Position numbers and translations under genes: made by a program. Below the pieces are notes generated by a model. That model did not search any database and had not been told where the DNA came from. It saw nothing but the letters and a program-made list of their open reading frames with translations. 40,568 nt of DNA from Candidatus Gastranaerophilales bacterium (lineage in GTDB: Bacteria > Cyanobacteriota > Vampirovibrionia > Gastranaerophilales > Gastranaerophilaceae): positions 1 to 40,568 of the forward strand of contig CALVBO010000013.1 of the NCBI GenBank assembly GCA_944325835.1, read 5' to 3'. Each line of letters begins with the position of its first letter. Position 1 is the first letter of the stretch. Below are positions 1 to 40,568 of the stretch, piece by piece.

Positions 1-230
1 TCGTGAATGCGCAACGTTGGTTCTCCCGCCTGTCAAATTCTACGCAACGATTATCAATCGTTGCAGAATTTGGACGCGCCTTACGCTCGCGCTCCAGTCG
101 CAACGGCGGTATCGTCCAGTTGCGCGCCCTGCCCGTTTCGCTCTCGCGAACCGGCGCCGGCGCTTCACATCCGCTAAGAAGGCTCCCCCCCCCCCCCTGC
201 ATAAATAATTACACTTTTAGGTTCTTTCAT
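1..230 (-). CDS. Pilin-like gene 1, leader only, truncated by window edge; poly-G phase-variable
   Basis: Reading leftward, a GGAAGGG ribosome site precedes ATG (228-230) and codons for MKEPKSVIIYA, followed by 13 G (185-197). With 13 G the frame gives GGGGEPS and stops at TAG (174-176). With 12 G the frame is AGC CTT CTT AGC and stays open for 61 codons to the window edge, ending ...RCAFT plus the A of the next codon. In pilin 3 the same spot reads LAFT followed by ATG-GCA-GAA, so the missing part is almost certainly the prepilin FTMAEIL segment. The leader is GC-rich in an AT-rich genome and has a palindrome at 35-71. The body of the protein is outside the window. As assembled the gene is off; a homopolymer miscount is the main alternative. 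Confidence 0.65.
35..71. repeat. Palindrome in pilin 1 leader
   Basis: Arms AAATTCT...AGAATTT enclose GCAACGAT / ATCGTTGC around a 5-nt loop. The palindrome is read in frame (NSATIDNRC) when the leader is open. The same hairpin, with only a few substitutions, occurs in the leader of pilin 3 at 37510-37546, where it also encodes NSATIDYRC. Confidence 0.8.
185..197 (-). repeat. G13 homopolymer (C13 on + strand), candidate phase-variation tract
   Basis: Thirteen uninterrupted C on the + strand, G in the coding direction, at codons 12-16 of the pilin 1 leader. It is followed by AGCC exactly as in the tract at 17508-17520. Tracts of this length are prone to slipped-strand change, and one base fewer restores the long reading frame. 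Confidence 0.75.
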
Positions 231-268
231 TCTTTTACCCTTCCTTTCTTGTTTGGTTTTATATAATT

Positions 269-297
269 ATTATGTAACATGTTTCAAATCAAGTCAA
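269..297 (-). promoter_or_regulatory. Promoter of pilin 1
   Basis: The -35 TTGACT (292-297), a 17-nt spacer and the -10 CATAAT (269-274) read leftward, 38 nt before the start codon. Hexamers, spacing and the downstream GGAAGGG match the promoter of pilin 2 at 17587-17615. Confidence 0.7.
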
Positions 298-364
298 GTA
301 CTTGCAAGAAATTGAAAAGTATAATAAAATAAACCCATAAATATACAAAAACAGGAGTTAGAGC

Positions 365-742
365 ATGAAAGAAGTTTATAGCAATGAACAAAGACGCTGG
401 TATGATAAAGACCCGATTTTATCCAACGCGGTAAAAACACTGGAGGCTTCAGATGATGAAACTCAAATCCGTATCGCGTTAAACCTTATTAAAATCATCA
501 TTGAACATAATATTGAAGACGGTCAGTGTGAAACAGTTGAAGACATCATCAATGCAGTAGGTTCAGGACTGGAAGACACACGCAAAGGCCGCTGGTATGA
601 TATTGATTCGACTATCCGCACAGCAATGAATATGCTTCAAAACTGCCCTGCAAGCACACAGAGAGTTATCGCACAGGAAATGGCGCAATTAGTCGTTCAG
701 TCCATAAAAAAAGACGATATAGAGGATGATTCAGAAGCGTAG
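365..742 (+). CDS. Small soluble protein with two internal repeats, unknown function
   Basis: 125 residues, acidic, no signal peptide and no membrane segment. An AGGAG ribosome site sits about 9 nt before the ATG. The protein consists of two copies of a roughly 40-residue unit: the first starts RRWYDKDPILSNAVKTLE and the second GRWYDIDSTIRTAMNML. Each runs into a helical ALNLIKIII / AQEMAQLVV stretch. This points to an ancient internal duplication of a small helical module. I do not recognise the family. It stands alone after pilin 1, which is transcribed divergently, and a TATAAT at 320-325 may be its -10. Confidence 0.75.
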   Translation: MKEVYSNEQRRWYDKDPILSNAVKTLEASDDETQIRIALNLIKIIIEHNIEDGQCETVEDIINAVGSGLEDTRKGRWYDIDSTIRTAMNMLQNCPASTQRVIAQEMAQLVVQSIKKDDIEDDSEA

Positions 743-866
743 TTAGTACACTTAAAAATTCACACAACCTTATATTTGGCAAATTTCCACCGACAAATAA
801 CAACGGTGACACAATGTTTTGCAGCCAGTTTTCCCGCACAACGGGTTCAACGTGCTGTTTTAACAC

Positions 867-962
867 CTAGTGTTCGGTAGTCAATTCTTCCCAGATGCTA
901 GGAACAACAACTAATGCGGTGTAAACAATAAAACCAAATAGGATTAAGTTGATAGCTTCCAT
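867..962 (-). CDS. 31-residue single-span membrane protein
   Basis: A short gene with a very strong ribosome site, AAGGAGG, 6 nt before the ATG at 962. It encodes MEAINLILFGFIVYTALVVV followed by PSIWEELTTEH and stops at TAG (867-869). Residues 4-21 form one hydrophobic helix, with a short charged tail. The size and layout recall small single-helix subunits of membrane complexes, but I cannot assign it to one. About 150 nt upstream of the start can fold into three stems (996-1110), so the gene may have a structured 5' leader. No neighbour is obviously co-transcribed. The evidence for coding is the SD, the helix-like composition and the clean frame; homology is not known. Confidence 0.6.
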   Translation of the reverse strand: MEAINLILFGFIVYTALVVVPSIWEELTTEH

Positions 963-995
963 AATTATCCTCCTTATGGACAGTTAGACAGCGTA

Positions 996-1110
996 ACCAC
1001 TTACGACCTGCGTTCAGCAAGGCAAAAGTGGTGAAGAACTGCTTTAGCTTCACACTATTATTATTCCCATGTTTGATATTTTCGTAACAATATCAGAGAA
1101 AATATCAAAC
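996..1110 (-). other. Tandem inverted repeats upstream of the 31-aa gene (structured 5' leader?)
   Basis: Three stems follow one another: ACCACTT (996-1002) with AAGTGGT (1026-1032); GTGAAG (1031-1036) with CTTCAC (1048-1053); and a perfect 13-bp pair GTTTGATATTTTC (1071-1083) with GAAAATATCAAAC (1098-1110). No U-tract follows any of them on either strand, so they do not look like terminators. They lie upstream of the strong SD of the 31-aa gene and could be its leader RNA or protein-binding sites. The first two stems share two bases and could be mutually exclusive. The 743-1160 gap holds this region and the small gene; I see nothing else in it. Confidence 0.45.
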
Positions 1111-1145
1111 TAAAGTTGTAGAAACTGGTAAAAAAAACTCTTTTG

Positions 1146-1154
1146 TGCAATAAT
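1146..1154 (+). promoter_or_regulatory. Extended -10 promoter of mnmE, leaderless start
   Basis: TGC followed by AATAAT (1149-1154) ends 6 nt before the mnmE ATG at 1161. There is no SD. A transcript from this site would start at or next to the A of the ATG. Confidence 0.5.
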
Positions 1155-1160
1155 TCGCGT

Positions 1161-2498
1161 ATGAATATTTTGCAGGAATTTGAAACAATAACCGCGATAG
1201 CGACGCCAATCGGTACCGGCGGAGTAGGTGTAATAAGGATTTCAGGCGATAAAACTTATGAAATCCTTAAAAAAATCTACAACAAAACCGCACTTGAAGC
1301 CGGAAGGATTTCGCACGGCTGGATTTTGGACGGAGAAAAGAAAATTGATGAAGTGCTTGTACTGCCGTTCAAAAAACCGCACAGCTATACGGGTGAAGAT
1401 GTTGTTGAAATCCACTGCCACGGCGGGATTAATGTTGTCAAAAATATTCTTGATTTGATTATTAAAAACGGCGCGCGAATTGCGGAAAAGGGCGAGTTTA
1501 CCAAACGTGCGTTTCTGAATAAAAAAATGGATTTATCGCAGGCAGAAGCCGTTGCGGACTTAATTCACGCCAAAACAAAAAACTTTGCAAAGCAATCAGC
1601 CAAAAACCTGTCGGGTGTTTTAGCGGAAAGGGTAAAAGAAATCCGCGCAGAAATTTTCACGGTCCTATCGCGGATTATTGCGGGGATTGATTTCCCCGAA
1701 GATGTTGCCGAGCCTGAATATTCGTATCTGATTGAAAATTTTGAACGGATTATCAAAGAGATTGACAAAATTCTTGAGGGGGCAAAATCTTCAAATATAA
1801 TGCGTCAGGGGTTAAAAATTGCGATAGTAGGGCGCCCGAATGTCGGCAAGTCCTCACTTTTCAATACATTATTGAACCTTGAGCGTGCAATTGTTACCGA
1901 TATTGCCGGCACAACGCGGGATGTTTTGAGAGAGAACCTTGACTGGGATGTGCCGATTACATTAATCGACACCGCCGGAATCCGCGACACGCAAAATGTG
2001 GATAGGGTTGAAGAAATCGGGATTGAATACTCCAAAGAAGCCGTTGAAGAAGCTGATTTTATAATTTTCATCTATGATTCACACGCCGGATACTGCGCAG
2101 AAGATGAGGAAATTTTCAAACTTCTGGGAGATAAAGAATACATAATTGCGGCAAACAAAATTGATTTAGGCGCAAAAGAGATTATCAAAGACGCCCTGCC
2201 GATTTCAACCTACACAAAAGAAGGTTTGGAAGAGTTAAAAAACAGGATTAAAAAATACAGTTACAATTTTTCAAATGAGGATATGGAGTTTACAACGAAT
2301 ATTCGCCAGCAAAATTGTCTTGAAAGCTGTCGTGAGTCACTGATGAATGCATTAGTATCTGCAAGAAACCACGAATTACAGGACTTAATTTCCATAGATC
2401 TCAAGTCATCACTGCTTTTTCTGGATGAAATCACCGGTGAAGTGATAACAGATGAAATTTTAAATAATATCTTTGAACATTTTTGTATAGGCAAATAA
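1161..2498 (+). CDS. mnmE: tRNA uridine-5-carboxymethylaminomethyl modification GTPase MnmE
   Basis: With MnmG it modifies U34 in the anticodon of several tRNAs (family knowledge). The 445-residue protein has the normal order: an N-terminal folate-binding domain starting ETITAIATPIGTGGVGVIRISG(DK), a helical domain, and an inserted Ras-like G domain with P-loop GRPNVGKSS at about residue 222, then DIAGTTRD, DTAG at about 270 and NKID. It ends with the catalytic-cysteine tail FCIGK. An in-frame GTG at 1143 would add six residues, but the family begins at MNILQEF and a -10 lies between the two, so ATG 1161 is preferred. No SD is present. A hairpin terminator follows directly. MnmG is not in the window. 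Confidence 0.95.
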   Translation: MNILQEFETITAIATPIGTGGVGVIRISGDKTYEILKKIYNKTALEAGRISHGWILDGEKKIDEVLVLPFKKPHSYTGEDVVEIHCHGGINVVKNILDLIIKNGARIAEKGEFTKRAFLNKKMDLSQAEAVADLIHAKTKNFAKQSAKNLSGVLAERVKEIRAEIFTVLSRIIAGIDFPEDVAEPEYSYLIENFERIIKEIDKILEGAKSSNIMRQGLKIAIVGRPNVGKSSLFNTLLNLERAIVTDIAGTTRDVLRENLDWDVPITLIDTAGIRDTQNVDRVEEIGIEYSKEAVEEADFIIFIYDSHAGYCAEDEEIFKLLGDKEYIIAANKIDLGAKEIIKDALPISTYTKEGLEELKNRIKKYSYNFSNEDMEFTTNIRQQNCLESCRESLMNALVSARNHELQDLISIDLKSSLLFLDEITGEVITDEILNNIFEHFCIGK

Positions 2499-2523
2499 AA
2501 AGCTCCCGAAAGGGAGCTTTTTT
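2498..2523. terminator. Bidirectional hairpin terminator after mnmE
   Basis: AAAAGCTCCC (2498-2507), loop GAAA, then GGGAGCTTTTTT. The A-run before and T-run after allow it to end mnmE on the + strand and the convergent membrane protein gene on the - strand. Confidence 0.9.
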
Positions 2524-2532
2524 GTTTAATCT

Positions 2533-3450
2533 CTACGCTTTATGTGAACGAAGCTTTTGCGCCATTGCGATTTTAGCTTTTTCATTATTTATGCGTCTTT
2601 GATTGATAATGTCCATTTGCAAATCCTTAATATCTTTAAAGTTTTGGGCTGCAACTTTGTTCTTTTGTGCGCTGTGGTCAAATGCGTGAGCCAACGCTCC
2701 AACGACAACCGCGAACGGTGCCAGGGCTAATGCATATTTACCGACGCTCTTCACTGAAGAAGGCGTATTTTGCGCTATACTTCTACAGCCTGATGCTAAA
2801 GAATCTACAAATGAGTTTTTATTAAATTTTTCACCGAATTTCGTCATATTTTTTTGCATATTAACAACTGTTTTTGATGAAATTCTGTCTGTTAAAGCTG
2901 AAATACCTTTCGGGATATAATGCGCTGCTGCGAACGCTGCGCCGATAGTTGCAAGCATTGTAGTTCCCGGATGTTTTTTCTCAAAGTTTCTTACACCTTC
3001 GGAGGCTTTAGAAGCTTCTCTTTTTGCAAGAACGGTTCCGTCAACGATTGCGAAAAGTCCTGCAAGGCTCAGGGCACCGGCAAGTCCTACGGCTGTTCTG
3101 GCAGCTGCACCGTGTAAATTTTTACCGATAGTTTTAAAGAATTTTGTTGTTAAACCTTTTGGTGAACCTTCTGCAAGTTCTTTTGCAACGGTTTTACCGT
3201 CCATACCGCGGGAAGCAATTGCGCTGTTAATACCGCATAATACAGGGATTGAAGCAATCAAACCGTTAGAAATCTGCTGGTGTTTTTTATCATTTGTTTG
3301 AATTGCAGCACTTTGAACAGCGATTTGTCTGATAGTTTTGTCATCAAGCATTAAAATCGCGTCTTCCTGCTGCCTAATCATAGCTTCACGCGCCTTACGG
3401 GCTCTTGATTTACCAAAATCCACACTATTGTTTACGGCTTGAATTTGCAT
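2533..3450 (-). CDS. Membrane protein of unknown function (lineage-type)
   Basis: 305 residues from the ATG at 3450, chosen over an upstream in-frame ATG (3465) because GGAAGGTG lies at a normal distance before it. The N-terminus is MQIQAVNNSVDFGKSRARK, basic and probably cytoplasmic. Three or four hydrophobic, Ala/Gly-rich stretches follow, at about residues 65-80, 110-130, 165-180 and 240-260 (ALALAPFAVVVGALA), with a basic coiled C-terminus. I do not recognise the family. The short N-terminal Asn-rich strand followed by FG is reminiscent of other unknown proteins in the window (15547-16062, 35897-37300). It ends at the shared terminator with mnmE and is probably monocistronic. Confidence 0.75.
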   Translation of the reverse strand: MQIQAVNNSVDFGKSRARKAREAMIRQQEDAILMLDDKTIRQIAVQSAAIQTNDKKHQQISNGLIASIPVLCGINSAIASRGMDGKTVAKELAEGSPKGLTTKFFKTIGKNLHGAAARTAVGLAGALSLAGLFAIVDGTVLAKREASKASEGVRNFEKKHPGTTMLATIGAAFAAAHYIPKGISALTDRISSKTVVNMQKNMTKFGEKFNKNSFVDSLASGCRSIAQNTPSSVKSVGKYALALAPFAVVVGALAHAFDHSAQKNKVAAQNFKDIKDLQMDIINQRRINNEKAKIAMAQKLRSHKA

Positions 3451-3541
3451 ATACACACCTTCCATTAGTTACTATATTATATCAGGATAAAACCTGTGAG
3501 TAAATTTTTTTGCTAACATGAGGGCAAAACCTTAAAAAAAC

Positions 3542-3570
3542 TTTACAAATATTTTTTCTACTTTTATAAT
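3542..3570 (+). promoter_or_regulatory. Promoter of mtaB, leaderless start
   Basis: -35 TTTACA (3542-3547), 17-nt spacer, -10 TATAAT (3565-3570). Only 7 nt separate the -10 from the mtaB ATG (3578) and there is no SD, so the mRNA is predicted to begin at the start codon. Confidence 0.75.
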
Positions 3571-3577
3571 ATCACTT

Positions 3578-4864
3578 ATGAAAAAATTTTACATCCACAC
3601 AATGGGGTGCAAGTCTAACCAATTTGAAGCCTCAATAATCATAGAAAATCTTACTTCTAACGGCATGGTGCAGGTAAAAAGTATTGAAGAAGCCGATTAT
3701 TTTATCCTGAACTCCTGTACTGTGACGCACAAAAGCGACAATGAAGCGTTTTATCTTCTGCGCAGCGCAAAGCATAAAAACGCAGGAATTATCAATGTTT
3801 TAACAGGCTGCATAGCGCAGGTGGAAAAAGAAGAACTTTTGACGCGCGACTACATTGACTTTGTAATCGGCAATGATGAAAAATTAAACCTTTTTGACTA
3901 TATTTCAGGCGGTGAAAAAATCGCGGCGGGCGATATTATGAATATGAAAGATTTTCATAAAATTGTGCTTTCTGATATGACAAAAACCCGCGCAAGCCTA
4001 AAAATTCAAGACGGCTGCGACAACCGCTGCACTTATTGCATAATCCCGTTTGCGCGCGGCAAAAGCAGAAGTGCTGACAGTAAATTTATTATTGAGCAGA
4101 TAAACAATTTTGCAGATCACGGTTTCAAAGAAATTGTGTTCACCGGAATACATATCGGGCAATGGGGAAAAGATTTTGGTCTGGAGCTTTTAGATCTTTT
4201 GAAGGAAGTCGAAGAAAAGACAAAAATTCACCGCTACCGGCTGGGTTCGTTAAATCCGCTGGAAATTACCGGTGAAATGCTTGAATTTTTATCGCATTCC
4301 GAAAAGTTTGCACCGCACTTTCACCTTTCCCTGCAATCTGCCTGCAATAAAACGCTTCGTTCAATGAACCGTTTTTATACTGTTGAATTTTATCTTGAAC
4401 AGATTGACAGGATAAATTCAATGTTTACTCTGCCGTTTCTCGGAAGCGACATAATCGCAGGGTTTGCGGGTGAAACCGAAGAGGATTTTGAAACAACACG
4501 CCAAAACCTTGAAAAATCAGGGCTTACGCAAATCCATACATTTCCTTATTCCGTTCGTCAGGGAACAGTCGGCGCTGCGCGTGAAGGACACGTTCCGGAA
4601 AGGGTAAAGGAAGAACGCGCCAATATTATCAAAGAGATTTCTAAACGCAAATATGATGAATTCGTCGCGAGAAACCTCGGCACCGTACACGAAATCCACG
4701 TTGAGAAACGCCCTCAAAAAGCCACGGGGCTTCTCAAAGGCGTTAGCGAGAATTATTTAACAATCGTGACCGACAGCAAAGATTTAAGCCTGACAAACAC
4801 ACTGCAACAGGTTAAAATCACAGAGGTCAAAGACGGCCAAATTTATGGTGAACTGACAACCTAG
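3578..4864 (+). CDS. mtaB: tRNA-t6A37 methylthiotransferase MtaB
   Basis: Converts t6A37 to ms2t6A37 in ANN-decoding tRNAs, using two iron-sulfur clusters and SAM (family knowledge). 428 residues. The N-terminal MTTase domain carries its three cluster cysteines in MGCKSNQ, NSCTVT and TGCIAQ. The radical SAM motif CDNRCTYC lies at about residues 147-154, and the C-terminal third is TRAM-like. The FxxHTMGCK start and the HIGQWGKD region favour MtaB over MiaB or RimO. Its substrate modification t6A is made by TsaD, also in this window (21326). The stop codon overlaps, within CTAG, the stop of the convergent XRE gene. Confidence 0.93.
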   Translation: MKKFYIHTMGCKSNQFEASIIIENLTSNGMVQVKSIEEADYFILNSCTVTHKSDNEAFYLLRSAKHKNAGIINVLTGCIAQVEKEELLTRDYIDFVIGNDEKLNLFDYISGGEKIAAGDIMNMKDFHKIVLSDMTKTRASLKIQDGCDNRCTYCIIPFARGKSRSADSKFIIEQINNFADHGFKEIVFTGIHIGQWGKDFGLELLDLLKEVEEKTKIHRYRLGSLNPLEITGEMLEFLSHSEKFAPHFHLSLQSACNKTLRSMNRFYTVEFYLEQIDRINSMFTLPFLGSDIIAGFAGETEEDFETTRQNLEKSGLTQIHTFPYSVRQGTVGAAREGHVPERVKEERANIIKEISKRKYDEFVARNLGTVHEIHVEKRPQKATGLLKGVSENYLTIVTDSKDLSLTNTLQQVKITEVKDGQIYGELTT

Positions 4865-5109
4865 TGCGGCTTTTTCAAATTAACTTCCAGTTCTTTATCA
4901 AAATTAATCAGGTCATGCGCCTTAACACCCAGCCCATTTGCAATCTTTTCTAAAGTGTCAAGTTTAGGAGTTCTCTCCAACCGCTCTAAACGACCTATAT
5001 ATGTTCTATCTACATCGCAAACTTCCGCGAAATCTTCTTGGCTTAAACCTAAATTTTCACGGATACTTTGAATTCTATTTGCAAATAATACAGTTAAAGG
5101 ACTTGACAT
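4861..5109 (-). CDS. Small XRE-family (Cro/C1) DNA-binding protein
   Basis: 82 residues, nearly all one HTH_3 domain. The helix-turn-helix runs from IRENLGLSQEDFAEVCDV to DRTYIGRLER and is followed by TPKLDTLEKIANGLGV. It has no effector domain, so it probably acts as a dimeric repressor. The ATG at 5109 is 7 nt from a TATAAA -10, with no SD. An inverted repeat GTGACA-N16-TGTCAC (5132-5159) covers the -35 and lies between this gene and the divergent HAD gene. Autoregulation and control of the HAD gene through this site is an inference. The 3' end overlaps mtaB by 4 nt tail to tail. Confidence 0.88.
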   Translation of the reverse strand: MSSPLTVLFANRIQSIRENLGLSQEDFAEVCDVDRTYIGRLERLERTPKLDTLEKIANGLGVKAHDLINFDKELEVNLKKPH

Positions 5110-5116
5110 TAGAATT

Positions 5117-5159
5117 TTTATATGGCATACTGTGACAGTAGTCGACCGCCATTTGTCAC
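5117..5159 (-). promoter_or_regulatory. Promoter of XRE gene with overlapping inverted repeat (candidate operator)
   Basis: Reading leftward: -35 TCGACT (5140-5145), 17-nt spacer, -10 TATAAA (5117-5122), then 7 nt to the ATG. The arms GTGACA (5132-5137) and TGTCAC (5154-5159) flank the -35 and a GTCGAC palindrome. The site sits in the 71-nt divergent gap between the XRE gene and the HAD gene. Confidence 0.55.
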
Positions 5160-5180
5160 GGGTAAATAAAGAAGGACTTT

Positions 5181-5549
5181 ATGCGAACATTATTAATTGA
5201 TTTAGACGGAGTTTTAAACACCTATACGGGTAATTTTAACCCCGATTTCATTCCGCCAGTAAAAGAAGGCGCAAAAGAATTCCTAACAAACCTCGTCGAC
5301 AACAACTATGAAATTAAAATATTCACCACCAGAGATAAATCGCTTGCCCAAAAGTGGCTCGAAGAAAACCAATTGTCACGATTCGTGACTACAGTTACAA
5401 ACACAAAAGACCCTGCCTTTTTAATAATTGATGACCGTTGCTTAACATTCAATGGAGATTATCAAAATACTTTAGCTGAAATCAGAAAATTTTTACCCTG
5501 GTTTAAAAAACCAAATTTTATTAACACAAACACAGGAGGTACGGCGTAG
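5181..5549 (+). CDS. HAD-like phosphatase-type protein
   Basis: 122 residues with a GAAGGA ribosome site. HAD motif I is at the start (LLIDLDGVLN, with the nucleophile Asp and the +2 Asp), a motif II-like Thr is in FTTRD, and a late acidic motif LIIDDRC could bind Mg. The protein is short, with no cap insertion, as in small HAD enzymes acting on small phosphates or nucleotides. I cannot name the substrate. It is divergent from the XRE regulator, with a shared candidate operator. The last codons form the left arm of a strong hairpin at 5532-5559. Confidence 0.75.
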   Translation: MRTLLIDLDGVLNTYTGNFNPDFIPPVKEGAKEFLTNLVDNNYEIKIFTTRDKSLAQKWLEENQLSRFVTTVTNTKDPAFLIIDDRCLTFNGDYQNTLAEIRKFLPWFKKPNFINTNTGGTA

Positions 5550-5559
5550 TACCTCCTGT
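5532..5559. terminator. Hairpin at the end of the HAD gene
   Basis: Perfect 11-bp stem ACAGGAGGTAC (5532-5542) / GTACCTCCTGT (5549-5559) around GGCGTA, followed by TCTCTTTATCTTT on the + strand. The stem begins inside the HAD coding region and includes its stop. The weak T-tract makes a terminator likely but not certain; it may also serve the convergent DnaJ-like gene. Confidence 0.6.
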
Positions 5560-5564
5560 TCTCT

Positions 5565-6626
5565 TTATCTTTCCAGCTCGGCAAGTTTTTTATATAATTC
5601 GACCTGCGCATCAGTTAAATTCTTTGGAACAACAATTCTGATTTTCGCGTTCAGGTAGCCAAACCCGCCTTCTTTCTTCGGCAAACCGAGTTCTTTAAGA
5701 CGTAAAGATTGACCGCAGTTAGTCCTAGGCGGAATTGTAATCATAATCTTGCCGTGCGGGGTCGTAATCTCTTTTTTACAACCCAGTACCGCATCGCTCG
5801 GAGAAACATCAACTTCTTTTGTCAGATTAACTCCGTCAACGGTATATTCCGGATCTTTTATGCTGACAATAAAGTACAAATCACCTTTGTTCCCGTACTC
5901 ATCAGACTTACCCTCGCCGCGGACACGAATTTTCTGACCTTCTTTAACGTTTTTCGGAAGTTTCACTTTAATAGTTTTTGGTTCGCTGACAATACCGGTT
6001 CCGCCGCAATTCGGACAATATCCGCCGCCGTTGCATTGTCTGCATTTTGACATTTCGGTGTATGTTACGGAAATGGATTTTCCCTCTATAACATCTTTTA
6101 CCGTAACATTAAGATTTTTGGTAACGTCAAGGTCTTCGGCTTTCGGTTGTTGAGCCGTGCGTTTACGGCTTGAAGAGGTTCTGCCGCCTGCGGCCTGAGA
6201 AAAATCAAAACCGCCCATTCCGCCCATATTGGAATAAACTCCGCCGGTTGCACCGCCTGCCATCAAATCACCGAACAACGAGCTGAAAAAGTCAGAGAAA
6301 CCGCCCTGAGCGCCCATTGAGCCGAAATCAAACTGTTGATAGCCGCCTTGACCGCCGCCAAAATTAAAATGTTCAAACCCCGGAGGCGGTGTGTAATCCG
6401 CTCCGCCCTGCCAGTTAGAGCCCAAGCTGTCATAACGTTGGCGTTTTTGCTTATCAGAGAGAACTTCATAAGCTTCATTAATATCTTTAAATTTTGCTTC
6501 AGCCTCTTTTGTTTTATTAACATCAGGGTGATACTTACGTGCAAGTTTTCTGTATGCGGATTTGATTTCAGAATCCGTCGCACCGCGTTTGACACCGAGT
6601 ATTTCATAGTAGTCTTTGTATTTCAT
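5565..6626 (-). CDS. DnaJ-family co-chaperone with a single zinc cluster
   Basis: 353 residues with AGGAG before the ATG. It has an N-terminal J domain (DYYEILGV..., HPD at about 33-35), a Gly/Phe-rich linker (about 75-150) and the DnaJ C-terminal substrate-binding domain. The zinc region is reduced to one four-cysteine unit, [17 protein letters not shown], where type I DnaJ has four CxxCxGxG motifs and CbpA has none. It is therefore intermediate between DnaJ and CbpA, and I leave the symbol open. Its role is to stimulate DnaK ATPase on unfolded clients (family knowledge). DnaK and GrpE are not in the window. Confidence 0.9.
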
Positions 6627-6741
6627 AAAATAATCTCCTACAGTAATGATAATACAAAAACCGGGTGTTTTTATTAAAATTAATTATTTTTTAATAATAA
6701 AGCAGTTCTCCATCGCCCCGCCCCGCGTCTTTCTCGGGCAT

Positions 6742-7464
6742 TTACACAGCAGCGGTTTTTTCTGCTGTGAGGTTTGGTTTCGGCATAATTTCAGTATATT
6801 CGGCGTGCTCCGAAATTGCTTTACTCCACTGATACAAAATCTCATCCGTATCAAGTTCATAAGATATCGGTTTGCAAATATGAAGCGACACGTTTTTCTT
6901 TTGTTTCGGATTATTTTTATCCGGATAGCCGTCCCATTTGCCAATTGCAACAGGTACGATGTCCGCTTTTGCTTTTTTAGCGATTACAACAAATCCGCGT
7001 TTTAAATCATCAAGTTTCCCGTAAGGACGTGTTCCGCCTTGAGGGAAAACCCCCAGCGACCAGCTTGTACTCAAAATATCTTTAACAGTTTTAAACGTTG
7101 CTATTTCCGGTTTTTCTCTGTCAACGGCAAAAGCTCCGAGGCGTTTGACAAGCCAGTTTCTTTTATCTGTTTTTTCAAACAGTTCTTTTTTTGCCATATA
7201 AGCAACGGGGCGCATAACAGCCAGCGTAACCATTGGCGGATCAAGTTCGGAAACGTGGTTTGCCGCATATATAAGCTTATTTGCCTTTTTATGCTTAGGC
7301 AAATTTTCACGACCGGTAATCGTGTAATTATAGTACTTATTCATAAACGGGATTACCATAAAGTAGATTACACCATAATAAAATATGGTTCTGAAAATAT
7401 TGTACTCCCGAGCGTATCTTCTGTTAAAATTTCTAGGCTGTTTTCCCACTTTTTCATTCCTCAT
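6742..7464 (-). CDS. PlsC-type 1-acylglycerol-3-phosphate acyltransferase, copy 2
   Basis: 240 residues. The acyltransferase block I is NHVSELDPP (HxxxxD), and the acceptor-binding motif appears as FPQGGTRP, with one more Gly than the usual FPEGTR. A hydrophobic segment near residues 25-45 should anchor it to the membrane. The start overlaps the end of the upstream paralogue by 11 nt, so the pair is translationally coupled. The expected reaction is acylation of lysophosphatidate to phosphatidate. The extra Gly and the second copy suggest divergence in acceptor or acyl preference. The GC-rich stretch after the stop (about 6700-6741) is unexplained. Confidence 0.85.
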   Translation of the reverse strand: MRNEKVGKQPRNFNRRYAREYNIFRTIFYYGVIYFMVIPFMNKYYNYTITGRENLPKHKKANKLIYAANHVSELDPPMVTLAVMRPVAYMAKKELFEKTDKRNWLVKRLGAFAVDREKPEIATFKTVKDILSTSWSLGVFPQGGTRPYGKLDDLKRGFVVIAKKAKADIVPVAIGKWDGYPDKNNPKQKKNVSLHICKPISYELDTDEILYQWSKAISEHAEYTEIMPKPNLTAEKTAAV

Positions 7465-8101
7465 ACTTAAATCCGGTCAGCTTTTCTATTGATGCAATCC
7501 AGCTTTTAACCATATCTTCCACATTATCACTGTAAGGTATTACCTCACCTATTTTAACAATTATTTTACCGGAAAAAGGCAATTTTTTCTTTTCCTGCGT
7601 ACCAAGTATACCTATTGGTAAAATCCCGCATTTAGTAACTTTAGCAAGGTTTGCGAACCCCTTGGAAACATTTTTAATAACGCCGTATTCACCGCGTGTT
7701 CCCTGCGGGAAAAGCCCCAGAACCCAATCGGTTTTTTTAATTGACATTGCAGTTTTAATCGTAGACGCGCCGAGTTTTTCGCGATTTACCGCGAATGCAC
7801 CGAGCCAGTCCATCCACCAGCGCAGCAGGGGTTTGTCAAAAAGTTCCTTCTTCGCCATAAAGCTTACGCGTCTTGGCAATATCGCACACAAAAGCGGCGG
7901 GTCAAGATTAGAAAGGTGGTTCGCGCAGACTATGTATTCATTATCCTCAGGAACATTTTCCCTGCCGTAAACCTCCAGCCTGTAGACGACTTTATACCAG
8001 AACATATAAATCCAACCGCACACTAAAATCTGCCAGAAGGTTCTGAATTTATTGAACTCGGATGCGTCACGTTTGGAGTAATTTCTTTTTTCTTTTGCCA
8101 A
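7454..8101 (-). CDS. plsC: PlsC-type 1-acylglycerol-3-phosphate acyltransferase, copy 1
   Basis: 215 residues, starting at TTG (8101) with AGAGG about 9 nt before it; no ATG gives a better start. It has an N-terminal hydrophobic anchor (FWQILVCGWIYMFWYKVVY), the HxxxxD motif NHLSNLDPP and the acceptor motif FPQGTRGE, matching the PlsC family. It forms an operon with the second copy downstream, and the two share MAKKELFxK and GAFAVxREK, so they arose by duplication. This copy keeps the standard motif spacing and is the better candidate for the housekeeping PlsC. Confidence 0.87.
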   Translation of the reverse strand: MAKEKRNYSKRDASEFNKFRTFWQILVCGWIYMFWYKVVYRLEVYGRENVPEDNEYIVCANHLSNLDPPLLCAILPRRVSFMAKKELFDKPLLRWWMDWLGAFAVNREKLGASTIKTAMSIKKTDWVLGLFPQGTRGEYGVIKNVSKGFANLAKVTKCGILPIGILGTQEKKKLPFSGKIIVKIGEVIPYSDNVEDMVKSWIASIEKLTGFKYEE

Positions 8102-8199
8102 GATAAATACCTCTTTAAACTCATATTATACACAAAATTTCTTTTTTTGTCATTAGTTAATCATTTTTTCTTTATATTATAAAAAAATATTTTACTTTG

Positions 8200-8208
8200 T
8201 GTTATAAT
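8200..8208 (+). promoter_or_regulatory. Extended -10 promoter of the phosphohexomutase gene
   Basis: TGT followed by TATAAT (8203-8208), 34 nt before the ATG at 8243. No convincing -35 is present, which fits the extended -10 class. A GGGAG ribosome site follows. Confidence 0.5.
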
Positions 8209-8242
8209 TTTTCAAGAAATTAGAAAAAGGGAGATGTGATAT

Positions 8243-10510
8243 ATGCATACAGCTAGCTGTCCGTTAGAAAATGAATTGTTTAAAAGTGTTTACGCTAAAA
8301 CACCTGATTATATAAAAGAGTTAAATCTCATTGATTTTAATGACAAAGGCGAATTTACTTTCCTTTTAAAGAAAGAGCACCTTGAGCCTTATGATGCGGA
8401 GAAAAATCCGCTGGGTTTAGGTTTAAAAGAATGGTTTGCGAACTATGCCAAAGAGGCAAAAGTTTCGACTGCCGGAATCCGCGGCCCGCAAAATATTCTT
8501 TTCCCGCAGGATACGAGATTTCCGATAAATCTTGTCGGGATTGTTCTTGCAACGCTTGCCAAAGCACTTGTCGCAAATGAAAAATACCCTGACAAACAAA
8601 TCGTCAAAGTCGCAGGCCGCGAAGTCAGATATAATTCTGCAACGTATCTTGAAGCTATCGCACGTATTCAGGCGGCAAACGATATCGTAACACTTCTCCC
8701 GTATGAAAAAAAATCTATTCCAATCTGGCTCGCATCATTCTTAGCGTTCAAACTGGATTTACTCGGCGGCGAATACATAACCTCAAGCCACGGAATTTCC
8801 GTTAAAAATGCGACAAAAGACCTTAACTCTCAAGGAAGCCAGTATCTTCCGGAAGAATCCATGGAATTTGTAAATAAAATTCAGGAAATTTTTGACGAAA
8901 CCGAAAAAGTTGGTTACTATGCAATAAATTTTGCTTCTGCGCATGATGAAAAAATCGACCAGAAAGTTATGAAAAAGCTTAATGACGGTGTTGATTTATA
9001 TGTTGAATATTTAAAATCCGGCGTTGCAAAAGACAGCAACCTTGAGTTAATCAAAAATCATCCGGGCAAAATCGTAATAGAAAACGTCGGCGGCTCCGCA
9101 TACAGAACTCTCAGCCGCGTGCTTGATAAACTTGGCATTGCAGAGAAATTCGACTGGCTTAACATTGAGGAAGATCCGTTTTTCCACGGAATCGGCAAAT
9201 ACAACAAAACTCCGGACGGCGAAAATGCTTTCTATGATTATTCTGTTGATGCCACAGTTATTGCAAGGAAACCGGACGGCGAAACCTTCTTCCCTGTCAT
9301 AGAAACCCTCGATTACGAAAATAACATCAGAAACTATCCTATGGGAACGGTTGTACTTATTACAGACCCTGACCATGACAGGCTGACAATAACCCAAAAA
9401 GAACGCGTTAAAAATATGGAACTTTTTGAACAGCAGGGCATTGATTACGTTAGGGTAGATGCAAGAACAATTCTTGCCGTATTCAGTGCAAATCAGGCAT
9501 TCTTAATGCTTATGGACTTCTGGGCAAAACAACTGAAAGCACAAAAACTCTGGGATAAGCACCCTAGATTTATCATTAAGACAACTGCTTCTGCGAAATC
9601 GTGGGACGAATGGGCTGCCAAAAATGATGTCAAAGTGGTCAATGTACCGGTAGGGTTCAAGGAAATCGCAAACGTTATGAAAAAAGTTGAACTCCAGCTT
9701 CAAAAAGCGCCTAAAAAACCTGTAATTGTAGAAGATGTTTTCGGAAACGAAATTAACCTCGGCGTTAACCCGCGTCTTTTATTCGGCGGCGAGGAATCCG
9801 GCGGAATGATTATGGGTACAGAAGATTTAATTCAATCAATGCACGGCAGAAAAGCTATTGCAATGAGAGAAAAAAGCGCTACAGAAGCGATTATCGTTGC
9901 ATCTGCGCTGGTTTCACAGCTCGGGAAAAAGACTCTTGCAGAACACTTTATCAATCTGCTTAAAGAAAATAATATTACGGCAAAATATGATACAAGAGTA
10001 GATATTGCCTACTATAACGAATCCGAACCGGATATTGAAAAACTAAAAGCGGAAAAACTTCTCGGTGAAGAAAAACGTACGAAAAATGACCTTTTCTATC
10101 TTTCTATGGCCATTGCCGTCAGAAAAGGCTTGATGACGCTTGAAAATGTTAAAGAAGTTCTTGCGGATACCTTTAAAGAACTCGATTTTTCAAATCTTAC
10201 AGACATAAAATTTGTCGGCGACGGAACATATCTGAACTTCTCAGACAAATATATCGAAATCAGACCGTCCGGAACAGATGCCAAAACAAAAGCATACGGC
10301 GGCGGCGCTGATAAAGAAAATATTGAAACCTTTGCCGGAATTTTAGGCAACTATTCAGGCGATAGAACGGAACTCCATAAAAAATTCATTCCGCAGGATT
10401 TCTATGAAAATTCAAAAGAAACAGCGCTGAATTATTATCTTGATTTTGTTAACAAAGACGCTAACAACGAAAAATTTGAAATTCCGGACTACACGGAATT
10501 ATTCAGCTAA
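8243..10510 (+). CDS. Alpha-D-phosphohexomutase family protein (phosphoglucomutase/phosphomannomutase-like)
   Basis: 755 residues, longer than the roughly 450-580 usual for the family. The four functional loops are present in order: phosphoserine loop TSSHGIS at about residue 180 (usual TASHNP), metal loop DPDHDR at about 375, sugar loop GGEESGG at about 515 and phosphate loop RPSGTD at about 672. It should interconvert 1- and 6-phosphates of a hexose or amino sugar through a bis-phosphate intermediate (family knowledge). The changed phosphoserine loop and extra length (inserts around 210-330 and 390-440) leave substrate and even activity uncertain. It is a single gene with its own promoter and a GC-rich hairpin after the stop. 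Confidence 0.85.
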   Translation: MHTASCPLENELFKSVYAKTPDYIKELNLIDFNDKGEFTFLLKKEHLEPYDAEKNPLGLGLKEWFANYAKEAKVSTAGIRGPQNILFPQDTRFPINLVGIVLATLAKALVANEKYPDKQIVKVAGREVRYNSATYLEAIARIQAANDIVTLLPYEKKSIPIWLASFLAFKLDLLGGEYITSSHGISVKNATKDLNSQGSQYLPEESMEFVNKIQEIFDETEKVGYYAINFASAHDEKIDQKVMKKLNDGVDLYVEYLKSGVAKDSNLELIKNHPGKIVIENVGGSAYRTLSRVLDKLGIAEKFDWLNIEEDPFFHGIGKYNKTPDGENAFYDYSVDATVIARKPDGETFFPVIETLDYENNIRNYPMGTVVLITDPDHDRLTITQKERVKNMELFEQQGIDYVRVDARTILAVFSANQAFLMLMDFWAKQLKAQKLWDKHPRFIIKTTASAKSWDEWAAKNDVKVVNVPVGFKEIANVMKKVELQLQKAPKKPVIVEDVFGNEINLGVNPRLLFGGEESGGMIMGTEDLIQSMHGRKAIAMREKSATEAIIVASALVSQLGKKTLAEHFINLLKENNITAKYDTRVDIAYYNESEPDIEKLKAEKLLGEEKRTKNDLFYLSMAIAVRKGLMTLENVKEVLADTFKELDFSNLTDIKFVGDGTYLNFSDKYIEIRPSGTDAKTKAYGGGADKENIETFAGILGNYSGDRTELHKKFIPQDFYENSKETALNYYLDFVNKDANNEKFEIPDYTELFS

Positions 10511-10520
10511 ATATCCAGCT

Positions 10521-10545
10521 GGCGGACGCTAGTCCGCCGCTTTTA
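10521..10545 (+). terminator. Hairpin after the phosphohexomutase gene
   Basis: GGCGGAC (10521-10527), loop GCTA, GTCCGCC (10532-10538), then GCTTTTA. The stem is strong but the T-tract short. It lies between the mutase stop and the permease SD. Confidence 0.6.
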
Positions 10546-10567
10546 TGTAACAACATAAGGAGAAGCT

Positions 10568-11614
10568 ATGTACAAAAAATGGTTCACAATAAAGAATATA
10601 GTATGCGTTTTGCTGCTGATTGCAGTAGTGTTGTTTATTCCGCAGATAATGGGAATTTTTCTGCTTTTCTATTCGGCATTTGTTGTTACCTCATCAATGG
10701 AGCCGTTCATAGAAAAACTTCAAAAATTTATGAACCGCAAAATTGCTGCAACAATTGTTGTTTTAGCATTTATGCTCCTGACATTTTTGACCTTTATCCC
10801 TATTCTGGTTGCATCAGTAAACGAAATTATATCCTTCTGTGAATCTTTGCCGAAAAATATTGATACGGCAACAACATTTATTACCACGAAATCAGCCTTT
10901 GGCTACAGGCTGGCTGACCTGCTTGATTTACAGGATATCATGGCTTCAATGGGTGGTATTGCGCAAAACGTTGTTAACAAATCCATTGATATAACAATGA
11001 ATCTGGCAGAAATCTGCGTGTTCTTAATCGTCTTTACAATGATTGTATTCTATTACGCTCTTGATAAAGAATATCTCGAAGGCAAGTTTGTAGAATTTTT
11101 CCCTGCGGATATGAAAGCCTCTGCCAGAAGTATTCTGGAAACAATAAGCCTGAAAGTCGGTGCCTACGTCAGGACACAGGTTATTTCTATGATTTCCGTA
11201 GGTGTAATGGTAATGATAGGACTGTGGATTTTGAATATCAAATATTCATTCCTTCTCGGTTTAATTTCCGGTATCCTTGACATTGTTCCGCTTGTCGGGC
11301 CGGCAATTGCACTTGCCGCAATTGTTCTGGCTGCATATTCGGCCGGCTGGGTGAAAGTTATTCTCGCAATCGCAGTATTCTTTCTCGTCCAGCAGATATC
11401 AAACTACGTCATACGGCCGTTCCTGTTCGGGAAATTCATGTCTTTACACCCGCTGACACTGTTTCTGGCGTTATTTATCGCGCAACAGTATTTCGGCGTT
11501 GTAGGCGTAATCCTTTCTCCGGCAATCGCATCTACTATCTGCGTTTTAGTCGATGAACTTTATATCAAGAAAATCAACGAAGAAACACCGGAGCTGATTG
11601 CGAATGGAGAATAA
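10568..11614 (+). CDS. AI-2E family (PerM-type) membrane permease
   Basis: 348 residues, preceded by AAGGAG. The topology matches the family: two or three helices at the N-terminus (IVCVLLLIAVVLFIPQIMG, IAATIVVLAFMLLTFL), a soluble loop at about 90-140, and five C-terminal helices including the conserved GLISGILDIVPLVGP region. Family members export small molecules or act as Na/H antiporters, so a role in autoinducer transport is not implied. It overlaps the next gene by 11 nt and probably forms an operon with the radical SAM and VTT genes. Confidence 0.88.
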   Translation: MYKKWFTIKNIVCVLLLIAVVLFIPQIMGIFLLFYSAFVVTSSMEPFIEKLQKFMNRKIAATIVVLAFMLLTFLTFIPILVASVNEIISFCESLPKNIDTATTFITTKSAFGYRLADLLDLQDIMASMGGIAQNVVNKSIDITMNLAEICVFLIVFTMIVFYYALDKEYLEGKFVEFFPADMKASARSILETISLKVGAYVRTQVISMISVGVMVMIGLWILNIKYSFLLGLISGILDIVPLVGPAIALAAIVLAAYSAGWVKVILAIAVFFLVQQISNYVIRPFLFGKFMSLHPLTLFLALFIAQQYFGVVGVILSPAIASTICVLVDELYIKKINEETPELIANGE

Positions 11615-13130
11615 ACTCTATACCCCGCCGCAAAATAAATCTCCGGAATTGATTTTCTGGTTTTGCTATCCGGCAATAAATTCCTTTGCGCTCTCCTCTC
11701 TGGGCTACTTATGGCTGCTTAAAGAGGCTGAAATGCTTCCGGATGTTTGCGTTGAAAAAATTACAACCGACACTGAAACAACATGTTTTATGCCGTCAGA
11801 AGTCGACTTAATGGCATTTTCGTTCTCGTTTGATTTTGATTTCTTAAACATATTACAAATACTTGAAAAGTATAAAATTCCGTTCCGCGCAAGCGAACGC
11901 GGCGCTTCTCACCCGCTTATTTTTGCGGGCGGCCCCGTTGTGAGTGCTAATCCCGAACCGTACCGCGATTTCTTTGATTTTATCGTAATCGGTGACGGAG
12001 AAAATTTAAATACTTCTATTATAAACCTCATTAAGGAAAACAAAAACCGTCCGCGTCCTGAAATTCTAAAACTCCTTTCAGAAATTGAAGGGGTTTATGT
12101 TCCTTCACTTGAACAAAAAACTGTAATAAAATCCACAAAAAAATCTTTAGAGTGTATTTATTCGACTATTTTAAGCGATGATTCTTTTTTCAAAGACACA
12201 TTTATCATTGAAGTTGAGCGCGGTTGCGCAAATTGCTGCCGTTTTTGTCTTGCCTGCTTTTTAAATCTTCCGATAAGGTTTGTTCCGATTGAGGAGTTGA
12301 AACGGGTTATTGATTTGGGGCTTGCGCACACAAACAAAATAGCGCTGCTCGGTGCACAAATAAGCGCGCATCCGAAATTTAACGAACTTTGTAAATATAT
12401 TTATGAAAAAGCACTGGAACGCCCCGAAATCGAGATGAATTTTTCTTCCCTGCGGGTCGATGCCGTAACGCCTGACGTTATTAAAACCCTTGTACTTACA
12501 GGTTCACACCACTCAACACTCGCGGTTGAAGCAGGCAGCGAAAGATTAAGAAAAGTCATCAACAAAAATATCACGGAAGAACAAATTTTTTCTGCCGTAC
12601 GCATTGCAAAAGAAAACGGACTTAAAGGGTTTAAATTCTACGCAATGATAGGCTTGCCGACCGAAACACAGGAGGATATTGACGCACTTATATCACTTGC
12701 CAGACGATTGAAAACAAATTTTGCAGGATTTGACATATCCTTCGGGGTTTCAACATTTGTTCCAAAAGCACACACACCGTTCCAGTGGTTCGGGCACGAA
12801 AACATAAAAAGTCTTGAGAAAAAAAGCAATTATCTTAAAAAAGAATTTCACAAACTCGGTATAAATATAAGTATTTCCAGTGCAAAATGGGATTACTGGC
12901 AGGCTGTTTTATCACGCGGGGACGGAAGTTTTACGCAATTCCTGATTGATACATATAAACTCGGCGGCAAGTCCGGCGCCTTTAAACAGGCTGCACGCCA
13001 AAATAATATAAACACCGATTACTATGCAAGTGAAAACTGGGATTTAAACACAAGACTGCCGTGGGATTTCATAGAATTAAAATCCCCGCCGAAAAAATTC
13101 CTGCAAGAGGAATATTCTAAAATTTTATAG
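11604..13130 (+). CDS. Radical SAM protein with N-terminal B12-binding-like domain
   Basis: 508 residues from ATG 11604. An in-frame TTG at 11598 is less likely, because GGAG lies at a usable distance before the ATG. Residues 1-170 resemble a Rossmann-type cobalamin-binding domain (FAGGPVVSANPEPYRDFFDF, VIGDGE). The radical SAM cluster motif is ERGCANCCRFC, three Cys spaced C-x3-C-x2-C, at about 210-217, with later (S)LRVDAV and (A)VEAGSERLR. It fits the uncharacterised B12-binding radical SAM group (TIGR03960-like). The substrate is unknown. The start is coupled to the permease stop. Confidence 0.85.
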   Translation: MENKLYTPPQNKSPELIFWFCYPAINSFALSSLGYLWLLKEAEMLPDVCVEKITTDTETTCFMPSEVDLMAFSFSFDFDFLNILQILEKYKIPFRASERGASHPLIFAGGPVVSANPEPYRDFFDFIVIGDGENLNTSIINLIKENKNRPRPEILKLLSEIEGVYVPSLEQKTVIKSTKKSLECIYSTILSDDSFFKDTFIIEVERGCANCCRFCLACFLNLPIRFVPIEELKRVIDLGLAHTNKIALLGAQISAHPKFNELCKYIYEKALERPEIEMNFSSLRVDAVTPDVIKTLVLTGSHHSTLAVEAGSERLRKVINKNITEEQIFSAVRIAKENGLKGFKFYAMIGLPTETQEDIDALISLARRLKTNFAGFDISFGVSTFVPKAHTPFQWFGHENIKSLEKKSNYLKKEFHKLGINISISSAKWDYWQAVLSRGDGSFTQFLIDTYKLGGKSGAFKQAARQNNINTDYYASENWDLNTRLPWDFIELKSPPKKFLQEEYSKIL

Positions 13131-13147
13131 TATAATATGGGAGAAGT

Positions 13148-13726
13148 ATGATGCACGATTTATTTATAGCAATGAACGGCTGGTTTGAACAGTGGGGGCT
13201 TTTAGGGTTAGCCATAAACTCCTGCGTGGAAAGCTTTTTCCTTCTCCCGCCGCCTGATATCCTACTGATAACAATGGATTTAAAAAACCCGCAGCTTGCA
13301 CTCTGGTATGCTTTTGTCTGCACGCTGTCCTCTGCCATTGGCGGTGTGATAGGCTACGGAATAGGTCTTTTCGGCGGACGCCCCGCTTTTAACCTGCTTT
13401 TCAAAAAATACCATAAACAATTTGAAAACGTTGAAAAATTATATGATAAATACGGAATGCTCGCTGTGTTTATCTCAGCCTTCACGCCTATTCCATATAA
13501 AATTTTCACAATCGCAAGCGGGATTTTAAAAATGAATTTCCTTCAATTTTTCCTTGCAAGCTTTGTGGGCAGGGGGGCAAGATTTTTCCTTGTAAGCCTT
13601 GTGTTGATGTTCTTCGGAGAAGCTATAAAACAGTACATTGAACTTGTAATCCTTGCGGTTACTGTCATTATCATAATCTTTTTTGTACTTCTGTACAAAC
13701 ATAGAAAGGCCTTCACTTCAAAATAA
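13148..13726 (+). CDS. VTT/DedA-type membrane protein (YqaA-like)
   Basis: 192 residues preceded by GGGAGAAG. Two consecutive ATG codons (13148, 13151) are possible starts. It carries the VTT signature: an acidic residue and prolines in ESFFLLPPPDILLI, the re-entrant GGVIGYGIGLFGG, and SAFTPIPYKIFTIASGIL, followed by FVGRGARF. Three or four transmembrane helices end in a basic tail. VTT proteins are implicated in flipping or recycling lipid carriers such as undecaprenyl phosphate (family knowledge); that role here is an inference. It probably belongs to the permease-radical SAM operon, separated by 17 nt. Confidence 0.87.
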   Translation: MMHDLFIAMNGWFEQWGLLGLAINSCVESFFLLPPPDILLITMDLKNPQLALWYAFVCTLSSAIGGVIGYGIGLFGGRPAFNLLFKKYHKQFENVEKLYDKYGMLAVFISAFTPIPYKIFTIASGILKMNFLQFFLASFVGRGARFFLVSLVLMFFGEAIKQYIELVILAVTVIIIIFFVLLYKHRKAFTSK

Positions 13727-13765
13727 TTCATTCATTTACATTAGTGATAAACTTGCAAACTATTG

Positions 13766-13771
13766 TATAAT
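13766..13771 (+). promoter_or_regulatory. Probable -10 of the TPR protein genes
   Basis: TATAAT in the AT-rich gap after the VTT gene, 73 nt upstream of ATG 13844. No clear -35 is visible. Confidence 0.35.
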
Positions 13772-13843
13772 ATGATTAAATAAAGATACAAAGGTTGATT
13801 TATTAATAAAAATTATTAAAATTATTTCAAGAGGTTGATAACA

Positions 13844-14827
13844 ATGAACAATATGAAAAAGATATTATTGCTGACAATGTGCACAATAATCGGAGGTTTT
13901 TCAAGTACTGCATTTTCTGCAGAAGATTTCTCGTTTGATTTGGATGCTGCAATCAATAGCGCAGATGATGCAACCGGCGGAACAGATAACGCAGAAGCAG
14001 TTCCTACAGGATCCAGCGCCAAAGCAATTTATCCGACAGTAGATGCCCAGAGCTATTTGACAGCTACAAACAATATGTACTATGATCCGGCACTAATTGA
14101 AAGCCTCATTGAAAAATATAATTCAAAAAATTACGTCGGCTGTATTCAGGAAGCCCAATCCAAAATGCAGCAGGATAACCCTAATCCGGTCGCAATGTAT
14201 TATATGGCGCTTTCCTACACTCAAATAGGCGACGTTAAAGCAGCTCTGGATTTATATGACGCAATTCTTAAACTTAAACCGGGCGATACTTTAACCGAAT
14301 GCGCAATAAGAGGTCGCGACTGCCTAATCGGCGGCCCTGCCTGCCCTAACCTCGGCGTTGAAGGCGCAGACATTGACGCTCAGGTAAAAGAATACAAAGA
14401 AGAATCCAACCTTATTAATGACAGTACAACCGATTTAAAAGAACTTCCGGCAATGCTTGCCATGAATACAGCAGAAGTTCAACCAGCCTTACAAAAAGAA
14501 GAACCTGTCATTGAGCAGCCGGCTCAGCCACAGCCTCAAACCCCAAGCAATGAGGACATTGCACAGGCTTTAAAAACACTTCAAAATGCTGGAATGGCAG
14601 TGACAATTCAACCAAATGCAATGCCTGCAAATTATAATCCCGAAATGGCGCAAATGAGCATGCTTCTCGGCAATAACAATAACCAGAACCGCTCACTGGA
14701 TATGCTTCCTTATATGATGACGCAAATGCAAAATAATCTGGGTCAGTATAATCCTCAAATGCTTCAGGCCATGATGATGAATTATATGATGCCATCTCTG
14801 GATTTCAACTCTGATAACAAATACTAA
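13844..14827 (+). CDS. Secreted TPR-containing protein of unknown function
   Basis: 327 residues from ATG 13844 (AGAGG before it; the in-frame TTG at 13835 is less likely). A signal peptide is clear: MNNMKK, a hydrophobic core LLLTMCTIIGGF, and a likely cut after AFSA (residue 26). Residues about 80-145 form TPR-like helices (NPVAMYYMALSYTQIGDVKAALDLYDAILKLKPGD, quoted here in parts of the helix pair). A Pro/Gln-rich linker (about 215-235) and a Met/Asn/Gln-rich tail (about 260-327) follow. The tail looks disordered. Function is unknown; an extracytoplasmic scaffold or binding role is plausible. It is followed 40 nt later by another TPR-like gene. Confidence 0.75.
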   Translation: MNNMKKILLLTMCTIIGGFSSTAFSAEDFSFDLDAAINSADDATGGTDNAEAVPTGSSAKAIYPTVDAQSYLTATNNMYYDPALIESLIEKYNSKNYVGCIQEAQSKMQQDNPNPVAMYYMALSYTQIGDVKAALDLYDAILKLKPGDTLTECAIRGRDCLIGGPACPNLGVEGADIDAQVKEYKEESNLINDSTTDLKELPAMLAMNTAEVQPALQKEEPVIEQPAQPQPQTPSNEDIAQALKTLQNAGMAVTIQPNAMPANYNPEMAQMSMLLGNNNNQNRSLDMLPYMMTQMQNNLGQYNPQMLQAMMMNYMMPSLDFNSDNKY

Positions 14828-14867
14828 CAAACAGTTCCGCACTGTTTGTCAATAAGCCTACAAACTT

Positions 14868-15491
14868 ATGCAAGAAGACAAATACCTGAAAAACAAAGAA
14901 AGACTTCTGAACGGCAACCTTAAAGAGGCAAAAACTTTCTTTGCAAAAAACGGGTTCACGCTTGAATACGCGTACTGTAAACTTCTTGATGACGATTTGA
15001 AAGGCGCCAAACAGTTATTTTCAAAAATAAAATCGTTCGACAACCGTGCCCTTTGGGGATATAAGTTAGTTTCTATTCTCCAGAAAAAATTTACAACTCA
15101 GGAAATTAACTATGAAGAAATGCCTACATTCTTTCAACTCAGAAATTTTCTGGAAGTTGATTTAAACCTGCTTATGCAATACCACAAGGGCAATTACGTT
15201 GAAATTCTGTGCGCATATTCAGACATTTTCGCAAGTATTAACGCCGAATCTTACAAATTTTTCGCCCGCGCATTCCATTTTAATCACTATCAACAATTTG
15301 CGGAATTTTTCGCAAACAAAGCAAAGGATTTCTTCTACAACGATCCGGAACTTCATTATCAGATAGCGCTTATGAAGTATGATGCCGGCGACAAAGAAGG
15401 CGCAAGAAATTATTGTCTTTCTTGCCTGCATATTTTGAAAGAATATTTTCCGGCGATAAATATGCTGAACAAACTGGCGCAAATTGTATAA
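14868..15491 (+). CDS. TPR-like helical protein, cytoplasmic, unknown function
   Basis: 207 residues with no signal peptide or membrane span. It is almost entirely alpha-helical, with repeated degenerate TPR pairs: NLKEAKTFFAKNGFTLEYAY, DDLKGAKQLFSKI, QQFAEFFANKAKDFF, and GDKEGARNYCLSCLHIL at the end. No SD is evident, so it is probably co-transcribed with the secreted TPR protein upstream. A partner-binding role is likely for this fold. I do not recognise a specific family. Confidence 0.7.
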   Translation: MQEDKYLKNKERLLNGNLKEAKTFFAKNGFTLEYAYCKLLDDDLKGAKQLFSKIKSFDNRALWGYKLVSILQKKFTTQEINYEEMPTFFQLRNFLEVDLNLLMQYHKGNYVEILCAYSDIFASINAESYKFFARAFHFNHYQQFAEFFANKAKDFFYNDPELHYQIALMKYDAGDKEGARNYCLSCLHILKEYFPAINMLNKLAQIV

Positions 15492-15514
15492 AAAAAAGGC
15501 CCAAAAGGCCAAAA
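15489..15514 (-). terminator. Terminator for the 171-aa membrane protein gene
   Basis: On the - strand GGCC, TTTTG, GGCC is followed by a run of eight T. On the + strand the same hairpin ends in AAAATTT and would be weak for the TPR gene. Confidence 0.6.
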
Positions 15515-15546
15515 TTTAACTCGATATTCAAATACAAAATTTAAAC

Positions 15547-16062
15547 TTATGCTTTATCGTGTGTAAAAACGTTGTACAGCACGCCGCCGAGGAATCCGAC
15601 AGCAGCGCCGACACCCACGAATTGTGCATTCGGACGCAGACATTTCAAGAATCTGTGATAAGCGCCCGCATATTGTTTTGCAACCGCGCTTGAATCTTTA
15701 TCCGCGACTTTAACAATCTTTTTAAATTCTTTTGCGACGTCCGGCTTAGTTGTTTCTAATGATTCAAGAATTTTATTACTATTTTTGAAATCCTTTTCCT
15801 TAATCATTTTTACAAAAACATCCTGAGCTTCAGAGCGTTTGTTGAGCGCATTAAAGTTTTCAACCATTTTTTTATTGGTTTCTTTTCTTGCGACATTGAT
15901 GATAGAGCGATAAGGAATGTTAGAACGCTCAGTAGAATCAAGCGGAACAACGTGTTTAGCAGCATATCCGGCAGCAACACCCAGAACGGTGCCGGCAATT
16001 ACATTTGACAGCGAACCATTTCGCGCAGTTATATTGTAGTTTTGAACACCATCTATCGGCAT
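15547..16062 (-). CDS. Small membrane protein of unknown function (lineage-type)
   Basis: 171 residues from ATG 16062, chosen because GAGG lies 8-9 nt before it; an upstream in-frame ATG (16092) lacks this. The N-terminus is MPIDGVQNYNITARNG, then a glycine-rich hydrophobic helix (VIAGTVLGVAAGYAAKHVV), a charged helical middle (about 50-130) and a second hydrophobic helix (FVGVGAAVGFLGGVLYNVF) with a short basic tail. The layout is two membrane helices flanking a soluble helical hairpin. I do not recognise the family. Its N-terminus and style resemble the unknown proteins at 2533-3450 and 35897-37300. The 229 nt between 16062 and 16291 shows no gene I can support. Confidence 0.72.
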   Translation of the reverse strand: MPIDGVQNYNITARNGSLSNVIAGTVLGVAAGYAAKHVVPLDSTERSNIPYRSIINVARKETNKKMVENFNALNKRSEAQDVFVKMIKEKDFKNSNKILESLETTKPDVAKEFKKIVKVADKDSSAVAKQYAGAYHRFLKCLRPNAQFVGVGAAVGFLGGVLYNVFTHDKA

Positions 16063-16290
16063 AGTACTAACCTCGTCTACTGTTTCACACAACTTTTGAC
16101 CCGTCTTGAGTCACATCTACTATGGGCAGGATTTACACTTAAATATTCTTCATAGCCACCCGAGAAACACAGAACCAATCTTCAAAGACCGCTCCGTCAT
16201 CTGTTCCTTGTTTAGGCACACCAGAACTGAGTAATTAAATCCTTTTTTTACAGGCTATCATAATGATAAAAATTTGTCAAGTATGTAAAA

Positions 16291-16322
16291 CGGGTACTAT
16301 TAAGAATTCTTAACAGTACCCG
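16291..16322 (-). terminator. Terminator of pilin 2
   Basis: A 32-nt near-perfect palindrome, CGGGTACT(A/G)TTAAGAA and its complement with one A/C mismatch, begins 7 nt after the pilin stop. TTTTAC follows on the - strand. Confidence 0.75.
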
Positions 16323-16328
16323 CGGGAA

Positions 16329-17399
16329 TTATCGTCTTACACACAACACTGGACGTTGCTCACTATTAGGTATTAAATCATCAACCTGCCCGCCGCGATC
16401 GCCATTGCGCATTACAATTAACAGCATACGGGTTTCACCGTTCTGAACTATTTTACTGGAAGTCCAATATGCATTATTAAAATCTGCTGATAAAAGATTT
16501 TGATTTACAAAAATAGAAATACCTTCCTCAATATTTGGCAGCCGGTATTCACTACCGTAATCGGTACAGGTTTTTGACGCGTCCACACCTACAACACCGT
16601 CACTGGCAAGAGTTGGAGCAGGTATAGGCATTGCAAGCTTAACATCCGACGGATACATTGCGGTCATAAACCCGATATCCTTGCCGACAGTATTCGGGCC
16701 TTTGGTGCCGTTCAAATCATAAATAAAATTGGCACATATTTTGTTTTGAATATAATAACCAACACCGCCGCCCCAGGGAGTTTCCTGCAAACTTCCGATA
16801 CATCCCGGATTGTAAAAAACTAAAACACTTTCTCCGTTTTGAGTTTCAAACGCGGCAGCTTTCGTATCTAACATTGACGTTGTATTAAATCCGTTTGATG
16901 CTGACATCGTCATTTGAGAATTTAATTCCGCCATTGTTTTAGGCATAGAAATTTGTTCACCGTCAGCAGTTGTTATACGGGAAGCTAAACCACAATCCTC
17001 AAGATGATTATTATCACAAATATTGTTTATTTTCATGACTTTAGATAAACCTGCGGTCACAAAAGTTTCAGCGGCGGTATCCTCAATTGAGGTTGAGCCG
17101 GTGGCGCTATCTGTAACTTCTTTCAACGTACCATAACCATTTATTGCAGGCATTAATGAGATTGCCTGTGAAAAGCGTGCATATAAGGCTTTTCTCTGCG
17201 TGTTCCATGTACGTTCGTTTATGTTGCCGGTGAGTGACGGAAGTGTTATTGCCGCTACCACGCCGATTATAGTCAGGGATAACAGGATTTCGGCCATTGT
17301 AAAACCACGCATAATCGTGGTCCACACGCACGGGTTCAATCGGGGATGTCGCTCAGCGACCGGCTCAGCCGGCTCTCCGCCCTTCGCGTTAAACGCCAC
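16329..17399 (-). CDS. Type IV pilin-like protein 2 with C-terminal DUF1566/lectin-like domain
   Basis: The longest uninterrupted frame starts at GTG 17399 (356 residues), but the likely start is ATG 17553, reached only if the G13 tract has 12 (or 9, 15) G. ATG 17312 (MRG) is another possible start without SD. The prepilin motif is RG|FTMAEILLSLTIIGVVAA, with Gly at -1 and Glu at +5. A pseudopilin helix runs to about NGYGTL. The middle has conserved blocks such as SKVMKINNICDN and KGPNTVGKDIGF. The C-terminus (CTDYGSEYRLPNIEE, AYWTSS, RPVLCVRR) resembles DUF1566, a C-type-lectin-like fold. It should be processed by prepilin peptidase and displayed on the surface, perhaps as an adhesin. Terminator downstream, promoter at 17587-17615. 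Confidence 0.82.
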   Translation of the reverse strand: MAFNAKGGEPAEPVAERHPRLNPCVWTTIMRGFTMAEILLSLTIIGVVAAITLPSLTGNINERTWNTQRKALYARFSQAISLMPAINGYGTLKEVTDSATGSTSIEDTAAETFVTAGLSKVMKINNICDNNHLEDCGLASRITTADGEQISMPKTMAELNSQMTMSASNGFNTTSMLDTKAAAFETQNGESVLVFYNPGCIGSLQETPWGGGVGYYIQNKICANFIYDLNGTKGPNTVGKDIGFMTAMYPSDVKLAMPIPAPTLASDGVVGVDASKTCTDYGSEYRLPNIEEGISIFVNQNLLSADFNNAYWTSSKIVQNGETRMLLIVMRNGDRGGQVDDLIPNSEQRPVLCVRR

Positions 17400-17451
17400 C
17401 GCTCGCGCTTGCAGTCGAAAGCGCGGTTTCGCCTGTCGCGCGCTCGTCTGT

Positions 17452-17488
17452 GAGTAGTTTTCGTCTAATTGACGCCCGAAAACTACTC
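17452..17488. repeat. Palindrome in the pilin 2 leader
   Basis: Perfect 12-bp arms GAGTAGTTTTCG (17452-17463) and CGAAAACTACTC (17477-17488). It occupies a position in the leader comparable to the palindromes of pilins 1 and 3 but has a different arm sequence. It is translated in frame when the leader is open. Confidence 0.8.
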
Positions 17489-17499
17489 TCTGGCTCTGC

Positions 17500-17553
17500 T
17501 CAGGGCTCCCCCCCCCCCCCTGTCAAATTGTTTACACTTTTAATTTCTTTCAT
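17500..17553 (-). CDS. Short leader reading frame of pilin 2 as assembled (off state)
   Basis: GGAAGGG precedes ATG 17553. The codons give MKEIKSVNNLT, then G13 read as GGGG plus E and P, and stop TGA (17500-17502). Deleting one G turns this into a frame reading SPEQSQRVV and on through AVAFNAKGGEPAEP into FTMAEILL without a stop, adding an 83-residue leader before the pilin cleavage site. The first residues match pilin 1 (MKEPKSV), so the start itself is conserved. Confidence 0.65.
   Translation of the reverse strand: MKEIKSVNNLTGGGGEP
17508..17520 (-). repeat. G13 homopolymer in the pilin 2 leader
   Basis: Thirteen C on the + strand. It occupies codons 12-16 of the leader and is followed by AGCC, as in pilin 1. 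With 13 or 14 G the frame closes (TGA or TAG); with 12 it is open into the pilin. Confidence 0.8.
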
Positions 17554-17586
17554 TCATTTACCCTTCCTTTCTTAGTTTATACATTC

Positions 17587-17615
17587 ATTATTTAACATAA
17601 CAGCCAATTAGTCAA
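17587..17615 (-). promoter_or_regulatory. Promoter of pilin 2
   Basis: -35 TTGACT (17610-17615), 17-nt spacer, -10 AATAAT (17587-17592), then GGAAGGG and ATG 17553. It begins 3 nt after the stop of the upstream WecA/TagO-like gene. It is the same architecture as pilin 1. Confidence 0.75.
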
Positions 17616-17617
17616 GG

Positions 17618-18649
17618 CTATTTGCGAGAGGCAAAATAAAACTTCAACAGATTCATAATAACCATTATAGATACAAGGATTACGATCGCGGTAATGAAGT
17701 ATCTGACGGTCTGGTTGCCCAAAATCAGCGCCGCAACCGAGCTAAAGACAATTGCGACGGAGGCCAGAATTCCAACAGTAGACTTTTGAGAAAAGCCTGC
17801 ATGGATAAGTTTGTGGTGAATGTGTTCAGCATCTGCAACAAACGGCGATTTCCCTTTCGCGATACGTCTGAGGCTGGAAAAAGTTATGTCCAAAATCGGC
17901 ACTGCAAGCACCAGCGGCGCAATGATAAAAATTGCAAGGGTTGCGGTTTTCATAATTCCGATAACAGAAATCGTTGCGAGCATAAATCCGGAAAACAGTG
18001 CGCCGGAATCACCCATAAAAATTCTTGCAGGATTGTAATTGTAGGTCAAAAACGCAAGCATTGAGCCGGCAAGAATAAACCCGACCAGAGCGATTATCGG
18101 ATTGGCAGGCGACATTGTGACAGCAATTACGGAAAGCGAAATCGCCGCAAGCGCGGTAATAGTTCCGGCAAGCCCGTCCACGCCGTCGATAAAATTCAGC
18201 GCATTACTAATCCCGACAATCCACAAAATCGTCACGGGATAAGACCATAAGCCGATTTCACCAAAAAACGGAAGCGTGTGAATACTTATACCTAAAAGGT
18301 AAGCAAGCGTTGCGATTGCGATTTGTATAAAAAGTTTTGTTTTAGCGTCAAGGTTGTAAATATCATCGACAAGCCCGAGCAGAAACATCAGTGAGCTTCC
18401 AAGCAAAACGCCGGACAGAAGACTTCCATACGGGTAATAGCTTAATAAAACCAGACTTAAAAATGTAAGCATTACGCTGGAAAAAATCGCTACCCCGCCT
18501 ATGCGCGAAATAGGTTTTGTGTGAATTTTTCTTTCGTTCGGGACATCAACCAGCCCTTCTTTTTTAGAAAAATCTATAACCATTGGAACCAGAAACATTC
18601 CAAAGATATATGCTATCACTGAACCTAAAATATGTGCGCTCATTTTCAT
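17618..18649 (-). CDS. Polyprenyl-phosphate N-acetylglucosaminyl-1-phosphate transferase family (WecA/TagO-like)
   Basis: 343 residues with about ten membrane helices. Family motifs are present: PNERKIHTKPISRIGG near the start, the Mg-binding GLVDDIYNLD, NALNFIDGVDGLAG, the (R)IFMGDSG loop, and HIHHKL, which separates WecA/TagO from MraY. It transfers a sugar-1-phosphate from a UDP-sugar to undecaprenyl phosphate at the cytoplasmic face, the first step of many surface glycans (family knowledge). It lies 6 nt after glyA with GAAGG upstream, so the two form an operon. It may feed the surface polymers modified by the Stealth and CsaB proteins encoded 8-10 kb away; that link is an inference. Confidence 0.9.
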   Translation of the reverse strand: MKMSAHILGSVIAYIFGMFLVPMVIDFSKKEGLVDVPNERKIHTKPISRIGGVAIFSSVMLTFLSLVLLSYYPYGSLLSGVLLGSSLMFLLGLVDDIYNLDAKTKLFIQIAIATLAYLLGISIHTLPFFGEIGLWSYPVTILWIVGISNALNFIDGVDGLAGTITALAAISLSVIAVTMSPANPIIALVGFILAGSMLAFLTYNYNPARIFMGDSGALFSGFMLATISVIGIMKTATLAIFIIAPLVLAVPILDITFSSLRRIAKGKSPFVADAEHIHHKLIHAGFSQKSTVGILASVAIVFSSVAALILGNQTVRYFITAIVILVSIMVIMNLLKFYFASRK

Positions 18650-18655
18650 AGTAGT

Positions 18656-19897
18656 TTAACCTTCATATAACGGATATTTTTTGCAAAGAGCGAGAGATTT
18701 TTCTCTGATTTTTGCAAGTTCTGCTTCGTTGTCAGAATTTTTAATCGCGCCGGCAATAATTTCTGCGACAACGCGCATATCATCTTCTTTAAATCCGCGG
18801 GTAGTAACCGCAGGGGTACCGAGCCTGATACCGCTTGTTACAAACGGACTTTGCGGGTCATTCGGAACAGTATTTTTATTTGCGGTAATTCCGACACGCT
18901 CAAGCACATTCGCCATATCCTTGCCGGTTTTACCGGTATTGCGCAAATCAAGCGTCATAAGGTGGTTTTCAGTCATACCGCCAACGATTTCCATTCCGTT
19001 ATCCATTAACCCCTGTGCCAGAGCTTTAGCATTTTTAACAATTTGCTGTGCATAAGTTTTAAATTCAGGTGCACCTGCTTCTTTTAACGCCACAGCCTTA
19101 GCCGCGATTATGTGTTCAAGCGGCCCGCCCTGAATTCCCGGGAATACAGCCTTATCAATACCTAAAGCGTGCTCTTCTTTGCACATAATAATCCCGCCGC
19201 GAGGGCCTCTTAAGGATTTGTGCGTGGTTGTAGTTACAAAATCCGCATACGGTGCCGGTGACGGATGAATTCCGGCAACCACAAGTCCTGCAATATGCGC
19301 AATGTCTGCTAGCAGAAGCGCACCGACTTCATCTGCAATTTCTTTAAACTTTTTAAAATCAATAACTTTAGAATAATTACTTGCCCCGCAAATAATCAAT
19401 TTAGGTTTATGCTCAAGAGCCATTTGACGAACATTTTCGTAGTCAATGTTGCCGTTTTCATCAACACCGTAACTTTTTACGTTAAAATAAAGCCCTGAAA
19501 AGTTAACCGGCGAGCCGTGAGAGAGGTGACCGCCGTTGGATAAATCCATCCCGAGAACCGTATCACCCGGCTTAAGCGCGTAAACAAAAACTGCCATATT
19601 GGCTTGCGCTCCGGAGTGTGGCTGAACATTGGCGTGATCCATGTGAAAAAGTTCACACGCGCGTTTTTGCGCCAGCTCTTCAATAACATCAACATGCTCG
19701 CAGCCGTTGTAGAAACGTTTGTGCGGTTTGCCTTCCGCGTATTTGTTTGTGAGAACGCTGCCGGCAGCCTCCATAACCGCAAGAGAGGTAATATTTTCAC
19801 TTGCAATCAGCTCAATTGTTTCCTGCTGTCTTTTCAATTCAAGTTCAATCTGCTCAGCAACCTGCGGATCGACTTTTTTAATATGTTCAATATTCAT
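18656..19897 (-). CDS. glyA: Serine hydroxymethyltransferase
   Basis: Converts serine and tetrahydrofolate to glycine and 5,10-methylene-THF with PLP (family knowledge). 413 residues from ATG 19897, preceded by GAGAGGTG. An upstream in-frame extension of 24 residues is rejected because the family begins near [11 protein letters not shown] and the promoter lies within that stretch. The PLP lysine is in [15 protein letters not shown], and ELIASEN, NKYAEG(K)P and the YNGCEHVD substrate region are intact. First gene of an operon with the WecA/TagO-like gene. Confidence 0.96.
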
Positions 19898-19924
19898 AAT
19901 ACACCTCTCCCTATTTCCTTTCAG

Positions 19925-19953
19925 ATTATATAAAAATTTTAATTTTTTGGCAA
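19925..19953 (-). promoter_or_regulatory. Promoter of glyA
   Basis: -35 TTGCCA (19948-19953), a 17-nt A/T-only spacer, -10 TATAAT (19925-19930), 27 nt before the ATG. Confidence 0.75.
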
Positions 19954-20001
19954 GAGATTTACAAGACACTCAACCTCTAATTATGAATGGGGGTGCCCCG
20001 C

Positions 20002-21285
20002 CTAACCATAAATCTCATCTTTAAAATAAACAAACTCAAGATGCCCGACGATTACGGTGTCCTCATCTTTTATACCGCGTTTTGCCAGCTCATCAAAAAT
20101 CCCCATACCCTTCATAATATTTTGAAGCCGTATAATCTGTTCCGGGTTGCGGTCACTCGTTACCTGCGCAAGACGCTCGATTTTGCCGCCCTGTACAATG
20201 AATGTATTTTTATCAGCCTTAAAGACTTCAAAATTACTGTCATCATTGTCGAAGGCGCCCAAATCTTCCTCAACATTGACTTCTGAGGGCGGATGCGGAA
20301 TTTCGTCAACCTTTTCGCTCATCACATCAAGAAGTTTTTCCAAACCCTCTCCTGTTACAGCCGAAATCGCATAAAGTTCTTTAACATGAGGTGTAAATTC
20401 TGCCTTCAAGTCTTCAAGATGTTCCGAATCAATCGCATCAATTTTATTCAAAACAACAATTTGGTAACGGTTATAGAGTGTTTCCGAATGCTTTTTCAAT
20501 TCGTTGTTAATAATCTGATAGTTTTGAAGCGGGTTTTCCGCCGTTACATCCACCAGATGAACAAGGAAACGGCAGCGCTCAACGTGCCGCAAAAACTCAT
20601 GCCCGAGTCCGACGCCTTCACTTGCGCCCTCAATCAATCCAGGAATGTCGGCAACAACATACCCGTCCCCGTCACGTTTCTTAACAACGCCTAAATTCGG
20701 CACAAGGGTCGTGAACGGATAATCCGCGATTTTCGGGCGAGCTGAAGAAATTCTGCTTATCAAAGTTGATTTACCGGCATTCGGCATCCCGAGTAAACCG
20801 ACATCCGCGATTAATTTCAATTCTAAAAAGAGTTCGCGCTCAATCCCGGGTTCGCCCGGTTCGCAAAACTGCGGCGCTCTCTTTTGCGCTGTTGCAAAAC
20901 GTGCGTTTCCGCGACCGCCACGGCCGCCCTTGGCAACCATTACGGTTTGCTCGTTTTTTGTCAAATCAGCAATAACATTTCCTGTTTTAATATCGCGCAC
21001 CAACGTCCCGACAGGAACCCTTATGTACAAATCTTTCGCGCAGGCTCCGTGGCAGTTTTTAATCCCGCCGTTTTCGCCGTTCGGTGCCTTATACACAGAT
21101 TTATATTTAAAATCCATCAGAGTAGACATTCCCTCGTCCGCAACAAGATAAACATCTCCGCCGCGGCCGCCGTCACCGCCTGCCGGTCCGCCTTTGTCTA
21201 CATATTTCTCACGCCGCCATGCAACCATACCGTTTCCGCCGCGGCCGGATACTATTCTGATTTTACTTTTATCTATAAACTGCAT
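20002..21285 (-). CDS. obgE: GTPase Obg/CgtA
   Basis: 427 residues from ATG 21285 (AGGGAA before it). The frame extends 51 codons further upstream into tsaD but without family support. The protein has the glycine-rich Obg domain (GRGGNGMVAWRREKYV, KGGRGGRGNARF), the G domain with P-loop GMPNAGKST, DIPG and NKID motifs, and a C-terminal OCT domain. Obg binds the 50S subunit and takes part in ribosome assembly and stress control (family knowledge). It is divergent from tsaD with only 40 nt between them. Confidence 0.95.
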   Translation of the reverse strand: MQFIDKSKIRIVSGRGGNGMVAWRREKYVDKGGPAGGDGGRGGDVYLVADEGMSTLMDFKYKSVYKAPNGENGGIKNCHGACAKDLYIRVPVGTLVRDIKTGNVIADLTKNEQTVMVAKGGRGGRGNARFATAQKRAPQFCEPGEPGIERELFLELKLIADVGLLGMPNAGKSTLISRISSARPKIADYPFTTLVPNLGVVKKRDGDGYVVADIPGLIEGASEGVGLGHEFLRHVERCRFLVHLVDVTAENPLQNYQIINNELKKHSETLYNRYQIVVLNKIDAIDSEHLEDLKAEFTPHVKELYAISAVTGEGLEKLLDVMSEKVDEIPHPPSEVNVEEDLGAFDNDDSNFEVFKADKNTFIVQGGKIERLAQVTSDRNPEQIIRLQNIMKGMGIFDELAKRGIKDEDTVIVGHLEFVYFKDEIYG

Positions 21286-21310
21286 AATTATGTTCCCTAA
21301 TTTATCTTTG

Positions 21311-21319
21311 TGATAAAAT
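21311..21319 (+). promoter_or_regulatory. Extended -10 promoter of tsaD, leaderless start
   Basis: TGA followed by TAAAAT (21314-21319) ends 6 nt before ATG 21326. There is no SD and no clear -35. Confidence 0.5.
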
Positions 21320-21325
21320 GATAAC

Positions 21326-22360
21326 ATGAACAATAAGAAATTTACATCATTTACAAATAAACCCGTAGAGTTGAACGACAATTCGCTGATAATGGCGATT
21401 GAATCCAGTTGTGACGAAACTGCCTGCGCAATAGTCAAAGGCGGACGGGAAGTAGTCGCAAATATTGTGGCTTCACAGGTAAAAGTTCACGAAAAATACG
21501 GCGGGGTTTTCCCTGAAATCGCAGCCCGCGAACACTTAGAGGCAATAAATGTCGTAATCGCAGAAGCATACAAACAGGCCGGAGTAAAAGGTTCTGACAT
21601 TGACGCCTTCGCAGCGACCGTCGGGCCTGGGCTTGTCGGCTGTCTGCTGGTCGGTTTGAACGCGGCAAAAACCCTTGCTCTAGTAAATGATAAACCCTTT
21701 ATAGGCGTAAACCACCTTAACGCCCATCTTTGCGCAAATTATCTTGATACGAATTTAAAACCGCCGTTTCTTGCACTTCTTATCAGCGGCGGGCATACGC
21801 AGATTATTGATGTGAAATCGTATTCGGAACAAACAATTCTGGGCGAAACAATAGACGATGCAGTAGGTGAAGCTTATGACAAAGTCGCACGCCTAATCGG
21901 GCTTCCATACCCGGGCGGGCCGAAATTGGATAAAATGGCTCACGAAGGAAACCCAAAAGCATTTATCTTACCGCAGGCAAAAGTCGATGGTTACAATTTC
22001 AGTTTCAGCGGACTTAAAACCGCAATGCTGAAACTCGTTAAATCCTTTGACGGACAGGAACTTCCGACCGCAGACTTGTGCGCAAGTTTTCAGGAATGCG
22101 TTTCAAAAACGCTTTATAAAAAATTGAAAAAAGCTATGGAAGAGCGCGGCTATAATCAAGTTGTTCTGGCAGGCGGCGTTGCGGCAAACTCCGAAATCCG
22201 CAGAAAGGTTTTCTCGCTGGAAGAAGAAGGCTACAAAGTTTTTGCCCCGCCAATGAAATACTGCACAGATAATGCCGCAATGGTTGCAAGCTGTGCCTAC
22301 TTCAATACAAACACCTATGACGATATAAACGTTGAAGTTTTTTCAAGAGTCGACAAATAA
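21326..22360 (+). CDS. tsaD: tRNA N6-adenosine threonylcarbamoyltransferase TsaD
   Basis: 344 residues. Transfers the threonylcarbamoyl group to A37 of ANN-decoding tRNAs with TsaB and TsaE (family knowledge). Hallmarks are the ASKHA start (AIESSCDETACAIV), GVFPEIAAREH, the metal-binding pair in NHLNAH at about 128-133, LLISGGHTQ, and the late GGVAANSEIRR and DNAAMVA. An N-terminal extension of about 20 residues (MNNKKFTSFTNKPVELNDNS) precedes the core, since only ATG 21326 fits the promoter. Its product is the substrate of MtaB (3578-4864). TsaB and TsaE are not in the window. Confidence 0.96.
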   Translation: MNNKKFTSFTNKPVELNDNSLIMAIESSCDETACAIVKGGREVVANIVASQVKVHEKYGGVFPEIAAREHLEAINVVIAEAYKQAGVKGSDIDAFAATVGPGLVGCLLVGLNAAKTLALVNDKPFIGVNHLNAHLCANYLDTNLKPPFLALLISGGHTQIIDVKSYSEQTILGETIDDAVGEAYDKVARLIGLPYPGGPKLDKMAHEGNPKAFILPQAKVDGYNFSFSGLKTAMLKLVKSFDGQELPTADLCASFQECVSKTLYKKLKKAMEERGYNQVVLAGGVAANSEIRRKVFSLEEEGYKVFAPPMKYCTDNAAMVASCAYFNTNTYDDINVEVFSRVDK

Positions 22361-22391
22361 AAAAAGCCCGCTCAGTCGAGCGGGCTTTTTT
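22361..22391. terminator. Bidirectional terminator between tsaD and the S1 gene
   Basis: AAAAAGCCCGCTC, loop AGTC, GAGCGGGCTTTTTT. The A-run and T-run on either side serve both convergent genes. Confidence 0.92.
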
Positions 22392-22403
22392 GTCCTATAA
22401 ATT

Positions 22404-23519
22404 TTACATTTCATCTTCTGCAGGTTCTGCCGGTGCCGGCGGTTCTACGAACTCAACTTCCGCATCCGAATGGAATTTAGACTCATCCACGGTCAGAGCA
22501 ATTCTCTTATCAGTCGGGTTGAATTTCAGAATATATGTCAAAACTTTATCGCCTACTTTTAAAACAGAGCCGATTTTGTTTTGTAATTCAACGACTTCTG
22601 CGTGCGGAAGAAGAGCTTCAACACCAGGGAACACCTCGACGAATGCGCCGAAATGTTTAATTCTTGAAATTACGCCTTCAACTTTATCACCGGTTTTGAT
22701 GTTCTTTTCAGCTTCAATCCACGGATCCGGCTCAAGATTTTTCAAGCTAAGTGAAACTCTTTGTTTTTCGTGATCTACAGCGATAACTTCAACATCAATT
22801 TTTTCGCCGACTTTAAGAACATCGGTCGGATGATCAATCCATCTCCATGAAAGTTGAGAGAGCGGCAACAAGCCGTCAATCCCGCCGAGGTCTACAAACG
22901 CGCCGAAATCCGTAATTCTTACAACATCACCTTTGACGATTTGTCCAGGTTCAATTTGTGAGAATAAATTTTTACGACTTTCTACAACGCTGTCATCATA
23001 GACCTTTTTATTAGAAAGGATAAACGAATTTTGCTGCGCATCAAGTGTAAGAATTTTTAATTCAATTTTTGAGCCGACCTCAACATTTGCATCTTTAGAG
23101 CGCAATTGAGAGGACGGAACAAAACCTTTAACCCCTGAAACTTCAACCAGCAGACCGCCTTTAACAATACCTGTAACGGTTGCCAGAATAACATCGCCGG
23201 CAGCTTTTGCTTTTTCAAGTTCCTGCCATGCGTATGCACTTTGAACACGTTTGTATGAAAGTAAAAATTTACCTTCATCATCTTCTTCTTTTATAATCAA
23301 AAATTCGTATTCTTTGCCTTTTTCAAGTTTTTCTTCAACGTTTTCGCCTTTATCAACGGCTTCACGGGTCGGAACAACGGCGGTTGTTTTTGCGCCGATA
23401 TCAACCAGAACGCCGGTATTATCATAACCGCAGACCGTTCCTTTTACTAAATTGCCTTTTTGAAAACTATAATCATACTTAGCCAGTAATTCTTCAAAAC
23501 TTAATTCTTGTGATGTCAT
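22404..23519 (-). CDS. rpsA: S1-domain protein, ribosomal protein S1
   Basis: 371 residues with GGAG before the ATG. Four S1 RNA-binding repeats lie at about 22-90, 108-172, 193-262 and 279-349. The third has the classic DFGAFVDLGGIDGLLPLSQLS pattern. The tail is acidic (EPPAPAEPAEDEM). It is shorter than six-domain proteobacterial S1 and closer to the compact cyanobacterial form. It should bring mRNAs to the 30S subunit, which is of interest here because many genes in the window lack an SD. It is convergent with tsaD and has its own promoter. Confidence 0.9.
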   Translation of the reverse strand: MTSQELSFEELLAKYDYSFQKGNLVKGTVCGYDNTGVLVDIGAKTTAVVPTREAVDKGENVEEKLEKGKEYEFLIIKEEDDEGKFLLSYKRVQSAYAWQELEKAKAAGDVILATVTGIVKGGLLVEVSGVKGFVPSSQLRSKDANVEVGSKIELKILTLDAQQNSFILSNKKVYDDSVVESRKNLFSQIEPGQIVKGDVVRITDFGAFVDLGGIDGLLPLSQLSWRWIDHPTDVLKVGEKIDVEVIAVDHEKQRVSLSLKNLEPDPWIEAEKNIKTGDKVEGVISRIKHFGAFVEVFPGVEALLPHAEVVELQNKIGSVLKVGDKVLTYILKFNPTDKRIALTVDESKFHSDAEVEFVEPPAPAEPAEDEM

Positions 23520-23553
23520 TTTTACTCCATTAGATTACCCTATTAACTACTAC

Positions 23554-23582
23554 ATCATACCAAATAAAAGTCAATTTGTAAA
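23554..23582 (-). promoter_or_regulatory. Promoter of the S1 gene
   Basis: -35 TTTACA (23577-23582), 17-nt spacer ending TGG, -10 TATGAT (23554-23559), 34 nt before the ATG. Confidence 0.65.
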
Positions 23583-23633
23583 GTTTTTGTAAACTTTTCT
23601 TTGCTATTTATTAAAATTACCGGTTAACAACCA

Positions 23634-23858
23634 TTAAAAATAAAACTCAAATAAATCACCGACTTCAATATCAAGAGCGTTGGCAAGAGTTTTCATTGTC
23701 TTAATCGTAACGTTAGCTTCGCCGCGTTCGATTTGACCGATGTAATTGAAATTCATATCAACAAGTTCAGCAAGCTTCATCTGCGAAAGTTTTTTTGACT
23801 TCCGAACATAAGCAAGTTTTGCCCCGAATCTCTTTTCTAAATCGTAATTCTTATTCAT
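23634..23858 (-). CDS. Small XRE-family DNA-binding protein
   Basis: 74 residues, one HTH_3 domain. The helix-turn-helix is SQMKLAELVDMNFNYIGQIERG, given here as the two recognition-helix halves SQMKLAELVDM and NFNYIGQIERG, followed by TIKTMKTLANALDIEVGDLFEF. There is no effector domain. A promoter with -35 TTGACT (23885-23890), 16-nt spacer and -10 TATTAT (23863-23868) ends only 4 nt before the ATG, with no SD, so the start is leaderless or slightly misplaced. TATTAACT occurs twice in the shared gap with the LysM gene and is a candidate binding site. Its target is unknown. Confidence 0.87.
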   Translation of the reverse strand: MNKNYDLEKRFGAKLAYVRKSKKLSQMKLAELVDMNFNYIGQIERGEANVTIKTMKTLANALDIEVGDLFEFYF

Positions 23859-24055
23859 CCTAATAATAGTATAAATCCTGTCGCAGTCAACTTCTAACGG
23901 TTATTAACTGGTATTTCACAGCTATTAACTATTAAATTTTGTAAAGATTGTACAAAAAATTAGCATTTTAAAAATACAAAATACGTTTTTAGAGGTATGG
24001 GGAAGCTGGCTAATCCACGAAGAGGAAAACAAGGGAAATATGAGGATTAATTATT

Positions 24056-25480
24056 ATGGTAAACAAAATTGAGGAAAAAAGGGGAAGTTATACTTACACA
24101 GGCAAAACAACAACACCGGCGCGAAGAGAAAAAACTCTGGCAGAAATTATGAAAAACAGACGCCGTGAAGCAAATTCAGCCAGAAGAAGTGCGCAAGAAA
24201 CTCAGGAATTTTTGAAATGGGCGCTTCAAAACTGCAAAAATCAGGGGGATTTAGATGCAATCAGAGATTTAGTAAACACCCACGGAACCGCAAAACAAAG
24301 AAAAGCATTTGCAAAAATGGAACACGATTTTGCACCGGGGCTGACAAACTCACAACGCAGGCAGGAACTTGCTGCACGCGGCACCAATGCGAAAGTCGCC
24401 CAAAACGAAAATTTCAGACAGGCAATACTTAACGCCGAATCCGTTGATGACTTGAAGGCTTTAGAAAAAGAATACGGGAAAAAACTACCGCAAAGCCTGC
24501 GAACAACATATAATTCACGGCTTCACGCACTGGAAAAAGCTGCCGGAGAAGCCGAGGCACTTCACACAGAAACACAAAGTTTTTATAACAAATTATTCGG
24601 CTACGGCAACGGCAAACATCCGTCCGTAACGCCGCTTGGAGGTGCAAACCCGACCTCTTCAACCGGTATGAACTGGGAAAAATATGCCGCAGAACACGGG
24701 CTTACATACACAAAACCGGAGGTATCAGGCGTTGTAAAGGCTGACCTGCTTGCAGAAGAAGCTATTGAAAGGACACGTAAACACAATGAAATGCAGGCAG
24801 TTTATGAAGAATTATTCAAGGATTATGAAGAGCCTAAGCCGCCGGTTAGTGAACCGCCAATCGACAAACCGCCGGTAACAGAGCCGCCTGTCGAAAAACG
24901 ACCGCCGGTTGCTGAGCCGTCAATTGATAAGTCGCCGGTTATAGAAGAACTGCCGGTCAAAAAACAAAAATTTAAACTCGGCAAGAAAGGTAAATTTGCT
25001 CTTGCAGTGCTGGCACTGGGCGCAATCGGCGCAGGTATCGCTTATTTCGTCAACAAAAACGAAAAAACAGGCAATGAGTCAGCCCCTGTAACAAACAATA
25101 CAACAAATATTTCAACCACTCCGGTAATCTCAGAAACGCCTTCCGACAGCACGAATGCTGCAACCTCTCCGGCAGACAGCATTGACATTGGAATTACACC
25201 TCCGGTCGTTAGCGAAGAACCTGTAGATACAATAGAACAACAGGCCATAAGCGAAATCCCGTTTGATGATAAAACCGGCAAGTACATTGTCCGAAAAGGC
25301 GATAACTGCTGGAACATTGCAAAAGCAGAGTTAATCAAAGAAAAAGGCGGCAAAATTCCGACGGATGAAGAAGTTCTTAAACGAACTTACAAAATCCTTG
25401 AACGCAACAACTTACATTTTGAAAAAGACAAATACACAGTTCTCATTTATCCAAACGACACACTAGACATTAAAATGTAG
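24056..25480 (+). CDS. Membrane-anchored protein with C-terminal LysM-like domain
   Basis: 474 residues with GAGG before the ATG. The N-terminal 230 residues are charged and helical (coiled-coil-like) and presumably cytoplasmic. A Pro-rich repeat of units like PPV(S/T/A)EPP(I/V) covers about 262-305. One transmembrane helix (FALAVLALGAIGAGIAYFV) lies at about 313-331 after a Lys-rich stretch, and a Ser/Thr-rich linker follows. The end (about 415-474) resembles LysM: YIVRKGDNCWNIAKAEL ... ILERNN ... LIYPNDTL. It would bind peptidoglycan outside the membrane and connect it to the cytoplasmic helical region. The specific role is unknown. A GC-rich hairpin follows. Confidence 0.78.
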   Translation: MVNKIEEKRGSYTYTGKTTTPARREKTLAEIMKNRRREANSARRSAQETQEFLKWALQNCKNQGDLDAIRDLVNTHGTAKQRKAFAKMEHDFAPGLTNSQRRQELAARGTNAKVAQNENFRQAILNAESVDDLKALEKEYGKKLPQSLRTTYNSRLHALEKAAGEAEALHTETQSFYNKLFGYGNGKHPSVTPLGGANPTSSTGMNWEKYAAEHGLTYTKPEVSGVVKADLLAEEAIERTRKHNEMQAVYEELFKDYEEPKPPVSEPPIDKPPVTEPPVEKRPPVAEPSIDKSPVIEELPVKKQKFKLGKKGKFALAVLALGAIGAGIAYFVNKNEKTGNESAPVTNNTTNISTTPVISETPSDSTNAATSPADSIDIGITPPVVSEEPVDTIEQQAISEIPFDDKTGKYIVRKGDNCWNIAKAELIKEKGGKIPTDEEVLKRTYKILERNNLHFEKDKYTVLIYPNDTLDIKM

Positions 25481-25491
25481 TATCATCTTAA

Positions 25492-25528
25492 GCGGGGCGA
25501 GGCAGCTTATGAAGCTGCCCCGCCTTTG
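25492..25528 (+). terminator. Hairpin terminator after the LysM gene
   Basis: Core stem GGCAGCTT (25501-25508) / AAGCTGCC (25512-25519) around ATG, with GC-rich flanks that can extend it, then CCTTTG. The T-tract is short. Confidence 0.65.
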
Positions 25529-25557
25529 TTACTAACAAATTTCTAACAAATCTTTAA

Positions 25558-25563
25558 TAAAAT
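25558..25563 (+). promoter_or_regulatory. -10 of Stealth gene 1, leaderless start
   Basis: TAAAAT ends 7 nt before ATG 25571. There is no SD and the -35 is weak. Confidence 0.4.
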
Positions 25564-25570
25564 TTTAAAT

Positions 25571-26521
25571 ATGAAATTAAATTTTGATATAGATTTAGTT
25601 TACCTATGGTGTGACGGAAGTGATCCGGAATTTCAAAGAAAAAAGCTGGAAGCATTTGAGAAAACAAACAAAAGTCTTTTAAACAAAGACGGTCTTGTCA
25701 ATGCCCGTTTTGTGAATTCCGACGAGTTAAAGTATTCCCTGCGCTCTGCTGAAAAATACGCGCCGTGGATAAGAAATATTTATATAGTCACTTACGAACA
25801 GGTGCCGGCGTGGTTAAATACAAAGCACCCGAAAATTAAAATTATTGACCACAAAGACATAATTCCTCAAAAGTATCTGCCGACATTCAATTCAAACGTT
25901 ATTGAAATATTTTTGCCGATGATTCCGGATTTAAGCGAACATTTTTTATACGCTAATGATGATATGTTTTTCTGGGGTGATGTTGAAAAGGATTTCTTCT
26001 TCAATGAAAACGGCGCACCAATCTGCCGCGTAATAAGGCGAAAAGCAAAAAATGTACACTCGATTTATAGTATAACAATTAATAATGCTTATAACTTAGT
26101 ATCGGAAAGATTTCCGGACAAAGATATTAAATATTGGCCGCACCACGGTATCGACGGTTACAGAAGATCTGATTTTCTTGAATGTCTTAACTGCTTTAAA
26201 GAGGAAATCATGGAAACTGCAAGCCACACTTTCAGGGATACAAACGATGTTCAAAGAATGATTGTGAATTTTTATGCCATTGCGGCAAAGGGCGCAACGG
26301 TAAAAGAAGTAGCGAGGAGAAAATGGTATCAAAAATTTCTGCCTTTCACGGAAGAAAACGCCTACACCAGCTGCAGAATAAGTAAAATGAAACAATTCAG
26401 GGGAAAAGATTTTAAGCTTTTCTGTATCAATGACGGTAACAAAACAAAAGACAAAGACAGAAAATACATGCAGGAAATGCTCGAAGAAAAATTTCCCCAA
26501 AAATCAGCATACGAACTCTAG
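25571..26521 (+). CDS. Stealth-family sugar-phosphate transferase, copy 1
   Basis: 316 residues. Stealth proteins move hexose-1-phosphate from a nucleotide sugar to a growing glycan and build phosphodiester-linked capsules (family knowledge). CR1 is DIDLVYLWCDGSDPEF at the start. CR2 spans about 50-140, with ELKYSLRSAEKYAPWIRNIY, IDHKDIIP, LPTFNSNVIE and FLYANDDMFF. CR3-like HHGIDGYRRSDF and CR4-like FCINDG follow near the end. There is no signal or membrane segment. It lies in tandem with a close paralogue ending in the same residues (KDRKYMQEMLEEKFPQKSAY, then EL). It is part of a surface-glycan patch with the CsaB-like gene. Confidence 0.9.
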   Translation: MKLNFDIDLVYLWCDGSDPEFQRKKLEAFEKTNKSLLNKDGLVNARFVNSDELKYSLRSAEKYAPWIRNIYIVTYEQVPAWLNTKHPKIKIIDHKDIIPQKYLPTFNSNVIEIFLPMIPDLSEHFLYANDDMFFWGDVEKDFFFNENGAPICRVIRRKAKNVHSIYSITINNAYNLVSERFPDKDIKYWPHHGIDGYRRSDFLECLNCFKEEIMETASHTFRDTNDVQRMIVNFYAIAAKGATVKEVARRKWYQKFLPFTEENAYTSCRISKMKQFRGKDFKLFCINDGNKTKDKDRKYMQEMLEEKFPQKSAYEL

Positions 26522-26527
26522 CAATAT

Positions 26528-26556
26528 TTGACAGCCGCAAGCTCTTATATTAATAT
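26528..26556 (+). promoter_or_regulatory. Promoter of Stealth gene 2, leaderless start
   Basis: -35 TTGACA (26528-26533), 17-nt spacer, -10-like TAATAT (26551-26556), 7 nt before ATG 26564. It lies in the 42-nt gap between the two Stealth genes, so the second copy can be expressed on its own. Confidence 0.5.
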
Positions 26557-26563
26557 ATAAGAC

Positions 26564-27505
26564 ATGAATTTTGATGTTGATCTGGTATATTTATGGTGTG
26601 ACGGAAACGATCCCGAATTCCAAAAGAAAAAAGAGCTGGCCTTTAAAGCATACACGAATAAAGAGCTTGATCGCGAAGGGACTTCTAATTTCCGTTTTAT
26701 AGAGATGAACGAGTTAAAATATTCACTCCGTTCAGCCGAAAAATATGCGCCGTGGATTAGAAATATTTATATAGTCACCTACGAGCAGGTGCCGGAGTGG
26801 TTAAATATCAACCATCCTAAAATCAAAATTATTGATCACAAAGATATTATTCCGGCTAAATACCTGCCGACATTTAATTCTTCTGCAATAGAAATTTTTA
26901 TCCCTAAAATTCCGGGGTTAAGCGAGCATTTTCTATTTGCGAATGACGATATGTTTTTCTGGGGAAATGTAGATAAAGACTTTTTCTTCACTCCGGAAGG
27001 GGCGCCGATTTGCAGGGTAAGCAGAAAAATGACTCCGAAGCCGCAGCATTCACTTTTCGGCAATATGGTTTACAACGGTTACAAGATGATTCTTGATAAA
27101 TTTGGTAAAGCTGTTCCCTACTGGTCACACCACGGTATTGACAGTTACAGAAAGTCTGACTTTTTAGAATGCATTGAATATTTTAAAGATGAATTTGAAA
27201 AAACCGCTCAACATAAATTCCGCGAAGAAACAGATGTTCAAAGAATGATTATAAGTTACTATGCCGTTGCCGAAAAAGGAGCCGTAATTAAAGAATATCC
27301 AAGAAAATGGTATGACAAATACTTCCCGCGGATTAACGAAACCTGTTATTCAAGCTGCACGATTAAAAAGATGAAACATTTCCGTCACAAAGATTTTCAG
27401 CTTTTCTGCATCAACGACGGCAGAAAAACTAAAGACAAAGACCGGAAATATATGCAGGAAATGCTTGAAGAAAAATTTCCTCAAAAATCAGCGTACGAAC
27501 TTTAA
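26564..27505 (+). CDS. Stealth-family sugar-phosphate transferase, copy 2
   Basis: 313 residues with the same four regions as copy 1: DVDLVYLWCDGNDPEF, ELKYSLRSAEKYAPWIRNIY, NDDMFFWG, HHGIDSYRKSDF and FCINDG. By eye identity with copy 1 is well over half, highest in CR2 and the C-terminal 25 residues. Divergence is concentrated around residues 25-45 and 150-175, the likely acceptor side. This fits a duplication followed by a change in specificity. Its 3' end overlaps the convergent CsaB-like gene by 18 nt. No SD is visible. Confidence 0.9.
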   Translation: MNFDVDLVYLWCDGNDPEFQKKKELAFKAYTNKELDREGTSNFRFIEMNELKYSLRSAEKYAPWIRNIYIVTYEQVPEWLNINHPKIKIIDHKDIIPAKYLPTFNSSAIEIFIPKIPGLSEHFLFANDDMFFWGNVDKDFFFTPEGAPICRVSRKMTPKPQHSLFGNMVYNGYKMILDKFGKAVPYWSHHGIDSYRKSDFLECIEYFKDEFEKTAQHKFREETDVQRMIISYYAVAEKGAVIKEYPRKWYDKYFPRINETCYSSCTIKKMKHFRHKDFQLFCINDGRKTKDKDRKYMQEMLEEKFPQKSAYEL

Positions 27506-28471
27506 TAAGTTTTCCCACGGATAAGAATCCTGCACTCCTGACGCTGCGGCAGAATTTTTAATTTTTTGCAGAATGTCGTACGAACTATCTGTAAATTCTA
27601 TCAGAGGAAGCGAGAAATTTTCGGCTAAAATTTGCACCTTAGGGTCATAGTTAATAACCGCGCATTTAACACCTGCTTTAAGAGCCACAATGAGCGAATG
27701 GAAACGCATTGAAACCAGTGTATCAAGCCTGCTTAATTCCACTATCAGGTTATCCTCGACAATTTCAACTTCTTTATCCGGCACCACCCCTTGAAGCAGC
27801 GCCACAAACTCCCTGCATACCGCTAAATCCAGCGATTTTTGAAGCGGAAAAACTTTTATACATTTTTGCGGGCATTTTGAAATCGCAAAGGCAAAATTTT
27901 GCAAAAATTCTGTATCCATGCCGGTAAAACTGCGGAGTTGAACCCCGAGAATATTTTCTTTTTCAACTTGTGCAATAGCTAAAGAATATGCAGGATCCGG
28001 CACAAGTGCAGCTTTGATACCCCAATTTTCCATTAAGTTAAGGCTTCTTTCATCACGCACCGACACATAATTACAGTGGCGGAAAAGATTTTTCACACAA
28101 AAACGTGACAGAGGGTGGTATAAAGGCCCTATGCCCTGCGCAAAAATTACGGTCTTTTTACCGAAAAGCTGTGCTAATCCAAGGATAAAAGCATAATATA
28201 GAACACTTTTTACGCTTGTTGCGTCCTGAAAAAGGCTGCCGCCGCCGGAGATTAAAACGTCACACCACAAAAGAGTTTTTACAACCGCAAAAGGGCTAAA
28301 GCGTTTGACACTCTCGACCCCGCAGGTTTTTCGGGTGAAAGCGGTGTCTGAAGAAAAAACTTTTACCCGTGCACCGACGGATTTTAATTTTTCGGTGAGA
28401 ATTGACAAAATCAACTCATCACCGAAGTTTTTAAACCCGTAATATCCCGAAACTGCAACCTTTTTCGCCAT
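27488..28471 (-). CDS. csaB: CsaB-type polysaccharide pyruvyl transferase
   Basis: 327 residues. Adds ketal pyruvate to a cell-surface glycan, which in other bacteria creates the anchor for SLH-domain proteins (family knowledge). Family features are the N-terminal GYYGFKNFGDELIL, GGGSLFQD at about 76-83, QGIGPLYHP, SVRDERS, and the late SMRFHSLIVALKAGV. It follows the KDPG-aldolase-like gene by 6 nt and is probably co-transcribed with it. The tail-to-tail overlap with Stealth 2 means antisense pairing at both 3' ends. No SLH-domain protein is encoded in the window. Confidence 0.88.
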   Translation of the reverse strand: MAKKVAVSGYYGFKNFGDELILSILTEKLKSVGARVKVFSSDTAFTRKTCGVESVKRFSPFAVVKTLLWCDVLISGGGSLFQDATSVKSVLYYAFILGLAQLFGKKTVIFAQGIGPLYHPLSRFCVKNLFRHCNYVSVRDERSLNLMENWGIKAALVPDPAYSLAIAQVEKENILGVQLRSFTGMDTEFLQNFAFAISKCPQKCIKVFPLQKSLDLAVCREFVALLQGVVPDKEVEIVEDNLIVELSRLDTLVSMRFHSLIVALKAGVKCAVINYDPKVQILAENFSLPLIEFTDSSYDILQKIKNSAAASGVQDSYPWENLLKFVR

Positions 28472-28477
28472 ATAAGC

Positions 28478-29101
28478 CTAACTTTTAACCTCTTTTAAGA
28501 AATTTTGAACCCGCATTGTGATTTCCTGCGGAGTATAGCCGTCATAAATATCGCGTCCGACCGCAACGCTTGTTGCACCGGCTTTAATATACTCTTTAAC
28601 CTCGGATAATTTTATATTCCCCGCAGGCATAATGTTAAGAAACGGCATCGGTCTTAAAATATCTTCAAGATACATTGTTCCGCCCATTGCCGTTATCGGA
28701 TAAAGTTTGATAAGCGGGATTCTGGATTTCCACGCGCTGTAGGCCTCGTTAGCCGTCGTTGTGCCGGCAATATAAGGGATTTTTCTGCTTTTTGAAATTT
28801 TCAAAAGATTAGTTTGAAAAATCGGTGAAGAAAAAACTTTCGCCCCTGCCTGCAACGCAACTTCTGCCTGATGCGAAGTAATAATTCCGCCCGCGCAGAC
28901 CGTAATTTCGCCTGCAACCTCCTCAATTGCTTCAAAAATTTCCGGAGCGTCTATATTGATTTCAACAATCTCAATTCCGGCTTTTGCAAGCGCTCTTGCC
29001 ATTGATGCCATTCTGATTTTATCTTTGCCGCGAAGTACAGGGAAAAGTCGCTGCGCCTTCATCATTTCTATTAAAGTGTCATTATAAATATATTTTTCCA
29101 T
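28478..29101 (-). CDS. KDPG/KHG aldolase-family protein
   Basis: 207 residues, AAGGA before the ATG and an extended -10 TGATATAAT (hexamer 29126-29131) upstream. It has the class I aldolase TIM-barrel pattern: Schiff-base Lys in PLIKLYPI, catalytic-type Glu in VEINIDAP, and the phosphate-site region ending SVAVGRDIYDG. Some usual Eda residues differ: CAGGI for GAGTV and PITAMGG for FPAxxxGG. Standard Eda would split KDPG to pyruvate and glyceraldehyde-3-phosphate. With csaB directly downstream, a supply of pyruvate-related or keto-sugar metabolites to surface glycans is conceivable but unproven, so I leave the symbol empty. Confidence 0.82.
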   Translation of the reverse strand: MEKYIYNDTLIEMMKAQRLFPVLRGKDKIRMASMARALAKAGIEIVEINIDAPEIFEAIEEVAGEITVCAGGIITSHQAEVALQAGAKVFSSPIFQTNLLKISKSRKIPYIAGTTTANEAYSAWKSRIPLIKLYPITAMGGTMYLEDILRPMPFLNIMPAGNIKLSEVKEYIKAGATSVAVGRDIYDGYTPQEITMRVQNFLKEVKS

Positions 29102-29157
29102 ACCACTATCCTTTTTTTTGAATTTATTATATCATAAATTAAAGATAGGGAGAATGT

Positions 29158-31134
29158 ATGGGAAAAATTTTTGATAAATTAAAAACCGGATTGTTATATA
29201 TTTATACGGCATTAGTATATTTAATAATATTTCTTATTGTCTGGTTTATCTCGTATACATTTCTTTTCCCGAATGTTTATAATTTTATGCTCAAAGCGTT
29301 TTCCGCAACGGAATACGGCAACCCTGACACCGTAATAGTTGCGATTGACGACAAATCTATCGACAAAGTCCGTTGGCCGTGGAAACGCGAAATGTATGCA
29401 AAAATTATGAACTATTTCTCCGAATACACTGACCTCAAAATAATCGGACTTGATACGGTGGTGAAAGGTTCTGATTTACAAAATCCGGCTTCTGACAGAG
29501 CCTTCTACGCAGCAGCGGCAAAGCTTTCAGATAAACTCGTTGCGGCTTTTGTTCCCACGATTCAGGACTATCCGGAAGATATTGACGGCCCGATTTATGA
29601 ATCATATTTTAATCAAAGATTTAAAATAAATATTGAAGATAAAAGAACCAGAAAAGCCGCGCCGATTTATAAATCCATGGCGGTTTTCCCGACAGAATAC
29701 TTTTTCTCCGTTAAAAATGTAGGTTCTTCCGCAAACGGAATGCACGGGGTGAATAAAACATTTATAAAAACCTATTCACTTGTAAACATCAACGGTGAAC
29801 TTTACCCCTCAATTGCGCTCAGAATGTACCTGCTTGCAAATAACACAGATAAAATTACGCTCTATGACAACCGGATTGTTGTTGACAAAACAGGCCTGAC
29901 AATTCCGGTAACAGACAGACAGGTTTTCACAAGCAATATCCATTTTTACAAATACCTTCCAAATAGTATTTATTCGCACAAACAGTATTCCGCAATTGAT
30001 ATCATAAACTCATACGATGCGCTCAAGAAAGGTCAGCAGCCGGTTATTGACCCGTCAGAGTTTAAAGACAAAACCGTATTTTTCGGACTGAACGCCCGCG
30101 GTGATGTTGTCGGACTTGAAGATTCCGGTATGACCCCGATTGGCGCAAACCACCCCGGAGTTGATATTCAGGCAAGTATTTATGATAACCTCGTTAACAA
30201 TCAGATTATCCACCGCCCGCATCTTTTGGCGGAAATGCTCGCGGCGCTTGTCCTTTCCCTGATAACCTTCATTATTGTAATGAATTTGACATTCGGCGCT
30301 TCACTTGCAACTATTATGGGCATAATTTTCGGCTATATACTTGTTAACGCGCTTATTCTCTACCCTAACAACATTGCGCCGGATGTTATAACTCCTGTTG
30401 TCGTTATTCTTGCCACACTGATTTTTGGCTACGCGTTCCGCTTTATCCTTGAAAACAAAAACAAAGAAAAAGTGAAAATGGCAATGGGCAAATATATATC
30501 GCAAGATATTATGCAAAACGTTGTAAAAAATATTGACGACATACGTTTAGGTGGGCGGAAAGCTGTTGTTTCCGTACTTTTCGCCGATATCAGAGGGTTT
30601 ACCTCAATGAGCGAAAAAATGACCGCGGAAGAAGTTTCTATGATTTTAAACGAATATTTTTCCGCAATTGAACCTATTATCACAAAATACAATGGTGTCA
30701 TTAATAAATTTATCGGTGACGCAGTAATGGCAATCTTCGGCGATCCAATAGAGGACGAACTTCATCCTATGAAAGCGGTTCTGTGCGCAAACGAAATGTT
30801 AAAATGCGTTCGCAAACTCCGCTACAAATGGATGGACGAAAACAAACCCGATATTGAAATCGGTATTGGAATAAATACAGGTGAAGTTTTCGTAGGTAAC
30901 ATAGGTTCTGAAAAACGTCTTGAGTACACTGTCATCGGTGACACCGTAAACATTGCAAGCCGTATTGAAAGCTATAACAAGGTTTATAAAACAAAATTCC
31001 TCATCGGCTCCACTACTTACGAGTTTGTAAAAAACCGTGTTGACGTAATCAAAATCGGCGGCGTCACAATCCGCGGCAAACAAAATAAAATGGATATTTA
31101 CGAAATACTGAGGGTAAATAATTTAAGCGAATAA
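29158..31134 (+). CDS. CHASE2-domain class III adenylate/guanylate cyclase
   Basis: 658 residues with AGGGAG before the ATG. One N-terminal membrane helix (about 11-33) is followed by an extracytoplasmic CHASE2 domain (DTVIVAIDDKSIDKVRWPWKR ... FKDKTVFFGL ... GVDIQASIYDNLV). Three close helices lie at about 360-435, then the cyclase catalytic domain. Metal-binding Asp is in LFADIRGFTSMSE (about 475) and the second in NKFIGDAVMAIFGD; the Lys there and Asp in EYTVIGDTVNIASRIE fit ATP use. It therefore senses an outside signal and makes cAMP, as in cyanobacterial sensory cyclases. No cAMP receptor is in the window. It is monocistronic, with a repeat element after it. Confidence 0.93.
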   Translation: MGKIFDKLKTGLLYIYTALVYLIIFLIVWFISYTFLFPNVYNFMLKAFSATEYGNPDTVIVAIDDKSIDKVRWPWKREMYAKIMNYFSEYTDLKIIGLDTVVKGSDLQNPASDRAFYAAAAKLSDKLVAAFVPTIQDYPEDIDGPIYESYFNQRFKINIEDKRTRKAAPIYKSMAVFPTEYFFSVKNVGSSANGMHGVNKTFIKTYSLVNINGELYPSIALRMYLLANNTDKITLYDNRIVVDKTGLTIPVTDRQVFTSNIHFYKYLPNSIYSHKQYSAIDIINSYDALKKGQQPVIDPSEFKDKTVFFGLNARGDVVGLEDSGMTPIGANHPGVDIQASIYDNLVNNQIIHRPHLLAEMLAALVLSLITFIIVMNLTFGASLATIMGIIFGYILVNALILYPNNIAPDVITPVVVILATLIFGYAFRFILENKNKEKVKMAMGKYISQDIMQNVVKNIDDIRLGGRKAVVSVLFADIRGFTSMSEKMTAEEVSMILNEYFSAIEPIITKYNGVINKFIGDAVMAIFGDPIEDELHPMKAVLCANEMLKCVRKLRYKWMDENKPDIEIGIGINTGEVFVGNIGSEKRLEYTVIGDTVNIASRIESYNKVYKTKFLIGSTTYEFVKNRVDVIKIGGVTIRGKQNKMDIYEILRVNNLSE

Positions 31135-31138
31135 CCTT

Positions 31139-31227
31139 CTGTCATGCTGAACTTGATTCAGCATCTATCCAATGTGACCGTAAGAATTTAACGACTGACA
31201 GATCCCGAAACAAGTTCGGGATGACAG
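31139..31227. repeat. Intergenic inverted-repeat element (MITE/REP-like, 89 bp)
   Basis: Two 28-nt arms face each other, CTGTCATGCTGAACTTG... (31139-31166) and its diverged complement ...CAAGTTCGGGATGACAG (31200-31227). Each arm is itself palindromic (TGCTGAA/TTCAGCA; ATCCCGAA/TTCGGGAT). It fills the gap between the cyclase and recG. The TCATxCTGAACTTG motif resembles a known class of widespread bacterial intergenic repeats; this comparison is from memory. It carries no gene and may also act as a terminator. Confidence 0.8.
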
Positions 31228-31242
31228 AAAAAACATAAAAAC

Positions 31243-33636
31243 ATGGAAAACTTAGAGAAACTAAAAAAAGCCATAGAAGTAGAAGTCAAGCACCGATACA
31301 TTGATATACGGGGGCAAAGCCAAACCTTCTCGCAATTTATCAAAGGTGAAGCCCGAAAGATTTACAAAACATCCGGCAAAAACCCGCGCTGGGGCGTCAT
31401 TATGGAAACCTTTGACGGCTACCGCTGTTTTGACGTTAATGACCGCAGAAAAGCAATAGAAAGACTTATCAAAGTTATAAAACTTACGCTTGATGAAGAA
31501 AAAGCGACCACCGTTCACGACCCCCAAACACAGGAACGCCGGCTTGAAAGCCCCGATAAAGTCGATGTCACTTACGTCAAAGGCGTGGGGCCGAAAATCG
31601 CCTACTATCTTAATAAACTCGGGATTTATACCGCGCTTGATTTGATAACGTATTTTCCGCGCAAGCACATTGACTATTCCTCCAGAACACTCATTAAAAA
31701 ACTGCGCGAGGGCGAAAATACAACCGTTTTCGGCTACGTAAAATCAGTTTCGGCCTTCAACACAAAAAATAATCTCTCCGTTGTAAGGGTAAAAATTCAG
31801 GATGAAAGCGGAAGCCTTGAACTTTCATTTTTTCAGGCAAAAGCAACCCGCGTGATGCAGGAAAGAATAAAATCCCAATTCCCCGTCAACGCAGGCATAA
31901 TGGTTTCCGGAACCGTCAAACGAAATAACTATACCGGACAGCTTACCATTGATAAACCAAGTTACTCAATTATGAGCGGCGAGTTTATGGAAAGCACCGG
32001 TTCAAACCTGAATTTGGGCAGAATTGTTCCGATTTATACAGTTTGCGAAGGATTAAATATCAAAACCCTGCGCCGTGCAATTTTCAATGCGATTGAGATG
32101 TACAACGATTATATTGTTGACGTTCTGCCGGATTACATACGCGAAAAACACGGGATTTTGCCGAAAAAAATCTCCGTCAAACAAATTCACTTCCCCGAAA
32201 CCATGGAACTTTTAGAGCAATCCCGCTTTTCACTCGTATTTGAAGAATTATTCCTTATCCAGCTGCGCCTTGCAAAAGCGCGTCAGGAAAATCTGGCAAA
32301 CAACACCTGCCCTGCGCTCACGGTTCACTCAGGCGGACTTGTTCAAAAATTTATCGAAAGTCTTCCGTTTGAACTCACAAACGGACAAAAAAAAGCAATT
32401 AATGAAATTCTTAACGATTTAAACAGTGAAAAGCCAATGGCACGTCTTTTACAGGGGGATGTCGGCAGCGGAAAAACCGTTGTCGCAACCGTTATGCTTC
32501 TTGCAGGTGTTGAAAACAACTATCAGGGCGCGCTCATGGCACCGACCGAAATCCTTGCACAGCAGCATTATAACAACCTTGTTCAGTGGCTGACCCCGCT
32601 CGGGCTTAACGTCGGTCTGTTCCTCGGAAGCCACGGCAAAAAAGTCCGCACGCAGTTTGAAACGGATTTGCGCAACGGGCAAACGCATATCGCAGTCGGA
32701 ACCCACGCGCTTATTCAGGAAAATGTTGAATTTGCAAACCTCGGCGCAATTGTTGTTGATGAACAACACCGTTTCGGCGTAAAACAGCGCAACACGTTAA
32801 AGAAAAAATCACAGAACCCTCAGGTTTTGACCATGACAGCGACGCCAATCCCGCGAACCCTTGCCCTGACTGTTCACGGGGATCTGGATTTGACAATCAT
32901 TGATGAACTCCCTAAGGGCAGAAAACCGATTAAAACAAGCTTTGTTTCCTCGCATAAGCTAACCTATAAACTTATACGCGAGGAAGTTGAAGCCGGCCGT
33001 CAGGCATATATCGTCTACCCGCTTATTGAAGAAAGCGAAACTCTTTCTGCCAAAGCCGCAACTATTGAAGCAGAACGTTTACAGGCAGAAGTTTTTCCGG
33101 ATTTAAGAATAGGCCTTCTGCACGGCAAACTCAAAAACGCGGAAAAAGATCAGGTTATGGCTGACTTCAAAGCCAAAAAGTACGACATTTTAGTCTGTAC
33201 GACCGTCGTTGAAGTCGGGGTTGACGTTCCTAATGCCACGGTAATACTAATTGAAAACGCGGAACGTTTCGGACTTTCACAGCTCCACCAGCTTCGCGGC
33301 CGGGTAGGCAGAAGTGACTTACAATCTTACTGCATACTATATTCCAACACCAAAAGTCAGGAAACACGTGAACGTTTAAACATTATGACCGAAACAAACG
33401 ACGGTTTCGTCATTGCCGAAAAAGACCTTGAACTCAGAGGCCCCGGAGAATTTTTAGGAACAAGGCAAAGTGGCATCCCGGATTTAATCATTTCCGATAT
33501 TGTCCGGGACGCCAAAATTTTAGAAATTGCGAGGAATGAAGCTATCACATTTGTAAACACACAAATGTTCGAGAATTATCCGTTACTTAAAAATGTAACA
33601 AGTTTTAAAATTTACAATGATTTTTTGAGTAGTTAA
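31243..33636 (+). CDS. recG: ATP-dependent DNA helicase RecG
   Basis: 797 residues. Remodels stalled forks and branch-migrates Holliday junctions (family knowledge). An extra N-terminal region of about 105 residues precedes the normal start (TYVKGVGPKIAYYLNKLGI), as in cyanobacterial RecG. The OB-fold wedge domain spans about 140-240. Helicase motifs are LLQGDVGSGKTVVA at about 405, the DEQHRFG box at about 505, TATPIPRTLALT, and QLRGRVGRS near 690. No SD is seen before ATG 31243. It directly follows the inverted-repeat element. Confidence 0.95.
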   Translation: MENLEKLKKAIEVEVKHRYIDIRGQSQTFSQFIKGEARKIYKTSGKNPRWGVIMETFDGYRCFDVNDRRKAIERLIKVIKLTLDEEKATTVHDPQTQERRLESPDKVDVTYVKGVGPKIAYYLNKLGIYTALDLITYFPRKHIDYSSRTLIKKLREGENTTVFGYVKSVSAFNTKNNLSVVRVKIQDESGSLELSFFQAKATRVMQERIKSQFPVNAGIMVSGTVKRNNYTGQLTIDKPSYSIMSGEFMESTGSNLNLGRIVPIYTVCEGLNIKTLRRAIFNAIEMYNDYIVDVLPDYIREKHGILPKKISVKQIHFPETMELLEQSRFSLVFEELFLIQLRLAKARQENLANNTCPALTVHSGGLVQKFIESLPFELTNGQKKAINEILNDLNSEKPMARLLQGDVGSGKTVVATVMLLAGVENNYQGALMAPTEILAQQHYNNLVQWLTPLGLNVGLFLGSHGKKVRTQFETDLRNGQTHIAVGTHALIQENVEFANLGAIVVDEQHRFGVKQRNTLKKKSQNPQVLTMTATPIPRTLALTVHGDLDLTIIDELPKGRKPIKTSFVSSHKLTYKLIREEVEAGRQAYIVYPLIEESETLSAKAATIEAERLQAEVFPDLRIGLLHGKLKNAEKDQVMADFKAKKYDILVCTTVVEVGVDVPNATVILIENAERFGLSQLHQLRGRVGRSDLQSYCILYSNTKSQETRERLNIMTETNDGFVIAEKDLELRGPGEFLGTRQSGIPDLIISDIVRDAKILEIARNEAITFVNTQMFENYPLLKNVTSFKIYNDFLSS

Positions 33637-33664
33637 CCTTTTACCGATTTTGTTAACTAATTTC

Positions 33665-35398
33665 TTACGCTGCCGTGTTCAAACCGTAATTTTGGTTATA
33701 CGGCATCCACATCGGAGAGTAATTGTTTGGATTGAAAGTATAGAAATTACCGTTGTTATATTGGCTTGCTAAACTATTTTGCCATGCCGGATCCATCCAG
33801 GAGAAACCGGTATTAGAAGCGGTGCTTGTACTGCCGGTACCGTTAGGGCCATATCCCGATACTGTGCCGCCGGCAGAAGAAGAGCTTACAGGAGCAGTAG
33901 TGCCGGCAGGGCCATACCCGTAACCATAGCTAAGCGAACCACCGAAATTCATTTGCTGTTGTTGAAGCTGCTGTTGCTGTTTCGCTTGTTCAGCCTGAGC
34001 TTTTAACTCTGCTGCACGCTGCTGCTTGGAAGCTTCTGTTTCAACATAGTTATCTAAACTTTCAATACGTTTTTCAAATGCTTTTTGTTCTTCTTCATCA
34101 TCACTGATTTGTACATATCTTAATACAGGGTTGCCGTTTTCATCCTGCATTGGATTGCCCTGTTCATCAAGCACCTGTTCCTTAAATTGGCTTGTATAAT
34201 TATAAACAGTTTCAACATCATTATTTTCAATTGCGTCACAAACGACTTGATTTTGCTGCTGCATTTGTTCTTCCTGAATTTCTTCCGCTACAGTTTTATT
34301 GATCGCCGGAATTTTATCAGCAACTTTAGACCCCAGCCAACCGCCGACCATTGAACCTAAAAAGCCGCCGATTGCAGCACCAACGCCGGGGATCGGGATT
34401 AATACCTGTCCTATTGCGGCACCTGCCCATTGACCGATTGCCATACCGCCAAGTTCACAGGCTAATCTGCCCGCAGATTTTGCGGCTTGCTTGAATCCGT
34501 TTTTAACACCTTCACCATCAGGCGAAGCAGCAACTGCAGTATAAATATCGAGTCCCGCTGTTGCAACACTCATGCCGGCTAACAACCAGCCGCCGGCTTT
34601 ACCGACACCTCTGGAGACACTGCGCAGAGTTTTAGAAGCAGCCATAGCGCTTTTTACACCTTTACTCATTTTAGCACCGGCTTTTGCTTTTTTGCTGATA
34701 TTTGCAGCCTTTTTAGCAGATTGAATGAATTTATTTTCAGCTAATCTGGCATCTGCAAACTTCTTATGTAATTGAGCAACCTGTCCTTTAGCAAGCGGTC
34801 TGCCTGCTGTCATTGAACTTTGAGCGGTTTTGAACTCTTTTAAAACATCACCATATATTTCATTATATTTAGCAATATTGCGAAGTTTTTTCAACTCATC
34901 CGGAGCTGTTTTGTCCAAAATCTTCACAAGTTTTTTATATGTCTTTGAGTTATCTCTGACTAATTTAGAATATTCTTTTTGATTTTTTGCATTTTTTAAT
35001 TTTTCAAACAAATCTTTAGCTTCGGGACTGCCGCTAAAACCTTCTGGTAGTTTTGGCGTAACTTTATTCATAACACCTTCAAGTTTTGCAACTTTAGAGT
35101 TTACAAACTCAAGATCCCAGTAATTCATCGGGTGTCTAAGGGTTTGACCTGCATTGTGCCAGCCCTGTTTGTAAGCATTCCCTACATTTTGCCAGGAACG
35201 ATTTTGCCATGCTTCGCCGATTTTACCTTTATATTGCCATACTGGCATCAATGCACCGGCAGCAAGAGCACCTTTTTCAAATGTTGTGTCTGCAAGTCCG
35301 TAACCGGGTTTGGAACCATCTTCATTCAAACCAATAACTTGATTGTTCGCTCTTATGACATCATATTTTAAATCAACTTTACTGACTTCGTTTCCCAT
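33665..35398 (-). CDS. Large protein with glycine-zipper membrane region and Gln-rich coil, unknown function
   Basis: 577 residues from ATG 35398 (GGGGA before it; an in-frame TTG two codons upstream is less likely). Residues 1-250 are basic, helical and soluble. A long Gly/Ala-rich hydrophobic block at about 265-360 has glycine-zipper spacing (GGMAIGQWAGAAIGQV, GVGAAIGGFLGSMVGGWLG), typical of proteins that insert into or line membranes. An acidic section (about 370-450), a Gln-rich coil (AKQQQQLQQQQM) and a Gly/Ser/Tyr/Asn-rich tail follow. There is no signal peptide. The organisation recalls secreted pore-forming or effector proteins, but I see no toxin motif and the family is unknown to me. 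It is monocistronic. Confidence 0.7.
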   Translation of the reverse strand: MGNEVSKVDLKYDVIRANNQVIGLNEDGSKPGYGLADTTFEKGALAAGALMPVWQYKGKIGEAWQNRSWQNVGNAYKQGWHNAGQTLRHPMNYWDLEFVNSKVAKLEGVMNKVTPKLPEGFSGSPEAKDLFEKLKNAKNQKEYSKLVRDNSKTYKKLVKILDKTAPDELKKLRNIAKYNEIYGDVLKEFKTAQSSMTAGRPLAKGQVAQLHKKFADARLAENKFIQSAKKAANISKKAKAGAKMSKGVKSAMAASKTLRSVSRGVGKAGGWLLAGMSVATAGLDIYTAVAASPDGEGVKNGFKQAAKSAGRLACELGGMAIGQWAGAAIGQVLIPIPGVGAAIGGFLGSMVGGWLGSKVADKIPAINKTVAEEIQEEQMQQQNQVVCDAIENNDVETVYNYTSQFKEQVLDEQGNPMQDENGNPVLRYVQISDDEEEQKAFEKRIESLDNYVETEASKQQRAAELKAQAEQAKQQQQLQQQQMNFGGSLSYGYGYGPAGTTAPVSSSSAGGTVSGYGPNGTGSTSTASNTGFSWMDPAWQNSLASQYNNGNFYTFNPNNYSPMWMPYNQNYGLNTAA

Positions 35399-35499
35399 TT
35401 TCAAAAATCCCCGATTATTAAAAATTTTCCCGTGTTACATATATAAAGAAATTTGCGCCGGAAAAATTGCTTTTCTGTAATTATTTGTAACAAAATATC

Positions 35500-35528
35500 T
35501 TTACAAATAGAATTTTTTCTAGTAATAT
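35500..35528 (+). promoter_or_regulatory. Promoter of candidate small RNA
   Basis: -35 TTTACA (35500-35505), 17-nt spacer, -10 TAATAT (35523-35528), the same -35 and spacing as the mtaB and S1 promoters. Confidence 0.55.
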
Positions 35529-35534
35529 CAGGGT

Positions 35535-35672
35535 TATGAACAAATTAATGCAATTACGACGTAGAATATTTTCAAACGAAATGGCTTGCAAAAGTTAGCG
35601 ATTGAAAACATTCTGTCTGAAATTATATTTAAGCAAGACCATTTCAAAAATGAAGGCCTTGCTTATTTTTTA
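35535..35672 (+). ncRNA. Candidate small RNA of about 138 nt (or leaderless 20-aa ORF with terminator)
   Basis: A promoter (35500-35528) predicts a start near 35535 and a U-tailed hairpin ends it near 35672. In between, GAATATTTTCAA (35564-35575) pairs with TTGAAAACATTC (35602-35613) with one mismatch, giving a second stem. An ATG at 35536, 7 nt after the -10, opens a 20-codon frame to TAG; since several genes here are leaderless, a short peptide is possible. There is no match to 6S, SRP, tmRNA or RNase P signatures. The 35405-35896 gap also contains the 33-aa ORF. Confidence 0.5.
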
Positions 35673-35673
35673 T
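35631..35673 (+). terminator. Terminator of the candidate small RNA
   Basis: AAGCAAG (35631-35637) pairs with CTTGCTT (35658-35664), with inner CC/GG and TTCA/TGAA pairs, followed by ATTTTTTAT. Confidence 0.75.
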
Positions 35674-35748
35674 GTTAAAAATCGTTAATAAACACCGAAA
35701 TTTTAGCAATTTAAATTTTGACCGCACTTAAAAAGAAAGAAGGTAAAA

Positions 35749-35850
35749 ATGTGTAATAAAGAACGACGAAACAATTCAATCAAAGACATCAATTCCGTAA
35801 AAGCGAATGCCCCTCGTGTGAGATTGATGAACTTAATCTGGGGTTTGTAG
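35749..35850 (+). CDS. 33-residue ORF with SD, inside a long-range stem
   Basis: GAAGG lies 7 nt before ATG 35749. The frame encodes a basic 33-residue peptide (MCNKERRNNSIKDINSVKAN and 13 more residues ending NLIWGL) and stops at TAG. CAATTCAATCA (35772-35782) is perfectly complementary to TGATTGAATTG (35856-35866), just after the stop, so most of the frame lies inside a possible stem. It is upstream of the 467-aa membrane protein gene and could be a regulatory upstream ORF or a small protein. Coding is not certain. Confidence 0.4.
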   Translation: MCNKERRNNSIKDINSVKANAPRVRLMNLIWGL

Positions 35851-35896
35851 TACTCTGATTGAATTGCAGCCGGACAAGGCTGTGTAAGGACAAAAA

Positions 35897-37300
35897 ATGA
35901 TACCCGTAATAACAGCAAGTAAAGTATATTCAGTATTAGGAAATAATAATTCTTTAGTGCCGCTCGCAATAAAAGATGTGGCAAACAGCGCCGGTGTAAC
36001 CGCAGGTTCTTATGTTACAGGCAACGAAGCCGAGGGAGAAGACAGATTTATAGATGAATTCGGAACACAGGCCATCTGGCTTTTCGGGATTCCGGTCTAT
36101 AAAAAACTTATGGATTTAGCACTGTTCAAACTAATGGGCTATGACCATAAAATTGACGTGAGAGTCTTGAAAAATAAAGATATCTTTGAAAAAGCAAAAG
36201 AATTTGCTTATAACGACAAAATTAAGAACGCATTTGATAAAGTCGGCAAAAATCAAAAAACATTTAAAGGTCTTACTTTCGCTAAGTTTGCACTGTCAAC
36301 GCTTCTGACAATCGGCACCTACGGCGCGCTTACACACTACAGACACAAACACACAGAAGAAAACATAAGAAAATCTATTTTAGCAGAACATAATGCTAAA
36401 AAAGCACAACAAACAAATAAAACTTCTATCAATACCTTCACTCCTGTGATTGAAAAACCGCAGGCATTTAAAAATGTTTCCGTTGACAAAAAAGAAGATG
36501 AAAAAGCTAAAGACAGAGAACAAATTCCATTCAAAGGTGTACTCTCGGAATTTATGTTCAGCCCGGTAAAAAATCTTATGATTCTCGACGGGGCAATCAC
36601 AATCGAAAGATTTGCAACTTCAAGAAGCCTGCAAGACTTTTTAGGTTATGCGGTCAAAGAAGGAAGCATCTGGATGTTTATGTACTTTGCCGGCGCAAAA
36701 ATCGAAAAATATCTTGAAAAAAAATCCGAAACAAAACATAACAAATCAATTGATCTTGATGCAAGAGTAATCGAAAGCGATGAGCTTAGAAAAGCATTCC
36801 ACGACAACTCTCTGAAAAAGAGCATAGACGCCTTCGCTAACTGCAAAACAGACGTTGAAATCTATGAATTCATCAACAAAAACCCTGATAACTTCATCGT
36901 CCAAATGGCTAAAAAATCAGAAATCGTAAAAACAAAAGCCGCAAATGAAAACTTCTTTATCAAAATTGCAAGAAGAACCGGTATGATGCCGCTGCTGCAA
37001 GAAGACGATAAAGTAGACACCCGAGCATATATTGATATTGATGAGTTTAAAGGAGTGGCGCAAAAACTTGAAAAACTCCACACTCAATATGAAAATTCCG
37101 GCGAAACTCTGGACAAATTCCTTAAAGGCGTCAAGAAATTAAAACGGGCGTCTGTTCTGAAAAATATCGGTTCCTGCATAATGGCGCTCGGTGTTATAAC
37201 ACCGGCAATCATGGTAGGTTTGAGATACCTGAGAGAAGATAAAGAATTTCAGGTTCGGGACAGAATAGAAAAAGAAATGAAGCTTAGAGGTGAAATATAA
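35897..37300 (+). CDS. Membrane protein of unknown function (lineage-type), 467 aa
   Basis: AAGGA lies before the ATG. The protein starts with a soluble segment (MIPVITASKVYSVLGNNNSL), has hydrophobic stretches at about 55-80 (TQAIWLFGIPVYKKLMDLAL), 128-147 and 250-270, and one near the C-terminus (NIGSCIMALGVITPAIMVGL). Long charged helical regions lie between them, with an IPFKG motif at about 212. I do not recognise the family; it resembles other unknown membrane proteins in the window in style. The stop TAA overlaps an ATG (TAATG). The pilin 3 leader that follows is open in the same frame, with only this TAA between them. Confidence 0.75.
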   Translation: MIPVITASKVYSVLGNNNSLVPLAIKDVANSAGVTAGSYVTGNEAEGEDRFIDEFGTQAIWLFGIPVYKKLMDLALFKLMGYDHKIDVRVLKNKDIFEKAKEFAYNDKIKNAFDKVGKNQKTFKGLTFAKFALSTLLTIGTYGALTHYRHKHTEENIRKSILAEHNAKKAQQTNKTSINTFTPVIEKPQAFKNVSVDKKEDEKAKDREQIPFKGVLSEFMFSPVKNLMILDGAITIERFATSRSLQDFLGYAVKEGSIWMFMYFAGAKIEKYLEKKSETKHNKSIDLDARVIESDELRKAFHDNSLKKSIDAFANCKTDVEIYEFINKNPDNFIVQMAKKSEIVKTKAANENFFIKIARRTGMMPLLQEDDKVDTRAYIDIDEFKGVAQKLEKLHTQYENSGETLDKFLKGVKKLKRASVLKNIGSCIMALGVITPAIMVGLRYLREDKEFQVRDRIEKEMKLRGEI

Positions 37301-37429
37301 TGCGCGGCGGGCAAACCGCGCTTTGGCCGCAAGCGCGAGCGGCGGCGTTTAACGCGAGGCGCAGTCGTTATTACGGTCAACCAGTGTTTTGTCGGCACAC
37401 GACAGTGGGACAAGCAGGCAAGCACTACG

Positions 37430-38554
37430 ATGCCGCCGTTGCGACCGGAACGCGAGTGTAAAGAGCACTCTGCTGAACAAAACGATTTATTATCGTTTTG
37501 TGAGAGGCGAAATTCTGCAACGATTGATTATCGTTGCTCAGAATTTGACAGGCGGAAGTCGACTGAGGCCACTGACTGGCATCCACAATTGAACCCGAGT
37601 AAGATTTTAGCGTTTACAATGGCAGAAATTTTACTTTCTCTCACAATCATCGGCGTGGTGGCGGCTATTACGCTGCCTAGTTTGACGGGTAACATTAATG
37701 AGCGAACATGGAACACGCAAAGAAAAGCACTCTACGCGCGATTTTCCCAAGCTATTGCCCTCATGCCGGCATTGAACGGTTATGGAACTCTGACAGAAGA
37801 TAGTTCCTCCGGTGCCAGCGATGCGGTTGATACAGCCGCTGAAACCTTTATCACAAGCGGACTTTCAAAAGTTATGAAAATTAATAACATTTGTGATAAT
37901 GAACATCTTTCCGATTGCGGGATACCTGAAAAGATTGTTTCACTAAATGGTTCCACAATCGAAACACCTACAAAAATGTCCGAGCTGAATGAGAGAATAA
38001 TTGATAATTCCTGGACTGGTTCTTATTCTTATTCGCAGCCGGACACAAAGGCTTCGGCTTTTGAAACAGCTAATGGCGAAAGTATCATTACTTTTTACAA
38101 TCCGAATTGCGTTCCTTATATGAATGAAACTAGCGAATACATAACGCAGCCTAAAATGTGTGCTAATTTTATCTTTGATATGAACGGAAATAAAGGGCCA
38201 AATACTGTTGGTAAAGATATCGGATTTATTACGGTTTTTTATCCGACAGATAGTGTTGTTGTTGCGCCGAATGTTCCTGTACAAAGGGCCTCTTCTACCG
38301 CAACACAGCAGGAGGCCACCGGTATTTGTAAGGAACAGGATCCTGAGTTTAGAATACCGAGCCTTAACGAACTTTCTTCAATGTTTGTAAACCAGAGATT
38401 AATTTATGGTTTTATAGAAACAGCCGGAACGAATTACTGGTCATCAACGCTGGTAGATAGTACGTACGGTTGGGTTCAGGGCTGGACTACAGGCGGGCAT
38501 TTAATCCGCGCTCGTTCTCAGCAAAACAGGGTTCACTGTGTAAAAAGGGATTAA
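37430..38554 (+). CDS. Type IV pilin-like protein 3 with C-terminal DUF1566/lectin-like domain
   Basis: 374 residues from the first in-frame ATG (37430), which has no SD. The start is unresolved, and ATG 37619 within FTM would give 311 residues without a leader. The prepilin motif is LAFTMAEILLSLTIIGVVAA, with Ala rather than Gly at -1. Residues after the motif match pilin 2 almost perfectly for about 60 positions (RTWNTQRKALYARFSQAI), then diverge with conserved islands (SKVMKINNICDN, KGPNTVGKDIGF). The C-terminus (FRIPSLNELSSMFVNQ, NYWSSTLVD, WVQGW, VHCVKRD) is DUF1566-like. Without promoter or G-tract it may depend on read-through from the upstream gene, or be a silent copy. Confidence 0.8.
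   Translation: MPPLRPERECKEHSAEQNDLLSFCERRNSATIDYRCSEFDRRKSTEATDWHPQLNPSKILAFTMAEILLSLTIIGVVAAITLPSLTGNINERTWNTQRKALYARFSQAIALMPALNGYGTLTEDSSSGASDAVDTAAETFITSGLSKVMKINNICDNEHLSDCGIPEKIVSLNGSTIETPTKMSELNERIIDNSWTGSYSYSQPDTKASAFETANGESIITFYNPNCVPYMNETSEYITQPKMCANFIFDMNGNKGPNTVGKDIGFITVFYPTDSVVVAPNVPVQRASSTATQQEATGICKEQDPEFRIPSLNELSSMFVNQRLIYGFIETAGTNYWSSTLVDSTYGWVQGWTTGGHLIRARSQQNRVHCVKRD
37477..37501. repeat. Palindrome A in the pilin 3 leader
   Basis: Perfect 10-bp arms ACAAAACGAT and ATCGTTTTGT around TTATT. Confidence 0.8.
37510..37546. repeat. Palindrome B in the pilin 3 leader, shared with pilin 1
   Basis: AAATTCTGCAACGAT / ATCGTTGC(TC)AGAATTT around TGATT. It is nearly identical to 35-71 on the opposite strand, and the next eight bases (GACAGGCG) are also shared. 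Confidence 0.85.
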
Positions 38555-38563
38555 TAAACTCAA

Positions 38564-38583
38564 AGGGGGCTTTTGTGCCCCCT
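38564..38583. terminator. Hairpin between pilin 3 and the Na/Pi gene
   Basis: AGGGGGC (38564-38570), loop TTTTGT, GCCCCCT (38577-38583), with outer AAAC/GTTT complementarity. The T-tracts are weak on both strands; it lies between convergent stops. Confidence 0.6.
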
Positions 38584-38598
38584 GCGGTTTCTATAAAA

Positions 38599-40353
38599 TT
38601 ATTTTGATACAGAATAAATTGATTTATAATTTTCGTATTTATTGGTGAAGTCAGTGTTTTCAAGGCTTTTTGTTCTCTGACTGTATTCGTGTTTTTCCAT
38701 TGTGGAATCCTTAATTTGTACCGTACAGGTTGCGATGTTTGAACAGTGGGCGGCAATCCTCCTTAAGTCGTTCATCAAATCAGAAAACATGAAGCTTACA
38801 TCAACCGAGCAAAGACCTTCCTTAAGCCGTTTAATATGGCGGTTTTTGACTTTTCTGATATTCTTTTTAATTACCTGTTCAAGCGGTTCCACTTCTTGAG
38901 CAAGAATTGTGTTATCTGTTGTGAAAACCTCAAGTGTCATACGGAATAATTCTGATACCGCGTGGACAATAACTTTCAATTCCTCAATTGCTTCAGGTGA
39001 AAATTTTTGTTTTTTCTCGTGCATTGTTTCCGCGATTTTAAGTATGTAGGATGCGTGGTCGCCAATTCTTTCGTAATCCCCGATTGTCAAAAGCAGCTGG
39101 GTAATCCGGTTGCTATCATCATCGGAAAGCTGTCTGCCTGCAAGTTTTAGCAGGAAGGAGCCCAGTTTGTCCTCGTAGGTATCAATTTTAATTTCGTTTT
39201 CTGCAATGTGTTCGGCGCTGCGCTGGTGGAAGCTTTTCAGCATTTTGGTTGAGTTGATAAAGTTGTATTCAACGATTTTTGCCATTTCTGCGGTCAAACG
39301 GGTGCATTCACCGATTGCAAACGTTGGTGACAGAAGCAAACGTTCGTCAATAATAACTTCCTGTTCTTTTTTATTTTTATCATCCGGAACGGTCAGGACG
39401 GCAATTCTTTCTAAGAATTTAGTGAACGGGAAAAGCATTATTGTTGTTGCGATATTAAATATTGAATGTAAAACCGCGATGCCAAACGGGTTAATGCTTT
39501 CTTTGAAAATAGGGATTGACCAGATAGCGTTAATTATCTGGTAAACGACCATAAATATTATAGTGCCGATAACGTTGAAAGCAATGTGGACGGCGGCGAC
39601 TCTTCTGGCATTGGTGTTAACGCCTATTGCAGAGAGCACTGCGGAAATACAGGTTCCGATGTTTTGCCCCATAATAATCGGGAACGCCATTCCGTAAGAG
39701 ATACTTCCGGTTAGCGATAGAGCCTGCAAAATCCCGACTGATGCTGCGGAACTTTGAATTATTGCGGTCACAACCGTACCGATTATGATACCTAAAATAG
39801 GGTTGCTGAATGCGGTTAAAATATGTGTGAATTCCGGCATATCCGCAAGCGGACTCATTGCGTTTTTCATCAACTCCATACCAAACATCAAAACAGCAAA
39901 GCCGATGAGAATTGTCCCGACATTTTTAGGCTTGTTCTTTTTGCTTGCCATCATCATAATTACGCCGGCTAAAGCAAGAAGCGGTGAGAATGATTCCGGT
40001 TTTAAAAGCTGTACAAAGAAGTTATCGCTTTCAATTCCTGATAAACTTAAAATCCAGGCGGTTACGGTGGTACCTATGTTAGAGCCCATAATAACCCCGA
40101 TAGCCTGAGTTAAATTCATTATTCCCGAGTTCACCAATCCGACAAGCATTACGGTTACGGCGGAAGATGACTGGACTATGACGGTAATTCCCATACCTAA
40201 GACAAGACTCTTGATAGGGTTAGACGTCATTTCACGGAGTAACTGCTCCATTTTGCCGCCCGCTACCTTTTCAAGCCCTGATGACATAACAGTCATTCCG
40301 TAAAGGAAAAATGCCAATCCGCCTAGTAACGTAAATATATTAAATATATTCAT
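38599..40353 (-). CDS. Na/phosphate cotransporter with C-terminal PhoU-like domain
   Basis: 584 residues with AGGAG before the ATG. Two inverted Na/Pi-cotransporter repeats carry the signature QSS motifs (VIVQSSSAVTVMLVG at about 60 and AIIQSSAASVGILQ at about 200), each followed by a G(S/Q)NIGT box. Eight or so membrane helices end near residue 315. Residues about 345-555 form helical PhoU-like repeats (YERIGDHASYI and a second DLRRIAAH). It should take up phosphate with sodium, with the PhoU part acting as a cytoplasmic regulator (family knowledge; NptA/YjbB type). It is monocistronic. Confidence 0.92.
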   Translation of the reverse strand: MNIFNIFTLLGGLAFFLYGMTVMSSGLEKVAGGKMEQLLREMTSNPIKSLVLGMGITVIVQSSSAVTVMLVGLVNSGIMNLTQAIGVIMGSNIGTTVTAWILSLSGIESDNFFVQLLKPESFSPLLALAGVIMMMASKKNKPKNVGTILIGFAVLMFGMELMKNAMSPLADMPEFTHILTAFSNPILGIIIGTVVTAIIQSSAASVGILQALSLTGSISYGMAFPIIMGQNIGTCISAVLSAIGVNTNARRVAAVHIAFNVIGTIIFMVVYQIINAIWSIPIFKESINPFGIAVLHSIFNIATTIMLFPFTKFLERIAVLTVPDDKNKKEQEVIIDERLLLSPTFAIGECTRLTAEMAKIVEYNFINSTKMLKSFHQRSAEHIAENEIKIDTYEDKLGSFLLKLAGRQLSDDDSNRITQLLLTIGDYERIGDHASYILKIAETMHEKKQKFSPEAIEELKVIVHAVSELFRMTLEVFTTDNTILAQEVEPLEQVIKKNIRKVKNRHIKRLKEGLCSVDVSFMFSDLMNDLRRIAAHCSNIATCTVQIKDSTMEKHEYSQRTKSLENTDFTNKYENYKSIYSVSK

Positions 40354-40463
40354 ATTATTTCATACTCCTGTTAATAAGTATTCAATTATATCCTAACATG
40401 AAAATTAAAAAATTTCCGGTTTGTGTACCCTAATTGTTACGTTTTATATAGGTTGAATAACCA

Positions 40464-40492
40464 TTGTTTTTTCCATAAGTTATGTATATAAT
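40464..40492 (+). promoter_or_regulatory. Strong promoter reading off the right end
   Basis: -35 TTGTTT (40464-40469), 17-nt spacer, -10 TATAAT (40487-40492). The predicted start near 40499 coincides with an abrupt change from AT-rich to GC-rich sequence. Confidence 0.6.
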
Positions 40493-40568
40493 TTTGTCCG
40501 AGAAAGACTCGCGCCCGGCTGAGCCGGAGCCATACTTGTATCAATCGCTACCGAGAGCGTATGAGCCA
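40482..40568 (+). other. GC-rich end segment: possible fourth leader or start of a structured RNA
   Basis: From ATG 40482 the frame is open to the window edge and includes RPAEPEP. The underlying CGGCTGAGCCGG is identical to part of the pilin 2 leader (GEPAEPVAE), in the same frame. However, the best promoter start (about 40499) lies after this ATG, and the segment also contains palindromes (CCGGCTGAGCCGG; CGCT/AGCG), so a GC-rich non-coding RNA is equally possible. There are too few bases to decide. Confidence 0.3.

Follow-up and report, generated by a model that had tools for sequence, protein, structure and literature searches.

Organization of the locus

The window, by which we mean the whole analyzed stretch of 40,568 nt (contig CALVBO010000013.1), belongs to a genome of Candidatus Gastranaerophilus (Melainabacteria) of 1.95 Mb in 44 contigs, 99% complete and with 41% GC; an earlier note made from the letters alone had placed it correctly in a cyanobacterial sister lineage. 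The gene of interest lies on the minus strand. Direct reading gives a Shine-Dalgarno-like (SD-like) sequence AAGGAAGGG at 17561-17569, followed by a leader start whose ATG at 17553 and first eleven codons (MKEIKSVNNLT) occupy 17521-17553, an arrangement shared by dozens of paralogues. A tract of 13 G, the in-frame number plus one, fills 17508-17520. Next comes a leader insert of 67 codons (SPEQSQRVVF...TTIMR; 17307-17507), a mosaic of dispersed repeats that is open in the pilin frame, so that 201 nt separate the tract end from the prepilin core. The core, 325 codons from GFTMAEILLSLTIIGVVAAITLPS onward (16329-17306, minus strand, stop at 16331-16329), carries the G|FTMAE motif, an N-terminal helix and a predicted C-type-lectin-like C-terminal domain, assignments that draw on family models, AlphaFold2, Foldseek and a dN/dS of 0.13. 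This layout agrees with that of the earlier note, apart from its leader length of about 68 codons. The promoter that it named, TTGACT-17-AATAAT at 17587-17615 (minus strand), is present as a pattern, and a pattern scan of the region finds no more such sites than in shuffles (5 found, 3.7 expected). Folding of the leader RNA is nothing special (z -1.8), and no Rfam family was found in the window.

The length of the one tract modulo 3, eleven codons into the translated region, determines whether the full product can be read. The ATG frame joins the pilin frame (ON) only with 12 or 15 G. With the 13 G of the assembly a stop follows almost directly, after EP, and with 14 G it comes seven codons beyond the tract, after ALSRARE; the early closure described previously for both lengths is thus borne out.

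Two further family members lie in the window. (i) At the contig start, on the minus strand, a truncated member has its start and first eleven codons (MKEPKSVIIYA) at 198-230, a second G13 tract at 185-197, and a leader at 1-184 with one frame open up to CAFT at the contig end. (ii) On the plus strand, an open mosaic leader without a G tract (L015, 37301-37609) precedes a member with an Lcl_C-like C-terminus (37610-38554). This leader directly abuts the previous gene and has no clear SD-ATG; possibly it belongs to a copy whose switch was lost.

A large family of tract-bearing pilin-like genes

The leader of the window gene, used as a query against its own genome, found 63 places. The genome has 95 runs of at least nine G, and 93 of at least eleven, for which simple arithmetic at this GC content and genome size expects about 0.1. 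It encodes 101 prepilin cores in all. We took the stretches around all 95 tracts for study, and a prepilin core lies downstream of the tract in 66 of them; without two double tracts and a spurious case the count is 63, including one member of a second pilin family. About 17 further tracts follow the same SD-ATG-tract start in genes that are damaged or run off a contig end. Because genes cut by contig ends may count twice, we state the number of family tracts as at least 60, perhaps 80. The earlier note had proposed a single phase-variable locus; that reading of the tract is supported, and the locus turns out to be one of about 100 family members.

Several contigs of the genome (C7, C13, C23, C33, C35, C37, C41 and others) end at pilin leaders. 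With the assembly breaking at these places, the family will be undercounted or cut in short-read assemblies.

Where the family leaders begin is indicated by an SD-like core at 53 of 55 leader ATGs. The gene could instead start internally, near the core, leaving tract and leader untranslated and irrelevant. The window gene does have an in-frame ATG at 17312 (MRG|FTMAE), and 18 of 58 leaders have an ATG within their last 15 codons; an SD-like core precedes such a start in only 5 of the 58, which gives internal translation starts no support, and they would leave the in-frame distances and missing stops described below unexplained. We give them next to no chance.

Leaders are open, in-frame mosaics

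Between tract end and core, the spacing divides evenly by three in 61 of the 66 stretches (binomial p ~1e-23). Over 15.8 kb of leader, the pilin frame holds 14 stops, whereas the two alternative frames contain 263 and 299; twelve of the 14 fall in the one spurious case, and two damaged copies have one each. The leaders range from 4 to 231 codons. In those of at least 60 nt, 98% of the DNA recurs elsewhere in the stretches examined, against 17% in controls, and GC content is 53% against 41%. Differences between leaders are spread evenly over the three codon positions (1576:1657:1788), and those between mature parts fall mainly at the third (18475:9542:64965), counts in which the sequences are related and the events not independent. 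The plain reading is that leaders are translated and that their amino acids hardly matter, as would be the case for a part cut off by prepilin peptidase. With its recurrence at 60-80 loci, the arrangement described in the earlier note is more than chance.

Phrases that recur in leader peptides, CHPELDSGS and CHSELVSES among them, come from dispersed palindromic repeats, which leaders carry in two of three frames; these phrases also turn up in a leader from another genus (L141). Similar 3' flanks, TTGCTTAACAGG for one, follow many tracts, whether these lie in pilin leaders or at other sites, some of them clear of any obvious gene (e.g. L108:579, L112:9533, L163:5554 and L167:7171). A search for this shared flank, in the forms NNNNCTTAACNGG and CCGGCTGAGCCGG, found it to be common and not universal.

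The mobility of the leaders raises the thought that the tracts serve mainly recombination among paralogues, for example by way of a G-quadruplex, swapping leaders or 5' parts rather than switching translation. Leaders are replaced fast, orthologues can have nearly the same mature gene behind a different leader, leader pieces are shared by different genes, and paralogues hardly differ over the first 60 residues of the core. A leader swap would, however, leave the mature protein unchanged, every intact copy has its tract placed and framed as for a translation switch, and unrelated genes are interrupted by tracts as well, so that we see only a very slim chance for this explanation.

A predicted lectin-like tip

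The product of the window gene has the prepilin motif G|FxxxE with a hydrophobic helix, and GFTMAEILLSLTIIGVVAAITLP is invariant among its relatives. No library model for N_methyl reaches its cut-off on this product (TIGR02532, 16.1 against 16.3; PF07963, 13 against 21.2); since library models miss their curated cut-offs, we call it pilin-like. The genome has a single prepilin peptidase gene (PF01478, C7:47982-48344). For the C-terminal part, Pfam Lcl_C scores below its cut-off on the window gene product (14.2 bits against 34.9), and its sibling L094 reaches 26.1 bits. An AlphaFold2 model built with 48 relatives as input has a pLDDT of 83.8, and its best Foldseek match is 8q4e, the C-terminal domain of Legionella Lcl (E 2.9e-4, probability 1.00), with C-type lectins next. 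By this model the mature part ends in a C-type-lectin-like fold, which is likely the binding part. Among paralogues, the last ~45 residues are very variable.

Selection on OFF copies and comparison with relatives

For orthologue pairs we used a sister species (contigs CALUQY, Candidatus Gastranaerophilales BRZ_KI__bin23). In eleven pairs whose copy in the present genome is OFF as assembled, dN/dS is 0.03-0.19, with the window gene at the value given above; judged by these ratios, the OFF copies are under strong purifying selection on their mature parts and are kept functional. The orthologue of the window gene (L172) is 92% identical and also has G13, behind which lies a different leader of 189 nt, open and in frame. 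In three other pairs (L100/L217, L077/L226 and L068/L234) the copy here is OFF and its counterpart in the sister species ON, so that tract length and state vary between genomes for family members, the window gene and L172 sharing the same length. Some pairs have nearly unchanged proteins behind leaders of 54 against 549 nt, or of 216 against 42 nt. The earlier note had asked for a comparison of tract lengths in related genomes, which thus reveals differences in length, state and leader; it had also named stops in the leader frame of homologues as evidence against its reading. None were found: across five other genomes, all 74 tract-bearing relatives with an identifiable start, L172 among them, have an open leader.

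The architecture is common to five congeners. Tracts of at least eleven G, 93 in this genome, number 72-117 in these five and are absent from a sixth (G005); they number 0-57 in other genera of the family and are almost absent beyond. G005 has only 19 pilin hits, and two of its closest have short plain leaders (MNNKL|AFTMAE and MKKF|AFTMAE), which may represent the ancestral form. In two of the congeners (G003 and G004) most leaders are short, many of them 12-69 nt, which suggests that the long mosaics grew later, in the species of the window and its sister. A second pilin family (AFTLAEVLITLG) occurs in other genera with the tract at the same place, and several of its leaders are long and open. 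We also note that JAMPIJ01 contigs (L182 and others), titled Fusobacterium sp. NALB_7963_5, fall within the genus of the window and carry the Gastranaerophilus pilin family; the title of that record looks wrong.

A probable slipped-strand switch

By far the best reading of the locus, supported by the frame kept among paralogues, selection on OFF copies and differences between orthologues, is that of a phase-variable contingency locus. We put at roughly 0.8 the probability that this type IV pilin-like gene is phase-switched by strand slippage at the G13 tract in its leader, as would happen at 60-80 loci of the genome in all. Translation would begin at the SD-ATG, pass through eleven codons and the tract, and reach the pilin core only if the number of G fits; otherwise it would meet a stop a few codons past the tract. 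Each gene would turn ON or OFF independently as replication adds or drops one G, and a population would show shifting combinations of pilins. The core would probably be cut by prepilin peptidase at G|F and everything upstream discarded, whereby any in-frame repeat insert, over the whole observed range of lengths, would be tolerated as long as frame and freedom from stops are kept. We infer switching in living cells, as well as processing, display and binding of the product.

Loss of mismatch repair was considered as a cause and rejected: MutL is present in the genome of the window and in nearly all relatives, with or without tracts. Nothing in the genome thus points to lost mismatch repair, a point against the switch even though such loss is not required for it.

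Most tracts carry one G too many

The states used here are taken from assembled tract lengths. Across 125 tract-bearing pilins from six genomes, the number of G exceeds the in-frame number by one in 81, is exactly in frame in 31, and is in the third phase in 13. The excess holds within every one of the three spacing classes, and the modal lengths of these are accordingly 13, 12 and 14. In a permutation test the mean was 47.9, and none of 20,000 permutations reached 81, with the proviso that the sequences are related and not independent. Simple random slippage does not predict this excess, which counts against the phase-variation model.

One explanation would be technical: the genes would all be in frame in the cell, and assemblies would overcall one G. 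Homopolymers are error-prone, and tracts of G18-G30 at contig ends are clearly unreliable. Yet non-pilin genes cut by tracts of the same length, largely from the same assemblies, are in frame for the most part (11 in frame against 4 and 4, two of these eight out-of-frame cases being pilin fragments; Fisher p 3e-4), so a simple platform overcall does not explain the bias, and the bias tracks the frame class, not the length. We consider assembly or sequencing error very unlikely.

A biological alternative is transcriptional slippage or programmed frameshifting, in which the DNA would normally carry one surplus G, to be corrected in part of the transcripts or by some of the ribosomes, giving steady low expression of many pilins at the same time. 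The predominance of the one-extra-G state, its tracking of the frame in the three spacing classes and its presence in both the window gene and L172 all fit. Against this stand the other two classes already counted (31 genes that fit the frame exactly, 13 in the third phase), the states that differ between orthologues, and the need at the RNA level for one G to be lost or two gained. As a replacement for switching by slipped-strand replication, we think this explanation improbable.

Within the phase-variation reading, we lean towards two accounts of the bias: genes leaving the ON state may usually do so by adding one G, or this phase may be preferred for its earlier stop (median of 4 codons to the stop, against 9 in the other OFF phase). 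Transcripts may also be corrected by slippage. A more far-reaching proposal, which we hold only tentatively and would not bet on, is that in frame plus one G is a resting state, with ~80 lectin-tipped pilins each kept OFF one base from ON through selection or RNA-level correction, few made at once and any of them callable by loss of one G. To our knowledge, no phase-variable family described so far is tuned to its own frame in such a way.

A diversity-generating retroelement and other tract-bearing genes

One paralogue, on contig C9 with a G15 tract (one G above its in-frame number), is the target of a complete diversity-generating retroelement (DGR). In this stretch (L094, G000:C9:40900-48035, where G000 is the genome of the window), the pilin lies at 650-1630, an Avd gene (PF22296) at 2974-3342, the template at ~3612-3752, and the reverse transcriptase at 3777-5015; the last is the only RVT_1 gene of the genome and carries IGNLTSQ. 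All ten differences between template and variable repeat fall on positions that are A in the template. A copy of this arrangement is found in the congener G004 (L163). The window gene has no match to the template. Among the stretches examined, the template matches only this one paralogue and its congener copy, which led us to reject the DGR as the source of all C-terminal variety.

The non-pilin genes cut by G11-G14 tracts (L083 at 508, 3328 and 5113; L073 at 596, minus strand; L091 at 9914, minus strand; L087, L096 and others) include AlgX-like acetyltransferases and an ATPase. Genes of the AlgX-like acetyltransferase kind are commonly phase-variable, which fits the reading of the pilin tracts as switches. 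The interrupted non-pilin genes would make up another, smaller group of candidates for phase variation, most of them in frame.

Comparison with known systems

The pilE/pilS system of Neisseria consists of one expression locus and truncated silent copies. It resembles the present family in its large repertoire of pilin variants with a conserved N-terminus and a variable C-terminus (see also PMC5953494). The dispersed copies here keep SD, ATG, tract and full core, unlike a set of silent 5'-truncated copies serving one expression locus. In Neisseria pilC1 and pilC2, a G tract (G9-20) lies in the reading frame of a pilus-related gene and its length sets ON or OFF; a survey counted ~15-18 poly-G tracts per genome in pathogenic Neisseria (PMC5953494). 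Those are two genes for a pilus-associated protein, whereas the present genome, from an unrelated phylum, has 95 tracts and 60-80 paralogous genes for pilin-like proteins, whose leaders are mosaics and whose tracts show the one-extra-G bias. In Bifidobacterium breve, likewise a gut commensal, expression of a sortase-dependent pilus requires replication slippage at an intragenic G10-G11 tract, and variation of the tract was demonstrated by deep sequencing (PMC9187656); that system comprises sortase pili in two clusters, without leader mosaics or a large paralogous family. Campylobacter jejuni NCTC11168, also a gut bacterium with a small genome and many independent poly-G switches, has 29 loci with seven or more G; its tracts are fewer and shorter and lie in mixed surface-modification genes, not in one pilin family (PMC4965091).

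DGRs with C-type-lectin-like targets share the lectin-like C-terminus with this family, but the template is unmatched by the window gene and the other paralogues examined. Rickettsia palindromic elements are dispersed repeats within coding sequence. They are like the leader repeats in lying in frame inside coding sequence; the repeats here differ in lying largely in the presumably discarded leader of one gene family.

Simple-sequence phase variation is known mainly from pathogens. Among the open-licence papers searched, we found no description of poly-G phase variation in Melainabacteria, and cyanobacteria go unmentioned in a 2025 review of phase variation. If our reading is true, it would extend this kind of variation to the non-photosynthetic cyanobacterial sister lineage of animal guts, and on an unusual scale, one pilin family having 60-80 independent switches kept across a genus. 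Some 100 lectin-tipped pilin genes, 60-80 of them with a slippage-prone run of about 13 G that probably acts as a switch, would make up one of the largest switch sets known. The architecture of the family explains why assemblies of this genus fragment at these genes and why most of its true starts escape gene callers. It makes testable which pilins are ON in each host, whether host or phage selects the states, and whether the extra G comes from selection or from RNA slippage. Should the tentative resting-state proposal hold as well, this uncultured gut lineage would possess a combinatorial surface code, joined to a DGR that diversifies one of its members.
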